Positions 1 to 64,000 of a stretch of DNA of 64,000 bases are shown here, in pieces. The stretch spans positions 1-64,000 of the forward strand of contig WGMP01000012.1 of the NCBI GenBank assembly GCA_016124975.1, given 5' to 3'. A program made the position numbers and the translations under genes. Source of the stretch: Phycisphaera sp. (lineage in GTDB: Bacteria; Planctomycetota; Phycisphaerae; Phycisphaerales; SM1A02). The notes under the pieces are model-generated. The model ran no database searches, was not told the origin of the DNA, and saw only the letters and a list, made by a program, of their open reading frames with translations. The first letter of the stretch is position 1. The number at the start of each line of letters is the position of its first letter.

Positions 1-169
1 AGATGCCGCTGCCTGGGTGCTCTGCGAGGAATGCCGCGCGCGCGGAGAGCGGGTCGACGGCGCCTGGGTCGGTCTGATTCGAGATCTGCGCGAAGGCGGT
101 GGAGCCGAGGAGCGCCGCCGCGAGGAGCGTGGCGGTGAGGGGCGTCGCGGAAAGTCGAACGGTTCGCAT
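1..169 (-). CDS. Secreted metallopeptidase paralogue, N-terminus only (cut by window edge)
   Basis: This is the first 56 codons of a gene that runs out of the window on the left. The ATG at 167-169 is preceded by GGAGG six bases upstream, a strong ribosome binding site. The protein begins with a typical signal peptide: a basic start, a Leu/Ala-rich core, and AFAQ as the probable cleavage site near residue 27. After it comes a stretch (SARAAFLAEHPGSGI) that closely matches the start of the mature part of the neighbouring 951-residue metallopeptidase (AARVAFFEAHPSAGI). I infer a tandem paralogue of that FTP/M36-type secreted peptidase. The catalytic part lies outside the window, so activity cannot be judged. 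Confidence 0.75.
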   Translation of the reverse strand, partial: MRTVRLSATPLTATLLAAALLGSTAFAQISNQTDPGAVDPLSARAAFLAEHPGSGI

Positions 170-472
170 CTCTGACCTCCGAAGGGAAGGGCGATGTCGT
201 GGCGACCCGCTGCCATCCCGCGCAAGGTCAAGCGTTCTCCGTTCGCGGCACACGCCATTCTGATGCGGAATCGTGCCGCGTTTCCTTCGGACCGTCAAAC
301 CGACCGCTTGCGATTCGCGGTCTGTGTGCGCTGAGTCCACGAACGGACGGGTCGGGGATCTGCAGCAGGAGACCGATACCTCCGCGTCGGGCGCTGCACG
401 ACGGCGCGAGGCGTTGGAGTCGGCCGCAACCACGGCCGCAGCGGAAGAGTGGCTCGACGGGTCCGCGGCCGC
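170..472. other. Gene-free spacer between two metallopeptidase paralogues
   Basis: About 300 bases lie between the stop of the 951-residue peptidase gene and the start of its paralogue. It holds the ribosome binding site of the left gene at 176-180. No convincing promoter boxes, hairpin with a T-tract, or small gene could be seen. Short ORFs here have the composition of random GC-rich sequence. Confidence 0.5.
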
Positions 473-3328
473 TCAACTCCACTCGGAGAGCAGGACGGCG
501 AGGTCTGCCGCGTTCGTCGTGCCATCGCTGTTGAGATCGGTCTGCCCCGACGAACCCCAGCCGCTGAGGAGCGCGGCGAGGTCTGCTGCGTTCACCGCGC
601 CGTCGCCGTTGATGTCGGCGGAGCCGCCGCACGCGAGGACCACGAGCCGGATCTCGTCGACCGCGGCCTCTGTGATCGAAGCCGTGCCGACATCCTCTGC
701 GATGAAGCGGACCTTCATCTGCGCGGACGGGGCGATGATCGACGCGAGGTCGAACTCCTTCGCGAACCAGCCGCCCGCGCACTCGGGGCCCGACGGGCCG
801 ACCGTCTCGACCGCCACCCAAGTCGCGCCGTCGTCGTTCGAGACGAGGACGCGGAAGGTGTCGTTTCCGACAGAGGTTCCGACGCGGTTCGAGAACCAGC
901 GGCTGTAGCGGAGGATCGGGCTTCCGCCGAGGCCGTTGAGCGTGGGCGAGGTGAGCGTCACGGTCCCGCCGTCGATGTCGGCGAGGCCCGCGACGGCGCC
1001 CGGCGCCGAGAAGCCCGTGTAGAAGCAGTTGACGCCCGGTGCCGCGGTCACGTCGTCCTCAGGCTGCACTGGCACCCCGTTCACGGCGGTGCCGTTCGGA
1101 TTGCCGCGGACCCACTGGCCTGAAGTCGCGGTGTCGCCCGCTGCGCTGAGGCTCCAGCCGAGGTCGGTCTCCACCGTGTCGATGAAGGCCGAGGATCCCG
1201 AGCCGACCGCGACGGTCGACTCGTAGAACGAGGCGGGGGCGTTCATCGGGCTCGCGCCCGTCGATCCGTTGGTCGTCGCCGCGCTCACGAAGTACTGCAG
1301 TTTGGAGCCGCACGGCGCAGCGGGGAGCACCGCGAGATAGGTGTTCGCGCCCGTGACGGTCATTGGGACCGCGGTGAATGATCCGCTTGAACCGATGCGG
1401 TAGCGCAGTTCGCCCGTTCCAGGGACGGGATTCGCCGCGAACGGCGCGACCGTGACGGGGAACGAGGTGCCGCCGCTTGGATTGGAGAACTCGGGCCGAC
1501 CGCTCGGGAACCCGAAGTCGAGCAGCTGCAGTGCGGGCCCAGGCATGCCGTGGTCGCTGAAGCCGGCGTTGATCTGCGTGTAGTGCGGCGAGCCGTTCGC
1601 GAGATTGGCGTCGTTGTCGTCGAGCGTCAGGAAGTCGATCGTGATGGCGGGCGTGATCGAGGTGCCCGTGTGGAGCAGCACCGAGTCGATCGTGAGGTTC
1701 GAGATGATGTCGCGGTAGTTCGAGGGATTGCTCTCGGCGAGGTAGCTTCGGGTGCTCCAGACGCAGCCTGAGAACAGCGTGCCGCACGAGTGGATCGCGG
1801 CTCCAGCGGACGAGCAGTTGGTCGCGGAGTACTGCACGGTGTTGTTCGCGTCGCGGAGCGGCGACGCGCAGTTCTGGAATCCGACCGCGAGGCGCGAGTC
1901 ATCGGTGACGAGCACGCCCATCGCGTCGCTGAAGCCCTCGCCGTACTCGCCCTGGCCCGAGCCCGCGCGGTTCACGATGTGGTGGCCGTACTCGTGGTGG
2001 ACGACCGTGTCGAAGGCGGTGTTGTTGCAGCCGCCGCCCGATGCGAAGAAGTTGATCGAGCTGCCGTCGTAGAACGCGTTGCAGGTTCCCGAGACCTGCA
2101 CATTCACGGGGAACGAGGTCTGCGTCGCGATCGTGGGGAAGGTCGGGTTGAACGCGAGCACAAGGTCGCGCACGATGTTGGCGTGGAGGTACGCGTTCAC
2201 CTCGGCGCGGACATCCTGCGCGGTGTTCGCCTCGTTGTGGAGGAGTTCGACCGAGCCGCCCGCGGCCGAGATGCTCACGCTGCTCTCGGATCCCGCGGCG
2301 TCGTTGACGCTGAACCACTGTCCGCCGATCAGCGAGGTCATGGTGATGTCGGCGCCCGTCGGATTCGGGATCGTGACCACGCCCTGCGCGTCGGCGAAGT
2401 AGGTGGCGGCGCCGACGGTCACGCGCGAGTAGGGGAGCGCGGTCGGCGCTTCCTCGCCGCATGCGTCCGCGCCGAACCCTTGGGTCGCGTTGCCGCGCAC
2501 CGTCGCGGTGATGTCGTTGTGGAGGATCTGGTCCTCCTGGAAGAGGATGCGGCTTGACGCTGCGTCGACCACATAGAGCATGCGCTGCTTCGCGGAGCGG
2601 TCGAACACGGCCGTTCCCGTGACGATGAACTTGTAGGCGAGGCGCGGCTCTGCGGCCGGCGCGCCGTCGTAGCCCGCCCAGATCACCTGCTCCTGTTCGG
2701 AGAGCGTCGCGCCGGGCCCGAACTGGTTGAGCGCGAGGCGCGAGATCCTGCGCGTGTCGATCCTCGAGGGAGGGACGGGCTTCTCCGTGAATCCCGCAGC
2801 GAAGGCGCGCACGTCGCGCAGGCCGTTCGAGACGAGCACGAGCGGGTAGCCGGGCTCGTTGCGCACGAGAAGGCGGAGGTCGCCGCGGAAGACGGGGATG
2901 CCGTTCACATGCTGCGTGTAGCCGACGAGCGAGAAGCGGTGGCTCTCAGAGAGAGGGTCGTAGCCGAGGGCGATGACATGGGCGCCGTCGCCGTTCGGGC
3001 CGACGGGCATGAGCTGCGCGAGGTCGCTTGCGAAGAGGTCGGCGTGCTCCGCGAGGAAGCGCTCGGCGCTGTCGACGGGGTTCGCGCCGTGCGAGAACGC
3101 CGTGCCGTAGACGCGGCTGACGCGGCCGCCGCGGCTCGGCTCGTCGTCGTAGATGCCTGCGGATGGGTGCGCCTCAAAGAACGCCACGCGCGCGGCGATC
3201 GGATCGGGAAGCGGCGTCTGGCCCTCGGGACTCGGCTCGCCGAACTGGGAGGACGCGGTCGACGCGAGCGTCGCGGTCGACAGGATGAACGAGGCGAGAG
3301 AGAGACTCCGAAGGGCGGATGCGCGCAT
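473..3328 (-). CDS. Secreted zinc metallopeptidase (FTP/M36 fungalysin-like) with dockerin-like C-terminus
   Basis: The 951-residue protein starts with a signal peptide (about residues 1-27). An N-terminal FTP-like propeptide region of about 250 residues follows, containing the GYTQHVNGIPVFRGDL stretch typical of M4/M36 propeptides. The zinc motif HEYGH is at residues 445-449, and an EGFSDA downstream glutamate motif supports a gluzincin. The second half looks like beta-sandwich adhesion or carbohydrate-binding modules. The last 50 residues hold two dockerin-like EF-hand repeats (ADINGDG...LLSGWG and TDLNSDG...LLSEWS), a common C-terminal tag in Phycisphaerae. A secreted or surface peptidase for polymer degradation is inferred. 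The ATG has a poor ribosome binding site. The gene sits directly upstream of a paralogue on the same strand. Confidence 0.85.
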   Translation of the reverse strand: MRASALRSLSLASFILSTATLASTASSQFGEPSPEGQTPLPDPIAARVAFFEAHPSAGIYDDEPSRGGRVSRVYGTAFSHGANPVDSAERFLAEHADLFASDLAQLMPVGPNGDGAHVIALGYDPLSESHRFSLVGYTQHVNGIPVFRGDLRLLVRNEPGYPLVLVSNGLRDVRAFAAGFTEKPVPPSRIDTRRISRLALNQFGPGATLSEQEQVIWAGYDGAPAAEPRLAYKFIVTGTAVFDRSAKQRMLYVVDAASSRILFQEDQILHNDITATVRGNATQGFGADACGEEAPTALPYSRVTVGAATYFADAQGVVTIPNPTGADITMTSLIGGQWFSVNDAAGSESSVSISAAGGSVELLHNEANTAQDVRAEVNAYLHANIVRDLVLAFNPTFPTIATQTSFPVNVQVSGTCNAFYDGSSINFFASGGGCNNTAFDTVVHHEYGHHIVNRAGSGQGEYGEGFSDAMGVLVTDDSRLAVGFQNCASPLRDANNTVQYSATNCSSAGAAIHSCGTLFSGCVWSTRSYLAESNPSNYRDIISNLTIDSVLLHTGTSITPAITIDFLTLDDNDANLANGSPHYTQINAGFSDHGMPGPALQLLDFGFPSGRPEFSNPSGGTSFPVTVAPFAANPVPGTGELRYRIGSSGSFTAVPMTVTGANTYLAVLPAAPCGSKLQYFVSAATTNGSTGASPMNAPASFYESTVAVGSGSSAFIDTVETDLGWSLSAAGDTATSGQWVRGNPNGTAVNGVPVQPEDDVTAAPGVNCFYTGFSAPGAVAGLADIDGGTVTLTSPTLNGLGGSPILRYSRWFSNRVGTSVGNDTFRVLVSNDDGATWVAVETVGPSGPECAGGWFAKEFDLASIIAPSAQMKVRFIAEDVGTASITEAAVDEIRLVVLACGGSADINGDGAVNAADLAALLSGWGSSGQTDLNSDGTTNAADLAVLLSEWS

Positions 3329-3660
3329 GAGGATGGGATCTCGATGTGTGGGGTCGGGCGGCCGGCTCGGACGGCCTTGAGACCACCATTACGCGAACGC
3401 GGCGAGGCTTCAGGCGCAATTCTCAGATATTGGAAGGAAGTTCTCCGCAGCCCGCGGTGTCGAGGGACATCGAGGCCTCGTCGACCGCGACACCGATCGA
3501 GCAGAATGGCGGGGAAATGAGCGATGCGCGCGCCTTTGCGCCGGGCCTTGGTCGCAGGATGTATCGTCCGAGAACTTCAATGGAGGCTCGTCCTCCGTGT
3601 CCTCTTCGGTGAGGCGCTACTCTGCGGTACTCAACGCGTGGGTCCACGCATCGAACACGC
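3329..3660. other. Divergent intergenic region, metallopeptidase / smpB
   Basis: About 330 bases separate two divergently transcribed genes, so promoters for both should lie here. A relatively AT-richer patch around 3390-3440 (containing ctcagatattggaaggaag) is the likeliest promoter area, but no clear -35/-10 pair can be assigned. I looked for tmRNA, because smpB follows, and found neither a tRNA-like end nor a tag reading frame. Confidence 0.4.
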
Positions 3661-4158
3661 ATGGGTGACCGCAAGAAGCATCAATCGGATGGAGGCGAGG
3701 CACGCGAGCCTGTGGTCGAGAACCGCAAGGCGCGCTTTGACTACGCGATCCAGGACACGCTCGAGTGCGGTCTCAAGCTCGTCGGCACGGAGGTCAAGAG
3801 CCTGCGGCAGGGCCAGGCGAGCCTCGCCGAGGGCTGGGTGTTGGCGCAGGTCGACCCGCCGCAACTGACGCTGATGAATGTGACGATCGCCGAGTACCCG
3901 CCTGCAGGCGCGAACAGGCAGCATGACCCGATCAGGCAGCGGCGTCTTCTGGCCCACGCGCGCGAGATCGTGAAGTTCGCAACCGAGGCGAAAGCCAAGG
4001 GCGCGACGCTGGTGCCGCTCAAGATCTACTGGGTGAAGGGCCGCGCCAAGATCCTCATCGGGATCGGCCTCGGCAAGAAGCAGCACGACAAGCGGCAGGA
4101 CATCGCCAGGCGCGAGGACCAGCGCGACATCGACCGCGCCGTGCGCAAGCGCGGGTGA
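3661..4158 (+). CDS. smpB: SsrA-binding protein SmpB
   Basis: SmpB binds tmRNA and delivers it to stalled ribosomes during trans-translation in the cytoplasm. The 165-residue length fits the family. Recognisable SmpB blocks are ENRKARFDYAIQDTLECGLKLVG with TEVKSLRQG (about residues 20-50), and the basic tail with GLGKKQHDKRQ near residue 140, which normally inserts into the decoding centre. The N-terminal extension of about 18 residues is slightly longer than usual. It stands alone on the plus strand; its tmRNA partner (ssrA) is not in the window. The downstream neighbour is convergent and the spacer contains tandem repeats. Confidence 0.97.
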   Translation: MGDRKKHQSDGGEAREPVVENRKARFDYAIQDTLECGLKLVGTEVKSLRQGQASLAEGWVLAQVDPPQLTLMNVTIAEYPPAGANRQHDPIRQRRLLAHAREIVKFATEAKAKGATLVPLKIYWVKGRAKILIGIGLGKKQHDKRQDIARREDQRDIDRAVRKRG

Positions 4159-4190
4159 GCGAACGCATGCGCCGGTCGGCGCCTCTTACC

Positions 4191-4286
4191 AGCACCAGAG
4201 GAAGCCGCCGCAGCGGCGACCGCTCAAACAAGCACCAGAGGAAGCCGCCGCAGCGGCGACCGCTCAAACAACGACCGCTCAAACAA
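4191..4286. repeat. 40-bp tandem repeat overlapping the SDR gene stop codon
   Basis: Two identical 40-bp units (4191-4230 and 4231-4270) are followed by a partial third (about 4272-4286). Each full unit contains CGCCG-CAG-CGGCG, able to form a small hairpin on either strand. Read on the minus strand the units begin GTTTGAGCGGTCGC, and the stop codon TGA of the SDR gene (4279-4281) lies inside the first, partial copy. The array fills the 120-base gap between the convergent smpB and SDR genes, so it may help to terminate both. The motif resembles the array at 22161-22340. Confidence 0.9.
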
Positions 4287-4977
4287 CGATCGCCTTGCCG
4301 TTGTCCTCGTCGCGTTCGCCGCACGCGCAGGCCACCACGACCTCGGCGACCTTCTCGGGTGCCATCGCGCGCGAAGGCGGGATGACGCTCGTGGGGAAGT
4401 TCTGCCTGAGCAGCGGTGTCTCCACCGCGCCGGGGTTGATCGCGAATCCCTTCACGCCGATCGCCTTGCCCTCGACCTTGATCGAGCGCGCGAAGCTGTC
4501 GACGGCGGACTTGCTTGCGGCATAGGCGAAGAAGCCCGGGAACGGATCGCTCGTGCCGATCGTCGACACGATCGCAATGCGCCCGCCGCGCTGGGTCTTG
4601 AACTGCGGCCACGCGCGGGTGATGAGGTGCGCGGGACCGAAGGCGTTGATGAAGAACGCCTCCTCGAGGATCGCCTCGGTCGTCTTGTCGATCGGCGCGA
4701 GCGGTGCGACGCCGGCCGCGAGGACCAGCGCGTCGAGCCGTCCGAACGCCTCGATCGTGCGGTCGACCACCTCGTGCGCGAGGCCGCTGTCTGCGATGTC
4801 GGCGGCCATCACGAGGTGGCGCGTCGGGTCCGTGAGCCCCGCGCGCACTGCGTCGAGCTTCGACTCCGTGCGGCCAACGAGGACGACTGCGTGGCCGCGC
4901 GCGGCAAGCATGCGCGCGCAGGCGGCGCCGATGCCGCTGCCTGCGCCCGTGACGATCGAGACTGGATGGTTGGACAT
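4279..4977 (-). CDS. Short-chain dehydrogenase/reductase (SDR) family oxidoreductase
   Basis: This is a classical SDR of 232 residues. The nucleotide-binding glycine motif TGAGSGIG is near residue 10. The NAG-equivalent segment (LAAGVAPL) is near residue 87. The catalytic Ser is in IAIVSTIGTS, and YAASK carries the catalytic Tyr/Lys. The GRT after the second strand (VVLVGRTESK) favours NADP(H). The substrate cannot be read from the sequence. The ATG is preceded by GAAGGAAG, a good ribosome binding site. It is the last gene of the leftward rne-dxr-rseP-SDR run, 58 bases after rseP. Its stop codon lies in a tandem repeat. Confidence 0.88.
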   Translation of the reverse strand: MSNHPVSIVTGAGSGIGAACARMLAARGHAVVLVGRTESKLDAVRAGLTDPTRHLVMAADIADSGLAHEVVDRTIEAFGRLDALVLAAGVAPLAPIDKTTEAILEEAFFINAFGPAHLITRAWPQFKTQRGGRIAIVSTIGTSDPFPGFFAYAASKSAVDSFARSIKVEGKAIGVKGFAINPGAVETPLLRQNFPTSVIPPSRAMAPEKVAEVVVACACGERDEDNGKAIVV

Positions 4978-5035
4978 GCGTCTTCCTTCGGTGGGATCGC
5001 GGCGGGCGATTCGCCCTCGAGCGCGATCGGCGCGG

Positions 5036-7171
5036 TCACGAGCCGAAGATCCGCGCGATGTCGTTGTAGAAGGTGAGGAGGAAGACGCCCGCGACGAGCG
5101 CGATGCCGGCCATGGCCGCCGCGTTCTGGAACGCGATCGACGGCGGCCGTCCGCGGAGCTTCTCGTAGATGAGGAAGACGAAGAGGCCGCCGTCTGCGAT
5201 CGGGATCGGCAGCGCGTTCACCACCGCGAGGTTGACGCTGATGAGCGCGAGGAAGAAGAGGACATACATGAAGCCCTCGTCGGCGACCTGCGTGCCCGTG
5301 TGAAGGATGCCGACGGGACCCTGCAGCTGCTCGACTCCCACCGAACCGCGGCCGACGCGATCGAGCGTGAGGAAGATCTGCTCGACCATGCGCACGGTCT
5401 GGCGGAAGCCCATGACGATGGCGCGCAGCGGGTTGCCGTCGGCGGACAACACCGTGAACTTCGGATCGAAGATCTCCATGGGGAGCGGGAAGCTGTGGCC
5501 GAGCGCACGCAGCGACGCGAGGTCCGCGGCCTCGAGCGCGACCGTCGTCTCGACGGGCGCCGCCTCAGGCGAGGGGTCGCGCAGGCCGATCGTGACGGAG
5601 AGCGGCGCGTCGCCCGCGTGGGCGCGCGCGCGCGCGACGAGCTTGTCGCGCAGCGAGCGGAAGTCCGCCACGGGTTCGCCGTCGAGCGAGCGGATCTCGC
5701 CGAGCGGAAGCGGCGCCAACGCCTTGGCGGGCGTGTCGCGGGTCGCGGGGTCCGATCCCGCTGGCGCGGGGTCCTTGATCGAGGCGATGCTGTTGGCCAG
5801 CAGCGGCAGGTCGGTCGCGAGCTCGAGCTCGACTCCGATCCGCCCGTCGCTGTTCGTGCGGAGCTCGACCGCCACCTCGCGGCCATCGCGGAGGACGAGC
5901 GCGGGGATGCGGCCGTTGGGCCGATCGCTGACGGCCTTCACAAGCTCGGCCCGACGCGGGGCGGGCAGCGAGCCGATCCGCAGGAAGAGGTCGCCTTCCT
6001 CGAGCACGCCCTTGTTGAGGCTGGTCTCGACGAGCGCACGGACACGCGAGAGCGGGACGAGGCCGATGAGCGCTTCCTCGGGCCTGTCGCCACCTGCGGG
6101 GATGAGCAGTTCGAACTCAGGCCTCGGTTCGATGACGGTCACCGCGGTGGCGCCAGTGCCGCTCGTTTCGGCGGTGCCGCTTGCATCGCCATCCTCGATT
6201 CTGGGCCCGCGCCACACGAGGGAGAGCGGTGCGCCGTTCGACTGGCGCGCGGCCTCCGCGAGGTCTGCGAAGCTGCCGACGAGCCGCCCGTCGACGCTCT
6301 CGACATGCCAGCCCGCTCCGACGCCCGCCTCGCGGATCGATGGAGCGTCCTTCGCGACGATCTCGTTCACGGTCTCGCGCGAGGCGCGGACATCGGTCAG
6401 CGTCGCGGATCGCGCGGGCGCCACGCCGATCGAGAGGAGGCCGATCGACTCGTCGCGCGCGGGGAGGACTTCGTACGCGAACTCCTTGCCTCCGCGCTCG
6501 ACCGTGAGCGCGACCGTCTCGCCCGGCTTCGCCATCGCCGCGGCGAGCCGTACATCGACGAAGGTCTCGGCGGGTTCGCCGTCGATCGCGACCACGCGGT
6601 CGCCCGCGCGGATCCCTTCGGGTGCCCCGGCGTCGAGGGCTCGGGCGCGCGATGCGGGGGAATCGGCCGCGACGCCGCCGATCATCGGCGCGGGGAACCG
6701 AACGCCCACGAGGAACGCGACGAGGAAGAGGACGATCGCCAGCGCCAGATTTGCCGCGATTCCCGCGAGGATCACCACCCCGCGCCGGAAGATCGTCGCC
6801 TTGCCGAAGCTGCGCGCGTCCTCGCTCGTTGCCGCGGGGTTTCCGTCCTCCTGCCCGAGCATGCGCACATATCCGCCGAGCGGAAGGATGCGCAGCGAAT
6901 ACTCCGTTTCGCCGAGGCCGAGCGCCTCACGCTGGGTGTCGCTCATCTCGATGGGGCGCCGCCCGTGTCTGCGCACGGCGACGGCGTCGGCGGAACCAAG
7001 CACGAAGCCGATGCCGCGGCGGTAGCTCGCGACGCACGGACCCATGCCGATCGCGAACCCATCGGCGCGGATGTTGGCCCACTTGGCCGCCAGGAAGTGC
7101 CCGAGCTCGTGGATGAAGATCAGGAAGCCGAAGCCGACGAGGATGAGGATGAAGCCTGGGATCGCGCTCAC
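5036..7171 (-). CDS. rseP: Site-2 protease RseP (M50 family), enlarged
   Basis: This is an intramembrane zinc metalloprotease that normally cuts anti-sigma factors or signal peptides in the inner membrane. The zinc motif HELGH is at residues 21-25 in the first membrane segment. The second metal-ligand motif, NALPIPIADGG, is at about residues 652-662 near the C-terminus, followed by further membrane segments. Between them lies a long soluble part that looks like at least two PDZ domains (for example IRAGDRVVAIDGEPAETFVDV). At 711 residues it is much longer than the usual 450, because of the central region. The start is GTG, overlapping the dxr stop as GTGA, so translation is probably coupled. 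The dxr-rseP order is conserved in many bacteria. Confidence 0.93.
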   Translation of the reverse strand: MSAIPGFILILVGFGFLIFIHELGHFLAAKWANIRADGFAIGMGPCVASYRRGIGFVLGSADAVAVRRHGRRPIEMSDTQREALGLGETEYSLRILPLGGYVRMLGQEDGNPAATSEDARSFGKATIFRRGVVILAGIAANLALAIVLFLVAFLVGVRFPAPMIGGVAADSPASRARALDAGAPEGIRAGDRVVAIDGEPAETFVDVRLAAAMAKPGETVALTVERGGKEFAYEVLPARDESIGLLSIGVAPARSATLTDVRASRETVNEIVAKDAPSIREAGVGAGWHVESVDGRLVGSFADLAEAARQSNGAPLSLVWRGPRIEDGDASGTAETSGTGATAVTVIEPRPEFELLIPAGGDRPEEALIGLVPLSRVRALVETSLNKGVLEEGDLFLRIGSLPAPRRAELVKAVSDRPNGRIPALVLRDGREVAVELRTNSDGRIGVELELATDLPLLANSIASIKDPAPAGSDPATRDTPAKALAPLPLGEIRSLDGEPVADFRSLRDKLVARARAHAGDAPLSVTIGLRDPSPEAAPVETTVALEAADLASLRALGHSFPLPMEIFDPKFTVLSADGNPLRAIVMGFRQTVRMVEQIFLTLDRVGRGSVGVEQLQGPVGILHTGTQVADEGFMYVLFFLALISVNLAVVNALPIPIADGGLFVFLIYEKLRGRPPSIAFQNAAAMAGIALVAGVFLLTFYNDIARIFGS

Positions 7172-8379
7172 GATGGATCTCCCGCGGAACCGCCGGCCAT
7201 GCTACGCGTGGCTGCGGCGCCGAGCAGCCTGTCCGTGGCCCACAGGCGCGTCTCGCGGTCGGCCTCGAGCACATCGGCGAGCGAACGCACAGGCGTCGGC
7301 CGCAGGGCCTCGAGGGCCGCTGCGACCGTCGACGCGATGTCGAGGAAGCCGATGCGTCCCTCGAGGAACGCGCCCACGGCGACCTCGTTTGCGGCGTTCA
7401 GGACGGCGCCCGCCGTGCCGCCGCGCTCGATCACATCATGGGCGAGCCTGATCGCGGGGAATCGCTCGGCGTCGACGGGCTCGAACTCGAGCGTGCGGAG
7501 CGCCGCGAAGTCGAGGCGCCGCGCCGGGCCATCGAGGCGGTCGGGGTCGCAGATCGCCTGCTGGATCGGCGTGCGCATGTCTGGTGGCGAGAGCTGCGCG
7601 AGCACGGAGCCGTCGACGAACTCGACGAAGCCGTGCACGATCGACTGCGGGTGCACGATCGCGTCGATGCGCGCGCTCTCGAGCCCGAAGAGCCAGTGCG
7701 CCTCGATCAGTTCGAGCGCCTTGTTCATGAGCGAGGCGCTGTCGATCGTCACCTTCGGGCCCATGCGCCAGGTCGGGTGCGCGAGCGCGTCGTCGACGGT
7801 CGCGCGGGCCATCTCGTCGCGTGACTTCCGCCTGAAGGGGCCGCCCGACGCCGTCAGCACGACGCGGCGGATCTCGTCGGCGCTGCGCGAGCCCATCAGG
7901 CACTGGTAGAGCGCGTTGTGCTCGCTGTCGACGGGAATGACGCGCACGCCCGCCGCACGCGCTGCGGGCATCACCACGGCGCCCGCTGCGACAAGCGCCT
8001 CCTTGTTCGCGAGCGCGAGGTCGCAGCCGCGTTCGATCGCGACGAGGGCGGGGCGAACTCCCGCGGCGCCGACCATCGCGGCCAGGACGATGTCGCCACG
8101 CCGCGCCTCCGCGGCGATCATCTCCTCCGCTGCGTGTTCGCCGCGATAGATCCGCGTGCCCGAGGGGACCTCAACGGACGCGTCTCCGTTCGCGACGGCG
8201 ATGGCGCCTGCGGAGAAACCGCGCGCCTGCTCCGAGAGCAAGGAGCCGTTGCGGGCGGCCGCGAGCCCCGCGATCTCGAAGAACCGCGTGCCCTTGGCGG
8301 CGAGGTCGCGCACGACATCAAGCGCGCTCGTGCCAATGGAGCCTGTCGAGCCGAGGATGAAGAGCCGTCGCCTGTGCAT
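7168..8379 (-). CDS. dxr: 1-deoxy-D-xylulose 5-phosphate reductoisomerase
   Basis: Dxr (IspC) converts DXP to 2-C-methyl-D-erythritol 4-phosphate using NADPH, in the non-mevalonate isoprenoid pathway. The N-terminal NADPH motif GSTGSIGTSALDV starts at residue 10. The metal and substrate site segment PVDSEHNALYQCL and the flexible-loop region TASGGPFR follow in the expected order, with HPTWRMGPKVTIDSASLMNK further on. The 403-residue length is normal. The start codon is ATG without an obvious ribosome binding site. The gene follows rne by 57 bases, which contain a strong hairpin, and overlaps rseP by four bases. Confidence 0.97.
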   Translation of the reverse strand: MHRRRLFILGSTGSIGTSALDVVRDLAAKGTRFFEIAGLAAARNGSLLSEQARGFSAGAIAVANGDASVEVPSGTRIYRGEHAAEEMIAAEARRGDIVLAAMVGAAGVRPALVAIERGCDLALANKEALVAAGAVVMPAARAAGVRVIPVDSEHNALYQCLMGSRSADEIRRVVLTASGGPFRRKSRDEMARATVDDALAHPTWRMGPKVTIDSASLMNKALELIEAHWLFGLESARIDAIVHPQSIVHGFVEFVDGSVLAQLSPPDMRTPIQQAICDPDRLDGPARRLDFAALRTLEFEPVDAERFPAIRLAHDVIERGGTAGAVLNAANEVAVGAFLEGRIGFLDIASTVAAALEALRPTPVRSLADVLEADRETRLWATDRLLGAAATRSMAGGSAGDPS

Positions 8380-8392
8380 GCGGGGTTGGAGA

Positions 8393-8426
8393 GCCCGCAG
8401 CGGCCGACTGGTCGACCGCTGCGGGC
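8393..8426 (-). terminator. Strong hairpin in the rne-dxr intergenic gap
   Basis: An 11-bp perfect inverted repeat (8393-8403 with 8416-8426) continues inward with four more pairs after one mismatch and closes with a tiny loop. It fills most of the 57-base gap between the rne stop and the dxr start. There is no T-tract on the minus strand after it, so it could be a partial terminator, an mRNA-stabilising structure, or an RNA-processing site. Confidence 0.6.
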
Positions 8427-8436
8427 GCCTTCGTGG

Positions 8437-11400
8437 TTACTCGTCGCCGCCCTTCGGCCGCTCGTGCGGCGCGAGCTTGCGCACGCGTCCGCCGTAGAGG
8501 GAACGAGGCTTCGGTGCGGGCGCGGGCGCCGCAGGAGCGGGGGGCGCGGGCGGAGTCGACGCGGCGCGAGCAGGCTTGTCGCCACCGCGGTCGTTGCGCT
8601 CACCACCGCGGTCGTTGCGTTGGCCGCCGCGGTCGTTGCGTGCGCCGCCGCGATCGCTGCGTTCGCCGCCGCGTTCGTTGCCTGCGCCGCCGCGGTCGTT
8701 GCCTTCCGCGCCCCGCTGTCCGTCACGATCGCGATCGCGACCGCGGCCACCACGCCGTCGTCGGCGCTTGCGCCGCCCGCCGTCGCGGCGGTTCTCGCCA
8801 CCATCGCCAGGCTCGCCTTCCGCGGATCCGTCGGCCGAATCGCCGTCGTTCCCTGCCTCGTCGCTTCCCGGCTCATCGCTTCCCGACTCATCGCTTCCCG
8901 ACTCATCGCTTCCCGACTCGTCGCGATCTGCACCATCGCGCTCTGCATCGTCGGCGCCACCCGCGTCGCCGCCATCGTCTCGGTCGGCGGAATCGGACTC
9001 GGCCCGAGGCTCCGCCGAAGACGCGCCATCACGGCGTCCCTCGCGGTCATCGCGGCCATCGCGGCCTCCACGGCCGCGCCTGCGACGCCTGCGCTTGCGC
9101 CGCGAACCGCCCTCGCCTCCCGCTGCGCCGTCACCACCATCGGTTCCCTCTGCGCCGTCCGACTCGAACTCGCCCGACTCGGGCTCGATGGCGGGAACGG
9201 GCGCGGGCTCGGGGACATCGAACGGCGGCTTGCCGTAGGCCTTGCGAATCGCATCGCCCTGTTCGCCCGTCAAGAGGGACTGGTGTCCCTTGACCTCGAT
9301 CTCGAGCTCGGCGCACTTCGCGAGGACTTCCTTGCTGGTGAGCTCGATCTCCTTCGCGATCGCGTGGACGCGAATCGGCGGGCTCGGCTCGCGCGGTGGC
9401 GGCGGTGGCGTGGGTGCGGACTGCACGGGCGCGGCGCCCGCCTGCGACTCGGCGCGATCGCCGCCACGGCCGCGCCGCCTGCGACGGCGCCTGCCGCGCC
9501 GGCCGCCTGCCTCGCCGCCCTCGGACGACTCCGCCGCGTCGTCGTCGCGGCGCTCTGCCCTGGCGGACTCGTCCCGGCGTTCCACCTTCTTGGCCTCCTC
9601 GCGCGAACGCTGCTCGTCGCGCGCGATCGCCTGCGAGATCGTCTCCTCCTCCTCGTCGACCTCGGGCAGGTCGTCGAAGCCGCCCGAGAGGATGATCGAG
9701 GTCGCGTCCGCGGTGACGGGCTTCCGCCTGCGTCGACGGCGCTTGCGTCCGCCGCCCTCGCCGCGCGGCGACTCGCCGACGGAGTCCTCGCCCTCGGCGT
9801 CCACTTCCTCGATCTCGGTCGGGAAGCTCTCGAGCGCGGGAAGCACAGACCTACGCGATCGATCCGGCTCGACCGCGTTGCCGCGCTCGTCGTAGCCGTA
9901 GATCTCGACGCGGTCGGCGGCGATCGCATCGCTGATGCGCACCTCGATCCTCTTCGAGAAGAGGTCCTCGAGCTCGCTCATGGCGCGACGCCGCGAGGAG
10001 AGGAACGCGGCCGCGACCTTCGCCGAGCAGACCACCTCGACGCGCGACACGCGCGGCGTGTCGAACGCAAGCTGGATGCGCCTCATCGCGTCGGACGCGA
10101 CCGAGTCGGGCATGCGGATCTCGCCGAGGCCCGCGCAGTGCGGGCAGTCCATGTAGTGCGCCTTGCGGATGCTCGGGCGCATGCGCTGGCGCGTCAGCTC
10201 GATGATGCCGAAGTCGCCGATCTCGGAGACGGTGGTCTTCGCGCGGTCCTTGGCGAGGTTCTTCTTGAAGCGCTCCTCGATGTCGCGGCGATGCTTCGCC
10301 GAGCGCATGTCGATGAGGTCGCAGACCACGACGCCGCCGAGGTCGCGCAGGCGCAGCTGCCGCGCGATCTCGTCGACGGCCTCCTGGTTGGTCTGGTACG
10401 CGTTCGTCTCGCTGTCGCGCGCGCTGCGCGAGCGGCCCGAGTTCACGTCGATGGCGACGAGCGCCTCGGCCTGGTCGAACACGAGCGCGCCGCCCGACGG
10501 AAGCGGAACCTCGCGGGCATGGATGAGGTCGACCTGCCGCTCGACGTCGAAGGCGTGGAAGATCGGGGTCTTGCGGTCGTAGAAGTGGACCTTGGTCGCG
10601 GCCTTGGGCGCCACGACCTCGAGGAACGCCTTCGCGCGGTGGAACGACGCCTCGCTGTCGACGACGATGCCGTCGACGGCGGCGTCGATCGAGTCGCGGA
10701 TGGTGCGGAGCAGGATGTCGCCCTCTGCGTAGAGCTGGCACGGCGCGCCGACCGCCTTCATGCGCTTCTCCATCACATCCCAGAGGCGCGTGAGGTACTG
10801 CGCATCGCGCGCGAGCTCGGTGCGCGTCGACTCGAAGCCCGCGGTGCGGAGGATGAAGCCGAAGCCCTCGCGGAGGTCGAGCGAGTCGAGGATCTTTCGC
10901 ATCCTTCGCCTGCTGTCCTCGTCGTCGACCTTGCGGCTGACGCCCACATTGTCCATGTCGGGCATCATCACGAGGAGCCGGCCGGGGATCGACAGATAGC
11001 TCGTGACCGTCGGCCCCTTCGAGCCGAGGCCCTCCTTGAGGACCTGCACCACGATCTCCTGTCCGCGCTTGAGCGCGTCCTGCATGAGCGGGCGCGAGCG
11101 GCGGGGGATCTTGCGGCCGACCTTCTCAGTGCGCTCGGGCGCGTCCTCGTCGCCCTTCTTGCCGCCCTTCCCGGCGGGGAAGTACTTCGGGTGGAGATCG
11201 GAAATGTGGAGGAAGCCGTTCGCGCCCTCGCCGAAGTCGACGAACGCGGCCTGGATCGCGGGCTCCACGTTGACGACGCGGGCCTTGTAGATCGATCCCA
11301 CGTTCGTGGCGGTCGAGGCGCGCTCGGAGTAGAACTGGCCGAGGCGACCCTGCTCGAGGATCGCGATGCGCATCTCGTCGCCTGGCGCGTCGTTGACGAC

Positions 11401-12021
11401 GACGAGCTGGCGTGGCTTCTCTCCGCGATGCGGGATGAGTTGCGCGTCCTGCGCGTCCTCGCTGAGGTCGCTCTCCGGCGGCGGGGCGTCGAAGGCGCTC
11501 ATCGAGGCGCGCGCGTAGGCCGCTGCGGCTTCCTCGGCGTCGGTTGCATCCTCGGCGTCGGTTGCATCCTCGGCGTCGGTTGCATCCTCGGCGTCGGTTG
11601 CATCCTCGGCGTCGGTTGCATCCTCGGCGTCGGTGGCATCCTCGGCGTCGGTGGCATCCTCCGAGTCGTCGCCTTCGGATCGCGCATCGTCGTTGGCGAA
11701 CCCGTTGTCCCGTGCGTTGGTGTCGTCCGCGTCGAGGTCGCTCCTATCGAGGAACGCCGCGCCGTCGGTGTCGTCGTCTCCATCGCCCTCGCCGTCGCCC
11801 GCATCTTCGAGCGCGAAGGGATCGGACTCGGCGGGCAGGCCATCCGCGCGGTCGCGTGGGGCGCCGAAGCTTTCAGAAGGCTCTTCCGACCCTGCCTCAT
11901 CCTGTGGCGTCTCGCGGTGCGTGGATGCGCGCTTCGTCGCATGATCCATCGCATGATCGATCGCATGATCCATCGCATCATCCGACGCGTTCTTCGTCCG
12001 TTCGTCCTTCATGTCGTCCAT
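8437..12021 (-). CDS. rne: Ribonuclease E/G family endoribonuclease with IF-2 N-terminal-like domain
   Basis: The 1194-residue protein begins with an acidic, disordered segment that contains seven tandem DATDAE repeats. The RNase E/G core follows: an S1 domain from about residue 217 (MRIAILEQGRLGQFY), the catalytic RNase-H/DNase-I-like part, and the Zn-link CPHC at about residues 626-629. A region of alternating acidic and Arg-rich tracts comes next. At about residues 883-935 is a segment (IRVHAIAKEIELTSKEVLAK) that reads as an IF-2 N-terminal domain (IF2_N). The tail has GSDES and RGG-rich repeats, suggesting RNA or degradosome binding. I chose ATG 12021 because sequence upstream has no coding character; ATG 12012 is an alternative. 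Role: mRNA decay and rRNA processing. First gene of the rne-dxr-rseP-SDR run. Confidence 0.9.
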   Translation of the reverse strand: MDDMKDERTKNASDDAMDHAIDHAMDHATKRASTHRETPQDEAGSEEPSESFGAPRDRADGLPAESDPFALEDAGDGEGDGDDDTDGAAFLDRSDLDADDTNARDNGFANDDARSEGDDSEDATDAEDATDAEDATDAEDATDAEDATDAEDATDAEDATDAEEAAAAYARASMSAFDAPPPESDLSEDAQDAQLIPHRGEKPRQLVVVNDAPGDEMRIAILEQGRLGQFYSERASTATNVGSIYKARVVNVEPAIQAAFVDFGEGANGFLHISDLHPKYFPAGKGGKKGDEDAPERTEKVGRKIPRRSRPLMQDALKRGQEIVVQVLKEGLGSKGPTVTSYLSIPGRLLVMMPDMDNVGVSRKVDDEDSRRRMRKILDSLDLREGFGFILRTAGFESTRTELARDAQYLTRLWDVMEKRMKAVGAPCQLYAEGDILLRTIRDSIDAAVDGIVVDSEASFHRAKAFLEVVAPKAATKVHFYDRKTPIFHAFDVERQVDLIHAREVPLPSGGALVFDQAEALVAIDVNSGRSRSARDSETNAYQTNQEAVDEIARQLRLRDLGGVVVCDLIDMRSAKHRRDIEERFKKNLAKDRAKTTVSEIGDFGIIELTRQRMRPSIRKAHYMDCPHCAGLGEIRMPDSVASDAMRRIQLAFDTPRVSRVEVVCSAKVAAAFLSSRRRAMSELEDLFSKRIEVRISDAIAADRVEIYGYDERGNAVEPDRSRRSVLPALESFPTEIEEVDAEGEDSVGESPRGEGGGRKRRRRRRKPVTADATSIILSGGFDDLPEVDEEEETISQAIARDEQRSREEAKKVERRDESARAERRDDDAAESSEGGEAGGRRGRRRRRRRGRGGDRAESQAGAAPVQSAPTPPPPPREPSPPIRVHAIAKEIELTSKEVLAKCAELEIEVKGHQSLLTGEQGDAIRKAYGKPPFDVPEPAPVPAIEPESGEFESDGAEGTDGGDGAAGGEGGSRRKRRRRRRGRGGRDGRDDREGRRDGASSAEPRAESDSADRDDGGDAGGADDAERDGADRDESGSDESGSDESGSDEPGSDEAGNDGDSADGSAEGEPGDGGENRRDGGRRKRRRRRGGRGRDRDRDGQRGAEGNDRGGAGNERGGERSDRGGARNDRGGQRNDRGGERNDRGGDKPARAASTPPAPPAPAAPAPAPKPRSLYGGRVRKLAPHERPKGGDE

Positions 12022-12708
12022 CTCGATCTCGCAATCTCTGGCTGTGCCAGGGGCGAGGCCGTGCACGCGGTGCGCACGCCGGGGACGACGGGAGGCCTGC
12101 GGCGCTCTCGAACAGCTCCGAAAGGGAGCCACGCGGGGGCGCCGAGCGAGGATGGCGCCCGAGTCCTTCGGGCGCGAACGGCCGCACGCGGCGGTCTGCG
12201 CGGGATTCCGCGCACTCGCGTCGCGAGGCCGCTGCAGCGCTCTCGTGCGCGGCGGCGGTGGCCGAGGCAAGGTGCCGAGGGCCACGGGCGCCAGGCGCAC
12301 GGGGCGTGCGCAGCGGCGCACGCGAAGTTCCAGTCTGGCCGACCGACGAACACGCGTCTGGATCGGCCCCCGGCCGTTCAGGGTGCAGAGCAGGTCGAGT
12401 CGGAGGCGAGGCCGTCAGGCGTGCACGGCGCTGGACAGACGAGTCCTTGCGCCTCGCTCGACGCGCACGGCGCATCGGGCACTGGCCGAACTCGCCTGAG
12501 GGCCGCCGCGCGCGCGACGCATGTTGCACGCATCGCAAGGGCAGGGCCGTCAGGCACTCATGTCGGCCGACGGATCGATCGGAGAAGTCCGATTCGCTCC
12601 CAACCCGAACACCTTCACCCGCTGGCGGCGCAACGCACCGACGCAAACGGCCTCAAGTTTCGGGCAGAAATTCGGTTGTGGCGACCCAGACCGGACGGGA
12701 GGCGGAGG
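12022..12708 (-). promoter_or_regulatory. Long gene-free leader upstream of rne
   Basis: Nearly 690 bases separate the ptsI stop from the RNase E/G start on the same strand. Both strands stay open in several frames, but none of the translations looks like protein (Arg/Ala/Pro/Ser-rich, no motifs). I infer a promoter plus a long 5' untranslated region. By analogy with E. coli rne, whose long leader mediates autoregulation, a role in feedback control is possible but not shown. Confidence 0.45.
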
Positions 12709-14496
12709 CTATTCGGCAATCCAGCCGCCGAACGAATCGGGGTCGATCTTCCTGAGTTCGTCGCGGAGGGTGTTCAGCACCTGCCGCTCGGAATCGAACG
12801 AACCGACCCGTCGGGCCAGTTGCTCGCAGTGGGGGATGTCGACCGACCGGATGACGCGCTTGATGAGCGGCATCTGGCTCGGGACAAGGGAGAGTGTACG
12901 CAAACCGAGGCCGATCAGCAACATCGTGTAGATCGCCTCTCCCGCGATCTCTCCGCAGAGGGAGACATCGATCCCAGCCCGCCGGCCTGACCTGATCACC
13001 TGCTTGACGAGGTAGAGGACCGCCGGAGAGGCCCCCGTGTAGAGATGCGCGACCCGCTCGTTGCCGCGGTCGACGGCCAGGGTGTACTGGATGAGGTCGT
13101 TCGTGCCGATCGAGAAGAACGCGCACTCGTCGGCGAACGCGCGCGAGAGGAGCGCCGCGCTCGGCACCTCGATCATGATGCCCGTCTGGATGCCGCGGTC
13201 GAAGGCGATGCCCTCCTCGTCGAGCTCCTCGCAGACGTCGTTGAGGATCATCTTCGCCTGCCGCAATTCCATGATCGTCGAGACGAGCGGGAACATCACC
13301 TTCATCGGGCCGAAGGCGCTCGCGCGCAGGATCGCGCGCAGCTGCGTCTTGAAGAGCTCGCGGTGGTGCAGGCAGTAGCGGATCGAGCGGAGGCCGAGGA
13401 ACGGATTGCGCTCAGGCTCGTGCGCGCGCTGCTGCGTGTACTTGTCCGCGCCGAGATCGAGCGTGCGGATGGTGCACGGGCGGCCCGCGAGAAGCTCGAG
13501 CGTGCGCCTGTACGCCTCGAACTGCTCCTGCTCGCCCGGCTCGTGGTCGTTCGTCAGGTAGAGGAACTCGGTGCGGTAGAGCCCGACGCCGTCGCCTCCG
13601 TTCGCGAGCACGCTCTCGACCTCGTGCGGGAACTCGATGTTCCCGAGGAGCGAGATGCGCACGCCGTCCTTGGTGCAAGCCTCGAGTGGCGCCGTTTCGC
13701 GCAGCGCGCGGCGATAGCTCGAGAAGCGGTCCTGCTGCAGCCGGTACTCTGCGAGCGTGCGCTCGTCGGGCCGCACCACCACGACGCCCGTGTCGCCGTC
13801 GACGACGACGAGATCGCCGTCCTCGACGCGCTCCATCACGCGCTGGCACCCGACCACGCAGGGAATCTCGATGGCGCGCGCCACGATCGAGGTGTGGCTC
13901 GTGCGTCCGCCGAGGTCGGTCGCGATCCCGAGGATCCTCTTGCGGTCCATGCCCGCGGTCTGCGACGGCGTCAGCTCGTGCGCGACGATGATGACGGGCT
14001 CGGAGAGCGCGGAAAGCCGAGACTCCTCCTCGCCCATGAGCTTGCCGAGGACGCGTCGCTCGAGGTCGAGGACATCGTTCGCCTTCTGGCGGAAGACCTC
14101 GTTGCCGATCGACTTGAACTGCTCGGTCACGAGCTTGAAGCCGTCGGCGACCGCTGACTCGGCGTTCGCGCGGTCGCGGCGGATGCGGTCGCGCATGGGC
14201 CCGAGGAGGGCGGGATCCTGCGCGAGCCCGAGGTGGAAGCCGAAGATCTTCGCGGCCTCGCGCCCGAGCTGCTGCTCGGTGCGGTCGCGGAGGACGACGA
14301 GGTCCGCCATCGCGGCGCGGAACGCCTCGTCGAGCCGCTGGAGCTCGAGGTCGACCTCGACCGCCTCGAGTTCCCGGCGCGGAACATGCGTCTCGGCCTC
14401 GCCGAGCATGAAGACGCGCCCGATGACGATGCCCGGCGACACAGGAATGCCCTTCAGCATCTGCATGGGCTTCGGCTGGGGCTGCTGGTGCGGCAT
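12709..14496 (-). CDS. ptsI: Phosphoenolpyruvate-protein phosphotransferase (PTS enzyme I)
   Basis: Enzyme I takes phosphate from PEP and passes it to HPr. The 595 residues show the N-terminal EIN domain (LKGIPVSPGIVIGRVF), the phospho-histidine motif GGRTSHTSIVARA with His at about residue 201, and the C-terminal PEP-binding barrel with FLYLTNDHEPGEQEQFEAY, LDLGADKY and FFSIGTNDLIQYTLAVDRGNE. All family landmarks are present. The annotated ATG gives a short Gln/Pro-rich extension; ATG 14466 (MQMLKG) would match the family better. Neither has a clear ribosome binding site. No HPr or sugar-specific EII genes are near, so a regulatory PTS is as likely as sugar uptake. Confidence 0.95.
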   Translation of the reverse strand: MPHQQPQPKPMQMLKGIPVSPGIVIGRVFMLGEAETHVPRRELEAVEVDLELQRLDEAFRAAMADLVVLRDRTEQQLGREAAKIFGFHLGLAQDPALLGPMRDRIRRDRANAESAVADGFKLVTEQFKSIGNEVFRQKANDVLDLERRVLGKLMGEEESRLSALSEPVIIVAHELTPSQTAGMDRKRILGIATDLGGRTSHTSIVARAIEIPCVVGCQRVMERVEDGDLVVVDGDTGVVVVRPDERTLAEYRLQQDRFSSYRRALRETAPLEACTKDGVRISLLGNIEFPHEVESVLANGGDGVGLYRTEFLYLTNDHEPGEQEQFEAYRRTLELLAGRPCTIRTLDLGADKYTQQRAHEPERNPFLGLRSIRYCLHHRELFKTQLRAILRASAFGPMKVMFPLVSTIMELRQAKMILNDVCEELDEEGIAFDRGIQTGIMIEVPSAALLSRAFADECAFFSIGTNDLIQYTLAVDRGNERVAHLYTGASPAVLYLVKQVIRSGRRAGIDVSLCGEIAGEAIYTMLLIGLGLRTLSLVPSQMPLIKRVIRSVDIPHCEQLARRVGSFDSERQVLNTLRDELRKIDPDSFGGWIAE

Positions 14497-14547
14497 CGGG
14501 CGGCTCAGTCTAGCGAATCGCGCAAGGTGGCTGTCGGAGCGGAAGGA

Positions 14548-14580
14548 ACAGGACCGCCGCGTCGTACGCGGCGGTCCTGT
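14548..14580 (-). terminator. Hairpin terminator after dnaK
   Basis: A perfect 14-bp inverted repeat (14548-14561 with 14567-14580) has a 5-base loop. It lies 60 bases after the dnaK stop and before the ptsI start. On the minus strand it is followed by TCCTTCC, only moderately T-rich. It probably ends the dnaK transcript. Confidence 0.8.
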
Positions 14581-14640
14581 CCGAGACTCGGAGGAACGGA
14601 GCGAGCTCCCGCATCCGTGGCGGGCGCTCGGGCGTTCCGC

Positions 14641-16575
14641 TTAGTTGCCGTCCTTCACCTCGTACTCGGCGTCGATGACATCGTCCTTCGGCTTCGCGCC
14701 ATCGGTGCCCGCGGCACCTGCGGCGCCGGCGGTGGCGCCAGCCGCGCCGCCGGCCTTGGCCGATTCATAGGAGATCTTGCCGAGTTCCTGCGCGGCCTGG
14801 TTGAGCGCGTCGAGCGACTTCTGGATCGCGGCGGGGTCGTCGCCCTTCACGCGCTCCTCGACGCTCGAGATCGCGCTCTCGATCGCGCTGCGCGTCGAGG
14901 CAGGAACCTTGTCGCCGAGATCGGCCATGGCCTTCTTCGTGCCGTAGACCACCTGCTCGGCCTGGTTGCGCAGGTCGACGAGCTCGCGGCGCTGCTTGTC
15001 GGCGGCCGCGTTGGCCTCCGCCTCGCGCTTCATCTTCTCGATGTCGTCCTTCGAGAGGCCCGACGAGCCAGTGATCTTGATCTCCTGCTTCTTGCCCGAG
15101 GCCTTGTCGGTGGCCGACACATTGAGGATGCCGTTCGCGTCGATCGCGAACTCGACCTCGATCTGCGGCATGCCGCGTGGCGCGGGCGGAATGCCCGTGA
15201 GGTCGAACTTGCCGAGGCTGCGGTTGTCGCCAGCCATCGGACGCTCGCCCTGCAGGACATGGATCGTCACCGAGCTCTGGTTGTCGGAGGCCGTCGAGAA
15301 GGTCTCCTTCTTCGAGGTGGGGATGGTGGTGTTCCTCGGGATGAGCGTGGTCATCACGCTGCCGAGGGTCTCGACGCCGAGCGAGAGCGGCGTGACGTCG
15401 AGAAGGAGGACATCCTTCACGTCGCCGACGAGCACGCCCCCCTGGATCGCGGCGCCGATCGCGACGACCTCGTCGGGGTTGATCGAGCGGTCGAGCGCGT
15501 CGGTCTTGAAGATCTCCTTGGCGATCTGCTGGACCTTCGGGATGCGGATCGAGCCGCCGACCATCACGACCTCCTGGATGTCGGAGGCGGAGAGCTTCGC
15601 GTCCTTCAAGGCCTGCTCGCAGGGTCCGCGGAGGCGCGTGAAGAGGTCCGCGCAGATGTCCTCGAACTTGGCGCGCGTGACGGTGACCTGAAGGTGCTTC
15701 GGACCCGTCTGGTCGGCCGTGATGAACGGCAGGTTGACGGTCGTCTCCATGCCCGTCGAGAGCTCGATCTTCGCCTTCTCCGCCGCCTCCTTGAGGCGCT
15801 GGAGCGCCATGGCGTCCTTGGTGATGTCGATCCCTTCCTTCCTGCGGAACTCGTCGGCGAGGAAGGTGATGAGCCGGTCGTCGAAGTCGTCGCCGCCGAG
15901 GTGGCCGTCGCCGTTGGTCGAGAGCACCTCGAACACGCCGTCACCGACGTCGAGGATCGACACGTCAAAGGTTCCGCCGCCGAGGTCGAAGACGGCGATG
16001 CGGGCGTTCTTCTTCTTCTCGAGGCCGTAGGCAAGCGCAGCGGCCGTGGGCTCGTTGATGATGCGCTCGACCTTCAGGCCCGCGATCTCGCCCGCGTCCT
16101 TGGTCGCCTGACGCTGCGCGTCGTTGAAGTAGGCGGGCACGGTGATGACCGCGCGCTCGACCTTCTCGCCGAGGTAGTCCTCCGCGACCTTCTTCAGCTC
16201 CTGAAGCACGATCGCGCTGATCTCGGGCGGCGTGTACTGCTTGCCGCGCACCGTGACCTTCACAAGTTCGTCGCCCGAGCCGACGACCTCGTAGGGCACC
16301 ATCTTCTGCTCGCTCGCGACCTCGTCGGTGCGGCGGCCCATGAAGCGCTTGATCGAGTAGACGGTGTTCCTCGGGTTCGTGACCTGCTGGTGGCGCGCGG
16401 GCTGGCCCACCAGGCGCTCGCCCTTGTCGGTGAACGCGACCACGGACGGGGTCGTGCGCGCGCCCTGCGCGTTGATGAGGACCTTGGGCGTGCCGCCCTC
16501 CATGATGGCGACGCACGAGTTCGTGGTGCCGAGGTCGATGCCGATGATCTTGCCGCTGGGCGTGGAATTGGACAT
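14641..16575 (-). CDS. dnaK: Molecular chaperone DnaK (Hsp70)
   Basis: This is a 644-residue Hsp70. The N-terminal ATPase signature [12 protein letters not shown] is near residue 11, with [12 protein letters not shown]-like ([15 protein letters not shown]) and [14 protein letters not shown] motifs in order. The substrate-binding domain begins with [16 protein letters not shown]. The C-terminus ends in an acidic [14 protein letters not shown] tail, as in typical bacterial DnaK. The ATG at 16575 has AAAGGAA upstream. The longer in-frame reading to 16932 has no family match and was discarded. No dnaJ, grpE or hrcA is adjacent, and no CIRCE element was seen upstream, so regulation is not evident. 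Confidence 0.98.
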
Positions 16576-16815
16576 GGTGTGGTTCCTTTCCGCCCGACCG
16601 AAGTGCTCGGCGGGCGCCTGACTCGCTGTCCCGCCCCGCGTTCGCGCAGGCGGACCCGACCCACGGCGTCGTGGCGGGGTCGCCTGGAACGCAAAGCCGA
16701 TGCCAGCAATCGGCACGGTGCAGGCCCGTCCGTGGCAGTCGAAAGGTGGCGACAGGGCTTTGAGGACTGCCACTATGGCACCGCGCGCGGCTCCGTCGGC
16801 TGCTACGCTCCGCCC

Positions 16816-17811
16816 ATGCACCGAATCGACCTCGAGGCGCTCGATCTCGCGGCCGACATCATGCACGACGCGACCAACCTCGCGATGGCGGCCCGCCGCG
16901 CGCTGCCGCCCGAGGCCATCGTCCGCAAGCACGATGGCTCAATCGTGACCGCCGTCGATGTGGCGCTCCAGGTCTTCATCCTTGACGCCCTCGAACGCGA
17001 GTTCGGCGTGCGCCCTGTGATCGCGGAGGAGGACAACGAGTCGCTGGGCGGCAAGCTCGCGGCGGAGGCGCACTGCCGCGCGCTCTTGCGCGAGTGGGGC
17101 TTTGAAGGCGACGAGGCCGACATCCACCGCCTTCTCTGCGCCGGGTCGTTCGACCGCCCCACGCGCGAGGTCGACGATGTCTGGGTGCTCGACCCGATCG
17201 ATGGCACGCAGGGGTTCGTCGACGGGAATCACTGGTGCCCATGTCTGGCGCTTCTGCGTCATGGCGAACCCGTCTTCGCATCGAACGGCTACCCAACCTT
17301 GCGCGGCGGGGTGCTGCTTTCCGCGGTGCGCGGCGAGGGCACATGGAGCTATCCGCTCGACGCAGGCGACGAGGGCGAGCCGACCCGCCTCGGCGTGTCT
17401 CGCGAGCCGCCCGTGCGCGGATCGGCGGTGCGCGTCGTCGCGCCGATCCAGACAAGCGAGTCGCAAGCGGTCGCGCGCCGCGCGGTCGTGGAGGCGGGAG
17501 GCTTCGAGGCGCGGCTCGTGCATGCCGACAGCCAGGCCAAGTACGGGCTTGTCCTTCTCGACGAGGCCGACATTGCCTACAGCCGCCGCGGCCACGGCCC
17601 CGGGAAGTACATCTGGGACCACGCAGGGGCGGTGCTTCTGGCGCAGGAGGCGGGTGCCTGGATCGGCGACACCGACGGGCGCCCGATCGACTGCTCCCGC
17701 GGGCGGCGCCTCGAGGCGAACAACGCGGTGATCTGCGCAGCGCGAGGCCTCGGGCCAGCGGTCGCGGCGGTTCTTTCAGCGCGCGACGCGGCCGAGGGAG
17801 TCGGGCGTTAG
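16816..17811 (+). CDS. Inositol monophosphatase-family phosphatase, probably 3'(2'),5'-bisphosphate nucleotidase (CysQ/HAL2-like)
   Basis: The 331-residue protein carries all lithium-sensitive phosphatase motifs: VIAEEDNES (metal ligand Glu), [10 protein letters not shown] (metal ligands and catalytic Thr/Gln region) and [15 protein letters not shown] (third metal Asp). The variant DGTQGF, where inositol monophosphatases usually have DGTxNF, fits HAL2-like PAP phosphatases, which recycle 3'-phosphoadenosine 5'-phosphate from sulfate assimilation. Substrate choice is an inference. The ATG at 16816 is the first that keeps the family N-terminus. It is divergent from dnaK with a 240-base spacer that should hold both promoters. 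Confidence 0.85.
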
Positions 17812-18083
17812 GTTCCGTCTGTCGGATCCACGGCCGTCGGTCCACGCGGCATCTTGGCTGGCCGCGTCGTCTTCGACTCACCGTATCGTCGCCGAGACGG
17901 CTTGTTCTCGCGGCGCCGCGCCGCGTCTCATCTCGTCTCGTCTGGTCGCCGACCGCGACGCCACGCACATGCTCGGGATTCGGTGATCGGGCAGACCGAC
18001 TCGCCTCGCGACGCCTCGCGAGCCGATACCGTGCCGCGCCGCCCCGCCCCGACCCCGCCCGAACCCGCCAAGGCCCGCGTCGC

Positions 18084-19055
18084 ATGAACAGGCTCGCCAC
18101 CATCCTGCGTTGGTCACGATGGCCCGCGTTCGCGGCGCTGCTTCTCTTCGCGGTGTCCGAGCTCTTCACGGACCGCGTGCATGCGATGCAGTGGGCGTGG
18201 TGGATTCCGCGGCCGATCCTCGCAGGGTGTGCGCTCGCGTGGCTGGCGGTGATTGAGCTCGTCGCGCTCGCCGCACGCGTCGACCGACGGGAACTCCCCG
18301 CAAACAGGTGGGCCGTTGTCGTGGCGGCCGCGTGCATGGGCTACGCATTCCTCGGCCTCTGGAGGCCCACGACGCCGCGGCCCGCGGACACGGTCAGGCT
18401 CGTCCACTGGAATGCGTCGTATGTCGAGAGCACGGCGGTCGCGCCGACCCTCGTCACGCGTCTCCTCGAGCTCGACGCCGATGTGGTGGTGGTCACCGAT
18501 CCGGGGCTTCTCTGGTGGGGCGACGGCGTGCAGCGGTTTGCGGCGGCTGGCTACGAGATCCGCACGGCGGGGAGGTTCGCCGTTGCGTCTCGGATCGGCA
18601 TCGTCGAGTCGAGGCCCGTCCTCGCGCAGGGACGCCTGCACGCGACACGGATCGAGTTCGACACGCGGTTCGGCCCCATGGCGGTCGAGGCGATCGATCT
18701 TCCGAGCGATCCGTGGCGGTCGCGGTGGCAGACCGTGGTCACGGTGTCGGGCGCGCTGGCGGCCCAAAGGTCAAAGGGCGGCTCTTCGCGTGGCGGCCCC
18801 CCTGATGTCATCGTGGGCGACTTCAACATCACGCGTGGAAGCGCCTCGCTTGGCGGCTTCGGCGAGGGCTACGAAGAGGCGTTCGCGACCGCGGGTTCGG
18901 GGTGGGGCGGCACCTATCCGCGCGAGCGCGCGTGGTGGGCGATCGACCTTGCGCTGGTCGGGGGCCGCTGGTCGCCCGCGCGGTCTGAGATCGTCGATCC
19001 AGGCGCAAAGCGGCACAGGCTGCAGGTCGTCGACCTTGCTCCCAAAGCGCGATGA
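18084..19055 (+). CDS. Membrane-anchored endonuclease/exonuclease/phosphatase-family protein
   Basis: The 323-residue protein begins with three predicted membrane segments (about residues 12-30, 40-65 and 75-95). A C-terminal EEP-fold domain starts at TVRLVHWNAS near residue 110. EEP landmarks are HWN (strand 1), VVVVTDPG (where Glu is usual), GDFNITRGS (metal and catalytic Asp-Phe-Asn) and the final AIDLAL and KRHRLQVVDL, which corresponds to the SDH motif with Arg in place of Asp. This architecture matches uncharacterised membrane EEP proteins thought to act outside the membrane on phosphodiesters. Active-site deviations mean activity is uncertain. It is followed closely by a convergent prepilin-like gene. 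Confidence 0.72.
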   Translation: MNRLATILRWSRWPAFAALLLFAVSELFTDRVHAMQWAWWIPRPILAGCALAWLAVIELVALAARVDRRELPANRWAVVVAAACMGYAFLGLWRPTTPRPADTVRLVHWNASYVESTAVAPTLVTRLLELDADVVVVTDPGLLWWGDGVQRFAAAGYEIRTAGRFAVASRIGIVESRPVLAQGRLHATRIEFDTRFGPMAVEAIDLPSDPWRSRWQTVVTVSGALAAQRSKGGSSRGGPPDVIVGDFNITRGSASLGGFGEGYEEAFATAGSGWGGTYPRERAWWAIDLALVGGRWSPARSEIVDPGAKRHRLQVVDLAPKAR

Positions 19056-19073
19056 GTTGTTCCGTCGCGCGGT

Positions 19074-20036
19074 TCAGGAGTCGTCGCGGGGGCGACCACC
19101 GCTGTCGATCAACTTCCAGAGCTCACTGAAGAGATCGGGCGGCGCGTCGATCGGCGGTACGACGGGCAGCGCGCGGTAGATCGCGTTCGCCGTGTCGGCA
19201 TACCAGTCAACCGAACAGTCCGCCTTCAGGCGGTTCGTGCCGTCGACATGGCTGAAGTCGGATCGGGTGCGAAGCCCGTCCACAACCAGGATGGTGTCGG
19301 GCGCAAGCGGACGAGGAAGGTGCCTCCGCGTCACCGGGTCGAAGGTGCCGCGGTAGTGGTAGTTGCAGTAGATGGCCTTGCCCGGCTCGCGGGGCCCGAC
19401 CTTCATGAGCGCGCGCTCGTAGCGCTCGAACGGATGGTCGCCCCTATGGCAGGGGCAGTAGAGCACGGCGGGGGTGCTGAGATAAGACCCGGAGGTCGGT
19501 CCGAGGAGAAGGCGCCCCAGTCCGTCGGCCCCCGCGCCCTGTTGGTTCGTGAGCGCCATGGCCTCGGCGAACTTGGGCGACACGGTGAGATCGCTGGTCT
19601 GAACGACCTCGAGGCTCGGGAGTCGGTCGCGGTGGTCGTCGCCGTAGTCGATGAGCGCGCAGCCGATCTGGCGGAGGTTGCTCGCGCACTGGACCCGCTC
19701 CGCGGCCTCTCGAACACGCGCAAGCGTCGGCATCAAGATCGCGGTCAAGATCGATGCAATCGAGATGACGACGAGGAGTTCAAGGATGGTGAACGCGCGG
19801 CGCGCCGTGTCCCGAGCGGGGCGAGGGCGGAAGCCGGGGTTGCCGAAACTGGGTTTGCCAACACTGGGGTTGGCGACGCCGAAAGCTCGGGAAAGTGCCC
19901 ACGGCTTTCGAAGTGGGCGGTCTTGATGGCCCTCTTGGGCGCATTCTTGAATGCACTTTGGGGAGGAAGGCTCTCCGACGCCACGCTGTGTGCGTGGACG
20001 CATGCGTTCGATGCGTGGTGACCGTTGCGATTGCAT
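19074..20036 (-). CDS. Prepilin-like protein with type IV pilin N-methylation motif
   Basis: An in-frame RRAFTILELLVVISI segment is a type IV prepilin cleavage/methylation motif, with the Glu at the fifth position after the cleavage site, followed by a hydrophobic helix. The rest, with CASNLRQIGCALIDYGDDHRDRLPS and YCPCHRGDHPF, resembles the large planctomycete families of type II secretion-like pseudopilins (H-X9-DG-like or DUF1559-like). The residue before the cleavage site is Ala instead of Gly. The true start is uncertain: ATG 20036 has an AAGG upstream and gives 320 residues with an unusually long leader of about 75 residues. The frame stays open to 20174 through a 15-bp tandem repeat encoding REARA units. 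Confidence 0.75.
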   Translation of the reverse strand: MQSQRSPRIERMRPRTQRGVGEPSSPKCIQECAQEGHQDRPLRKPWALSRAFGVANPSVGKPSFGNPGFRPRPARDTARRAFTILELLVVISIASILTAILMPTLARVREAAERVQCASNLRQIGCALIDYGDDHRDRLPSLEVVQTSDLTVSPKFAEAMALTNQQGAGADGLGRLLLGPTSGSYLSTPAVLYCPCHRGDHPFERYERALMKVGPREPGKAIYCNYHYRGTFDPVTRRHLPRPLAPDTILVVDGLRTRSDFSHVDGTNRLKADCSVDWYADTANAIYRALPVVPPIDAPPDLFSELWKLIDSGGRPRDDS

Positions 20037-20087
20037 CGGTGCCTTGCCGTCTTGAGAAGCGCTCGGTCGATGGTGCGCGACGACGCT

Positions 20088-20163
20088 TGCTCTTGCCTCG
20101 CGCGCTCTTGCCTCGCGCGCTCTTGCCTCGCGCGCTCTTGCCTCGCGTGCTCTTGCCTCGCGT
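20088..20163. repeat. 15-bp tandem repeat (about five units)
   Basis: Five consecutive near-identical 15-base units of the form tcttgcctcgcgcgc, the last ones with one substitution, lie upstream of the prepilin-like gene. On the minus strand the unit can be read in frame as REARA. Whether it is translated depends on the start chosen for the gene. It could instead sit in its leader or promoter. Confidence 0.85.
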
Positions 20164-20307
20164 GTCGACCCCAAACGCCAGCGCGCAGCGAACGCGTGGA
20201 CGGATCTGCGTCCGTATTTCCGACTCGTTTCCTACTCGTACCGCACCTTCAGCGCGCGCCTCAAACCATCGGGGGGCGAGCCTCGGAGACCTGAGCAGAA
20301 TACCCCC

Positions 20308-20384
20308 GAACTGGTTGGTTTAAAGGTTTTGGTCTGGATTTCCGACCGTTCCGCGTTAGATTTTGCCCGGGGTACCTCTCCTTG
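20308..20384 (+). promoter_or_regulatory. Probable promoter region of the ECF sigma gene
   Basis: A short AT-rich island (20308-20366) stands out in very GC-rich surroundings immediately upstream of the sigma factor gene. It contains a GAAC...GTCTGG arrangement loosely like ECF promoters (GAAC box with a downstream GTC box), which would permit autoregulation. Spacing is longer than the usual consensus, so the boxes are only candidates. Confidence 0.35.
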
Positions 20385-20990
20385 GTGAGTCAGGAACACA
20401 TTGACTGGCAGCTCATGCAGCGGGTCGCCGCCTCGGACGAGGCCGCGCTCGAGGAGCTCTACGCCCGTTTCGGGGTGCTTGTGTTCCAGACCGCCCGCCA
20501 GGTGCTTGGTTCACGAAGCGAGACCGACGATGCAGTGCAGGAAGTCTTCGTCAGGCTCTGGCGCACCGCGGACCGCTTCGACCCCAATCGCGCCAAGCTT
20601 GTCACCTGGGTGATGCTGATCACGCGGCGGCACCTCATCGATCGGCTGAGGCGGCAGGCCGTGCGGCCCGATCGGATGGCGTTCGACGAGACGCGGATGG
20701 ACACCGACGCCATCCGCCGCAGCGGCGGGGGCGTGGGGGTTGCTAGTGCGGGCGAGAGCGACGAAAGCAGGGAGCGGCTTCTGCGCCAGCTCGCGCGCCT
20801 TCCCGAACTGCAGCGGACCGTCATCGAGCGGGCGTACCTGCAGGGCTTCAGCCTCCGCGAGATCGCAGGGCAGCTCGACGCACCCCTCGGAACCGTAAAG
20901 AGCGCGCTCAGCCGCGGATTGGCGAGGTTGCGTGAACTCGAGGGAATCGAGGGCGGGAACGGCGCCGAGCGCGGCGGGGGGCGCGCGTGA
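20385..20990 (+). CDS. ECF-type RNA polymerase sigma factor
   Basis: A 201-residue sigma-70 family protein with region 2 (LYARFGVLVFQTARQVLG, then ETDDAVQEVFVRLWRTADRF, then TWVMLITRRHLIDRLRR) and region 4 (LPELQRTVIERAYLQGFSLREIAGQL, then GTVKSALSRGLARLREL). There is no region 1 or 3, as expected for ECF factors. The start is either TTG 20382 or GTG 20385; I chose GTG. The gene is 180 bases upstream of a single-pass membrane protein on the same strand that is probably its anti-sigma factor. The target regulon is unknown. Confidence 0.92.
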   Translation: MSQEHIDWQLMQRVAASDEAALEELYARFGVLVFQTARQVLGSRSETDDAVQEVFVRLWRTADRFDPNRAKLVTWVMLITRRHLIDRLRRQAVRPDRMAFDETRMDTDAIRRSGGGVGVASAGESDESRERLLRQLARLPELQRTVIERAYLQGFSLREIAGQLDAPLGTVKSALSRGLARLRELEGIEGGNGAERGGGRA

Positions 20991-21171
20991 AGTCGCCGTT
21001 CCGGAGCGCCCAAGCGGGGTTCATGCCCGAATCAGAATCGAAGGCTGCAACCGCTTGTCCAAGACGGGCGTACAGCGGGGTCGCAGGATTTGGAGGGCCT
21101 TTCCTCCTCCGGTCGCGGCGTCTGTTCGCCGCAGGCCATTCGGAAATCGCCTTTGGCAGGGGTTGTGCGTG

Positions 21172-22164
21172 ATGTCTGATTGGAAGCCCAACGAGGACGA
21201 CGCGTCGAGTCGCGGCCCGTCTCGGCGGGAAACACCGTCTTCCCGTTATGCGTCCACTTCGGGGGGCGTCCCGATCGGTTCGGGTGCCTCGGACGAGGGT
21301 TCGTGGACCGACCGAGATCGAGCGGAGCTCCTGCAACTGGCGGAGCTCGAAGCGCTCGCGCTCGTTGATGCCGAGCAGGACCCCGTCGCGTCCGCCCGCC
21401 TCGAGCGGCTGTTCGAAGCGGCGCCACCGTCGGTTCAGGCAGAGATGCGCGCGCTGCAGGAGCGCGTCGCGACGAACCCGCTCCTTCGCAGCGCCGAGCT
21501 TCCGTCGGACTCGCTCCGTCTTCGCGCCATCGCACGGGTGGTGCACGCGGCCGAGGAGGAGTCGCGTGCCGCTGAACCCATCGCGACGATCGGGCCGCGC
21601 AGGCCTGGCCGTGGCGGCGCCCAGGGTGACCGATTCTCGTTCGATGAGGTTCGGTCGATCATCGATGGGATCTCCCGCGAGCGAGACCGCATGCAGAGCG
21701 TGCGTCAGCCGTACTGGCGGGTCGCTTCGTTCATTCTCCTCGCCGCGCTGAGCGTGTCGCTCCTCTTCAACTGGCGCTATGTGGATGTGAGCGAGAAGTT
21801 TGCGCGCTTCACCGTGGGCGAAGTCATTGACGCAGAGATGCGCGCGCTGGCCACGGATCTCGCCGGGTTCGACTTCGCGCGGGCCGAGCACAGGGTTCTG
21901 GTGGCCGTATCGCCGAGCGCGTCGGGCTGCGGTTCGGTCTACATCGACGCGGAAAGCGGACGCGTGGCCGTGCTCGGCCTCGGGTTTGCCCCTGGCGAGA
22001 CGCTCGAGATCGTCGTGCACGACTCGGACAGCGGACTCTCGCACTCCCAGCGATTCCTCGCGGCCACGGGCTTCGGGAAGATCTGCGAGATGCCCGCCGA
22101 GCTCGCCCGTCGCGGGACGGTTGAGATCCGCGATTCATCGGGGACGGTGCTCTTCAGGGCGTGA
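21172..22164 (+). CDS. Probable membrane anti-sigma factor
   Basis: A 330-residue protein directly downstream of the ECF sigma factor. The N-terminal half is cytoplasmic-looking, Ser/Gly-rich then helical with acidic segments (ELLQLAELEALALVDAEQD, followed by ERLFEAAPPSVQAEMRAL). One membrane segment follows (about residues 183-202, VASFILLAALSVSLLFNW). The C-terminal part, outside the membrane, looks like a beta-rich sensor domain (VLVAVSPSASGCGSVYID...). No zinc-binding HxxxCxxC motif is visible, so it is not a ZAS-type anti-sigma. Role is inferred from gene order and topology. The ATG follows GTGCGTG without a strong ribosome binding site. The stop codon TGA lies in the first copy of a 20-bp tandem repeat. 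Confidence 0.65.
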   Translation: MSDWKPNEDDASSRGPSRRETPSSRYASTSGGVPIGSGASDEGSWTDRDRAELLQLAELEALALVDAEQDPVASARLERLFEAAPPSVQAEMRALQERVATNPLLRSAELPSDSLRLRAIARVVHAAEEESRAAEPIATIGPRRPGRGGAQGDRFSFDEVRSIIDGISRERDRMQSVRQPYWRVASFILLAALSVSLLFNWRYVDVSEKFARFTVGEVIDAEMRALATDLAGFDFARAEHRVLVAVSPSASGCGSVYIDAESGRVAVLGLGFAPGETLEIVVHDSDSGLSHSQRFLAATGFGKICEMPAELARRGTVEIRDSSGTVLFRA

Positions 22165-22340
22165 TTTGAGCGCTCGCGGCGTGATTTGAGCGCTCGCGGC
22201 GTGATTTGAGCGCTCGCGGCGTGATTTGAGCGCTCGCGGCTGCGGCCGCTCGCTTTGGTGCTTGGGCGCTGTTTGCTTTGGTGCTTGGGCGCTGTTTGCG
22301 TTGGTGCTTCGGCGCTGGGCGGTTTGGTTCGGTGCTCAGG
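22161..22340. repeat. Compound tandem repeat: 20-bp unit x4 then 23-bp unit x3
   Basis: Four perfect copies of gtgatttgagcgctcgcggc occupy 22161-22240. The stop codon of the anti-sigma gene (22162-22164) lies inside copy one. Each copy carries the palindrome GAGCGCTC. After a GC-rich joint come two perfect copies and one diverged copy of a 23-bp unit (22252-22274, 22275-22297, 22298-22320) with the core TTGGTGCTTGGGCGCTG. The array fills the gap between two convergent genes and reaches the ABC-F stop. The units echo those at 4191-4286 (TTTGAGCGsTCGC and TGGTGCTTG). Confidence 0.93.
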
Positions 22341-24351
22341 CGCGGCGGAGCCACTCGGCTTCGAGCTCTTCCTGCTCGGTGCCGAGTTCGTCGCGTCGTG
22401 ACATCAGCTTCTTTGTGCGCGTGGCGTCGCTGGCGATCTTCGGGTCTGCGAACGAGAGGTCGATGTCGCGCAGCTCGCGGCCGATGTCTGCGATGCGCTG
22501 CTCGATCTTCTCGATCGGCAGGTTGCTGAAGCGCGATTTCTGCTTCGGCGGCGCTTTCGTCGCCGTCGCCGCTGCGGGTCTCGGCTCGTTCTTCGACTGT
22601 GGAACCGACTGCGGACCCGACTGCGGCTTCGACTGCGGCTTCGGCGCAGGCCTCTTCGCGCGCTCGGCCTCGGCCTTCTCAGCCTTTGCCTTCGACTCCC
22701 ACTCGCGGTAGGTGCCGTCGAAGACGCGCGCGTTGCCTTCGCCGTCGAGGATGACGAGCTTGTCGCACACATCGTCGAGGAGCGCGCGGTCGTGCGAGAT
22801 CAGGAGGAGCACGCCGCCGTGGCCGCCCTTGCCGCCGATCTTCGACCTGTCGATGTCGCCGAACTTGTCGAGCGCCTCCTCGAGACGCTCCGCGCTCGGG
22901 ATGTCGAGATGGTTCGTCGGCTCGTCGAGGACGAGGAGGTTCTTCGCGCTCGCGATGAGCGACGCGAGCACGAGACGCCCGCGTTCGCCGCCCGAGAGGT
23001 CGCCGATCGCCTTGTCCTGCTCCTCGCCCGTGAAGAGGAACGCGCCCGCGAGGTTGCGCGCCTCCTGCTCGCTCGCGCGCGGGGCGCCCTCGATCGAGCG
23101 GATCGTGTTCTGCAGGAACTCCCACGCCAGCTGCTGCTTGTCGATGTGGTCCTGGGTCTGGCGGAACCAACCGATCGAGAGGCGCGGCGAGCGCTTGATC
23201 TCGCCTGAATCGGCGTCGAGATCCCCGAGCAGCGTGCGCACGAGCGTGGTCTTGCCCGCGCCGTTCGGGCCGATGATGCCGATGCGGTCGCCCGGGCGCG
23301 CGGAGAGGTTGAGGTTCTTGAAGCAGACGCGGTCGCCGAACGACTTCGAGATGTTCTCGGCGACGAACGCGAAGTCGCCCATCTGCGGCGGATCGGGGAG
23401 GTCGAGGTTCATCACGCCGAGCTCTGCGTGCTTCTCGACGAGCGAGTCCTGCTTGAACCGCTCGAGGCGCGTCTCGCGGCCGCGGGCCTGCTTGGCGCGC
23501 TGTCCTGCCTTGTAGCGGTCGATGAACGCCTGCTCCTGGCGGATCTTGTCCTGCTGCTTCTCGTGCTGGCGCTCGACGGTGAGCATCCGTTCGGCGCGCA
23601 GCGAGCGGAAGGCCGCGTAGTTGCCGGGATACTCGCGCAGCACGCCGCGGTCGATCTCGATGATGCGCGTGACGACGCGGTCGAGGAGCCAGCGGTCGTG
23701 CGAGATCAGGACCACGCTTCCCTTGAACTCGTCGGCGAGGAAGTCCTCGAGCCAGCGGCGTCCCTCGATGTCGAGGTGGTTGGTCGGCTCGTCGAGGAGC
23801 AGGAGGTCGGGGCTCGAGAGGAGGAGCCGCGCGAGTCCGAGACGCGCCTTCTGGCCGCCAGAGAGGCCCTTGATCGGGAGGTCGAAGTCGTCGTCGGTGA
23901 AGCCGAGGCCGTGCAGCGCCGCGTCGATCTTGTGGTCGACCGCGTAGCCGCCCGCGGCCTCGATCGCCTCCTCGAGCGCGACCTGGCGGTTCATGAGCTT
24001 CTCGAGTTCGTCGGGCTCCGCGGTCGCCATGCGCTCGTAGACGCCCTCGAGTTCCGCCTTGAGCTGCTCGATCGAGGCGAACGCCTCGGCGGCCGCGCCG
24101 CGGAGCGTCTTCTCCTGCGGGAGGCGCGGGTCCTGCTCGAGGTAGCCGATGCGCACCGTGCGGGCGATCTGCACCTCGCCGTCGTCTGGCTTGAGGAGCC
24201 CCGCGATCAGCTTGAAGAGCGTGCTCTTGCCGCAGCCGTTGCGGCCGACGAGGCCGATGCGCTCGCCTTCGTGGATCGAGCCGCTCACGCCGTCGAGGAG
24301 AAGGCGTGTGCCGTGGCCGAAGCGGAGGTTGGCGAGCGTGACGAGCGACAT
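22336..24351 (-). CDS. ABC-F family ATP-binding protein (Uup-like)
   Basis: The 671-residue soluble protein has two ABC ATPase domains and no membrane segment, which defines ABC-F. Domain 1 has Walker A GRNGCGKST, signature LSGGQKARLGLARLL and Walker B LLLLDEPTNHLDI. Domain 2 has GPNGAGKTT, LSGGERGRLVLASLI and LLVLDEPTNHLDI. The linker between them is basic and helical. A C-terminal Lys/Pro-rich stretch leads into a coiled coil (KIEQRIADIGRELRDIDLSF), as in Uup. Such proteins act on ribosomes or, for Uup, affect replication intermediates. ATG 24351 matches the family start; the longer frame lacks similarity. No clear ribosome binding site. Confidence 0.93.
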   Translation of the reverse strand: MSLVTLANLRFGHGTRLLLDGVSGSIHEGERIGLVGRNGCGKSTLFKLIAGLLKPDDGEVQIARTVRIGYLEQDPRLPQEKTLRGAAAEAFASIEQLKAELEGVYERMATAEPDELEKLMNRQVALEEAIEAAGGYAVDHKIDAALHGLGFTDDDFDLPIKGLSGGQKARLGLARLLLSSPDLLLLDEPTNHLDIEGRRWLEDFLADEFKGSVVLISHDRWLLDRVVTRIIEIDRGVLREYPGNYAAFRSLRAERMLTVERQHEKQQDKIRQEQAFIDRYKAGQRAKQARGRETRLERFKQDSLVEKHAELGVMNLDLPDPPQMGDFAFVAENISKSFGDRVCFKNLNLSARPGDRIGIIGPNGAGKTTLVRTLLGDLDADSGEIKRSPRLSIGWFRQTQDHIDKQQLAWEFLQNTIRSIEGAPRASEQEARNLAGAFLFTGEEQDKAIGDLSGGERGRLVLASLIASAKNLLVLDEPTNHLDIPSAERLEEALDKFGDIDRSKIGGKGGHGGVLLLISHDRALLDDVCDKLVILDGEGNARVFDGTYREWESKAKAEKAEAERAKRPAPKPQSKPQSGPQSVPQSKNEPRPAAATATKAPPKQKSRFSNLPIEKIEQRIADIGRELRDIDLSFADPKIASDATRTKKLMSRRDELGTEQEELEAEWLRRA

Positions 24352-24457
24352 GCGCGGGGCGATCGGAAGCGGACGGAGGAGCCCGCGAACGGGCAGAGGA
24401 ACGCGGGCCCGATGCGAGGCCGCGCCCGCGTCGGCCGAGTCGGGAAGGGTAGCAGGA

Positions 24458-25354
24458 TCAATCCTTCGGAATCGGCTTTCCGCGCCATTCCCAGATCCAC
24501 GCGACGAGCCTGCGGTCGTGCGGCGGAAGGATGAATCGGAAGATCGCGGCGGCAAGCGGCGGCGCCATGAGCGCGGTGACGGCGCCGACGCACGCAAGCC
24601 AGGCCAGCATCAGTCCTGAGAAGAATGGTCCGTTCTCGACGGCGGCGTAGCTTGTCCAGGTCATGTTCTGCGGCAGCGCCGTGCCGACGCGCATGACGGC
24701 GAACACGCCCGCGATGGCGAGCACGCCGCCGATCGAGGGAACCAGACCGCCGATCGCTGCGCGCACGAGCGGATGCCGGCGCATCCCCGCAAGTCCGATG
24801 AGAAGCATGGTCGGCACGAGCATCGCGCCGCCGAGGACCGCGAACCCGAGGAAGGGGATCAACGCCCCGAGGTTCATGCGGGACGCACGCAGCGCCGCGC
24901 GGCCCTCGTCGGAGGCGAGCCACGCCTGGTCCGCCACGGCGAAGCGTCCGCTGTCGAACTGCTGCGACTGGTCCCGCGTCGTGCCGCCCTGCGCACGGTA
25001 GGCCTCGACCAACGCATTCGCCGACTCGTCGGCGGCCTCCGTGGCGATGCTCGGAAAGAGCCCGCCGATGCCGACCGCGGCGAGCGTCGCTAGGAGCGCC
25101 ATGGTGACGAAGAATGCAGCCGCGACCGACTTCATGCGTCGGATCCAGGGCGTGATGGTCGGATACTCGAGGAGCGCGGCGGCCGCTCCGCACTCGACGC
25201 AGCGGCAGTAGAGGAGGCCCGTCGCGGGCTCGCGCATGACGGCGCTGCCCGCGAGGGGGTGCAGGCACTCCATGCACACGCGGTCGCCCGAGACGGTCTC
25301 GCGGGGAACCTCGCGGGGCGCGGCCCGTTCGGAGTGGTCGCGCTCGCTCGTCAT
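24458..25354 (-). CDS. Multi-pass membrane protein with N-terminal zinc-ribbon-like cysteines
   Basis: A 298-residue protein of unknown function. Near the N-terminus are CMEC (about residues 27-30) and CRCVEC (about 50-55), a Cys4 arrangement that could hold zinc. After that come about five membrane segments separated by loops, one of them long and soluble (SIATEAADESANALVEAYRAQ). The ATG overlaps the stop of the upstream gene as ATGA, so the pair is probably translationally coupled. The upstream protein has the same plan (Cys4 ribbon plus membrane segments), so the two may form a complex. No family was recognised. Confidence 0.72.
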   Translation of the reverse strand: MTSERDHSERAAPREVPRETVSGDRVCMECLHPLAGSAVMREPATGLLYCRCVECGAAAALLEYPTITPWIRRMKSVAAAFFVTMALLATLAAVGIGGLFPSIATEAADESANALVEAYRAQGGTTRDQSQQFDSGRFAVADQAWLASDEGRAALRASRMNLGALIPFLGFAVLGGAMLVPTMLLIGLAGMRRHPLVRAAIGGLVPSIGGVLAIAGVFAVMRVGTALPQNMTWTSYAAVENGPFFSGLMLAWLACVGAVTALMAPPLAAAIFRFILPPHDRRLVAWIWEWRGKPIPKD

Positions 25355-26049
25355 TGGTCGTGCCTTCCTCGCGTGGTCCCGCCGGGAGCGGCGGCGCGAA
25401 TCTCCCTTGCGCGGCGGCGGTGTGCGGTTGCCGCGATCGGGCCGAGAAGCAGCCCGCCGATCGCGCCGAGCGGGATAGAGAGCGCGAACGAAAGGAGCAT
25501 TGCGACGATCGCCGTGGCCGCGGTCCCGCCCGGCTCGAAGGGGTCGCTCACGACAAGCGGTCGCAGACCCCTCGCCCACATGCCGGCCATCGCGGGCGCG
25601 AACAATGCGCCGAGCGTGAGCACGACGGGCGCGACGCCGATGAGCCATGCGGCCGCCGCCTGCGCGAGCGGAGGCTTGTGCGGCGCCATCACCGCGCCCG
25701 AGACGCCACTCATCGCCGCGATGAGGAGGACGAACACGGTGAGCGGCGACGCGAGCGCGTCGAGGAGGCCGTCGCCGAACGGGAGGATCACGCGCGCGAT
25801 GAGCAGCGCGACCATGACAACGAGCGCAGCGCCCGCCGCCTGCGCGAGCGTGAGGCCGACGCCGAGCCGGAGGTTGAGGGTTCGCAGGCGCGCCCAGACG
25901 CGCACGGGCTCGCGCGCCGCGCGCGGCGACCAGCGCACGGCAAGGCCGCAGCGGCCGCAGCGCGCGATCCACATGCGGAGGTCGCGGGAGTAGCTGCGCG
26001 ACGCGGAATCAAGCATCTTTCCGCAGGAGCCGCACGCGTGGCTGATCAT
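25351..26049 (-). CDS. Multi-pass membrane protein with N-terminal CxxC...CxxC motif
   Basis: A 232-residue protein starting with a probable zinc ribbon (CGSCG at about residues 6-10 and CGRCG at about 31-35). Four or five membrane segments follow (for example VVMVALLIARVILPFG and ATAIVAMLLSFALSIPLGAIGGLLLGPIA). It overlaps the next gene by ATGA and shares its architecture. It is transcribed divergently from a small anchored protein gene starting only about 50 bases away, so the promoters must be compact. Function not recognised. Confidence 0.7.
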   Translation of the reverse strand: MISHACGSCGKMLDSASRSYSRDLRMWIARCGRCGLAVRWSPRAAREPVRVWARLRTLNLRLGVGLTLAQAAGAALVVMVALLIARVILPFGDGLLDALASPLTVFVLLIAAMSGVSGAVMAPHKPPLAQAAAAWLIGVAPVVLTLGALFAPAMAGMWARGLRPLVVSDPFEPGGTAATAIVAMLLSFALSIPLGAIGGLLLGPIAATAHRRRAREIRAAAPGGTTRGRHDQ

Positions 26050-26097
26050 CCACCCGAGGATACCAGCGGGTTCGGCGGTGCGTACACTGCCGCCCCC

Positions 26098-26541
26098 GTG
26101 CTCGACCGAAGCAGCGCCCGACGAAAGTTCGCCTATCCGCTCGTGACGCTCGCCGTCGCGGGGGTGGTATACCTCCTCTCGCGCGGGCAGATCGCCTCGA
26201 CCGCGCCTGCGGCGCCCGCCGAATACGAGGCGGTCGCGCGCGAGGTGGTTGCGGCGGTGCGTGCGGGGCAGCCCGTGCCGAGGGCGGTGACGCCGACGAT
26301 CGACACCGTGTTCGCGTCGATGGCGCCGCCGTGCGTGCGCGAGGACGGCGGCGGGGCGCTCGCCTATCGAGTCGCCGGGCCGCTCATGACCGACGGCACG
26401 ATGCCGTGGATCCAGTCGGTCGAGATCCGCTGCGGCTCGGGCGAAGGCGTGGCGCTCTCGATCGCGATCCTCGACGGACGGCCCGAGGTCGTCGGCGTGG
26501 CGCGGCTCGACGCCGTGGCGCCGGAAGGAGTTGCACCATGA
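26098..26541 (+). CDS. Small membrane-anchored protein of unknown function
   Basis: A 147-residue protein starting at GTG 26098. A short basic N-terminus precedes one membrane anchor (FAYPLVTLAVAGVVYLLS, about residues 11-28). The rest is a small exported domain with two cysteines (PPCVRED and VEIRCGSG), possibly forming a disulfide. The protein ends in GVAP. Its stop codon TGA overlaps an ATG as ATGA, the first of three identical stop-start junctions leading to the PabC-like gene. Real coding is likely from codon use and gene packing, but the family is unknown. Confidence 0.6.
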   Translation: MLDRSSARRKFAYPLVTLAVAGVVYLLSRGQIASTAPAAPAEYEAVAREVVAAVRAGQPVPRAVTPTIDTVFASMAPPCVREDGGGALAYRVAGPLMTDGTMPWIQSVEIRCGSGEGVALSIAILDGRPEVVGVARLDAVAPEGVAP

Positions 26542-26586
26542 CCGCCGGAGTTGCACCATGACCGCCGGAGTTGCACCATGACCGCA
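26527..26586 (+). repeat. Tandem triplication of a ribosome binding site + ATGA junction
   Basis: Three direct copies of ggagttgcaccatgaccgcc lie at 26527-26546, 26547-26566 and 26567-26586 (the last base of the third differs). Each carries GGAG seven bases before an ATG (26538, 26558, 26578). Because 20 is not a multiple of three, the first two ATGs each open a 7-codon ORF (MTAGVAP) that stops in the TGA of the next ATGA. The third ATG starts the PabC-like gene. The upstream protein also ends GVAP, so the unit is a duplicated gene junction. Confidence 0.95.
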
Positions 26587-27468
26587 TGGATCAACGGGAA
26601 GTTCGTTGAGCACGCCGACGCGCGCGTCGGGCTCTTCGACGCGGGATTCCAGCATGGAATCGGCCTCTTCGAGACGATGCTCGCGCGCGACGGCGCCGTG
26701 CTCGGCTTCGAGGCGCATCTCGAGCGCCTCGCCGCGAGCGCGCGCGAGCTGCGGCTCTTCGACCCGCTCAAGGTCGAGCCGCTCGCGGAGGCCGTGCAGC
26801 ACACGCTCGCGAAGAGCGGGCTTCGCGACGCGCGCATCCGCATCACGCTGACCGCTGGCGACATGGGGCGGCCGTTCGTGGGGGCGAACGCGGCGTCCGA
26901 CAGGCCGCAGCCCTCGCAGCCGACGCCGACCGTCGCGATCCATGTGCAGCCTCCGACGCGCTACCCCGACGAACTTTTCGCGAAGGGCGTCGCCGTGTCG
27001 ATCGCGGAGGACCGCGCCAACCCGCTCGACCGCTTCGCGGGTCACAAGACGCTGATGTACTGGCCGCGCATCGCGGCGGTGCAGCGCGCGGCGGAGGTGG
27101 GCTGCGCGGAGGCGCTCTGGTTCACCGTCGCCAACCGTCTTGCAAGCGGCAGCGTTTCCAGCGTCTTTCTCGTGAAAGATGGGCGTCTCCGCGTGCCGTT
27201 TGCGCGCGGCGAGGAGACCGAAGGCGCGATGCGTGCGCCCGTTCTCCCCGGCGTGACGCGGGCGCGCGTCCTCATGTGGGCCGAGGTCGAGGGCCGCGCC
27301 GTGGAGCGCGCCGAGCTGACGATCGACGACCTGCTCGCCGCCGACGAGATCTTCCTCACGAACTCGAGCTGGGGCGTGCTGCCCGTCGTGCGCGTCGAGC
27401 GGCACGAGGTCGGCGGCGGCGCGCCCGGGCCCGTCGCGCGCGCGATGCGCGAGAGGTGGCTTGCGTGA
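26578..27468 (+). CDS. Class IV PLP-dependent aminotransferase, probably aminodeoxychorismate lyase (PabC-like)
   Basis: A 296-residue fold-type IV PLP enzyme. MTAWINGKFVEHADARVGLFD and GFQHGIGLFETM are the typical N-terminus. The PLP lysine is in GHKTLMYW (about residue 158). The C-terminal phosphate-binding segments EALWFTVANRLASGSVSSVFLV and EIFLTNSSWGVLPV are intact. The family covers branched-chain aminotransferase, D-amino-acid aminotransferase and 4-amino-4-deoxychorismate lyase. The short length and N-terminus favour PabC (folate synthesis), but this needs substrate data. The start is the third of three repeated ribosome binding site/ATG units. The stop overlaps the next gene as GTGA. 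Confidence 0.85.
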   Translation: MTAWINGKFVEHADARVGLFDAGFQHGIGLFETMLARDGAVLGFEAHLERLAASARELRLFDPLKVEPLAEAVQHTLAKSGLRDARIRITLTAGDMGRPFVGANAASDRPQPSQPTPTVAIHVQPPTRYPDELFAKGVAVSIAEDRANPLDRFAGHKTLMYWPRIAAVQRAAEVGCAEALWFTVANRLASGSVSSVFLVKDGRLRVPFARGEETEGAMRAPVLPGVTRARVLMWAEVEGRAVERAELTIDDLLAADEIFLTNSSWGVLPVVRVERHEVGGGAPGPVARAMRERWLA

Positions 27469-27872
27469 CCGGTTTCGGCGGACCGGGCGGCGGTTTCGGC
27501 GGCCCTCGCGGGGGATTCGGCGGATTCCGCGTGTTCACCGTGGGCCGCGACGCCGCGTCGCGTTTCCGCGTGCGCCTTCCGTGGCGGCTTCGTCCGAACG
27601 CAGGTCCGCTCGAGCGGATCCTCGTGGGCGTCGTGACCTTCATCGTCGCGATTCCCGTCGCGGTCGTCATCCTCGCGCTCGCCGTGGTGGCGCTCGTCGC
27701 GGCGCTTGGCTGCGCGGCGGTGCTCGTCGCGTTCGCGCTCGTCGGCTTCGTCCTGGCGTGGCTCGTGCGGACGATCCTCGGCGTCGGGCCGAGGGCGACC
27801 ATGCGCGTCGAGCGTGCGCGCGACGACGGACGCGAGAATGTCCGCGTGATCCCGCCCCGCGACGGCGTGTGA
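27465..27872 (+). CDS. Small Gly/Phe-rich membrane protein
   Basis: A 135-residue protein whose GTG start overlaps the PabC-like stop (GTGA). The first 20 residues are a GFGGPGGGFGG-type low-complexity segment. A basic stretch follows, then two closely spaced hydrophobic segments (ILVGVVTFIVAIPVAVVILALAV and the next, about residues 50-95), and a short charged tail. It lies between the aminotransferase and dnaE. No family is recognised; being translationally linked to a housekeeping enzyme supports real expression. Confidence 0.6.
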   Translation: MTGFGGPGGGFGGPRGGFGGFRVFTVGRDAASRFRVRLPWRLRPNAGPLERILVGVVTFIVAIPVAVVILALAVVALVAALGCAAVLVAFALVGFVLAWLVRTILGVGPRATMRVERARDDGRENVRVIPPRDGV

Positions 27873-27950
27873 CGGGCGTTTCTTCGCCCTCGCGCCGTTT
27901 CCCGTAGACTGCGCCGCGTCGGAACACCGACTCCACAGAGGACGAGCAAG

Positions 27951-30900
27951 ATGGCTGACGGACCAGCGGCCGCCGCGGGCGGCACTTCGACCTTCGCGCA
28001 CCTGCATCTCCACAGCGAGTATTCGCTGCTCGACGGCGGCAACACGGTCGACCGGCTCCTGAAGCGCGTCAAGGAGCTCGGGATGGACGCGGTCGCCGTC
28101 ACCGACCACGGCAACCTCTTCGGCGCGATGGAGTTCTACCTCGCCGCGAAGGACGCGGGCGTGAAGCCGATCCTCGGCATCGAGGCCTATGTCGCCGTCG
28201 ACCGCGACGGCCGGCAGGGCGACCGCCGCGACAAGACGCACACGGGCGAGAAGGACGGCGGCTGGCACCTCGTGCTCCTCGCCGAGAACATCACGGGCTG
28301 GCGCAACCTGCTCAAGCTCTCGTCGGACGCATTCCTGAACGGCTTCTACTACAAGCCGCGCATGGACAAGTCGACCCTGTCGCAGTGGGCCGACGGCATC
28401 ATCGCGATCAACGGCCACCTCGGCTCGTCGATCGCGTCGCACCTCACTGACTTCGTGAAGTCGGGGAAGGACCCCGTCTTCTGGCAGCGCGCGGTCGACG
28501 AGGCGAAGTGGCACGCCGCGAACTTCAATCCGAATGAGAAAGGCGAGCCGCGCTTCTACATCGAGCTGCAGCGCCATGTGCCCGAGCAGGAAGAGATCAA
28601 TCCGTGGCTGCGCAAGCTGGCGAAGGACCTCGGCCTTCCGCTCGTGATCGACAACGACGCCCACTTCCTCCGCGCCGAGGACCATGATGTCCACGACACG
28701 CTCTGCTGCATCTCGATGCAGCGGATGAAGGACGAGGGGAACCGCATCAAGTACCCCGAGTCGCTCTATGTGAAGAGCCCCGCGGAGATGCGCGCGCTCT
28801 TCCCGGACGCCGAGGACACCGAGGCGCTCGCGAACACCGCGCGCATCGCGGCGCGCTGCGACGTGAAGCTGCCCAAGGGCGAGAACCACGCGCCCGTCGT
28901 GAAGGTGCGGCATCCAGGCGTCGGGCCGAAGTACGACCCCAGGAAGGACGGCGACCTCACCGAGTGGTTCAAGGCGTATTGCCGCCTCTTCGAGACGCTG
29001 CCGTTCGACGCGACGAAGGACGCGACGAAGGATGAGGAGAGCCCCGCGGACCTGAAGGCCGGCTGCGACCGCGCGCTGCGTGACCTCTGCGAGGCGGGCC
29101 TGATCTGGCGCTACGGCCACGATGGCATCACGCCCGCGATCCGCGCGCGGCTCGACCGCGAGCTGTCGATCCTCGCCGACAAGTCGATCAGCGCGTACTT
29201 CCTGATCGTGTGGGACTTCGTGAACTGGGCGCGCCAGCGCGGGATTCCCGCCAACGCGCGTGGCTCGGGCGTCGGCACGATGGCGGGCTTCGTGCTCGGC
29301 CTCTCGAACGCGTGCCCTGAGAAGTACGGGCTTCTGTTCGAGCGCTTCACCGACCCCGACCGCTCGGAGTACCCCGACATCGACATCGACATCTGCCAGG
29401 ACGGCCGCGCGTCGGTGATTGACTATGTCCGCAAGAAGTACGGCCATGTCGCGCAGATCATCACCTTCGGCCGCCTGAAGGCGAAGGCCGCGGTGAAGGA
29501 TGTGGCGCGCGTGATGGGCCTCCTGCCCGCCGAAGGGCAGAACCTCGCGAACCTCATCCCCGCGGAGCTCGACATCACCATCGAGGAGGCGATCGCCAAG
29601 GAGCCGAAGATCGCGCAGATGATCTCGGCCGACCCGCGCGTGGCGCGCGTGTTCGACCATGCGCGCGGGCTCGAGGACCACGCGCGCAACCAGGGCGTGC
29701 ACGCTGCGGGCGTGATCGTGGCCACGCGGCCCCTCGACGACATCGTGCCGCTCTGCCGCGCGGCGGGCGGCGCCGAGGATGCGGTGACGCAGTGGGACGG
29801 ACCGACCTGCGAGAAGGTCGGCCTTCTCAAGATGGACTTCCTCGGGCTTCGCACGCTCTCGACGATCGAGTTCGCGAAGAAGCTCATCCGCGAGACGCTG
29901 CCTGTGGAGGAGATCTACCGCGCGGTCGGACGCGAGGCCGACGGCAGGCGCGCGGCGGCGGGTGAGGCGGTGCCTAACTCAACGAACCTCGATCCACTCG
30001 ATTTGGACAGGATTCCGCTCGACGACCAGCGCGTGCTCGAGCTCTTCCGCCGCGGCGACACCAACGGCGTGTTCCAGTTCGAATCGGGCGGCATGAAGAA
30101 GCTGCTCGTCGACATGAAGCCCGACCGCCTCGAGGACCTCATCGCGGCGAACGCGCTGTTCCGTCCGGGCCCGATGGACCTGATCCCCGACTACAACGCG
30201 CGCAAGCACGGGCGGCAGGCCGTCCCGAAGGTGCACGAGGTCGTCGAGCGCTTCACCGACGAGACCTACGGGATCATGGTCTACCAGGAGCAGGTGATGC
30301 AGGTGCTGCACCACCTCGGCGGCATCCCGCTGCGCGGCGCGTACACGGTCATCAAGGCGATCTCGAAGAAGAAGCAGGACACGATCAACGGCGCGCGCGC
30401 CGACTTCGTGAAGGGCGCCGCCGAGCGCGGCCTGCCCGAGGCGAAGGCGGGAGAGCTCTTCGAGCTGATCCTCAAGTTCGCGGGCTACGGCTTCAACAAG
30501 AGCCACTCGACGGGCTACGCGATCATCGCCTACCAGACGGCGTACCTGAAGACCTACTTCCCCGCGCACTACATGTCGGCGGTGCTGTCGTTCGAAAGCC
30601 AGGCGCGCAAGATCGAGGAATGGTCCGTCTATCTCGACGACTGCCGTCGACTTGTCTATCCCGATCACACGGGCAAGAAGCCGCACATCGGCGTCGAGGT
30701 GCGTGCGCCAGATGTCAATCTCTCGGAAGAGGACTTTGCGGTCGTCTATGCGGCGGGAGAGAAGCCGCACGCGTGGCGCGGGCACATCCGCTTCGGCCTG
30801 AAGGCGATCAAGGGGATCGGCGCGGGAGCGATCCGCGCGATCATCGACGAGCGTCGCAAGAACGGGCCGTTCAGGTCGATCTTCGAGTTCTGCGAGCGGG

Positions 30901-31895
30901 TCGACAGCCGCTCGATCAACAAGGCGGGGCTCGAGGGACTCGTGAAGGCGGGGTGCTTCGACTCGCTGCACGGCACCGACCAGCGCGCGGCGATGGTCGC
31001 GAGCCTCGAGAGCGCGATCTCGGCGGGGCAGAGCCTCGCGAAGGACCGCGCGGGCGGGCAGGAGACCTTCTTCGGCGCGTTCGAGGCGGCGGCGCCGAAG
31101 CAGAGCGCCGCCGCGGCGACCTTGCGTCAGGTCGCGCCGTGGGAGCCCACCGAGGTCCTGCGCTACGAGAAGGAGGCGCTCGGCTTCCATGTGTCTGGGC
31201 ATCCGCTCGACAACTGGCGCACGCAGGTCGACGCGTTCGCGACCGCCGATGTGAAGACGCTCGCGGAGGCCCCGCAGGACACGCCGTGCGTGGTCGCGGG
31301 GCTTGTCGCGCGCTCGCGTGTCGTCGTCACGCAGAAGGGGAAGAACCCCGGCTCGAAGATGATGGTGCTCGGCCTCGCCGACCGCGAGGCGACCATGGAC
31401 GCGGTGCTCTTCACCGATGCCTTCGCGAAGTTCGGGCACCTCGTGCAGAACGACCGCGCGGTGCTCCTCGTCGGCGCGGTCGACCGCGCGCGGGGCGAGC
31501 CGAACATCATCGTCGACCGCGTGATCGCGATGGAGGACGCGGAGCGTCACCTCGGCACGCGCCTCGAGGTCGCGGTCGACTGCGCGGGCGACCTCGAGCA
31601 GGCCGCCGAAGGCACGCTTGAGATGGTCGCGGGGCTTCTGAAGCAGGCGTCGGGCGGCGCGGCGCTCGCGGAAGGTCGGCCCGTCGATGTCGTCGTCCAC
31701 CTCGACCGCGATGCGCGGCGCACGACGCTCCACTCGCATCGCCTGCGCGTGGTGCCCGAGCCCGCGCTCCTCGATGCGCTGCGGCGGATTGTCGGCGCAG
31801 ACGGCGTACGCGTGAAGGGCGGATGGACGCCCGAGCGCAGGAAGCCCAAGCAGTGGGGCGCACGGCGCGCGAGCGAGGAGCCTGTGGAGGCGTAG
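27951..31895 (+). CDS. dnaE: DNA polymerase III alpha subunit
   Basis: The replicative polymerase subunit, 1314 residues, somewhat longer than the common 1160. The N-terminal PHP domain starts with HLHLHSEYSLLDGG (residues 17-30) and VTDHGNLFGAMEF. The catalytic palm contains ARGSGVGTMAGFVLG and the acidic triad motif YPDIDIDIC, with the Asp residues at about 476, 478 and 480. The finger and beta-binding region includes FQFESGGMKKLLV and GYGFNKSHSTGYA. A C-terminal OB domain (VVAGLVARSRVVVTQKGKN) is present. A low-similarity insert (EADGRRAAAGEAVPNSTNL) lies near residue 665. DnaE1 type, with no PolC exonuclease. ATG 27951 has a GAGGACGAG upstream. Confidence 0.97.
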   Translation: MADGPAAAAGGTSTFAHLHLHSEYSLLDGGNTVDRLLKRVKELGMDAVAVTDHGNLFGAMEFYLAAKDAGVKPILGIEAYVAVDRDGRQGDRRDKTHTGEKDGGWHLVLLAENITGWRNLLKLSSDAFLNGFYYKPRMDKSTLSQWADGIIAINGHLGSSIASHLTDFVKSGKDPVFWQRAVDEAKWHAANFNPNEKGEPRFYIELQRHVPEQEEINPWLRKLAKDLGLPLVIDNDAHFLRAEDHDVHDTLCCISMQRMKDEGNRIKYPESLYVKSPAEMRALFPDAEDTEALANTARIAARCDVKLPKGENHAPVVKVRHPGVGPKYDPRKDGDLTEWFKAYCRLFETLPFDATKDATKDEESPADLKAGCDRALRDLCEAGLIWRYGHDGITPAIRARLDRELSILADKSISAYFLIVWDFVNWARQRGIPANARGSGVGTMAGFVLGLSNACPEKYGLLFERFTDPDRSEYPDIDIDICQDGRASVIDYVRKKYGHVAQIITFGRLKAKAAVKDVARVMGLLPAEGQNLANLIPAELDITIEEAIAKEPKIAQMISADPRVARVFDHARGLEDHARNQGVHAAGVIVATRPLDDIVPLCRAAGGAEDAVTQWDGPTCEKVGLLKMDFLGLRTLSTIEFAKKLIRETLPVEEIYRAVGREADGRRAAAGEAVPNSTNLDPLDLDRIPLDDQRVLELFRRGDTNGVFQFESGGMKKLLVDMKPDRLEDLIAANALFRPGPMDLIPDYNARKHGRQAVPKVHEVVERFTDETYGIMVYQEQVMQVLHHLGGIPLRGAYTVIKAISKKKQDTINGARADFVKGAAERGLPEAKAGELFELILKFAGYGFNKSHSTGYAIIAYQTAYLKTYFPAHYMSAVLSFESQARKIEEWSVYLDDCRRLVYPDHTGKKPHIGVEVRAPDVNLSEEDFAVVYAAGEKPHAWRGHIRFGLKAIKGIGAGAIRAIIDERRKNGPFRSIFEFCERVDSRSINKAGLEGLVKAGCFDSLHGTDQRAAMVASLESAISAGQSLAKDRAGGQETFFGAFEAAAPKQSAAAATLRQVAPWEPTEVLRYEKEALGFHVSGHPLDNWRTQVDAFATADVKTLAEAPQDTPCVVAGLVARSRVVVTQKGKNPGSKMMVLGLADREATMDAVLFTDAFAKFGHLVQNDRAVLLVGAVDRARGEPNIIVDRVIAMEDAERHLGTRLEVAVDCAGDLEQAAEGTLEMVAGLLKQASGGAALAEGRPVDVVVHLDRDARRTTLHSHRLRVVPEPALLDALRRIVGADGVRVKGGWTPERRKPKQWGARRASEEPVEA

Positions 31896-31940
31896 CGATT
31901 CCCGCTGCGTGGTTCGGTTCGCGCGGCGCGATGCGCGCGA

Positions 31941-33053
31941 TCACAGCGCCGCGAGGCGCTCGGCGACATCCTTCGCGGCAAGGGCGTCGACGAGCTGGTC
32001 GAGGTCGCCCGCGAGGAGCTTCGGCAGCGCGAACGACTGCTCGACGCGATGGTCGACGGCGACCGATTCCTTGAAGCGGTAGGTGCGGATCTTCTCGGCG
32101 CGGTCGCCGGTGCCGATCATCGAGCGGCGCTCGGAGAGGCGCTTGAGATCCGCCTCGCGCTTGCGCTGTTCGTAGACGCGCGCGCGGAGGAGGCGCCACG
32201 CCTTCTCGCGGTTCTGGCCCTGCGAGCGCGTCTCCTGCATGCGGACCTCGAGTCCCGTCGGCAGGTGGATGAGGTGGACGGCGGTCGCGACCTTGTTCAC
32301 GTTCTGGCCGCCAGGGCCCTGCGCGGTCGTGACCATCTCCTTCACCTCGGCGGGGTCGAGCGCCGCGTCGACTTCCTCGGGCTCGGGCATGACGGCGACG
32401 GTGGCGGTCGAGGTGTGGATGCGGCCCTGTGCTTCGGTCGCGGGCACTCGCTTGACCTGGTGGGTGCCGCCCTCGAACTGGAGCGCTGCGAACGCGCCGT
32501 CGCCCTCGACGGTCGCGATCGCGTGGGTGAGGCCGCCCGCGTCGCCCGGCTTCGTCTCGACGACCTCGAAGCGCCATCCCTTGCGCGCGGCGTAGGCGCG
32601 GTACATGTCGAAGATCTCTCCCGCCCAGAGCGCGGCCTCGTCGCCGCCGACACCCATGCGGACCTCGAGGACGAAGCTGGCGATTCCCGCCTCTTCGCCG
32701 GTGACGAGGGCCTTGATGATCCGCTGCGCGAGCTCGCGGCAGCGTGCGTCGAGGGCGGGGCGCTCGGCCTTCGCCATCGCGGCCATCTCGGCGTCGCCCG
32801 AGCCGATGAGTTCGTCGAGGCCCGCGAGCTCGCCGGCGGCGCGGGCGAGCTCGCGCGCGGGCTCGAGCGTGCGTGCGAGCACGGCGCGGCGGCGCGAGAG
32901 CGCGGAGGACTTGCGGTGGTCGGCCGCGACGGCCACATCCTCGAGCTGCGCGGCGATTCCGTCGTCCTCGGCCTGCTGCGCGGCGAGGATGCGGCGCAGG
33001 TTCTCGGGAAGGAGCGCGTCGACGAGGGCGGAGGCTGCGGCGGATTCCGGCAC
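31941..33053 (-). CDS. prfA: Peptide chain release factor 1
   Basis: RF1 recognises UAA and UAG and triggers peptide release. The 370-residue length is normal. The catalytic GGQ is in AQGPGGQNVNKVATAVHLIH. The family C-terminal block RSMIGTGDRAEKIRTYRFKE is intact. I chose GTG 33053 because the in-frame sequence further upstream is encoded by the GTGCCTGGCAC palindromes and would give a Cys/His-rich extension unlike any RF1. In many bacteria prfA sits beside rpmE; here two membrane-protein genes and two palindrome clusters lie between them. Confidence 0.95.
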   Translation of the reverse strand: MPESAAASALVDALLPENLRRILAAQQAEDDGIAAQLEDVAVAADHRKSSALSRRRAVLARTLEPARELARAAGELAGLDELIGSGDAEMAAMAKAERPALDARCRELAQRIIKALVTGEEAGIASFVLEVRMGVGGDEAALWAGEIFDMYRAYAARKGWRFEVVETKPGDAGGLTHAIATVEGDGAFAALQFEGGTHQVKRVPATEAQGRIHTSTATVAVMPEPEEVDAALDPAEVKEMVTTAQGPGGQNVNKVATAVHLIHLPTGLEVRMQETRSQGQNREKAWRLLRARVYEQRKREADLKRLSERRSMIGTGDRAEKIRTYRFKESVAVDHRVEQSFALPKLLAGDLDQLVDALAAKDVAERLAAL

Positions 33054-33082
33054 GGGCGTGGCATGGTACGAGCCGTGCCCGA

Positions 33083-33150
33083 CACGTGCCGTGCGGTGCC
33101 CGACACCGCACAGCACGTGCTTGGCACATGCCTGGCACGTGCCTGGCACC
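33083..33150. repeat. GTGCCTGGCAC-family palindromic element (prfA side)
   Basis: A long imperfect hairpin runs from 33083 to 33119: CACGTGC, then GTGCGGTG, a 5-base loop, CACCGCAC, then GCACGTG, with one unpaired position per arm. It is followed by repeats of the type GGCACATGCCTGGCACGTGCCTGGCACC to 33150. The same core words make up the element at 34838-34892. It lies in the leader of prfA, downstream of the GYF-like gene. Such clusters behave like REP elements in other genomes; no associated transposase is in the window. Confidence 0.85.
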
Positions 33151-33231
33151 GAGGCAGAGCCGGAGATGGAAGCCCGGGCCGAAGCACCGAAATGATGGGC
33201 CGAGATGGACGGTTCGGCGGCAGGCGAGGGA

Positions 33232-33831
33232 TCAGAAGCGGCCGCCGTAGCCCCTCGACTTCAGCGCATCGCTGCTGACGCCGAAGAAGCCGACCTTCAG
33301 ACCCGCGCTCCGAAGCCGTTGCTGCACCACCTGCGAGATCACGAGCACCGTGATGAGCCCGATGCAGGGAGCGAGCAGGAGGATCGCGGAGACGACGATG
33401 AGCGCCACATGCACGCGCATCGCCGAGAGGGTCAGGCACGCGAACACGACGGCCGTGATGGCACAGATCCAGTAGGGAATCGAGAACAGCGAGGCGGACT
33501 CGCTGCGCATGCCCACCATGAACGCGATGCCGAGCAGCGATCCGAGCATTCCGACGAGGCACATCAGCATGAAGCGATGGTTGCGGGCCGTGCCGACCAC
33601 ATCCCACGGTTGCGACGCGCCCGACTGGCGCGGGCCGCCCCTCGGCGGCGGCGGGGGCGCCGACGGCGCGCGCAGGAGTTCATCGTCTCCGAGCGGCGAC
33701 CATTCGCTGGCTCCGACGCGGCAGACGAGCGTGCTCCTGTTGAACTCGCCCGTCTGCACCCCGTGCAGGATCTCGAGCTTTCCGAGCGGGCCGACGGGCT
33801 GATTGTCGCGGACGACATACCACTGGCTCAT
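33232..33831 (-). CDS. GYF_2-domain membrane protein
   Basis: A 199-residue protein. The N-terminal WYVVRDNQPVGPLGKLEILHGVQTGEFN stretch (about residues 4-30) and the downstream ASEWSPLGDDELL match GYF_2/DUF4339, a small proline-ligand-type domain common in bacterial membrane proteins. A Pro-rich linker follows (PSAPPPPPRGG), then four predicted membrane segments, and a short basic tail. The ATG has AAAGGA upstream. It lies just downstream of the SPFH gene on the same strand, and both look membrane-linked. Function unknown. Confidence 0.8.
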   Translation of the reverse strand: MSQWYVVRDNQPVGPLGKLEILHGVQTGEFNRSTLVCRVGASEWSPLGDDELLRAPSAPPPPPRGGPRQSGASQPWDVVGTARNHRFMLMCLVGMLGSLLGIAFMVGMRSESASLFSIPYWICAITAVVFACLTLSAMRVHVALIVVSAILLLAPCIGLITVLVISQVVQQRLRSAGLKVGFFGVSSDALKSRGYGGRF

Positions 33832-33893
33832 GCGCTGTCCTTTCGATGAAGTGCGATCCAGTGGAACAAGAATGACAGAATCCGCCTGTGCCG

Positions 33894-34724
33894 TCAACTC
33901 GCGCGCGGCGCCGTGTTTTTCGCGATCGTCTCGAGGAGGGCGCGCGTCTTGTCGTCGTCCGCAGAGTCGCGGAGGTCGCCCGACTGCATCGACACCGTCG
34001 GCTGCACATGCGCCTCGCCGCAGATCACGACCAAGAGGTTCGAGACCAGGCGCGCCTCCTCGTTCGGCTGGAGCGCGTGGCCCTTCTCCTCGAGCAGTTC
34101 GATGGCGTGGTGGACGATCTGGACCGCGCCGTCGACGATGACCTTGCGCGCGTCGACGAGCGCCTGCGCCTGCTGGCGGACGAGCATGGCGCGGGCGATC
34201 TCGGGCGCGTAGCTCAGGTCGCTGAGCTCGAAGGAGACGACCTCCGCGCCCGCGACGCCGACCTTCGACTGGAGCAGATCCCGCATCTCCCGCGCGATTC
34301 CCTCGGTCTCGCTCTTGAGGCTCGTCTCGTGGGTCGCGGACTCGTAGGGATATCGCGAGGCGACTTGCTTCAGGACGGCCATGGCCTGGGTGCGCACAAA
34401 GGTGGGTGCGTCCTCGACATCAAGCGCGGCGCGCTTCGTGTCGACGAATCGGAAGGTGACCACCGCCGCGACGACGATCGGGTTGCCGTTCCCGTCCGCG
34501 ACGACGGTGCGGTGGACCTCGATCGCCTGCTGCTTGGTCGAGATGCGGATCGCGCGACGGCCCCACAGCACCGCCCAGTAGAGCCCCGGCTCCTGCATCA
34601 GCCTCGAGAACCTGCCCCAGCGCAGGAGGACGATCTCCTGCTGCGGCGACACCACGAGCCACGAGCCGAGCAAGGTGATCGGGAAGAACAGGACGCTGAG
34701 GATGGCGGTGAGGATGCTTCCCAT
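33894..34724 (-). CDS. SPFH/Band 7 domain protein (stomatin/HflK-like)
   Basis: A 276-residue protein with one N-terminal membrane segment (about residues 5-25). An SPFH domain follows: VSPQQEIVLLRWGRFSRLMQEPGLYW, then ISTKQQAIEVHRTVVADGNGNPIVVAAVVTFRF. The C-terminal part is helical and Ala/Glu-rich (ARAMLVRQQAQALVDARKVIVDGAV), suggesting coiled-coil oligomerisation. Such proteins form membrane microdomain scaffolds and can regulate membrane proteases. The usual NfeD partner is absent; a GYF-like membrane protein follows 62 bases later and may be the functional partner. Confidence 0.87.
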   Translation of the reverse strand: MGSILTAILSVLFFPITLLGSWLVVSPQQEIVLLRWGRFSRLMQEPGLYWAVLWGRRAIRISTKQQAIEVHRTVVADGNGNPIVVAAVVTFRFVDTKRAALDVEDAPTFVRTQAMAVLKQVASRYPYESATHETSLKSETEGIAREMRDLLQSKVGVAGAEVVSFELSDLSYAPEIARAMLVRQQAQALVDARKVIVDGAVQIVHHAIELLEEKGHALQPNEEARLVSNLLVVICGEAHVQPTVSMQSGDLRDSADDDKTRALLETIAKNTAPRAS

Positions 34725-34837
34725 GGAGTTCCTGAGGGGGTTCCGGACGGTGCTCGCGGCGAGCTTGCGCTGCGTTCACGCGCTCGCGCGCGGCGGGTCG
34801 CGCGCGCAGGATACCCCTCGTGATCGGAGCGATGACG

Positions 34838-34892
34838 GGTGCCTGGCACGTGCTGTCTGGTGCCTGGCACCGGTTAGCACGTGCCAGGCACC
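34838..34892. repeat. GTGCCTGGCAC-family palindromic element (rpmE side)
   Basis: A perfect 16-bp inverted repeat (34838-34853 with 34877-34892) encloses a 23-base loop. The loop contains a third copy as the palindrome GGTGCC-T-GGCACC. It lies between the rpmE terminator and the SPFH start. The repeated core is the same as at 33083-33150. Confidence 0.92.
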
Positions 34893-34913
34893 GTTTCCGA
34901 TCGCCGGAGGACC

Positions 34914-34948
34914 CAAAAAGACAAGCGGCCGTCGCTTCCGACGGCCGC
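34914..34948 (-). terminator. Rho-independent terminator of rpmE
   Basis: A perfect 10-bp GC stem (34925-34934 with 34939-34948) has the tetraloop GAAG on the minus strand and is followed by TTGTCTTTTTG. It lies 36 bases after the rpmE stop. This is the clearest intrinsic terminator in the window. Confidence 0.93.
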
Positions 34949-34983
34949 CTGATTGGATCGCACGAAGGGATCGATCGCCCGGC

Positions 34984-35211
34984 TTACTTCTTCTTGTTCT
35001 TGTCGAAGTAGTTGCCGGCGAACTTCTTCTGGAAGCGCTCGACGCGGCCGAGGGTGTCGACGAAGGTCTTCTGGCCCGTGAAGAAGGGGTGCGAGCCCGA
35101 CCAGATTTCGACATTCATCTCGGGCACGGTGGCGCCGACGGTCATGACGACTTCCCCGCGGAAGATGACCTTGCACTCGGGGTAGTACTTCGGGTGGGTG
35201 TCCTTCTTCAT
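34984..35211 (-). CDS. rpmE: 50S ribosomal protein L31
   Basis: A 75-residue L31: MKKDTHPKYYPECKVIFRG at the start, IWSGSHPFFTGQKTFVDTLGRVERFQKKF in the body, and a basic KNKKK end. Only one cysteine remains of the zinc set, so this is a zinc-independent (C-minus) form. Longer in-frame readings upstream lack similarity. It ends in a strong terminator, so the following SPFH gene is probably expressed separately. The neighbouring thioredoxin gene is divergent. Confidence 0.95.
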   Translation of the reverse strand: MKKDTHPKYYPECKVIFRGEVVMTVGATVPEMNVEIWSGSHPFFTGQKTFVDTLGRVERFQKKFAGNYFDKNKKK

Positions 35212-35535
35212 GCTCGACCTGACCTTCCTGTGTTCCCGGTTTGGTTGCCCGGTGAATGCTCCGCCCGAGTGTCCCGCAGCGCGCGGCGACCGAGGGCGAG
35301 GAGAACTGGCGAAAGATCGGAGAGTGTACCGTGCGCGGCGATGCATGCAAGCGGCTGCAGCGGGGGGATTTGCGCGCGTGCGGCGGGGACGCGGCCGCTT
35401 CTCGGACGCCTGTCTTGCGCGCCCTCGCTCGGAACCGCGGCGCCGTCGCCGTGTCTCCAAGGTCGCACGCACTCCTCCGCGCGCGTACCGTGCGGCCTCA
35501 GATCCCTCTCAACCCCCGACGAGAAAGGCCCTCCC

Positions 35536-35883
35536 ATGTCCGACGCCCCCAACACCTTCCACGCGACCGCCGGCAACTTCGACGCCGAGGTGGCGAAGTC
35601 GTCCGTTCCCGTGCTCATCGACTTCTGGGCGTCGTGGTGCCCGCCGTGCCGCATGCTGAAGCCCGAGCTCGCGGCGCTGGCGCCCGAGCTCGAGGGCAAG
35701 GTGCGCGTGGCGTTCTGCGACGTGGACGCGGAGGGCGAGGTCGCCGCGGCGTTCGGCGTGCGCGGGATTCCCGCGCTCTTCCTCATGAAGGACGGCGAGG
35801 TGATCGATTCGTGGACGGGCTACATGCCGCGCGCGGCGGTGAAGGCGCGGCTCGAGCAGCATGTCGGGAAGATCGGCGGCTGA
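35536..35883 (+). CDS. Thioredoxin
   Basis: A 115-residue thioredoxin fold protein: VPVLIDFWASWCPPCRMLKPEL carries the redox pair at Cys35 and Cys38, and the cis-proline motif GIPALFLMKDGEV is present. The active site CPPC, where classical thioredoxin has CGPC, is found in some thioredoxin variants and may shift redox potential. No signal peptide, so cytoplasmic. AAAGG precedes the ATG. The copper ATPase starts five bases after its stop, so the two are almost certainly co-transcribed. Confidence 0.92.
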   Translation: MSDAPNTFHATAGNFDAEVAKSSVPVLIDFWASWCPPCRMLKPELAALAPELEGKVRVAFCDVDAEGEVAAAFGVRGIPALFLMKDGEVIDSWTGYMPRAAVKARLEQHVGKIGG

Positions 35884-35888
35884 GCGCG

Positions 35889-38165
35889 ATGGCGGACGCG
35901 GCGGATGCGCAAGGCTCGCGCGCGGGTGAAGGCGATGCGGCCGTGCGCGTGCTGCCCGTCGACGGCATGCATTGCGCGGCATGCGCGTCGAAGGTCGAGC
36001 GCGCGGCGAAGGGCGTCGCGGGCGTGCGCGAGGCGACCGTGTCGTTCGCCGCGAGACGCGCGCGGATCGCGTTCGATCCGCGTGCGGTCGACCTCGCGCA
36101 GATCGCGGGCGCCGTCAGGCGCGCGGGCTTCACGCTCGACATCGCGCGCGACCCAGAGGTGCGGGCGGCCCGCGAGGCGGCCGACGCGCGTCTCCTCCGT
36201 CTGCGCGTTGCGGTCGGTGCTGCGCTCTCGCTTCCGCTCGTCGTGATTGCCATGTCGCATGGCGCGATTCCCGCGCTCGACGGCCCAGCGATGCCGTGGG
36301 TGCAGCTGGCGCTCGCGACGCCCGTCTATCTCTGGTGCGGATGGCCGATCCACGCCGCGGCGCTGGCGCGGCTCAGGACCTTCGACGCGGACATGAACAC
36401 GCTCGTCGCGCTCGGGACGAGCGTGGCGTTCGCGTCGAGCGCGTGGACGCTCCTCGCGGGAGGCGCTGCGCACGCGGGCCACGCGGGTCACTCGGGCCAC
36501 GCGCTCACCTTCGAGGCCGCGGCCGTCATCCTTGTGTTCGTGCTCCTCGGGCGCCTGCTCGAGGCGCGGGCCACCGCGCGCGCAGGCGAGGCCTTGCGCG
36601 CCCTCTCGACCGCGGCGGTGCCCGCGGCGCGCGTCGTCGTCGATGGCGCGGAGCGCGAGATCGCTGCGGCGGAGATCGAGGCGGGCATGCTCGTCGTCGT
36701 GCGGCCGGGCGAGCGCATTCCGATCGACGGCACCGTGATGCGCGGCGAGAGCGAGGTCGACGAGTCGCTCCTCACGGGCGAGCCGATGCCGCGCCTGCGA
36801 CGCGCGGGCGAACGCGTGTTCGCGGGATCGCTCAACACGGTGGGCGCCCTCGAGATCGAGGCGGGATGCGCCGCCGACGAGACGATGCTCGCGCAGATCG
36901 CGGGTCTCGTCGACGAGGCGCAGTCGACGAAGGCATCGATCGCGCGCACGGCCGACCGCGTGGCGGCCGTGTTCGTGCCGATCGTGCTTGCCATCGCGCT
37001 CGGCGCGGTCGTGGCGTGGCTTCTGCTCGCGCCAGAGGAGATCCGCCGTGCGCGCGCCGTCGAGGCGCTTGTCAGCGTCCTCGTCGTCGCCTGTCCGTGC
37101 GCGCTCGGGCTTGCGACGCCCGTGGCGATCATGGTGGCGTCGGGGCGCGCGGCCGCGCTCGGGGTCCTCTTCCGCCGCGCGAACGCGTTCGAGCTCCTCG
37201 CGGGGGTCGGCCGCGTCGCCTTCGACAAGACGGGGACGCTGACCGAGGGACGCCCCGCCGTGACGGCGGTCGTTCCCGCGCACGGCTGGAGCGAAGAGGC
37301 GCTGATCGGGCTCGCCGCCGCGGCGGAGGTCCGCAGCGAGCATGCGGTCGCGCGCGGAATCGTCGCGGAGGCGCGCGCGCGCGGGATCCATGTCGAGGAG
37401 CCGACGGCGTTCACGGCGTTCGCGGGGCGAGGCGTGCACGCGAAGGTGCTCGCGCACACGGTCGAGGTCGGGAACGCGGCCTGGATGCGGGAGTGCGGCG
37501 TGACGGTCGACGCGCACGGTTCCGACGGGTCGGGTGCCACGCGTGTGTTCGTGGCGGCCGACGGCGCGTTCGTCGGATCGATCGCGCTCGAGGACCGCGT
37601 GCGCGACGATGCGCGCGAGACGATCGCGGCGCTGCGCGCGCTTCATGTCGAGCCCATGCTCGTGACGGGCGACGCGGAGCAGCCCGCCGGCGCCGTCGCG
37701 AAGGCGCTCGACATCGACCCCGCGGCCGTGCATGCGTCGATGACGCCCGAGGGCAAGGCGGCGCTCGTCGCGCGCTTCGCGGAAGAGCCGCGCGTGGCGG
37801 CCTTCGTCGGCGATGGCCTCAACGACGCCGCGGCGCTCGCGGTCGCGCGGCCCGGGATTGCCATGGGGGGCGGCACAGACCTCGCGAAGACAAGCGCAGA
37901 CATCCTCCTCGTGACGGACGATCTGCGGCGCGTGCCCGAGGCGATCGCGCTCTCGCGCGCCACGCTGCGCGTGATCCGCCAGAACCTCGCGTGGGCGTTC
38001 GGCTACAACCTCGTGCTCATTCCGCTCGCTGCGGGCGCGCTCTATCCATGGACGGGCTGGATGCTGCCGCCTGTCGCGGCGAGCGCCGCGATGGCGCTCT
38101 CGAGCGTGAGCGTGGTGGCGAACAGCCTGCGCCTGCGTCGCGCGGTCGTCATGCCGCGGGGCTGA
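35889..38165 (+). CDS. copA: Heavy-metal (copper-type) P1B ATPase
   Basis: A 758-residue P1B-type ATPase exporting Cu(I) or Ag(I) at the inner membrane. An N-terminal HMA domain has MHCAAC (Cys29 and Cys32). The transport motif CPC is at residues 402-404. The phosphorylation motif DKTGT starts at Asp446, and GDGLND is at about residue 641. SEHAVA replaces the usual SEHPLA. The last membrane helix motifs (YNLVLIPLAAG and MALSSVSVVANSLRLRR) fit the copper class. A His/Gly-rich loop (HAGHAGHSGHA, about residue 200) may bind metal outside. It follows a thioredoxin gene by five bases, and its end overlaps the convergent NRPS gene by 17 bp. Confidence 0.95.
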   Translation: MADAADAQGSRAGEGDAAVRVLPVDGMHCAACASKVERAAKGVAGVREATVSFAARRARIAFDPRAVDLAQIAGAVRRAGFTLDIARDPEVRAAREAADARLLRLRVAVGAALSLPLVVIAMSHGAIPALDGPAMPWVQLALATPVYLWCGWPIHAAALARLRTFDADMNTLVALGTSVAFASSAWTLLAGGAAHAGHAGHSGHALTFEAAAVILVFVLLGRLLEARATARAGEALRALSTAAVPAARVVVDGAEREIAAAEIEAGMLVVVRPGERIPIDGTVMRGESEVDESLLTGEPMPRLRRAGERVFAGSLNTVGALEIEAGCAADETMLAQIAGLVDEAQSTKASIARTADRVAAVFVPIVLAIALGAVVAWLLLAPEEIRRARAVEALVSVLVVACPCALGLATPVAIMVASGRAAALGVLFRRANAFELLAGVGRVAFDKTGTLTEGRPAVTAVVPAHGWSEEALIGLAAAAEVRSEHAVARGIVAEARARGIHVEEPTAFTAFAGRGVHAKVLAHTVEVGNAAWMRECGVTVDAHGSDGSGATRVFVAADGAFVGSIALEDRVRDDARETIAALRALHVEPMLVTGDAEQPAGAVAKALDIDPAAVHASMTPEGKAALVARFAEEPRVAAFVGDGLNDAAALAVARPGIAMGGGTDLAKTSADILLVTDDLRRVPEAIALSRATLRVIRQNLAWAFGYNLVLIPLAAGALYPWTGWMLPPVAASAAMALSSVSVVANSLRLRRAVVMPRG

Positions 38166-41100
38166 CCGCGCCGACGGGCTCCGTGGGCACGCCCTCGTAG
38201 CGCGTGTCGGGCGACAGCAGCTCGCGCTTCATCACCACCGAGTGCGGCTCGACGATCGCGCGGGCGCCGATCTCTGCGCCGTAGAGGATCACGGTGTTCG
38301 CGCCCACCGTCGCGCCGTCGCGGATGTGGACATGGTCGATCTTGAGCACGCGGTCCTCGAAGGTGTGCGCCTGGAAGAGCGCCTGCACCGTGACATCGTC
38401 GCCGAAGTGCAGCATGTCGGGGTCGACCACATGCGAGAAGCCCGTGCCGAGAAGCGCTCGCCTTCCGATTCGACAGCCCATCGCGCGCAGATAGACGACG
38501 AGGAGCAGCGTCCCCTCGAGCGCGGCAAGCGGCTTCGCCGCCCACATGCCCCACGCCACATAGAGGTAGTCCCATCGGCTGCACCAGCAGCTCCAAAGCG
38601 GGTGCGTGCCGGGCTTCACGCGCCCGACGAGGATCCACTTCATCGCGAGGATCGCGAGCGCGAGCGTCGCGAGCGCCGCGAGCACGCCGAGCGGAAGCGT
38701 GACGAGGCGGAAGAAGGTGGTCGTCTGCGACGCGCTCGCGGATTCCATGACGCGGAACCACTCGACCGCGACAAGGACGGGCCCGAGCGGAAGCGCGAAG
38801 CGTGCCAGCTCCCAGGCCCAGCGGTTGACGCGACGCACGAGCGGCGGGTCGTGCGTGAGCTCGCGCGGCGCGTCGACGACCTCGCGGCGCGGCAGGCGGA
38901 AGACGGGGTGGCCGAACCACGACGCGCCCGCCTCGTCGGGAAGGCCGCTGCCGCGCGTCGAGATGCCGACGAGCGTCTCGGGCGCGAGCCTCGTGCCCGA
39001 CGGAAGCACCGCGTGGTTGCCGATGAAGCAGGATGCTGCGAGGCCGACGGGCTCGATGGTGGCTGTTCCCGCGTGGAGCGACGGGCCGCCGAGGTAGATG
39101 CCGTCGGCGAAGAAGGTCTCCTCGCCGATCTCGACGGTGGACGGGACGACATCGGTGACGGTCGAGATCTCGCAGCCTCGCCCGATGCGCGCGCCCGCGA
39201 GGTTGAGCCACATCGGCCACATGATGGTGCCCGAGAGCCACTTGCCGGCGCCTTCGACGAGCATCGACTGAAGCGAGAGGCGCAGCGCCGCGAGGCCCCT
39301 CAGCGAGAACGCGCCGCGCGGGGCCGGCCCGAGCGCGCGCACGAGAAGCGCCTGCATCAGCACGGTGCCGATGGCGGCCATGATCGTCGCAACCGCGAGA
39401 CGAGGCAGCTCGAGCGCGTTGGGCGAGACGCCGAGGAGCCACAGCGCGGTCGTCCACGGAAGGAGGAGCGCCGCGGCCACAGCCGAGAGGAGCCCAAGCG
39501 CGACCGCAAGGCGCACCACGGGGTGCGGCGGGGCCGCGACCATCGGCGGCTCGGGTGCGCGCGCGATGCGCCGCGCGGGCACGCCATCGAGGATCGCGCG
39601 GGCATGCACTTCGCCGCGGGCGAGGTTCGAGAGTGCGCGCAGAATGCTCCCTTCCCCGAGCTCCGAGCCCGCGGCCATGCCCGCGCGCGTCTCGAGGGTG
39701 GCGTTTCTTCGCACGGTCACGCGGTCGAAGACGAGCGTCCCCGCCTCGAGCTCGACCGTGCGCAGGCACGCGTCCTGCCCGATGGTGGCACCGTCCTCGA
39801 GGGTTAGGAGGTCCCAGCCGCCGTCGTTGAAGCGCGCGCCGCGATGGATGTGGACGCCGCGGCCGACCTTCGCGCCGAGGAGCCTGAGCACCGACGGCGC
39901 GAGGCCGAGCAGTTCGAGCACTTCCCACGGGATCGGCGCGACGCAGCGCACGGCGATCCACTGCCGAAGATGCGCGAGGCTCCACGCGCGCACCCGGCCG
40001 GGCTTCACGCGGCCGAGCACCATCCACTTCGCGGCCACGCCGACGGCGATGGCGACGACGGGGTAGGCGAGAGCGAGAAGGCCTGCATATGCGCCAAGCT
40101 GGAGCGCTCCACGCAGGCCGCCCTCGTCGAGCGCGCGTTCCATCGCGCCGCCCGCAGGGGGAATCCAGAGGAACTGCGACGCAACGACGAGCGCCGCGAG
40201 AAGGAACGCGGCCTGCAGCGTCGTCACCAGGACGGGCCGAGACGCGCCCGTAGATCGAGGAATCGGCGTGCCGCCAGAGGGGGTGCGCCGCGGGGTCGAG
40301 CGCCCTCGATCGCGCGCGTCATCGAGCGCGGCCGCAAGCGCGCGGACGGTGCGGTGCTCGTAGGCAGCGCGGACGGTCGCGGCCGACACGGCCTCTCTGG
40401 CACGGAGCCTGGAGATGGCGATGGCGATCGTCAGCGAGTCGAAGCCGAGGTCGTCGAAGAGGTCGGCGTCGACCGACACCTCGCCGTCCCTCCCAAGCGC
40501 CGCCGCGAACGCGCGCGCCACGACGCGCTCGGTCTCGGTCGACGGCGGCACATCCGCTGCGGTTCCGACGGACCCGTTCCGTGCGCCGATCGCGGGCAGC
40601 GCGCGGCGGTCGATCTTGCCGCCGACCGTGCGCGGAACCCGCGGAATCGCAGCGATGGCGGCGGGCACCATGTAGGGGGGCAGTTCGCGCGCGAGGGCCA
40701 TGCGGAGGGCCTCTGCGTCGAGCGGGCCGGGCGTGTGCGCCTCGGGGCCCGACGCCGCGCGCAGCACCACATGCGCCACAAGCCGTCGCTCGACGCCCTC
40801 GCCTTCGACCGTGCACGCGGCCTCGAGCACGCCTTCTTGCGCGGCGAGCGCGGCTTCGACCGCGCCGAGCTCGATGCGGTAGCCACGCAGCTTGACCTGC
40901 GCGTCGATGCGTCCGTGGTAGTGGAAGTCACCGCGAGAATCGCGGTGGACGAGGTCGCCCGTGCGGTAGACGCGGCCAAGCGTCGGGTGCTCGACGAAGC
41001 GCGCCCGCGTCGTCTCGGGCTGCCCGCGATAGCCGCGTCCGAGCGACGCGCCGCCTACGACGAGCTCGCCCTGCGCGTCGTCGGGGAGTTCGCGTAGGGA

Positions 41101-42102
41101 CGCCTCGTCAGGGTCGACCACCGCCGCGAATGACCCGCGGATCGCGCGGCCGATCGTGACTGGTTCTCCTGCGCGCACCGTGCCGCGCAGGCAGGTGACG
41201 GTGCACTCCGTTGGGCCGTAGCCGTTCTCGAGTCGTCGCCCGCGCGACCAGAGTTCCGCGAGATCCGGGGCGAGCGCCTCGCCACCCACATAGAGAAGGC
41301 GGATCGCGGGCAGCGCGCGCTCGGGGTCGTCGGTGCCGAGCGTGCGGAGCAAGCTCGGCGGCGGGCAGAGGACGGTGATCCGCTCGCGCTGAAGCCACGG
41401 AAGGAGATCCGGCCCGAGCCGCGCCGACTCGTCGTCCATCACCACGGCCGTTCCACCCGCGGCCCACGCGAGCCACATCTCCTCGACGCTCGAGTCGTAG
41501 CTCGCGCTCGAGCCCTGCGCGACGCGGTCCTGCGCCGAGAGACCGAACTCGGCGAGGTCGCCCTCGACGAGGTTGAGGAGCGAGCGGTGCTCGATCTCGA
41601 CGCCTTTCGGCTTGCCCGTGGTGCCCGAGGTGTAGATCACGTACGCGAGGGCGTCGGGGTGCGCCGCGTGCGGAGCGCGCGAGGGGGCGGTCTCGGCGAG
41701 ATCGGCGGGTGTGACGAGCGGCGGGGCCGCGCCCTCCGCCGCGAGCGCCGCGGCGCGTGCCGGGCATGCGATCAGCGCCACCGCGCCCGCGTCCGCGAGG
41801 ATCGCGGCCGCCTGCCGCGGAGGAAACGCGGGGTCGATGGCGACATAGGCGGCGCCCGCGCGCATGACGCCGAGGATCGCCGCATAGAGCGTCGGGTCGG
41901 TGCGCGGCAGCGCGATGGCGACCACGGCGTCCTGCGCAGCGCGCGGCGCGACGCGCGCCGCGATCTCGCGCGCCATTCGGTCGAGTTCGCCGTAGGAAAG
42001 CCGCGCGACGCCCGGGATCTCAAGCGCGCACGCGGAAGGGTCGGCCGCGCAGACGCGGTCGAAGAGATCGAGCACCGTGCGCGCCGACGCGGAGGTCGTC
42101 AT
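38149..42102 (-). CDS. Pls/PosA-like nonribosomal peptide synthetase (A-T-membrane/LbH)
   Basis: A 1317-residue protein. Residues 1-515 form an adenylation domain (YVIYTSGTTGKPKG, NGYGPTE, YRTGDLVHRD, GGKIDRRAL). A carrier domain follows with phosphopantetheine Ser556 in LGFDSLTIA. There is no condensation or thioesterase domain. Instead the last 700 residues alternate membrane segments with left-handed beta-helix (hexapeptide) domains, the architecture of epsilon-poly-lysine synthetase Pls and relatives. Hand alignment to GrsA gives the pocket D-S-E-C-Y-G-G-V-T-K; Glu at position 239 suggests a basic amino acid. The ATG overlaps the SET gene stop (ATGA). Product inferred: a homopolymer or iso-peptide of a cationic amino acid. 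Confidence 0.88.
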   Translation of the reverse strand: MTTSASARTVLDLFDRVCAADPSACALEIPGVARLSYGELDRMAREIAARVAPRAAQDAVVAIALPRTDPTLYAAILGVMRAGAAYVAIDPAFPPRQAAAILADAGAVALIACPARAAALAAEGAAPPLVTPADLAETAPSRAPHAAHPDALAYVIYTSGTTGKPKGVEIEHRSLLNLVEGDLAEFGLSAQDRVAQGSSASYDSSVEEMWLAWAAGGTAVVMDDESARLGPDLLPWLQRERITVLCPPPSLLRTLGTDDPERALPAIRLLYVGGEALAPDLAELWSRGRRLENGYGPTECTVTCLRGTVRAGEPVTIGRAIRGSFAAVVDPDEASLRELPDDAQGELVVGGASLGRGYRGQPETTRARFVEHPTLGRVYRTGDLVHRDSRGDFHYHGRIDAQVKLRGYRIELGAVEAALAAQEGVLEAACTVEGEGVERRLVAHVVLRAASGPEAHTPGPLDAEALRMALARELPPYMVPAAIAAIPRVPRTVGGKIDRRALPAIGARNGSVGTAADVPPSTETERVVARAFAAALGRDGEVSVDADLFDDLGFDSLTIAIAISRLRAREAVSAATVRAAYEHRTVRALAAALDDARDRGRSTPRRTPSGGTPIPRSTGASRPVLVTTLQAAFLLAALVVASQFLWIPPAGGAMERALDEGGLRGALQLGAYAGLLALAYPVVAIAVGVAAKWMVLGRVKPGRVRAWSLAHLRQWIAVRCVAPIPWEVLELLGLAPSVLRLLGAKVGRGVHIHRGARFNDGGWDLLTLEDGATIGQDACLRTVELEAGTLVFDRVTVRRNATLETRAGMAAGSELGEGSILRALSNLARGEVHARAILDGVPARRIARAPEPPMVAAPPHPVVRLAVALGLLSAVAAALLLPWTTALWLLGVSPNALELPRLAVATIMAAIGTVLMQALLVRALGPAPRGAFSLRGLAALRLSLQSMLVEGAGKWLSGTIMWPMWLNLAGARIGRGCEISTVTDVVPSTVEIGEETFFADGIYLGGPSLHAGTATIEPVGLAASCFIGNHAVLPSGTRLAPETLVGISTRGSGLPDEAGASWFGHPVFRLPRREVVDAPRELTHDPPLVRRVNRWAWELARFALPLGPVLVAVEWFRVMESASASQTTTFFRLVTLPLGVLAALATLALAILAMKWILVGRVKPGTHPLWSCWCSRWDYLYVAWGMWAAKPLAALEGTLLLVVYLRAMGCRIGRRALLGTGFSHVVDPDMLHFGDDVTVQALFQAHTFEDRVLKIDHVHIRDGATVGANTVILYGAEIGARAIVEPHSVVMKRELLSPDTRYEGVPTEPVGAVSPAA

Positions 42103-42620
42103 GCCTGTGACTTCGGGAGGAACGCCTTCAGATGAGGCGCCACGAACTTCGCGCGCGCGCGCTGCTCCTCCGGCGTGAGCGCGAGGAAGCCGCGCACCTC
42201 GCCGAGGCACCGCGGTGCGCCGCAGCCGCAGCGAAACGGCTCCGCCATGACAGCCTCGGTGGTCGTGTAGTCGAAGGTGACTTCCTCGCCCTCCGCGATC
42301 GCGCGGCGGGCAACGAGCGTGCGGCCGACCACGGAGGCGTTCGGCTCGCAGCAGTGGTTGAGAAAGCGCCACGGGAAGCGCGCGCGCATCTCGTCCGCGC
42401 CGATCGCCGTGGTGCACTCGACATGCAGGTCGAGGTTGAGCTGGATCGAGTGCCGCGTGGGCGCCGGCACAGGTTCTCCCTCGATGTCGAGGATGCGTTC
42501 GCCCGCGGAGAGGGCGCGTCGCGCGAACACGCCCTCGCCCGTTGCGGTTCGCTGCACGAGGCAGTTCGGACAATCGATGCCCCGAGTCGAGGCGTCCTGC
42601 GAAGTGGTTGAATGTGCCAT
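42099..42620 (-). CDS. SET-domain lysine methyltransferase-like protein
   Basis: A 173-residue stand-alone SET domain. GEGVFARRALSAGERI is the N-SET part. RFLNHCCEPNASV is the cofactor-binding pseudoknot motif (RFxNHxCxPN). EGEEVTFDYTTTE contains the catalytic Tyr, and CGCGAPRC is a post-SET-like zinc cluster. Such enzymes transfer methyl groups from S-adenosylmethionine to lysine amino groups. The gene overlaps the Pls-like synthetase by ATGA, so the proteins are made together. A link between lysine methylation and a cationic amino-acid polymer is a hypothesis. ATG 42620 has no obvious ribosome binding site. Confidence 0.87.
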   Translation of the reverse strand: MAHSTTSQDASTRGIDCPNCLVQRTATGEGVFARRALSAGERILDIEGEPVPAPTRHSIQLNLDLHVECTTAIGADEMRARFPWRFLNHCCEPNASVVGRTLVARRAIAEGEEVTFDYTTTEAVMAEPFRCGCGAPRCLGEVRGFLALTPEEQRARAKFVAPHLKAFLPKSQA

Positions 42621-42842
42621 CGGGTGGGAGTCGCGTGCGGAAGGTCCGTCGGAAGGACCGAATGGCGCGACACGGTAGCCGAGACTGCGAAGGAGTGGGG
42701 GCTCCTGCGGCTTGCGGTCGGTGATGGGAAGCTGGAGCTGCCCCGCGGCAACACGCGAAAGCGGTGGAGAAGAGGCGTGGGAACCGTCGATCTCATCGCT
42801 GCGGGCGCTCTGTCCCGCAGATTGCCCTTTGCCGCCTTGGCC

Positions 42843-43601
42843 ATGACCCGCCCCATCCTCAGGCCACTCCAGATCCAGACAAGGCTCGCGATCTCGCTTG
42901 CATGGGTGGCCGGGTTCGTGAACGCGGTCGGAGTCCTGACCTGCGGAATGGTGACGAGCCATGTCACGGGGCACGCCAGCGGGCTTGGCCGCGATGCGGC
43001 GCTTGGGGCGTGGGGGCCCGCCGCGCTGATGGGGGCGCTGGTGGGCGCGTTCTTCCTCGGGGCGTTCGCCACGGGTCTCGCCCTTGAGTTCGGCCGAGCG
43101 CGCGGCTGGGGCTCGCTCTATGCCATTCCCGCAGCGCTCGAGGTCCTCCTCCTCGGCGCCTTTGCGATCGGAGTCCGCCGGCACGACCCCGCGTCGACCG
43201 AGATCGGCGCCACCCTCTGGTGGATGACGGGCGTTGCAAGCTGCGCCATGGGCGTCCAGAACGCGATCATCACCCGGATCTCGAGCGGCGTGGTCCGGAC
43301 CACCCATCTCACGGGAATCGTGACCGACCTCGGCCACGAACTGGCGCATCTCGCCGTCCAGCGCGGGCTTCTCGGGCGAACGCTTCAGGCCGGCGGCGGA
43401 ACGCTCCGCTTCGGGACGGGGTGGCCGCGCCTCGCGCTCCTCGCCTCGATCTTCGGCGCGTTCGTCCTCGGCAGCGCCTGCGGAGCGTGGATGCACATCG
43501 CCGCGCCGCGCCTGAGCATGCTGCCGCCGATCCTGCTCCTCGCGTGGATCATCCTCGTCGACCTGCGCTCCGCAGGTGCGCGCGAGTTCAGCGCTCGATG
43601 A
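42843..43601 (+). CDS. DUF1275 (YoaK-like) membrane protein
   Basis: A 252-residue integral membrane protein with about six membrane segments. AWVAGFVNAVGVLTCGMVTSHVTGHASGLG at the N-terminus and MGVQNAIITRISSGVVRTTHLTGIVTDLGHELA in the middle are hallmark DUF1275 sequences with conserved TGxxT/H elements. Function is unknown for the family; transport is suspected. It is divergent from the SET-Pls operon with a 222-base spacer, so the promoters are shared or adjacent. Its 3' end overlaps the convergent holin-X-like gene by 14 bp. Confidence 0.9.
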   Translation: MTRPILRPLQIQTRLAISLAWVAGFVNAVGVLTCGMVTSHVTGHASGLGRDAALGAWGPAALMGALVGAFFLGAFATGLALEFGRARGWGSLYAIPAALEVLLLGAFAIGVRRHDPASTEIGATLWWMTGVASCAMGVQNAIITRISSGVVRTTHLTGIVTDLGHELAHLAVQRGLLGRTLQAGGGTLRFGTGWPRLALLASIFGAFVLGSACGAWMHIAAPRLSMLPPILLLAWIILVDLRSAGAREFSAR

Positions 43602-43866
43602 ACGCCCTGGCGCCCGCCGCCGCGGCCAGCGCGACGAGAAACGCCAGCGCGGCGGTCGCGAGCGTGGCCGCGACGGGCCCCGCGTCGGCCTCGACCCGTA
43701 GATAAAGCGCAAGGAGCCCAAGGAGCACGCCGACGAAGGCGAGGCAGACGGCCGCCAGCGCGAACCCCGCCGCGAAGACGACCTCCAGGGTGCGGCGCTG
43801 GATCAGACGGCCTTCCCACGCGATGCGTCGGGAGACCGAGGAGAGGATTTCGTCGAGGAACTCCAT
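43588..43866 (-). CDS. Small two-helix membrane protein (holin-X/phage-holin-family-like)
   Basis: A 92-residue protein with an amphipathic N-terminus (EFLDEILSSVSRRIAWEGRLIQRR) and two membrane segments (VVFAAGFALAAVCLAFVGVLLGLLALYL and PVAATLATAALAFLVALAAAAG). It resembles small proteins annotated as actinobacterial holin-X or phage holin family, which often accompany YqjD/DUF883 proteins. There is no phage context, so a membrane stress role is more likely than lysis. It lies just downstream of the DUF883 gene on the same strand. Confidence 0.7.
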   Translation of the reverse strand: MEFLDEILSSVSRRIAWEGRLIQRRTLEVVFAAGFALAAVCLAFVGVLLGLLALYLRVEADAGPVAATLATAALAFLVALAAAAGARAFIER

Positions 43867-43962
43867 GGGATCCGCAGGTGATGGGGGGCTCGCGGGGCTG
43901 GCGCGTGGCGACCGTCGCCGCCCCGCGCCGCGCTGATCGGACGGCGTGCGGCCGGCGCGCCT

Positions 43963-44319
43963 TCACGGGCGGCGCGAGAGGCGCATGCCGAGGAGCACGC
44001 CGATGGCAAAGCCCGCTCCGACCGAGAGGAACGGATGCGAGGCGATGCGCTTGCCGGCCGCATCGGCGGCTTCACGGCTTCGCGCGGCCGCCGCGCGGAC
44101 GCCTTCATTGAGCCCGACGCGCGCCGCGTGGACGGAGTCGGTTCCGAAGGCGGCTGCGTCGCTGCGGAGCCGCTGGAAATCCGACTTCAGCTTGTCGAGC
44201 TCGCGCTGGAGGCTCTGGGTCTGCTCGAGTGTCTTCTCGAGGTTCCTCTCGAGCGCATCCTCGAGTCCGATGCCGATGCCCGTGGCGGTGCTGCGTTCGC
44301 TGCGATTCATGGTGTCCAT
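43963..44319 (-). CDS. DUF883 (ElaB/YqjD) family membrane-anchored protein
   Basis: A 118-residue protein. A long coiled-coil (LEDALERNLEKTLEQTQSLQRELDKLKSDFQRLRSD, about residues 20-55) is followed by AARSREAADAAGKRIASHPFLSVGAGFAIGVLLGMRLSRR, the C-terminal membrane anchor typical of YqjD/ElaB. E. coli relatives bind ribosomes at the membrane in stationary phase. The ATG has GGAAGGAG upstream, an excellent ribosome binding site. Two-gene unit with the small holin-X-like protein. Confidence 0.88.
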   Translation of the reverse strand: MDTMNRSERSTATGIGIGLEDALERNLEKTLEQTQSLQRELDKLKSDFQRLRSDAAAFGTDSVHAARVGLNEGVRAAAARSREAADAAGKRIASHPFLSVGAGFAIGVLLGMRLSRRP

Positions 44320-44621
44320 GCTCCTTCCACGACCGTCGCCCGCTCTGCAGCGCCGATCGGAACGACCGATGGCCTTCGTGCAGATCGCGCGGGCGATGAC
44401 GAATCGCGGGTGATGGCGGATCTTGGGCACGCCTGCGCGCGCCGTCCTTCGGGATTCCTCCCTCACTTCGCGTGCGTCATCGTCCTTTGCCCGCGAGCGC
44501 ATGGCTCCGCCGCGCGCGTTCGCGGAACAGTCCGCGTGTCCGGCGTCATGCCCGCGCGCAAGTCTCCTGCACGAGGTCGCGCCCTCGGACTCCGTGGGTC
44601 CACGCGCGGGAGGGAGTCGCC
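44320..44621. other. Divergent intergenic region, DUF883 / UspA
   Basis: About 300 bases between divergent stress genes. It contains the two ribosome binding sites at its ends (44320-44332 and 44608-44618). No operator-like palindromes, hairpins or recognisable promoter boxes were seen. Confidence 0.4.
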
Positions 44622-45650
44622 ATGCAGAGGATCACGACGAAGGACACGCAAGAGTCGGCGCGCCGAACCTGGGACGAGGCGAAGGGTGTCGAGTGCATCG
44701 TGCCCTTCGACTTCACCGACGCCTCCCGCCGCGCGCTGCGCTGGGCGGTCTCGATCGCGCGCGGAGCCCGCGTTCCGATGCGGATCGCGCTCGTCCACGC
44801 CATCGAGCCGACCGCGCTCGGGGAAAGCGATGACTTTCGCGCGCTGCTCGAGGCGCGCGGGCGCGAACGCATGCTCGCCGAGTGCGACGGGCTCGCGCCG
44901 CGGGGTGCGCGCGGAGGCGTCGCCATCGTGCGCGAATGTGAGGTCGGCGACCTTGTCGACCTGGTGCGCTCGCGCGCCGGTCGCGCGCCGCGTGCGCTTG
45001 TCGTCGTCGGCGACCGAGGCCTCGGCGCCGTGCGGCGCGCGATCCTCGGAAGCGCCACGGAGCGTCTGCTGCGCGAGCTGGAGTGTCCGATGCTCGTCGT
45101 GCGCAGCGAACCAGAGCGTGACGCCCCGCCAGCCGTGCGCGCGGTGCTCGTCGCGACCGACTTCTCGCGCGACGCGGAGGCCGCGCTCGAGGCCGCGCAT
45201 CTCCTGTGTGACGCCGCGACACCGGTCGACGGCGCGGTCCGCGTCGAGTTCGTGCATGTCGTCTCGCCCGCGCCGCTCCTCGAGGTGTCGGAGCGCGCGA
45301 GCCTGACGGCGACGCCCGCGCAGGCGCCTGTCCCGGCGCCCGAGCTTCCGCCTGCGGAGGTCGCGATCGCGGAGGCGGGAATCGCGCGCGCCCTTGAGGA
45401 CGCCGCACAGGCGTTTCGCGCGGCGGCACGCGCAGCGGGTGCGGAGGTCGAGGTGGCGACGCGCATCGAGCACGGTGACCTTGTGCGCGCGCTTGCGCAC
45501 GAGGCGGATCGCACGGCCGCCTCGGTGATCGTGCTGGGGCGGCACGCGGTCGGCATGCTCGAGCGGATGCTCACGGGAAGCACGGCCGAGCGGCTGGTGC
45601 ACGCCACGCGGCGCTCCGTGCTCACGGCCCGAGCGCCCGCGCCTCGATGA
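44622..45650 (+). CDS. Tandem-domain universal stress protein (UspA family)
   Basis: A 342-residue protein with two Usp domains. Domain 1 (about residues 20-165) has CIVPFDFTDASRRALRWA and the nucleotide-binding motif VVGDRGLGAVRRAILGSATERLLRE. Domain 2 (about 170-340) begins VLVATDFSRDAEAAL and ends VLGRHAVGMLERMLTGSTAERLV. The G-2x-G-9x-G-S/T pattern is present in both, suggesting ATP binding. Cytoplasmic. An AGGGAG ribosome binding site precedes the ATG. First gene of the rightward series Usp, BON, Hsp20, DUF892. Confidence 0.93.
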   Translation: MQRITTKDTQESARRTWDEAKGVECIVPFDFTDASRRALRWAVSIARGARVPMRIALVHAIEPTALGESDDFRALLEARGRERMLAECDGLAPRGARGGVAIVRECEVGDLVDLVRSRAGRAPRALVVVGDRGLGAVRRAILGSATERLLRELECPMLVVRSEPERDAPPAVRAVLVATDFSRDAEAALEAAHLLCDAATPVDGAVRVEFVHVVSPAPLLEVSERASLTATPAQAPVPAPELPPAEVAIAEAGIARALEDAAQAFRAAARAAGAEVEVATRIEHGDLVRALAHEADRTAASVIVLGRHAVGMLERMLTGSTAERLVHATRRSVLTARAPAPR

Positions 45651-45774
45651 GCGCAGGCGATCGCGGAAGCGTCCCCGTGGCCGAGATGCGTGCCTCATGG
45701 CCAAATTGCAGCGGTCCGGATGACGGTGGACGGACCGAACTCGCACCAGCCACCAGGACCAGCGGAGGACGGAC

Positions 45775-46458
45775 ATGGCCATTTCAACGGCAATCGTGAA
45801 GAGCGACTCGCAAATCAAGGGCGATGTGCTCAACGAGCTCAAGTGGGACTCGCGCGTCGACGAGACCGATGTCGGCGTGCAGGTGAAGGAGGGCGTCGTG
45901 ACGCTCACGGGAAGCGTGAATGTCTACGCGAAGAAGATCGCCGCGCGCGAGGCTGCGCACCGCGTGCACGGCGTGCTCGATGTGGTCGACGAGCTGCAGG
46001 TGAAGGTGCCGGGAATCGGCGCCCGCACCGACACCGACATCGCCCGCGGCGTGCGCGACGCGCTTGAGTGGGATGCCTTCGTCCCCGACGAGAAGATCAC
46101 CTCGACCGTCTCGCTCGGCATCGTCACGCTCGAAGGCGCCGTGCAGACCTGGTCGCAGCGCGCCGACGCCGAGCGGGTCGTGCGTGGGCTCGCGGGAGTC
46201 CGCGGGGTCATCAACCAGATCACGGTGGCGGCGAAGCCGGTCGACACGACGCGCCTGAAGACCGACATCGAGGAAGCGCTCGAGCGCCAGGCCGAGCGCG
46301 AGGCGCGCCGCATCGGCATCACCATCAAGGACGGCGTCGTCATGCTCACGGGCCGCGTCCGCTCGTGGGTCGAGAAGGACACCATCGACCGCGTGGTCGG
46401 CTTCGCGCCGGGCGTCCGACGCGTCGACGACCGTCTCGTGGTCGACCCGTACTCGTGA
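45775..46458 (+). CDS. Triple BON-domain protein
   Basis: A 227-residue protein of three consecutive BON domains: IKGDVLNELKWDSRVDETDVGVQVKEGVVTLTGSV (residues about 13-75), DIARGVRDALEWDAFVPDEKI...TLEGAV (about 85-150) and IEEALERQAEREARRIGITIKDGVVMLTGRV (about 160-225). The domain binds phospholipid or ligands and is common in osmotic-stress proteins. No signal peptide or lipobox is visible, so this copy seems cytoplasmic, which is a noted difference from OsmY. GGAGGAC precedes the ATG. Confidence 0.92.
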   Translation: MAISTAIVKSDSQIKGDVLNELKWDSRVDETDVGVQVKEGVVTLTGSVNVYAKKIAAREAAHRVHGVLDVVDELQVKVPGIGARTDTDIARGVRDALEWDAFVPDEKITSTVSLGIVTLEGAVQTWSQRADAERVVRGLAGVRGVINQITVAAKPVDTTRLKTDIEEALERQAEREARRIGITIKDGVVMLTGRVRSWVEKDTIDRVVGFAPGVRRVDDRLVVDPYS

Positions 46459-46570
46459 CGGCGCGTCGTATGACGGCTTGATCGATCGCCGCCGTGAATC
46501 GCCGCGCCAGGCTGGCGCGCGTCCACCGTATCAACTCCATTGACATGCTGAAACGAAAGGAAAAACGCAC

Positions 46571-47080
46571 ATGAACCTGACGCTCTTCAACAGGATGCCC
46601 TTCTTCGATGAACTCACCCGCACGCGCGACGACATGGATCGCGCCATGGAGCGCATGCTCGGAAGGGCGCTCTCCACGATGGCCGCGACCAACGGCGGTA
46701 CGACGCGCACCGAGGGCTGGATTCCGCCGATCGACGTGAGCGAGACCGATGACGAGATCGTGGTGCGAACCGAGGTGCCGGGCATTCCCGTCCGCGACCT
46801 CGAGATCTCGATCACGGGCACCTCGCTCTCGATCTCCGGCCGCAAGGAGGAGAAGGAAGAGGTCGACGAGGAGAACTTCTACCGCTGCGAGCGGCGCTTC
46901 GGCGCGTTCCGCCGCGTGATCGATCTTCCCGACTCGATCGATCCCGACCGAGTGAACGCCGAGAGCGAGAACGGCGTCGTGACAGTCCATGTCGCCAAGA
47001 AGCCCGGGCAGCGCGGCAAGCGCATCGAGGTCAAGGCCGAGGCGAAGCCCGCGGGGCGCCGCGTGCCCGTGCCTGGCTGA
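46571..47080 (+). CDS. Hsp20/alpha-crystallin small heat shock protein
   Basis: A 169-residue small heat shock protein: N-terminal arm (FFDELTRTRDDMDRAMERMLGRAL), then the alpha-crystallin domain from about residue 48 (WIPPIDVSETDDEIVVRTEVPGI to SENGVVTVHVAKKP). The C-terminal anchoring I-x-I/V motif is represented by RIEVKAEAKP. ATP-independent holdase for unfolded proteins. GAAAGGAAAA lies upstream of the ATG. Part of the stress gene series. Confidence 0.95.
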   Translation: MNLTLFNRMPFFDELTRTRDDMDRAMERMLGRALSTMAATNGGTTRTEGWIPPIDVSETDDEIVVRTEVPGIPVRDLEISITGTSLSISGRKEEKEEVDEENFYRCERRFGAFRRVIDLPDSIDPDRVNAESENGVVTVHVAKKPGQRGKRIEVKAEAKPAGRRVPVPG

Positions 47081-47219
47081 GGCGCATCGCCTCGCCGCCA
47101 CTCGACCGTCACCGCATTCGTCCGACAAACCCAGCCGTCGCCCGGCCCGCGCGCGCCGCAGGCCGGGCGACGGTCTCCGCAGCACCAGGCGACCACGCCA
47201 CGCAACGAAAGGAACATCC

Positions 47220-47747
47220 ATGCCCACCGCGGCACCGTCCACCATGCACTCCCTCAAGGACCTCCTCGTCGAGCAGCTACACGAGCTTCATGCAAGCGAG
47301 AGCCACTCGCAGGCCGTCCTCGCTCGCCTCGCAAGCGCCGCCTCGAGCCCGAAGCTCGTCGAGGCCCTGCGCGGGCATCTCGACGAGACCAAGCAGCACG
47401 TCGCGCGCGTCGAGCGCGTGTTCGGCGAGATCGGCGCGAAGCCCAAGCGACTCGAGACGCACGGCTCGAAGGGAATCCTCGAGGACTGCGCGGAGATCGC
47501 CTCGCGTTCCAAGATCGATCCACATGTGCGCGATGCCGCCATCATCGCCGCCGTGCAGCGCCTCGAGCATGACGAGATGGCCGGCTACGGCTGCGCACGC
47601 ACCTGGGCCATGCTGCTCGGCCACACCGCTTCGGCGTCGGAGCTCCTCAAGACGCTGACGGAGGAGCGGCGATTCGACGAGAGCCTGAGCAAGATCGCAG
47701 AGACCCTCAACAAAGCGGCGCTCGAGCCCGCCGGGTCGACGCGCTGA
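47220..47747 (+). CDS. YciE/YciF-like ferritin-fold protein (DUF892)
   Basis: A 175-residue helical protein: MHSLKDLLVEQLHELHASESHSQAVLARLA at the start and HVRDAAIIAAVQRLEHDEMAGYGCARTWAMLLG in the middle are classic DUF892 segments. They supply Glu/His ligands for a di-iron site at the spaced ExxH positions. YciF-type proteins are stress-induced and some oxidise iron. The ATG has GAAAGGAA upstream. Last gene of the rightward stress series; a strong inverted repeat follows. Confidence 0.92.
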   Translation: MPTAAPSTMHSLKDLLVEQLHELHASESHSQAVLARLASAASSPKLVEALRGHLDETKQHVARVERVFGEIGAKPKRLETHGSKGILEDCAEIASRSKIDPHVRDAAIIAAVQRLEHDEMAGYGCARTWAMLLGHTASASELLKTLTEERRFDESLSKIAETLNKAALEPAGSTR

Positions 47748-47778
47748 AGCCCCGTGGGGTGAGAAGATCCGGGGGGAG

Positions 47779-47831
47779 AAACGACACAACCGCGGGACGG
47801 CGCATCGGTCGCCGTTCCGCGGTTGTCGTTT
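47779..47831 (+). terminator. Long inverted repeat after the DUF892 gene
   Basis: An extended near-perfect inverted repeat (left arm from about 47779, right arm ending about 47831, 7-base loop) contains AACCGCGG and ACGGCG blocks with complements, and ends in TTGTCGTTT. It lies 30 bases after the DUF892 stop and probably terminates the stress operon. Confidence 0.85.
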
Positions 47832-47870
47832 CGCGCCGTGCATCTCGGGGCTGCTGGCACCCCTGGTTCG

Positions 47871-48207
47871 GGACTCCGACGGTGTGCATCGTCCGACACG
47901 ACAATCATGTGTGGGGACTCCGACGATCTGAGGTGATCTGAACCGTGCGACACGACAATCAGGGGTGCCCGTGGACTTCAGTCCGCGGAACGGATGATGT
48001 CAGCCGTCGACTCCGACGGTTGTCGTTCCGGGGACTTCGTCCCCGGGCACCCATGGGTGACGACTCCGACGGTGTGGATCGTCCGACACGACAATCATGT
48101 GTGGGGACTCCGACGATCTGAGATGATCTGAACCGTGCGACACGACAATCAGGGGTGCCCGTGGACTTCAGTCCGCGGAACGGATGATGTCAGCATTCGA
48201 CTCCGAC
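47871..48207. repeat. Two 147-bp direct repeats, 190 bp apart, with internal hairpins
   Basis: Copy one covers about 47871-48017 and copy two about 48061-48207. By eye they differ at only a handful of positions. Each contains two versions of CCGACACGACAATCA (one with GTGCG) and a GGACT-TC-AGTCC hairpin. The 43-base spacer carries GGGGAC-TTC-GTCCCC. The phrase GACTCCGACG recurs at least five times. The whole 47748-48225 stretch is gene-free. It is not CRISPR-like, since spacing and length do not match. Confidence 0.92.
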
Positions 48208-48225
48208 GCGCGTCGGGTACGCCCG

Positions 48226-50232
48226 CTAGAGCGCGAATGGATAGGTCTCGGGCGTTCCCTCGCTTCGTGGCGTGGGCAGCGGCTCGATGGCGCGCGTCTC
48301 GTCGATCCAGATGTACTCGTCGAACTGCGCGGGGAGCGTGGCCTGGAAGTAGTGGCTCACGAGCTCGGTCGCGGGGCGGTAGATCACGCCGATCGCGCGC
48401 TCGAGCCGAGGGTGCAGGAGTTCCGTGCGCAGCGACGCGAAGTGTGGCCGGCGCAAGGGCAGCATGAACATCCCGCGCCCCGATCCGTGGCAGAGCCGCT
48501 CGTAGCTGTCCTCGTGCGACGGGCGGACGGGCATCACCCGCATCGGTGCGTCCCAGTTCGCTGCCGCCGCAACCGTGCCGCGATCCGTGCCGAATCCGAC
48601 GATGTACGCGCCGTCCCCGAACCTCTCGCGCGCAAGCTGTCCGAGATTGATCTCGCCGTGCATTCCCATCTCAGTGGCCGAGGCGTTTCCGACATGCGAG
48701 TTGTGCGCCCAGACCACGGCCTTCGCGTCGGGCCCGTTGCGCGCGAGGAGCGCCTCGAGCGTCTCGAACATGTGGCGGTCGCGCAGGTTCCACGACTCGC
48801 GCGCGCCGCGGTACATCGCGCGGTAGTAGCGCTCGGCCTCGCGCACGACGGTTGCGTTGCGCACGGCGTCGAAGTGCGCGTCGTCATCCGCGGCGAGGCG
48901 CATGTTCTGATCGAGGATCTCGCGCAGCGTGGCCAGCGCCTCCTCCTCGCAGTGTGGCTGCGTGCCGGCCGCAGCGCCGCGTCCGTAGGTCGCGGGGTCG
49001 CGCTCCCAGGGCGTGAAGCACGCGTAGAGCTCGCGAGCGCGGAATGCGGCGCGGGGGTCGGTTCGCTCGAGGTGGTCGAGCACGACTCCGATCGAGTTGT
49101 TCAGGCTGTAGAGATCGAGCCCGTGCACGCGCACGCGGCACGCGGGTTCGGCGAGCGACTGGTTGTGGCGCCCGATCCAATCGACGAACCGCTGCATCTC
49201 GGCGTTGCGCCACATCCATGTCGGGAAGCGGGAGAAGGGCGGGTCGCGCAGGGGAAGCGGGGGCTCGCGCCGCACTGTTCGGTCGATGCTGGCGGCGTCG
49301 GGCCAGTCCGCCTCGAGTGCGACGATGCGGAAGCCCGCGCGCGCGATCAAGGCCTCCGTGATCCGCGCGCGCATCCGATAGAACTCGCTTGTTCCGTGCG
49401 TCGATTCGCCGAGGAGCACGACCCGCGCGGAGCCGATCCTGTCGAGGATCGGCTCGAGCCGCGCGTGCTCGACCGAGGTGAACTCCTCGCAGCTGTCTGC
49501 GATCAGCCGCGAGAGTCGCTCTGCCTCGCGCGAACCGAGGCGAAGCGGCCGCCGGGCCCTGTGCGGGCCGATCGGCGCTGCGTCGCTCGCCCAGCCCTCG
49601 CTTCCCACGAGCGGCACGAACTGCACGCGCCCCAGCGACGAGCGGTCGTACTGGTGAGGCCCCGTGCGCACGATCTTGAGGAGTTCCTGCGTGTTCGGCT
49701 CGCTCCCGACCGGAATCACGAGTCGCCCGCCGATCGACAGCTGCTCGAGCAGTGCCTTGGGGACATCGGGCCCGCCCGCGGAGACGATGATCGCGTCGAA
49801 GGGCGCCTCGTCGGGCCAGCCGAGCGTGCCATCCCCCTGACGAACCCGCGCGTTCTCGATGTCGAGCGCCTCGAGTCGCGTCGAGGCGAGCGAGGCGAGC
49901 GCGGCGTGCCATTCGATCGCGCGGACCTCCTTGGCGAGGCGGCTGAACACGGCGCATGCATACCCTGAACCCGCGCCGACCTCGAGCACGCGATCGTTCG
50001 GACCGATCCGCGCGGCATCGGCCATCAGCGCCACGATGTAGGGCTGCGAGATCGTCTGCCCTTCCTCGATCGCGAGGGGCGTGTCTTCATACGCCAGCTC
50101 ATGGTCGCGCGCGGACACGAAGCGCTCCCTCGGCACCGAAAGAAACGCGCGCACGATGCGCGGATCGACGATTCCCCGCGCCTTGATCTGCGTCTCCACC
50201 ATGGCCGCCCTGCGGTCGGTCAGCGTCGTCAT
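48226..50232 (-). CDS. Fusion: protein-L-isoaspartate O-methyltransferase + erythromycin esterase-like domain
   Basis: A 668-residue two-domain protein. Residues 1-210 are PCMT: MVETQIKARGIVDPRIVRAFLSVPRERFV, GQTISQPYIVALM, and the SAM motif VLEVGAGSGYACAV; it repairs isoaspartyl residues. Residues about 240-668 are an erythromycin esterase-family domain: VVLLGESTHGTSEFYRMRA holds the catalytic-region His/Glu, followed by VVWAHNSHVGN. Many such domains do not hydrolyse macrolides, so antibiotic resistance should not be assumed. The ATG has GGGGAGCGAGAG upstream. Transcribed leftward, toward the repeat region. Confidence 0.9.
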   Translation of the reverse strand: MTTLTDRRAAMVETQIKARGIVDPRIVRAFLSVPRERFVSARDHELAYEDTPLAIEEGQTISQPYIVALMADAARIGPNDRVLEVGAGSGYACAVFSRLAKEVRAIEWHAALASLASTRLEALDIENARVRQGDGTLGWPDEAPFDAIIVSAGGPDVPKALLEQLSIGGRLVIPVGSEPNTQELLKIVRTGPHQYDRSSLGRVQFVPLVGSEGWASDAAPIGPHRARRPLRLGSREAERLSRLIADSCEEFTSVEHARLEPILDRIGSARVVLLGESTHGTSEFYRMRARITEALIARAGFRIVALEADWPDAASIDRTVRREPPLPLRDPPFSRFPTWMWRNAEMQRFVDWIGRHNQSLAEPACRVRVHGLDLYSLNNSIGVVLDHLERTDPRAAFRARELYACFTPWERDPATYGRGAAAGTQPHCEEEALATLREILDQNMRLAADDDAHFDAVRNATVVREAERYYRAMYRGARESWNLRDRHMFETLEALLARNGPDAKAVVWAHNSHVGNASATEMGMHGEINLGQLARERFGDGAYIVGFGTDRGTVAAAANWDAPMRVMPVRPSHEDSYERLCHGSGRGMFMLPLRRPHFASLRTELLHPRLERAIGVIYRPATELVSHYFQATLPAQFDEYIWIDETRAIEPLPTPRSEGTPETYPFAL

Positions 50233-50302
50233 CTCTCGCTCCCCTCGAATGCGTTCGTGCGCGGCGCCGCTCGCGCGGCGCCATGGGCCTCGTCCTCCCT
50301 CG

Positions 50303-50803
50303 TCAGGCCTCCGACGCGGGAACCGCCCGCGGGATCGCGGCGGCACACGCCGCGCGCACCGCGGGGTGTGCGCCGAGCTCCGCGGGCCGAAGCCAGCCGA
50401 GGTCGCCGCGCTCGAGCCTGAGGTCGGAACCCGTCGAGGCGATCGCGGCGCGCAGATGCCCGAGGAATCGCGGCCCTGCGAAGGCGATGGCCACCGCCTC
50501 GGGCGCGAGCGCCGCGCGCGACGCGAACCACGCCGCGACCTGGTGCGCAAAGCGGCGCTCCATCTCCTCTTCCTCGTGCCCCGTGCCTGCGAAGTGCTGC
50601 GACGCGTTCGCGCTCGGCCCTTGCCCAAGGGCGGAGGGCCGACCGTGCTCATGGAAGTCGCGCCACGGGCTCTCGAGGATTCCCGCGAGCGCCAGTCGCA
50701 CCCTGGGAAGCGCGTCGCCCGCGCCGCGGACGATGGTGCCTGTGAAAAGCGACGCCTTGCGGCTGTCGCTCACGACGAGCATGAGGGGGATCTCATCCTG
50801 CAT
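50303..50803 (-). CDS. Host attachment family protein (baeRF-like)
   Basis: A 166-residue protein matching the Host_attach pattern: LMLVVSDSRKASLFTGTIV at the start (residues about 8-26), a His-rich middle (HGRPSALGQGPSANASQHFAGTGHEEEE), and RRFAHQVAAWFASRAAL with AIAFAGPRFLGHLRAAIAS near the end. The fold is related to release factor domain 2 (baeRF). The name comes from plant-attachment screens; the role here is unknown. A GGAG ribosome binding site lies within the end of the upstream ORF, which overlaps it by 11 bp. Confidence 0.82.
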   Translation of the reverse strand: MQDEIPLMLVVSDSRKASLFTGTIVRGAGDALPRVRLALAGILESPWRDFHEHGRPSALGQGPSANASQHFAGTGHEEEEMERRFAHQVAAWFASRAALAPEAVAIAFAGPRFLGHLRAAIASTGSDLRLERGDLGWLRPAELGAHPAVRAACAAAIPRAVPASEA

Positions 50804-51149
50804 GTTGGTCTCCGTCGATGTGGAGGGGAAGTCCGAGCGGAATGCGTGGCGCGGTTCGTCGAGCCTCTTGCCGCTCCGTGGCCGCGCGAGGACCGTGCGC
50901 GACGCGCGTGGCGGCCGCGAGCAGCGACCTGAGATGGGCGCCCGCCTCGAGGCGGTTGAGCACGGGGTTTCCGCCGAAGGCGCGGCCGAGTTCGTGCGCG
51001 ATGGCATCGGTCACGGCGTCGGTGAGGTCGAGCGTGCTCTCAGGGTCGACGAGCGGCCGCACGAGAAGCCGCGGGGCGAAGGCCGCGGGGCGGGGTATGT
51101 TCCTGATTTCGACCGTGTTGTCCGAGATTGACGACGAGACGGAGTCCAA
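50793..51149 (-). CDS. Hypothetical protein overlapping the host-attachment gene
   Basis: An open frame ending 11 bp inside the host-attachment gene. Its translation includes LLVRPLVDPESTLDLTDAVTDAIAHELGRAFGGNPVLNRLEAGAHLRSLL, which reads like a genuine helical protein (hydrophobic periodicity, not the Arg/Pro mix of shadow frames). No family was recognised. No ATG or GTG is available at the plausible beginning; TTG 51149 would give 118 residues. The ribosome binding site of the next gene is embedded in its last codons, so translational coupling is possible. Confidence 0.45.
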   Translation of the reverse strand: MDSVSSSISDNTVEIRNIPRPAAFAPRLLVRPLVDPESTLDLTDAVTDAIAHELGRAFGGNPVLNRLEAGAHLRSLLAAATRVAHGPRAATERQEARRTAPRIPLGLPLHIDGDQHAG

Positions 51150-51478
51150 GGGCGATGCGGACTCGCGGACCGTGCGTCGCGGTGCCAGATGTTGCGTGCT
51201 CTGTTCCAAGAGGTGACTCCGATCGCCCGCGGTTCGTCGGGAAAGCCTGTTTTCCCCCATCTCGACAATCCAGGTCCACGCGCGTCCGTTCAAGGGCGCG
51301 GCATTCCCGGCGTGTCTTCGTCGCGGTGAAGCGATTCTGCCGAGCGCCCCGCATCGGTCGACGGGGAAGTCTCCGCAAAGGAGATCGCATGTGCGCCCAG
51401 GGCTCCGCGCATGAAAGCGGGGAAGACTCCCCGTGCATTGCTCCTTGAGGGTTTCTCTCCGCGAGCTACCGTGAGGCC
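51150..51478. other. Divergent intergenic region before the histidine kinase
   Basis: About 330 bases between the leftward hypothetical/host-attachment genes and the rightward kinase gene. The stretch 51210-51300 is somewhat less GC-rich (ctgttccaagaggtgactccg, gggaaagcctgttttccccc) and could hold promoters. GGGAAAgcctgTTTTCCCC is a small inverted repeat at about 51239-51255. No operator assignment is possible. Confidence 0.4.
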
Positions 51479-53308
51479 ATGCGTGGAAGGCAAGCGAAGA
51501 TCCGCAGGACGGGAACCCGAGGGGGCGAGCGCTCCACGCGCGCGCCTCGCTCCCCGCAGCATGTCCTCCTGCGGCTCGTCGGAGCCGAGCAAGGCGCCGA
51601 GGGCGCCGTTCCTGTCGGCTCCCTCGGCACCCCGCGGGGTGCGCGGCGCGATCCATCGAAGGCGGCGCTCGTGCGGCGCTTCGAGTCCGCGCCCGATGCG
51701 GCGCACATCGAGGATGTCCTCCTCCACTGGATACGCGTCGGTGCCGAGATCCTCGGCGCGGTCGGCGGTGTGGCGGAGCTTCGTCTGTCGGACGATCCGC
51801 GGCGTATCGCGCGCGCGCACGCGGGAATCGATGCGTCGCTCGCGGAGGCGCTCGTCGGCATCGCAGTCGACGCGCGCGCCACGCATGCGCTCGGCGAACT
51901 CCTCGTCGCACCGCTTCTCGATCACGCGGGCGTCGTCTCCGTCGTCACCATGCCGCTCGCAACAGAATCTCTCGGCGAAGTCGGCGCCATCCGCTTCCTC
52001 CTCCGCACGGAACCCGGGAATCGCGCGGCGATGCGCGCGCTGGTGCTGGGCCTTGCGCGGCGCGTCCGCGGGAGGCTCGAGGCGCGGCTCCTCACAGAGA
52101 AGTTCCGCGCCGTCAGCGGCAGGCTCGACCAGATCCTCGAGGGCGCGGCGGAGGCGATTCTCGATGTCGATGCGGCGGGCGTCGTCGTGGGCGCGAACCC
52201 GCATGCGGCTGCGATCTTCGGCCCGTCGCCGCGCGGACTGCGCGGAATCCCCGTCGAGCGGATCCTGCCCGACTGGCGCAGTGCATGCGAGGGCGCGGAG
52301 GATCGCTGTGGTGTGCGGCCGTGGCGGGAGATGACGGGCGTCCGCGGCGACGGCTCCGTCTTCACGGCGGAGGTCGTCTCCGCGCCAGCGACGCGGTTCG
52401 GCGGGTGGACGCTCTTCGCGCACGACGCTTCGCAGCGTCGCAGGCGCGAGACGGAGGGGAGGCAGTCCGAGCGCATCGCGTCGGTGGCGACGCTCGCGTC
52501 AGGGCTCGGGCATGACCTCAACAACACGCTTCTTCCCGTGCGCGCACATCTCAACGCGCTCGCGCACCTCGTCGACGACGGCATGCGTGGGCGCGCCGAG
52601 CCGCATCTCGTCGCGATCCGCGGCGGCATCGACTATCTGCAGCAGCTCGCCGACGCGCTTCACTTCCTCGCGACCGACTCCGACCATGCCCGCGGCGAGG
52701 ACGAGTCGGGCGCGGGCGATGGAGACTCGACCACGCTCCATGACTGGTGGCGCGACGCGGGGCCGCTCCTGCGCGGAGTGGTCGCGCCTCCAGCGGTTCT
52801 CGCGGTCTCCATTTCCGGGGACCTTCCTCCTGTCTCGATGCGGACCGATGCGCTCACGCGCGCGGTCCTCAACATCCTCACGAACGCCGTGGAGGCGATG
52901 CCGCGAGACCGAGATCCCTCGCTCGCCCGCGTCTCGCTGCGCGCCCGCGTCGCCGACGACTCGGGCTCAGTCCTCCTCGAGATCGGCGACAACGGCCGCG
53001 GCATGTCGGTCGAGGTCGAGCGTCGCCTCTTCGACCCGTTCTTCACGACGAAGATCCGAAGCCTCGGATCCGGCCTCGGCCTATCCATCGCGCGAAGGCT
53101 CGTCGAGTCGGCGCGCGGCCGCATCTCCGTCGAGACCGCGGTTGGGCGGGGCACCGTCGTCCGCATCGAGCTCCCTGTAGCGAGGTCCGCCTCGCGAGAT
53201 CGTCTATCGGCTTCGTCCGCCGCGCACGCGCGCGGTGGGACGAGAGAATCATTGAGTCGGAGTGAAGTGAACCACGCAGTGGAGAATCAGGAGCACAGCA
53301 ATGGGTGA
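51479..53308 (+). CDS. PAS-containing sensor histidine kinase
   Basis: A 609-residue kinase without membrane segments, so likely a cytoplasmic sensor. Residues about 65-205 look GAF-like, and a PAS domain lies at about 213-320 (LDQILEGAAEAILDVDAAG). The H-box is LASGLGHDLNNTLLPV with phospho-acceptor His345. The ATPase domain has the N-box VLNILTNAVEAM, G1 DNGRGM and G2 GSGLGLSIARRLVE. The GHDLNN H-box is typical of the NtrB-like/HPK4 group. GAGG precedes the ATG. It overlaps the response regulator gene by 8 bp and must be its partner. Confidence 0.93.
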   Translation: MRGRQAKIRRTGTRGGERSTRAPRSPQHVLLRLVGAEQGAEGAVPVGSLGTPRGARRDPSKAALVRRFESAPDAAHIEDVLLHWIRVGAEILGAVGGVAELRLSDDPRRIARAHAGIDASLAEALVGIAVDARATHALGELLVAPLLDHAGVVSVVTMPLATESLGEVGAIRFLLRTEPGNRAAMRALVLGLARRVRGRLEARLLTEKFRAVSGRLDQILEGAAEAILDVDAAGVVVGANPHAAAIFGPSPRGLRGIPVERILPDWRSACEGAEDRCGVRPWREMTGVRGDGSVFTAEVVSAPATRFGGWTLFAHDASQRRRRETEGRQSERIASVATLASGLGHDLNNTLLPVRAHLNALAHLVDDGMRGRAEPHLVAIRGGIDYLQQLADALHFLATDSDHARGEDESGAGDGDSTTLHDWWRDAGPLLRGVVAPPAVLAVSISGDLPPVSMRTDALTRAVLNILTNAVEAMPRDRDPSLARVSLRARVADDSGSVLLEIGDNGRGMSVEVERRLFDPFFTTKIRSLGSGLGLSIARRLVESARGRISVETAVGRGTVVRIELPVARSASRDRLSASSAAHARGGTRESLSRSEVNHAVENQEHSNG

Positions 53309-54164
53309 GCTTGGATCGACCGTCGTCGAAATCGCAGCGACGCAGCAGTCGCTCGTCACACGCGCATCGGAGACCGGAACTGCCCTCGACTCGGCGGCGG
53401 GGTCGCAGTTCCGCGCCGTCGCGAGGCGAAGGCAGCCAGATTCGGCCGGCATCGCGCCGGTCGTGCGCGACCAGCAGCGCCCGACCGTGCGCGTTCTATG
53501 CGTCGACGACCATCTCGTGCTTATCGAAGGCCTGAAGGCGCAGTTCGCGGTCGACGGACAGGTGCGCTGCGTGGCGACGCTGCAGAGCGCCGAGCATGTG
53601 ATCGATGTGGTGGCGGAGCAGCGCCCCGACGTGGTGCTTCTCGATATCGAGATGCCGGGACCCGATGTGTTCGAGGTCGCCGACAGGCTGCACCACCTGC
53701 ATCCCGAGACGCGCTTCGTCTTCCTCAGCGCGCACATCCGCGACGGGTTCCTCGCGTCGGCCTACCGCTGCGGCGCCTCGGGCTACTTCGCGAAGGGCGA
53801 CGACCTCGAGGAGATCGTCGACGGGCTCAAGCGCGTGGCGCGCTGCGCGGAAGGCACCTTCATCATGGGCTCGAAGGTGCGCGCGCGCTGCCAGCCGCCG
53901 AAGCAGCGCAACGGTCGCCCCGTCGCGCGCGGCGCCACGCCCGCGGGCCCGCCCGCGACGCTCCTCGATTCGCTCACCCAGCGTGAGCTCGAGGTCCTGC
54001 GGCTCATCGGCAAGGGCATGTCGCGCGGCGAGATCGGGAACGAGCTCGCGCGCAGCCCGAAGACCGTCGACGGCCACCAGGAGCGCATCATGAAGAAGCT
54101 GCGCGTCGAGACCCGCGCCGAGCTCATGCGCTTCGCGATCCGCGAGGGGCTCGCGCAGGCATAG
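53301..54164 (+). CDS. NarL/FixJ (LuxR-HTH) response regulator
   Basis: A 287-residue regulator. A 60-residue disordered N-terminus precedes the receiver domain (VRVLCVDDHLVLIEGLKAQF, phosphorylated Asp115 in VVLLDIEMPGPD, Lys in YFAKGDDLEE). The LuxR-type HTH is at about residues 220-280 (LTQRELEVLRLIGKGMSRGEIGNELARSPKTVDGHQ). AGGAG precedes the ATG inside the end of the kinase gene. Kinases of the NtrB type usually pair with NtrC-like regulators; here the partner is NarL-like, which is unusual. It may control the adjacent stress genes. Confidence 0.93.
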   Translation: MGELGSTVVEIAATQQSLVTRASETGTALDSAAGSQFRAVARRRQPDSAGIAPVVRDQQRPTVRVLCVDDHLVLIEGLKAQFAVDGQVRCVATLQSAEHVIDVVAEQRPDVVLLDIEMPGPDVFEVADRLHHLHPETRFVFLSAHIRDGFLASAYRCGASGYFAKGDDLEEIVDGLKRVARCAEGTFIMGSKVRARCQPPKQRNGRPVARGATPAGPPATLLDSLTQRELEVLRLIGKGMSRGEIGNELARSPKTVDGHQERIMKKLRVETRAELMRFAIREGLAQA

Positions 54165-54207
54165 CGGCCTGTCCGTTCGGCGCGACGCCGGGTGTCGAGA
54201 CATCGAC

Positions 54208-54235
54208 GGGGACCGCTCCGCAGGGGGCGGTCCCC
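54208..54235 (+). terminator. Hairpin after the response regulator
   Basis: A 9-bp perfect stem (54208-54216 with 54227-54235) has a 10-base loop and lies 44 bases after the regulator stop. It is followed by ATTCGCTTGC with little T content. Probable end of the kinase-regulator transcript. Confidence 0.7.
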
Positions 54236-54384
54236 ATTCGCTTGCGAAGCGGCGCGGCCGAGGCGCCGCCGCTCGACTTCGCGCGCGCCCTCCGTAGGAT
54301 CGACCGACGCATCGCGCAACGCCCGCGTGGGGCTTGTGCGGCGGATGCACGCCGCGGTCGCGTCGAGAGAAAGGGAGAAGAACG

Positions 54385-55395
54385 ATGAGTCAGGAGTTCC
54401 GCCGCTTCGTCGGCATCGGGTTCCTTGCGATCGCAATCGCGGGAGCAGCCATCGCATCGAGCGCCGTCATGTCCTCGGAGGCGCAGCAGGCGAACGAGCG
54501 CACCGGCGGCGCGGTGACGCAGAAGCCCGCCGTGGAGAAGCAGGAGGGCGAGCGATCGCGGCTCGACCAGATCGGCGAGACCTGCTGGGCCGATCTCCGC
54601 ACGAAGCGCATCTACATCGCGCACACGGCGCTCGGCCGCAGGATCGTCGAAGGCGCGCAGGAGGTTCTTCGCAGTTCGCCCGAGATCGGGCTCGTGGTCC
54701 TTCCGCGCGAGCTCGACGAGCGCGATGTCCGCCAGCGCGTCCGCGACGGCGACGAGAAGGCCAAGCTGTTCGAGCACGCGGGCGTCTACCACGGCGAGGC
54801 CGAGCACGACGGCGAGCCCGAGGACAAGATCGAGGCGTTCGAGCAGTTCCTCCTGTCGCCCGATGGCGCCGAGATCGACATCGCCATGCTGAAGCTCTCG
54901 AGCTCGGATGTCTCGCGCTCCACCGATGTGACGCGCGTGCTCGACGCCTATGCGGGCGCCGTGGAGCGGATCCGCCGTGCCCGGCCGAGGCTCGAGATCG
55001 TCCACTGCACGGCACCGCTGCGCGAACCTGACCACGGCGCGCGCGCGGCGATTCGCCGCATGGTCGGCGCTGGTTCCGACGCCGCCAACGCGACGCGCGG
55101 CCGCTACAACGACGCGCTGCGCAAGCGCTTCGCGGGCGAGGTGTTCTTCGACATCGCCCGCGCGGAGTCGATGCGCCCCGACGGTACCGAGGCGACGGTG
55201 CTCGTCAACGGCGAGCGCTGGCCCGCGCTTGCAAGCGAGTACGGCAGCGGCTCGCGCGACCTCACCGACGAGGGGCGGACGACGCTCGGCCGTGAGCTGC
55301 TGCTCACCCTCTCCGCCTGCTGCGGCGAGTCGAAGGCGCGCCGCACCGAAGGCGCCGTCACCGCAGTGCCGTCGAATGGCTCGCGCGGCGAGTGA
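54385..55395 (+). CDS. Exported or membrane-anchored SGNH-like protein of unknown function
   Basis: A 336-residue protein with an N-terminal hydrophobic segment (FVGIGFLAIAIAGAAIASSAVM) that is a signal peptide or anchor. The core reads KRIYIAHTALGRRIVEGAQEVL, later GAEIDIAMLKLSSSDVS (where SGNH proteins have block III) and RLEIVHCTAPLREP. This resembles a family of SGNH-fold proteins that lack the catalytic GDS serine; H/T replaces it here. Catalysis is therefore doubtful. Ribosome binding site AAAGGGAGAAG. Stands alone between two hairpins. Confidence 0.62.
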   Translation: MSQEFRRFVGIGFLAIAIAGAAIASSAVMSSEAQQANERTGGAVTQKPAVEKQEGERSRLDQIGETCWADLRTKRIYIAHTALGRRIVEGAQEVLRSSPEIGLVVLPRELDERDVRQRVRDGDEKAKLFEHAGVYHGEAEHDGEPEDKIEAFEQFLLSPDGAEIDIAMLKLSSSDVSRSTDVTRVLDAYAGAVERIRRARPRLEIVHCTAPLREPDHGARAAIRRMVGAGSDAANATRGRYNDALRKRFAGEVFFDIARAESMRPDGTEATVLVNGERWPALASEYGSGSRDLTDEGRTTLGRELLLTLSACCGESKARRTEGAVTAVPSNGSRGE

Positions 55396-55434
55396 CGGCG
55401 GGCGACTGCCGGTACCCGGCATCCATCGATCGGT

Positions 55435-55459
55435 GGGAGGCGCCTTCCGGGCGCCTCCC
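55435..55459 (+). terminator. Hairpin after the SGNH-like gene
   Basis: A perfect 9-bp stem (55435-55443 with 55451-55459) has a 7-base loop and lies 40 bases after the stop of the SGNH-like gene. It is followed by GCGGTCGCTTTGG. A likely terminator. Confidence 0.75.
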
Positions 55460-55622
55460 GCGGTCGCTTTGGAGGTTCTCGCTCGGCAGAGCGGGCGTGG
55501 CCGCGCGAATTCGCACATCGGGCCGGCCTTTCCGTGGATTCGATGTGGGAGAGGTGTACCTTCCACGCGTGACACCACGCGTCCCGGCACCATCGGTCTC
55601 GCAGCGAGGCTCGCGCCTCGGG

Positions 55623-57308
55623 ATGGCCGCCGTGCGCGCCGCGGCCTGGCTCGGCGTCGCGACGGGCATCGTGTGTGCGTCTGCGGTGGGCGGCGGAGCG
55701 CACGCGGCCGTCTCCGACACGCGGACCTACGCGGATGTGCCGCGGGTGACCGTCGCCGACGACGCGTTCTTCCGCGGCCTGTTCGAATCGGCGCGCGTGC
55801 AGCCGCTGCGCGTCGCCTTCTTCGGCGACTCGCAGGAGACGGCGCCCGCGGGGTTCGGCGAGCACTACCTCGCCTTCCTCAACGCGCGCTTCACGCGCGT
55901 CTTCGGGCCCGCGCACGAGACGATCCTCTTCACGAACGCGACCGCCGTGACGCGGCCGCAGTGGCTCGCGACGGTCGCGGCGTCGACCGCGCTCGGCACG
56001 GCGCAGACGCCCGCCGCCGAGATTCCGCCGAACATCGTGGTGCACGCGCTCCGCGCCGCGAAGGGAGACCGCACGCGCGCGCTGCGCGTGGTGTTCCTCC
56101 CTGACGCGGCGCGCGCGTCCGATCCGGCGCTCGTGGGAGGGCCGTGGTTTGCGACGGGTGCGCCGATCCGCGCGGAGGTCGTCGTGCGCCGCGGCGTCCT
56201 GCGCGAGGCGTTGCGCTGGTGGAACGCGCCGACCGACGGCGACACGCCCGACGGCATGGCGCCCGCCGTCGCCGAAGGCACGCTTGTGTTTCCACCTGAC
56301 GCGAAGCAAGGCTCCTACGCCGCGCTCACGACTCCGCCGCTCGATCTCGCGGGGCGCAGGCATCTCCAGCTCCAGCTGCTCGGCGTCTCCGACAGGGATC
56401 CCCAGGAAGTGGTCGGCGTGCGGTTCCGGGCGGAGCATGGCGGCGCGAAGGGCGGGGGGGGCGAGGGCGGGGGCGTCGTGCTCCAGTCTCTCGCCCGTGG
56501 CGGCATGCGGCTCGGCGATCTCGTCGAGGACCACGGCGCAAGCGCTGCGATCCTCGCGGCGGTCGGCCCGAGGCTCGCGGTGCTCCAGTACGGTGCGAAC
56601 GACGCAGCCGCCGCGGAGGTGACGCGCGAAGCCTGGCGCGCGAAGCTCCTCGAGGCGGTCGCGTGGATCCGCGCCTCGCTCGCGGACCCCGCGTTTCCCG
56701 TGATCATCGCAGCAGAGCTTCCTCTCGGCGGCTCGACCCTCGCAGCCGAGCGCATCGACTGGATGCCCGTCGTCGCGCACGACCTCGCGCTCGAGGACCC
56801 GCGCATCCTCGCGCTCAACCTGCGTCGGATCACCGAGGAGGAGTACGGCTGGGGACGGACCTCGATGTTCCATCTCTTCGACACGGCGCACTTCCAGCCC
56901 TACGCGCAGCGGCTCGAGGCCGAGGCGTTCGTGGGCGAGCTGTGCGCGGCGCTCGGGATCGACGACCCGGCCTGCGCGGAGCCGTCGTGGGCCGACTGCG
57001 TGCGCCGCTGGGGCGCGCGCTGCGCGTCGGGCGGCTGCAGGGAGATCATCGATGTCGAGGCAGAGCTGTTCGGCCTCGCGTGGGGCGGCGTCGGCTCCAC
57101 CTGCGACGACGGCGACGGCGACGGTTCGCCCGACCTCTGTCCGCCAGGCGGAATCGCGGACATCAACCGCGACGGCTTCGTCGACGGGCAGGACCTCGCG
57201 TTCGTCCTCGCGGACTGGGGCGCGGCGGGCGGAGTCGCAGACCTCGACCGCGACGGGTTCGTCGGCGCGGCCGATCTTGCGATCGTGCTCGGCGCGTGGG
57301 GGCGCTGA
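55623..57308 (+). CDS. Secreted SGNH/GDSL-type hydrolase-like protein with dockerin-like C-terminus
   Basis: About 561 residues from ATG 55623, which starts a good signal peptide (AAAWLGVATGIVCASAVGGGAHA). GTG 55569 would add 18 residues. SGNH landmarks: block I VAFFGDSQE (catalytic Ser), block III LQYGANDAA, and block V-like FDTAHFQPYA (Asp-x-x-His). An inserted beta-rich module lies between blocks I and III (about residues 120-290). The end carries a DDGDGDGSPDLCPPGG calcium-loop-like stretch and two dockerin-like repeats (ADINRDG...LADWG and ADLDRDG...LGAWG). Possibly a carbohydrate esterase outside the cell. Confidence 0.78.
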   Translation: MAAVRAAAWLGVATGIVCASAVGGGAHAAVSDTRTYADVPRVTVADDAFFRGLFESARVQPLRVAFFGDSQETAPAGFGEHYLAFLNARFTRVFGPAHETILFTNATAVTRPQWLATVAASTALGTAQTPAAEIPPNIVVHALRAAKGDRTRALRVVFLPDAARASDPALVGGPWFATGAPIRAEVVVRRGVLREALRWWNAPTDGDTPDGMAPAVAEGTLVFPPDAKQGSYAALTTPPLDLAGRRHLQLQLLGVSDRDPQEVVGVRFRAEHGGAKGGGGEGGGVVLQSLARGGMRLGDLVEDHGASAAILAAVGPRLAVLQYGANDAAAAEVTREAWRAKLLEAVAWIRASLADPAFPVIIAAELPLGGSTLAAERIDWMPVVAHDLALEDPRILALNLRRITEEEYGWGRTSMFHLFDTAHFQPYAQRLEAEAFVGELCAALGIDDPACAEPSWADCVRRWGARCASGGCREIIDVEAELFGLAWGGVGSTCDDGDGDGSPDLCPPGGIADINRDGFVDGQDLAFVLADWGAAGGVADLDRDGFVGAADLAIVLGAWGR

Positions 57309-57329
57309 CGGCGCCCGCGGCGCATGCGG

Positions 57330-60277
<2,948 letters not shown>

Positions 60278-60426
60278 TCGCGTCGGTGGGGCTCGGACAA
60301 TTCCGGGTGCCGCGTGGATTCTGAGACCCTCGTTGCGCCGCCGCACGGTGATTTCGCCGTCGCCGATGCGTCTTCGGGGCCGGCGCGCTTGATTCAGGCC
60401 CCGATCTTGAGACAGTGACGGCCACC

Positions 60427-62280
60427 ATGTTCGGGCCGTTTCCCCGCCGTCAAGCGCCGATCGTCCTCGCGGGCGCGTTCCTTCTCGCGGGAGCGGCGCA
60501 TGCGCAGTCGCCCGCGCCGTTCACCAGCGAGCACTCTGCGCGCGGCGTCGTCTACAACATGACCTTCGGGCCGCCGATCGGCGCGCCGCAGGACGGCTAT
60601 GGGATGGGCATCGCCGACATCGACGGCGACGACGACCTCGACCTCGTGTTCCTCGGTCGCCCCGATGGACTCGTCGGGGTCTACGAGAACAACGGCCTCG
60701 GCGTCTTCGTCAACAGAAGCGCGGCAAGCGGGGTTGCCATCTCGCCGTCGGGCGCAGGCGTCGCGCTCTTCGACTACGACCGCGACGGAGACCTCGATCT
60801 CCTCGTCGCCCAGCGGTACCACCCGACCCGGCTCTATCGCAATGTGGGCGGGCTCGCGTTCGCCGATGTGTCCGCCGGGGCAGGGCTCGGGTTCACGGCT
60901 CCCGTCACGGGCGTCAGCGTGGCCGACTTCGACGGAGATGGCTGGCCCGACCTCCATCTCTGCGTCTACTCGACGGAGGTTCCCGACAAGCTCCTGCGCA
61001 ACCTCGGCGACGGCACCTTCGAGGATGTCGCCGCGGCGGCGGGCGTCGCGTCGCTCGGGCTTGGCTACCAGTCCGTGTGGAGCGACCACGACCGTGACTC
61101 GTGGCCCGACCTCTGTGTCAGCAACGACCGCGGCGTCGGAAACGTGCCCAACCAGCTGTGGCGCAACGACGGCGGCTCGTTCATCGATGTGTCCGCGCCG
61201 ACGGGAGCGGACGTCTCGCTCTGCTCGATGGGGATCGCCTGCGGCGACCTCAACGGCGACGCGCGGCCCGACTACTACTTCACGAATCTGCCCGATCCCG
61301 AGCCGCCCCTCTTCGGCGTGAACCCGCTGCTGCTGAGCGCCGCGAAGGGGCCGTTCACGCGCGGCGAGGCGGAGTGGGGCGTGTCGAACCTCAGGATGAG
61401 CTGGGGCGCGGTGTTCTGGGATTTCGACAACGACAGCGACCTCGATCTCTATGTGAACAACGAGTTCCAGCCGAACGCGCTCTTCCGGAACCCTGGGACG
61501 CCGCCGATGGCCGACATCGGCGTCTCGATGGGCGTCGCGGGCTCCGCCAACCTCTCGTTCGCGTCCGCCACGGGCGATCTCGACGGGGACGGCGACCTCG
61601 ACCTCGTGATCAACAACTACGGCGGTCCCGTGCGGCTCCTCATGAACCAGGAGGGCTCGCGGCGGAACTGGATCCGACTGCGTGTCGCCGGGGAAGGCCG
61701 CGTGCGCGATGCGGTCGGCGCTTCGGCGACGCTGGTCGCGGTCGGCCCGAAGGGCGAGGAGCGTGCGCCGCAGTGGCGCGAGGTCCTGTTCGGCGGCAAC
61801 ACCTACCTCGCGCAGAACGACCCGACCCTTCACTTCGGACTCGGCGACGCGACCGCCGTGGCGTCGATCGAGGTGCGATGGCCCGCGGGCGGAGCAGTCA
61901 GGACCATCTCCAGTCTCGCCATCAACGCACGCTGGACCGTGCATCACCCGTCACGCCTCGGCGATGTCGACGGGGACGGCGCCGTCGGGAGCCTCGACTG
62001 GGCGCAGTTCGCTCAGTGGGGGCTTGGGCCGCTGCAGCCCGGCCGCGAGATGCTCGACTTCGACGGGAACGGAGCGCTCGGCGCGGAGGATGTCGACGCG
62101 TTCTGGCAGCGTGCGTCGTTCGCGCGAGGCGACCTCGACGAAAGCGGCTCCGTCGACGCAGGCGATCTCGCGCAGATGCTCGGCTCCTGGGGATCGAAGG
62201 GCTCGCACGCGGACCTCGATCTCGACGGATCGGTCGGCGCGGGCGATCTCGCCATCCTGCTCGGCGCGTGGGGCGGATGA
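60427..62280 (+). CDS. Secreted FG-GAP/ASPIC-UnbV (CRTAC1-like) protein with dockerin-like C-terminus
   Basis: About 617 residues. A signal peptide (APIVLAGAFLLAGAAHAQ) is followed by repeated FG-GAP/VCBS calcium loops (ADIDGDDDLDLVFLG, DYDRDGDLDLLVA, DFDGDGWPDLHLC, DLDGDGDLDLVINN), forming a beta-propeller. An ASPIC/UnbV domain follows (WIRLRVAGEGRVRDAVGASATLVA ... LHFGLGDATAVASIEVRWPAGG). The end holds dockerin-like repeats, more than two (GDVDGDGAVGSLDW, GDLDESGSVDAGDLAQMLGSWG, ADLDLDGSVGAGDLAILLGAWG). GTG 60415 is an alternative start. Surface adhesion or calcium binding is inferred. It converges on a second UnbV protein. Confidence 0.87.
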   Translation: MFGPFPRRQAPIVLAGAFLLAGAAHAQSPAPFTSEHSARGVVYNMTFGPPIGAPQDGYGMGIADIDGDDDLDLVFLGRPDGLVGVYENNGLGVFVNRSAASGVAISPSGAGVALFDYDRDGDLDLLVAQRYHPTRLYRNVGGLAFADVSAGAGLGFTAPVTGVSVADFDGDGWPDLHLCVYSTEVPDKLLRNLGDGTFEDVAAAAGVASLGLGYQSVWSDHDRDSWPDLCVSNDRGVGNVPNQLWRNDGGSFIDVSAPTGADVSLCSMGIACGDLNGDARPDYYFTNLPDPEPPLFGVNPLLLSAAKGPFTRGEAEWGVSNLRMSWGAVFWDFDNDSDLDLYVNNEFQPNALFRNPGTPPMADIGVSMGVAGSANLSFASATGDLDGDGDLDLVINNYGGPVRLLMNQEGSRRNWIRLRVAGEGRVRDAVGASATLVAVGPKGEERAPQWREVLFGGNTYLAQNDPTLHFGLGDATAVASIEVRWPAGGAVRTISSLAINARWTVHHPSRLGDVDGDGAVGSLDWAQFAQWGLGPLQPGREMLDFDGNGALGAEDVDAFWQRASFARGDLDESGSVDAGDLAQMLGSWGSKGSHADLDLDGSVGAGDLAILLGAWGG

Positions 62281-62298
62281 CCCGCGCCCGCCGCGGGG

Positions 62299-63762
62299 TC
62301 AGGGCGCGGGCAGCTCCAGCACGAGCTCAAGCACGCGATCCACGCCGTCGATGCGCGCAGACATCGTGTCGCCGTTCGGCCAGCGGAGCTCGACCTGAAC
62401 GGGCCCCGCGTGCGCCCCGAGCCCGAAGTGCAGGATCGGGCCGTTCGCGTTGCCTTCGCCCGTGCCGACCTCGACCTGTCGCGTCAGCGTGCGGCCATCG
62501 GGAAGCGTCACGCGCGCCTGTGCGCCGATCGCGTCGCGGTTCACGCGGAATCCGTCGCCCCGGAGGCGAAGGCCGAGCCAGTGCGCGCTTCGTGCGCCTT
62601 CGTTCAGGAACACCTTGCCCGCGGTCGCGAGGTCGAGCCGGCCGTCGCGGTTCACATCGGCCCACGCGGCCTGGTAGGTCGGCGGCAGCGACTCGAGGCC
62701 GGAACCCGCCGTCGCATCGCTGAAGACCCACGGCGCGCCCGCCTTCGCTGCGTCGTTGCGGAAAAGCACGGGGAAGTTCGGCTTCTTGAAGCTCGCCGTC
62801 GCGTAGACCGTCGTGAGGAAGAGATCGAGGTCGCCGTCGTTGTCGAAGTCGCCCGCCGCAGGGGAGGCATAGCTCTCCTGGTACCACACGCCGCATTCGG
62901 CCTTGTCCTCGAAGTTCCAGTCCCTCGCCGCGCCGAGATTACGGAGGAACCGGCTCTTGGGCTGGTCGCCGCGCGAGTCGACATGCGCGAAGTTGCCCGC
63001 GAAGAGATCGAAGCGACCGTCGTTGTCAAAGTCGGCGAAGCAGGCGCCGATCGAGTGGCCGCCCGCGAATCCCTCGCTCGTCGCGATCGCGCCGCGCGCG
63101 GCCGCGTCGTCCGTGAAGACCGCCTTGCCGTCGTTGACAAGCAGTGCGTTCGGCTGCAGGCGGTAGTTCGAGCGGTAGAGGTCGAGGTCGCCGTCCTCGT
63201 CGAAGTCGCAGGCCGTGACGCCGCGCGTGCGGCGATCGGATGTGGTGGACGCGACACGGAAGCCCTTGCCGCGCTCGTTGAGAAGCAGGATCGATGGATA
63301 AGTCGTCTGCGTCGGCCAGTCTTCGTAGCCGCCGAAGTAGGCGTCGACAAAGCCATCGCCGTCGAAGTCGCCGACCGCGACGCCGCGCGACACGGTCTTC
63401 GGGAGTTCGGGGAGCGGCAGCGGCTCGAACCGCAGCGAGTCGCCGTCGCGCACACCGCGCGCCACTGCGATCGGCGCGAAGGACACGAGGTCGCCGACGC
63501 CGTCGTTGTCGATGTCCGCGACGACTCCCTCGCCCGGTGCCTCGACGCGGGTGAACGCCTCGCCCCCGCGATTGAGCCACAATGCGCCGTTCGTGCGGAG
63601 GTCGGGCCAGCCGTCCGCGTTCGCGTCGCACCATGCCGCGTGCTGGCCTGAGGGTTCGATCCCAAGCGCGGCGGAGCGGTCGGCGAACACGGGCTCGGGC
63701 GAGGGCGAGGCCGCCTGCGCGGACAGCGCGGCGATGAGTGCGAGGAGGGCGGTTGCGCTCAT
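62299..63762 (-). CDS. Secreted FG-GAP/ASPIC-UnbV (CRTAC1-like) protein
   Basis: A 487-residue protein: signal peptide (ATALLALIAALSAQAAS), FG-GAP loops (ADIDNDGVGDLVSF, DFDGDGFVDAYFGG, DFDEDGDLDLYRSNYR, DFDNDGRFDLFAGN, DFDNDGDLDLFLTT, DVNRDGRLDLATAG), then an UnbV domain (WLGLRLRGDGFRVNRDAIGAQARVTL ... HFGLGAHAGPVQVELRWPNG). Unlike its convergent neighbour it has no dockerin-like tail. ATG 63762 has TTGGAGC upstream; the longer frame to 63942 is not coding in style. Only 18 bases separate the two convergent stop codons. Confidence 0.88.
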   Translation of the reverse strand: MSATALLALIAALSAQAASPSPEPVFADRSAALGIEPSGQHAAWCDANADGWPDLRTNGALWLNRGGEAFTRVEAPGEGVVADIDNDGVGDLVSFAPIAVARGVRDGDSLRFEPLPLPELPKTVSRGVAVGDFDGDGFVDAYFGGYEDWPTQTTYPSILLLNERGKGFRVASTTSDRRTRGVTACDFDEDGDLDLYRSNYRLQPNALLVNDGKAVFTDDAAARGAIATSEGFAGGHSIGACFADFDNDGRFDLFAGNFAHVDSRGDQPKSRFLRNLGAARDWNFEDKAECGVWYQESYASPAAGDFDNDGDLDLFLTTVYATASFKKPNFPVLFRNDAAKAGAPWVFSDATAGSGLESLPPTYQAAWADVNRDGRLDLATAGKVFLNEGARSAHWLGLRLRGDGFRVNRDAIGAQARVTLPDGRTLTRQVEVGTGEGNANGPILHFGLGAHAGPVQVELRWPNGDTMSARIDGVDRVLELVLELPAP

Positions 63763-63910
63763 GGATGCTCCAAGTGGTTCCGCGGTGCGGTGGCAACCGC
63801 ATTGGAACGCAAAGCGTGGTGCCGTGCGCAGAGCGTCGAGGCCGCGCGCGGCGTGCGTTCGCGCAGCGTCGCGCCCTCGCACGGGGGCGATCCGCAGTAG
63901 GATCGCCCCC

Positions 63911-64000
63911 GTGCAGCCGACGCCCATCGATCGCAGCCTCACCCATGCGGTCTCCCGCGGTGATCTTGTGCGCGTCGGAAGCGAGTTCGACGGCGGCTAT
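63911..64000 (+). CDS. 5' end of a gene, cut by window edge (possibly methyltransferase)
   Basis: An open frame of 30 codons from GTG 63911 to the window end reads QPTPIDRSLTHAVSRGDLVR followed by VGSEFDGGY. The RVG-x-x-x-DGGY phrase is often found near the start of FkbM-like SAM methyltransferases and related sugar-modifying proteins. It is divergent from the UnbV gene. The call rests on a short phrase, so the function is tentative. Confidence 0.4.
   Translation, partial: MQPTPIDRSLTHAVSRGDLVRVGSEFDGGY

Follow-up and report, generated by a model that had tools for sequence, protein, structure and literature searches.

A tripled 20-bp unit across a stop-start gene overlap forms two seven-codon minicistrons before a class-IV aminotransferase gene in a planctomycete genome

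Translation of gene pairs that overlap by 4 nt is usually coupled (PMC6728339, PMC10666635), and direct initiation has been found for bioBF, one overlapping pair of E. coli (PMC6728339). In E. coli reporters, a gap of 38 nt between stop and start lowered reinitiation by 80–90% or abolished it (PMC10666635). Planctomycetes have been grouped with lineages making intermediate use of Shine-Dalgarno (SD) sequences (PMC6728339). A passage on Planctomycetes in a long-read study of a lake associates deletions in non-coding DNA with intergenic tandem repeats (PMC9426551). A search of open-access text gave no description of stop-start overlaps occurring naturally in a tandem series, which is weak evidence of novelty. 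Here, we describe such a series in the window, i.e. the whole 64,000-nucleotide stretch of Phycisphaera sp. DNA that was analysed, which belongs to a genome that is probably a MAG (59 contigs, 97.6% complete).

Direct reading of the sequence shows three 20-bp units arranged head to tail at positions 26527–26586, with 59 of the 60 bases identical (Table 1); Tandem Repeats Finder (TRF) called the array with a period of 20, 3.0 copies and 100% identity. By its near-identical head-to-tail copies it has the form of a variable-number tandem repeat, and the 3.6-Mb genome contains no copies of the unit other than these three. The ATGA overlap is thus present three times (26538, 26558 and 26578), every ATG being preceded by GGAG with a 7-nt spacing. 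From the ATG at 26538 the codons are ACC GCC GGA GTT GCA CCA TGA, and those from 26558 are identical, so that two seven-codon mini-ORFs run head to tail, each with a stop TGA overlapping the ATG that follows. The third ATG is the start of the aminotransferase, reading MTAWINGKFVEHAD. As a result, the two full-length genes no longer overlap directly: their stop and start are 36 nt apart (the stop ends at 26541 and the start lies at 26578) and the mini-ORFs bridge the interval. The three consecutive stop-start points, the two identical short ORFs and the SD-like GGAG before each start, all described in the initial annotation, were confirmed by this reading. The three ribosome-binding sites are nevertheless not equal, since AAGGAG belongs to copy 1 only (GGAAGGAG) and copies 2 and 3 carry CCGGAG. 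An assembly artefact at a locus truly made of one or two units would be in keeping with the fragmentation of the genome. However, the array, of 59 bp, would fit within an ordinary short read, three copies within unique flanks do not resemble a collapsed repeat, and many longer arrays were assembled in the same genome, making this explanation very improbable.

Table 1. Features of the tripled junction and of the genes around it (positions in the window)
Feature	Position	Strand	Remarks
Upstream gene, 147 codons	26098..26541	+	GTG start assumed; stop lies within the ATGA of unit 1
Unit 1, ancestral junction	26527..26546	+	GGAGTTGCACCATGACCGCC; AAGGAG SD; ATGA 26538–26541; SD-antiSD duplex -9.3 kcal/mol
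Unit 2	26547..26566	+	GGAGTTGCACCATGACCGCC; CCGGAG SD; ATGA 26558–26561; duplex -6.5 kcal/mol
Unit 3	26567..26586	+	GGAGTTGCACCATGACCGCA, last base A; CCGGAG SD; ATGA 26578–26581
Mini-ORF 1, MTAGVAP and stop	26538..26561	+	Direct reading
Mini-ORF 2, MTAGVAP and stop	26558..26581	+	Direct reading
Class-IV aminotransferase, 296 aa	26578..27468	+	PF01063; start conserved in relatives, M-x-x-W-[IL]-N-G
Next gene	27465..27872	+	Another 4-nt overlap with the aminotransferase, GTGA 27465–27468

The upstream gene ends with the TGA at 26539–26541, and the next in-frame start after its assumed GTG is at 26143. It has no Pfam or NCBIfam profile match, and homologs were found in 13 of the 15 other genus genomes searched. 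For the aminotransferase, an in-frame TTG at 26551 was considered as an alternative start and discarded, since it lacks a spaced SD and the relatives start at the position of 26578. A 684-codon shadow ORF of the kind typical of GC-rich DNA runs antisense through this gene on the minus strand (window positions 25351–27405). The aminotransferase was initially annotated as PabC-like. The match to PF01063 supports the class-IV fold family, but identity with PabC is not established, the PabC models scoring well below their cut-offs (TIGR03461, 94.5 bits for a cut-off of 176.85; PRK07650, 112.4 for a cut-off of 308). The best NCBIfam and PDB matches are of the branched-chain aminotransferase type, with NCBIfam scores all below the curated cut-offs, and the closest solved structures are branched-chain aminotransferases. 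The protein keeps the lysine (HKTLMYW). In the class-IV aminotransferase fold, a Glu contacts the PLP pyridine nitrogen. Here, the corresponding motif EG-x-x-x-N-x-F reads SGSVSSVF (27142–27168, residues about 189–197), this Glu being replaced by Ser. Nearly all of the closest roughly 45 homologs have a small residue at this position, and most of the more distant ones keep AEG; to judge from the sequence, a change of the reaction is possible.

The gene pair is conserved across the genus, and the homologs found are from Phycisphaerae-type Planctomycetota, many of them lake MAGs. To compare the junction we used one genome per species, setting aside G010 and G014, which have no close aminotransferase match, and G008, whose contig is cut before the junction. 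In at least seven other species (G001, G004, G006, G009, G012, G013 and G015) the same pair meets in one overlap of 4 nt, either ATGA or GTGA; the junction of the nearest relative, G006 (84% amino acid identity), reads GGAAGGAGCGTCGGGTTCATGACCGCATGG. In G002, G003, G005 and G011 the two genes are separated by a short non-overlapping gap. G007 (L008) retains the ATGA, which is followed by an in-frame repeat of roughly 18 bp that lengthens the N-terminus by 24 residues (MKDKSSTQSTKPSNSTKPTNSTKP-MAAWING); this is an independent expansion at the same junction. The comparison of copy number in close relatives, proposed in the initial annotation, thus places the triplication in one genome, none of the junctions read having more than one unit, from which we conclude that it is derived. 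As the copies are undiverged, it is either recent or kept uniform by slippage. Tandem sites before a start codon can also form a binding array for a regulator, and the unit might then be a repeated operator or RNA-binding site in which the start-stop pattern is incidental. Since the junctions of the relatives do not conserve the unit and the genome has no copy of it elsewhere, we regard this as extremely improbable.

The regular ladder of starts and stops follows from the length of the unit. Let P be the length of a unit carrying ATGA. Counted from one ATG, the TGA of the next unit is reached after P+1 bases, and it lies in the frame of that ATG only when P = 2 mod 3, as is the case for one period in three. 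The pattern had been ascribed to 20 not being a multiple of three, which is correct as far as it goes, but a period of 1 mod 3 fails and the true requirement is 2 mod 3. The ladder therefore needs no design, because any such period across an ATGA necessarily gives mini-ORFs whose stops fall on the following start. With any number of copies, the upstream protein terminates in the first unit and the downstream protein begins in the last, so both remain intact and the array can be tolerated.

Near-perfect tandem arrays (identity ≥95%, copy number ≥2.4, period ≥9) are frequent in this genome: a sample of 1.62 Mb (45% of the genome) contains 45 of them, i.e. 27.7/Mb. Densities in smaller samples were 16/Mb in G012, 49/Mb in G007 and 2.5/Mb in the more distant G024. 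All 11 arrays lying within called genes have periods divisible by 3, and the 34 outside them are distributed 11/10/13 over the three phases, which is what one expects if slippage occurs everywhere and arrays survive in genes only when the frame is kept, those outside genes looking neutral. For the overlaps, genes were called with a model seeded with dnaE, leuS, btpA, an ABC-F gene and the aminotransferase. Called genes leave 306,754 bases uncovered, and the 111 overlaps (the 110 called and the tripled one) offer about 17 positions each; from these counts, about 0.2 arrays are expected by chance on an ATGA junction in the sampled 1.62 Mb, and about 0.08 with a period of 2 mod 3; the single array observed has to be read against this value of about 0.2 knowing that the window was chosen because the array was noticed. 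Duplication of such a junction is rare, as no other was found among the 110 called 4-nt overlaps of this genome. We searched 301 genomes belonging to the order for GGAG-N7-ATGA recurring within 30 bases; 50 of them matched, and inspection by eye retained exact duplications at two loci among these matches, the one described here and G268:C150:7284–7321, from another family of the order, which reads GGAGATTGCTCATGAAACCTTTA GGAGATTGCTCATGA with a period of 23 (2 mod 3) and a mini-ORF MKPLGDCS. Two events cannot show a phase preference.

These figures bear on the suggestion that the array is a selected, slippage-prone rheostat, in which copy-number variation in the population would set aminotransferase output. 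Perfect copies could change in number, their position at the start site makes an effect on expression plausible, and the link reported for lake planctomycetes would fit. On the other hand, the triplication is confined to one genome, arrays outside genes look neutral in phase and number, about 0.2 arrays of this sort would arise by chance, and the gene is one for a common type of metabolic enzyme and neither a surface nor a phase-variable gene. Overall, we consider such a function quite improbable. Independently of the junction, a motif, TTTGAGCGGTCGC / GTGATTTGAGCG, recurs in arrays outside genes (window positions 22158–22240 and many other stretches of the genome), with 29 and 12 copies in 1.62 Mb for none of the reversed control; it was absent from the G007 and G024 samples. 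TTTGAGCG was found outside called genes in 71 of 79 occurrences, and the whole looks like a dispersed non-coding repeat family.

The 3' end of the 16S rRNA carries CACCTCCTTT, and SD 4-mers precede 78 of the 110 called 4-nt overlaps (71%) as against 14–25 (13–23%) in upstream controls. Given this excess, SD-assisted reinitiation is probably usual at the overlaps of this genome which, together with the stop-start anatomy of the locus, makes a relay of reinitiating ribosomes across the tripled junction plausible. An effect of the mini-ORFs is possible, since the expression of a gene can be altered by a very short ORF before it, as known minigenes illustrate (PMC8708949). The main rival to the relay is direct initiation at copy 3, which could make it irrelevant: the third unit would itself recruit 30S subunits, the array would be inert for translation and the mini-ORFs would hardly matter. 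The GGAG at the proper distance before 26578 would allow this, the modelled opening cost of the aminotransferase start barely shifts with copy number (from 9.9 kcal/mol with one copy to 11.2 kcal/mol with three) and bioBF provides a precedent. However, the SD of copy 3, like that of copy 2, is weaker than that of the ancestral junction (modelled SD-antiSD duplexes of -6.5 and -9.3 kcal/mol, respectively), its site is costlier to open than that of copy 1 (11.2 vs 7.6 kcal/mol), and coupling is the usual situation at 4-nt overlaps. We therefore hold an inert array to be unlikely, though the most serious of the alternatives.

The explanation that we favour, and consider fairly probable, is a recent and tolerated slippage duplication over an ancestral ATGA overlap, with minicistrons that relay ribosomes to the aminotransferase. 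Judging from the form of the array, replication slippage in an array-prone genome would have duplicated a 20-bp segment spanning the 4-nt overlap, each added unit giving a seven-codon minicistron whose stop overlaps the next start. Because 20 is 2 mod 3, ribosomes leaving the upstream gene could then cross the new 36-nt gap stepwise, by successive termination and reinitiation, with part of the aminotransferase initiation possibly occurring directly at the weaker SD of copy 3. Without the mini-ORFs coupling should be lost, in view of the effect of a 38-nt gap in E. coli (PMC10666635). With them, it is expected to be kept at a somewhat lower level, owing to two extra steps, a weaker SD and a less open copy-3 site, so that output of the enzyme would be similar or somewhat lower. 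Taken together, the triplication is real and rare, and most likely a near-neutral outcome of slippage in which coupling was preserved by chance.

As biology of this organism, the tripled junction is thus probably near-neutral. It suggests that overlapping genes may remain coupled after an insertion, provided that the inserted length is 2 mod 3, and a natural series of stop-start overlaps of the same sequence would allow the loss of coupling per reinitiation step to be measured. A broader proposal sees in the tandem duplication of ATGA junctions, where the period is 2 mod 3, a general way for gene pairs to gain serial minicistrons, which would keep coupling across insertions and let copy number set the protein ratio. 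We regard this as unlikely; were it true, the 23-bp event of G268 and a 14-bp duplication before btpA would be further cases. The other candidate junction arrays of the genome were inspected and mostly rest on shadow ORFs, those at btpA (L248) and rpe (L219) being kept as leads. At L248:2334–2359 (G000:C30, about 22334), the 14-bp duplication GATGATGGACCAGC (2 mod 3) lies at the upstream stop before btpA (PF03437) and makes a five-codon ORF, MMDQR followed by a stop, ending on a further in-frame ATG, with the conserved btpA start 18 nt later; the junction is a single ATGA overlap in some relatives. At L219:17734–17810 (G000:C16, about 137734), the gene for ribulose-phosphate 3-epimerase begins in a 12-bp, in-frame repeat of start codons (V/MTTTMTTTMTTTMASTMTSTMTST) that offers several possible starts. 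Eight copies of CCAAGGGTTGATGT lie at the end of a reading frame at L164:2365–2478 (G000:C31), with MSKG mini-ORFs and TGATG overlaps, and no gene directly after them.

The tripled junction has the ATGA, the SD within the upstream frame and the kind of gene pair known from termination-reinitiation at 4-nt overlaps (PMC6728339, PMC10666635), and differs in having three overlaps in series, through two seven-codon minicistrons, in place of one. With the minigene mg2 of axe-txe (PMC8708949), for which frame and distance matter, it has in common a tiny ORF before a gene, but mg2 has two codons, not seven, and is suggested to act via mRNA stability. Like the intergenic tandem repeats of lake planctomycetes (PMC9426551), the array lies outside coding sequence, here exactly on a gene-gene overlap. 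Finally, as in the synthetic bicistronic design (PMC5995908), a short leader ORF encloses the SD for the start that follows and terminates at that start; here the arrangement is natural, has seven codons instead of about 17, comes as two ORFs in tandem and is fed by an upstream gene.
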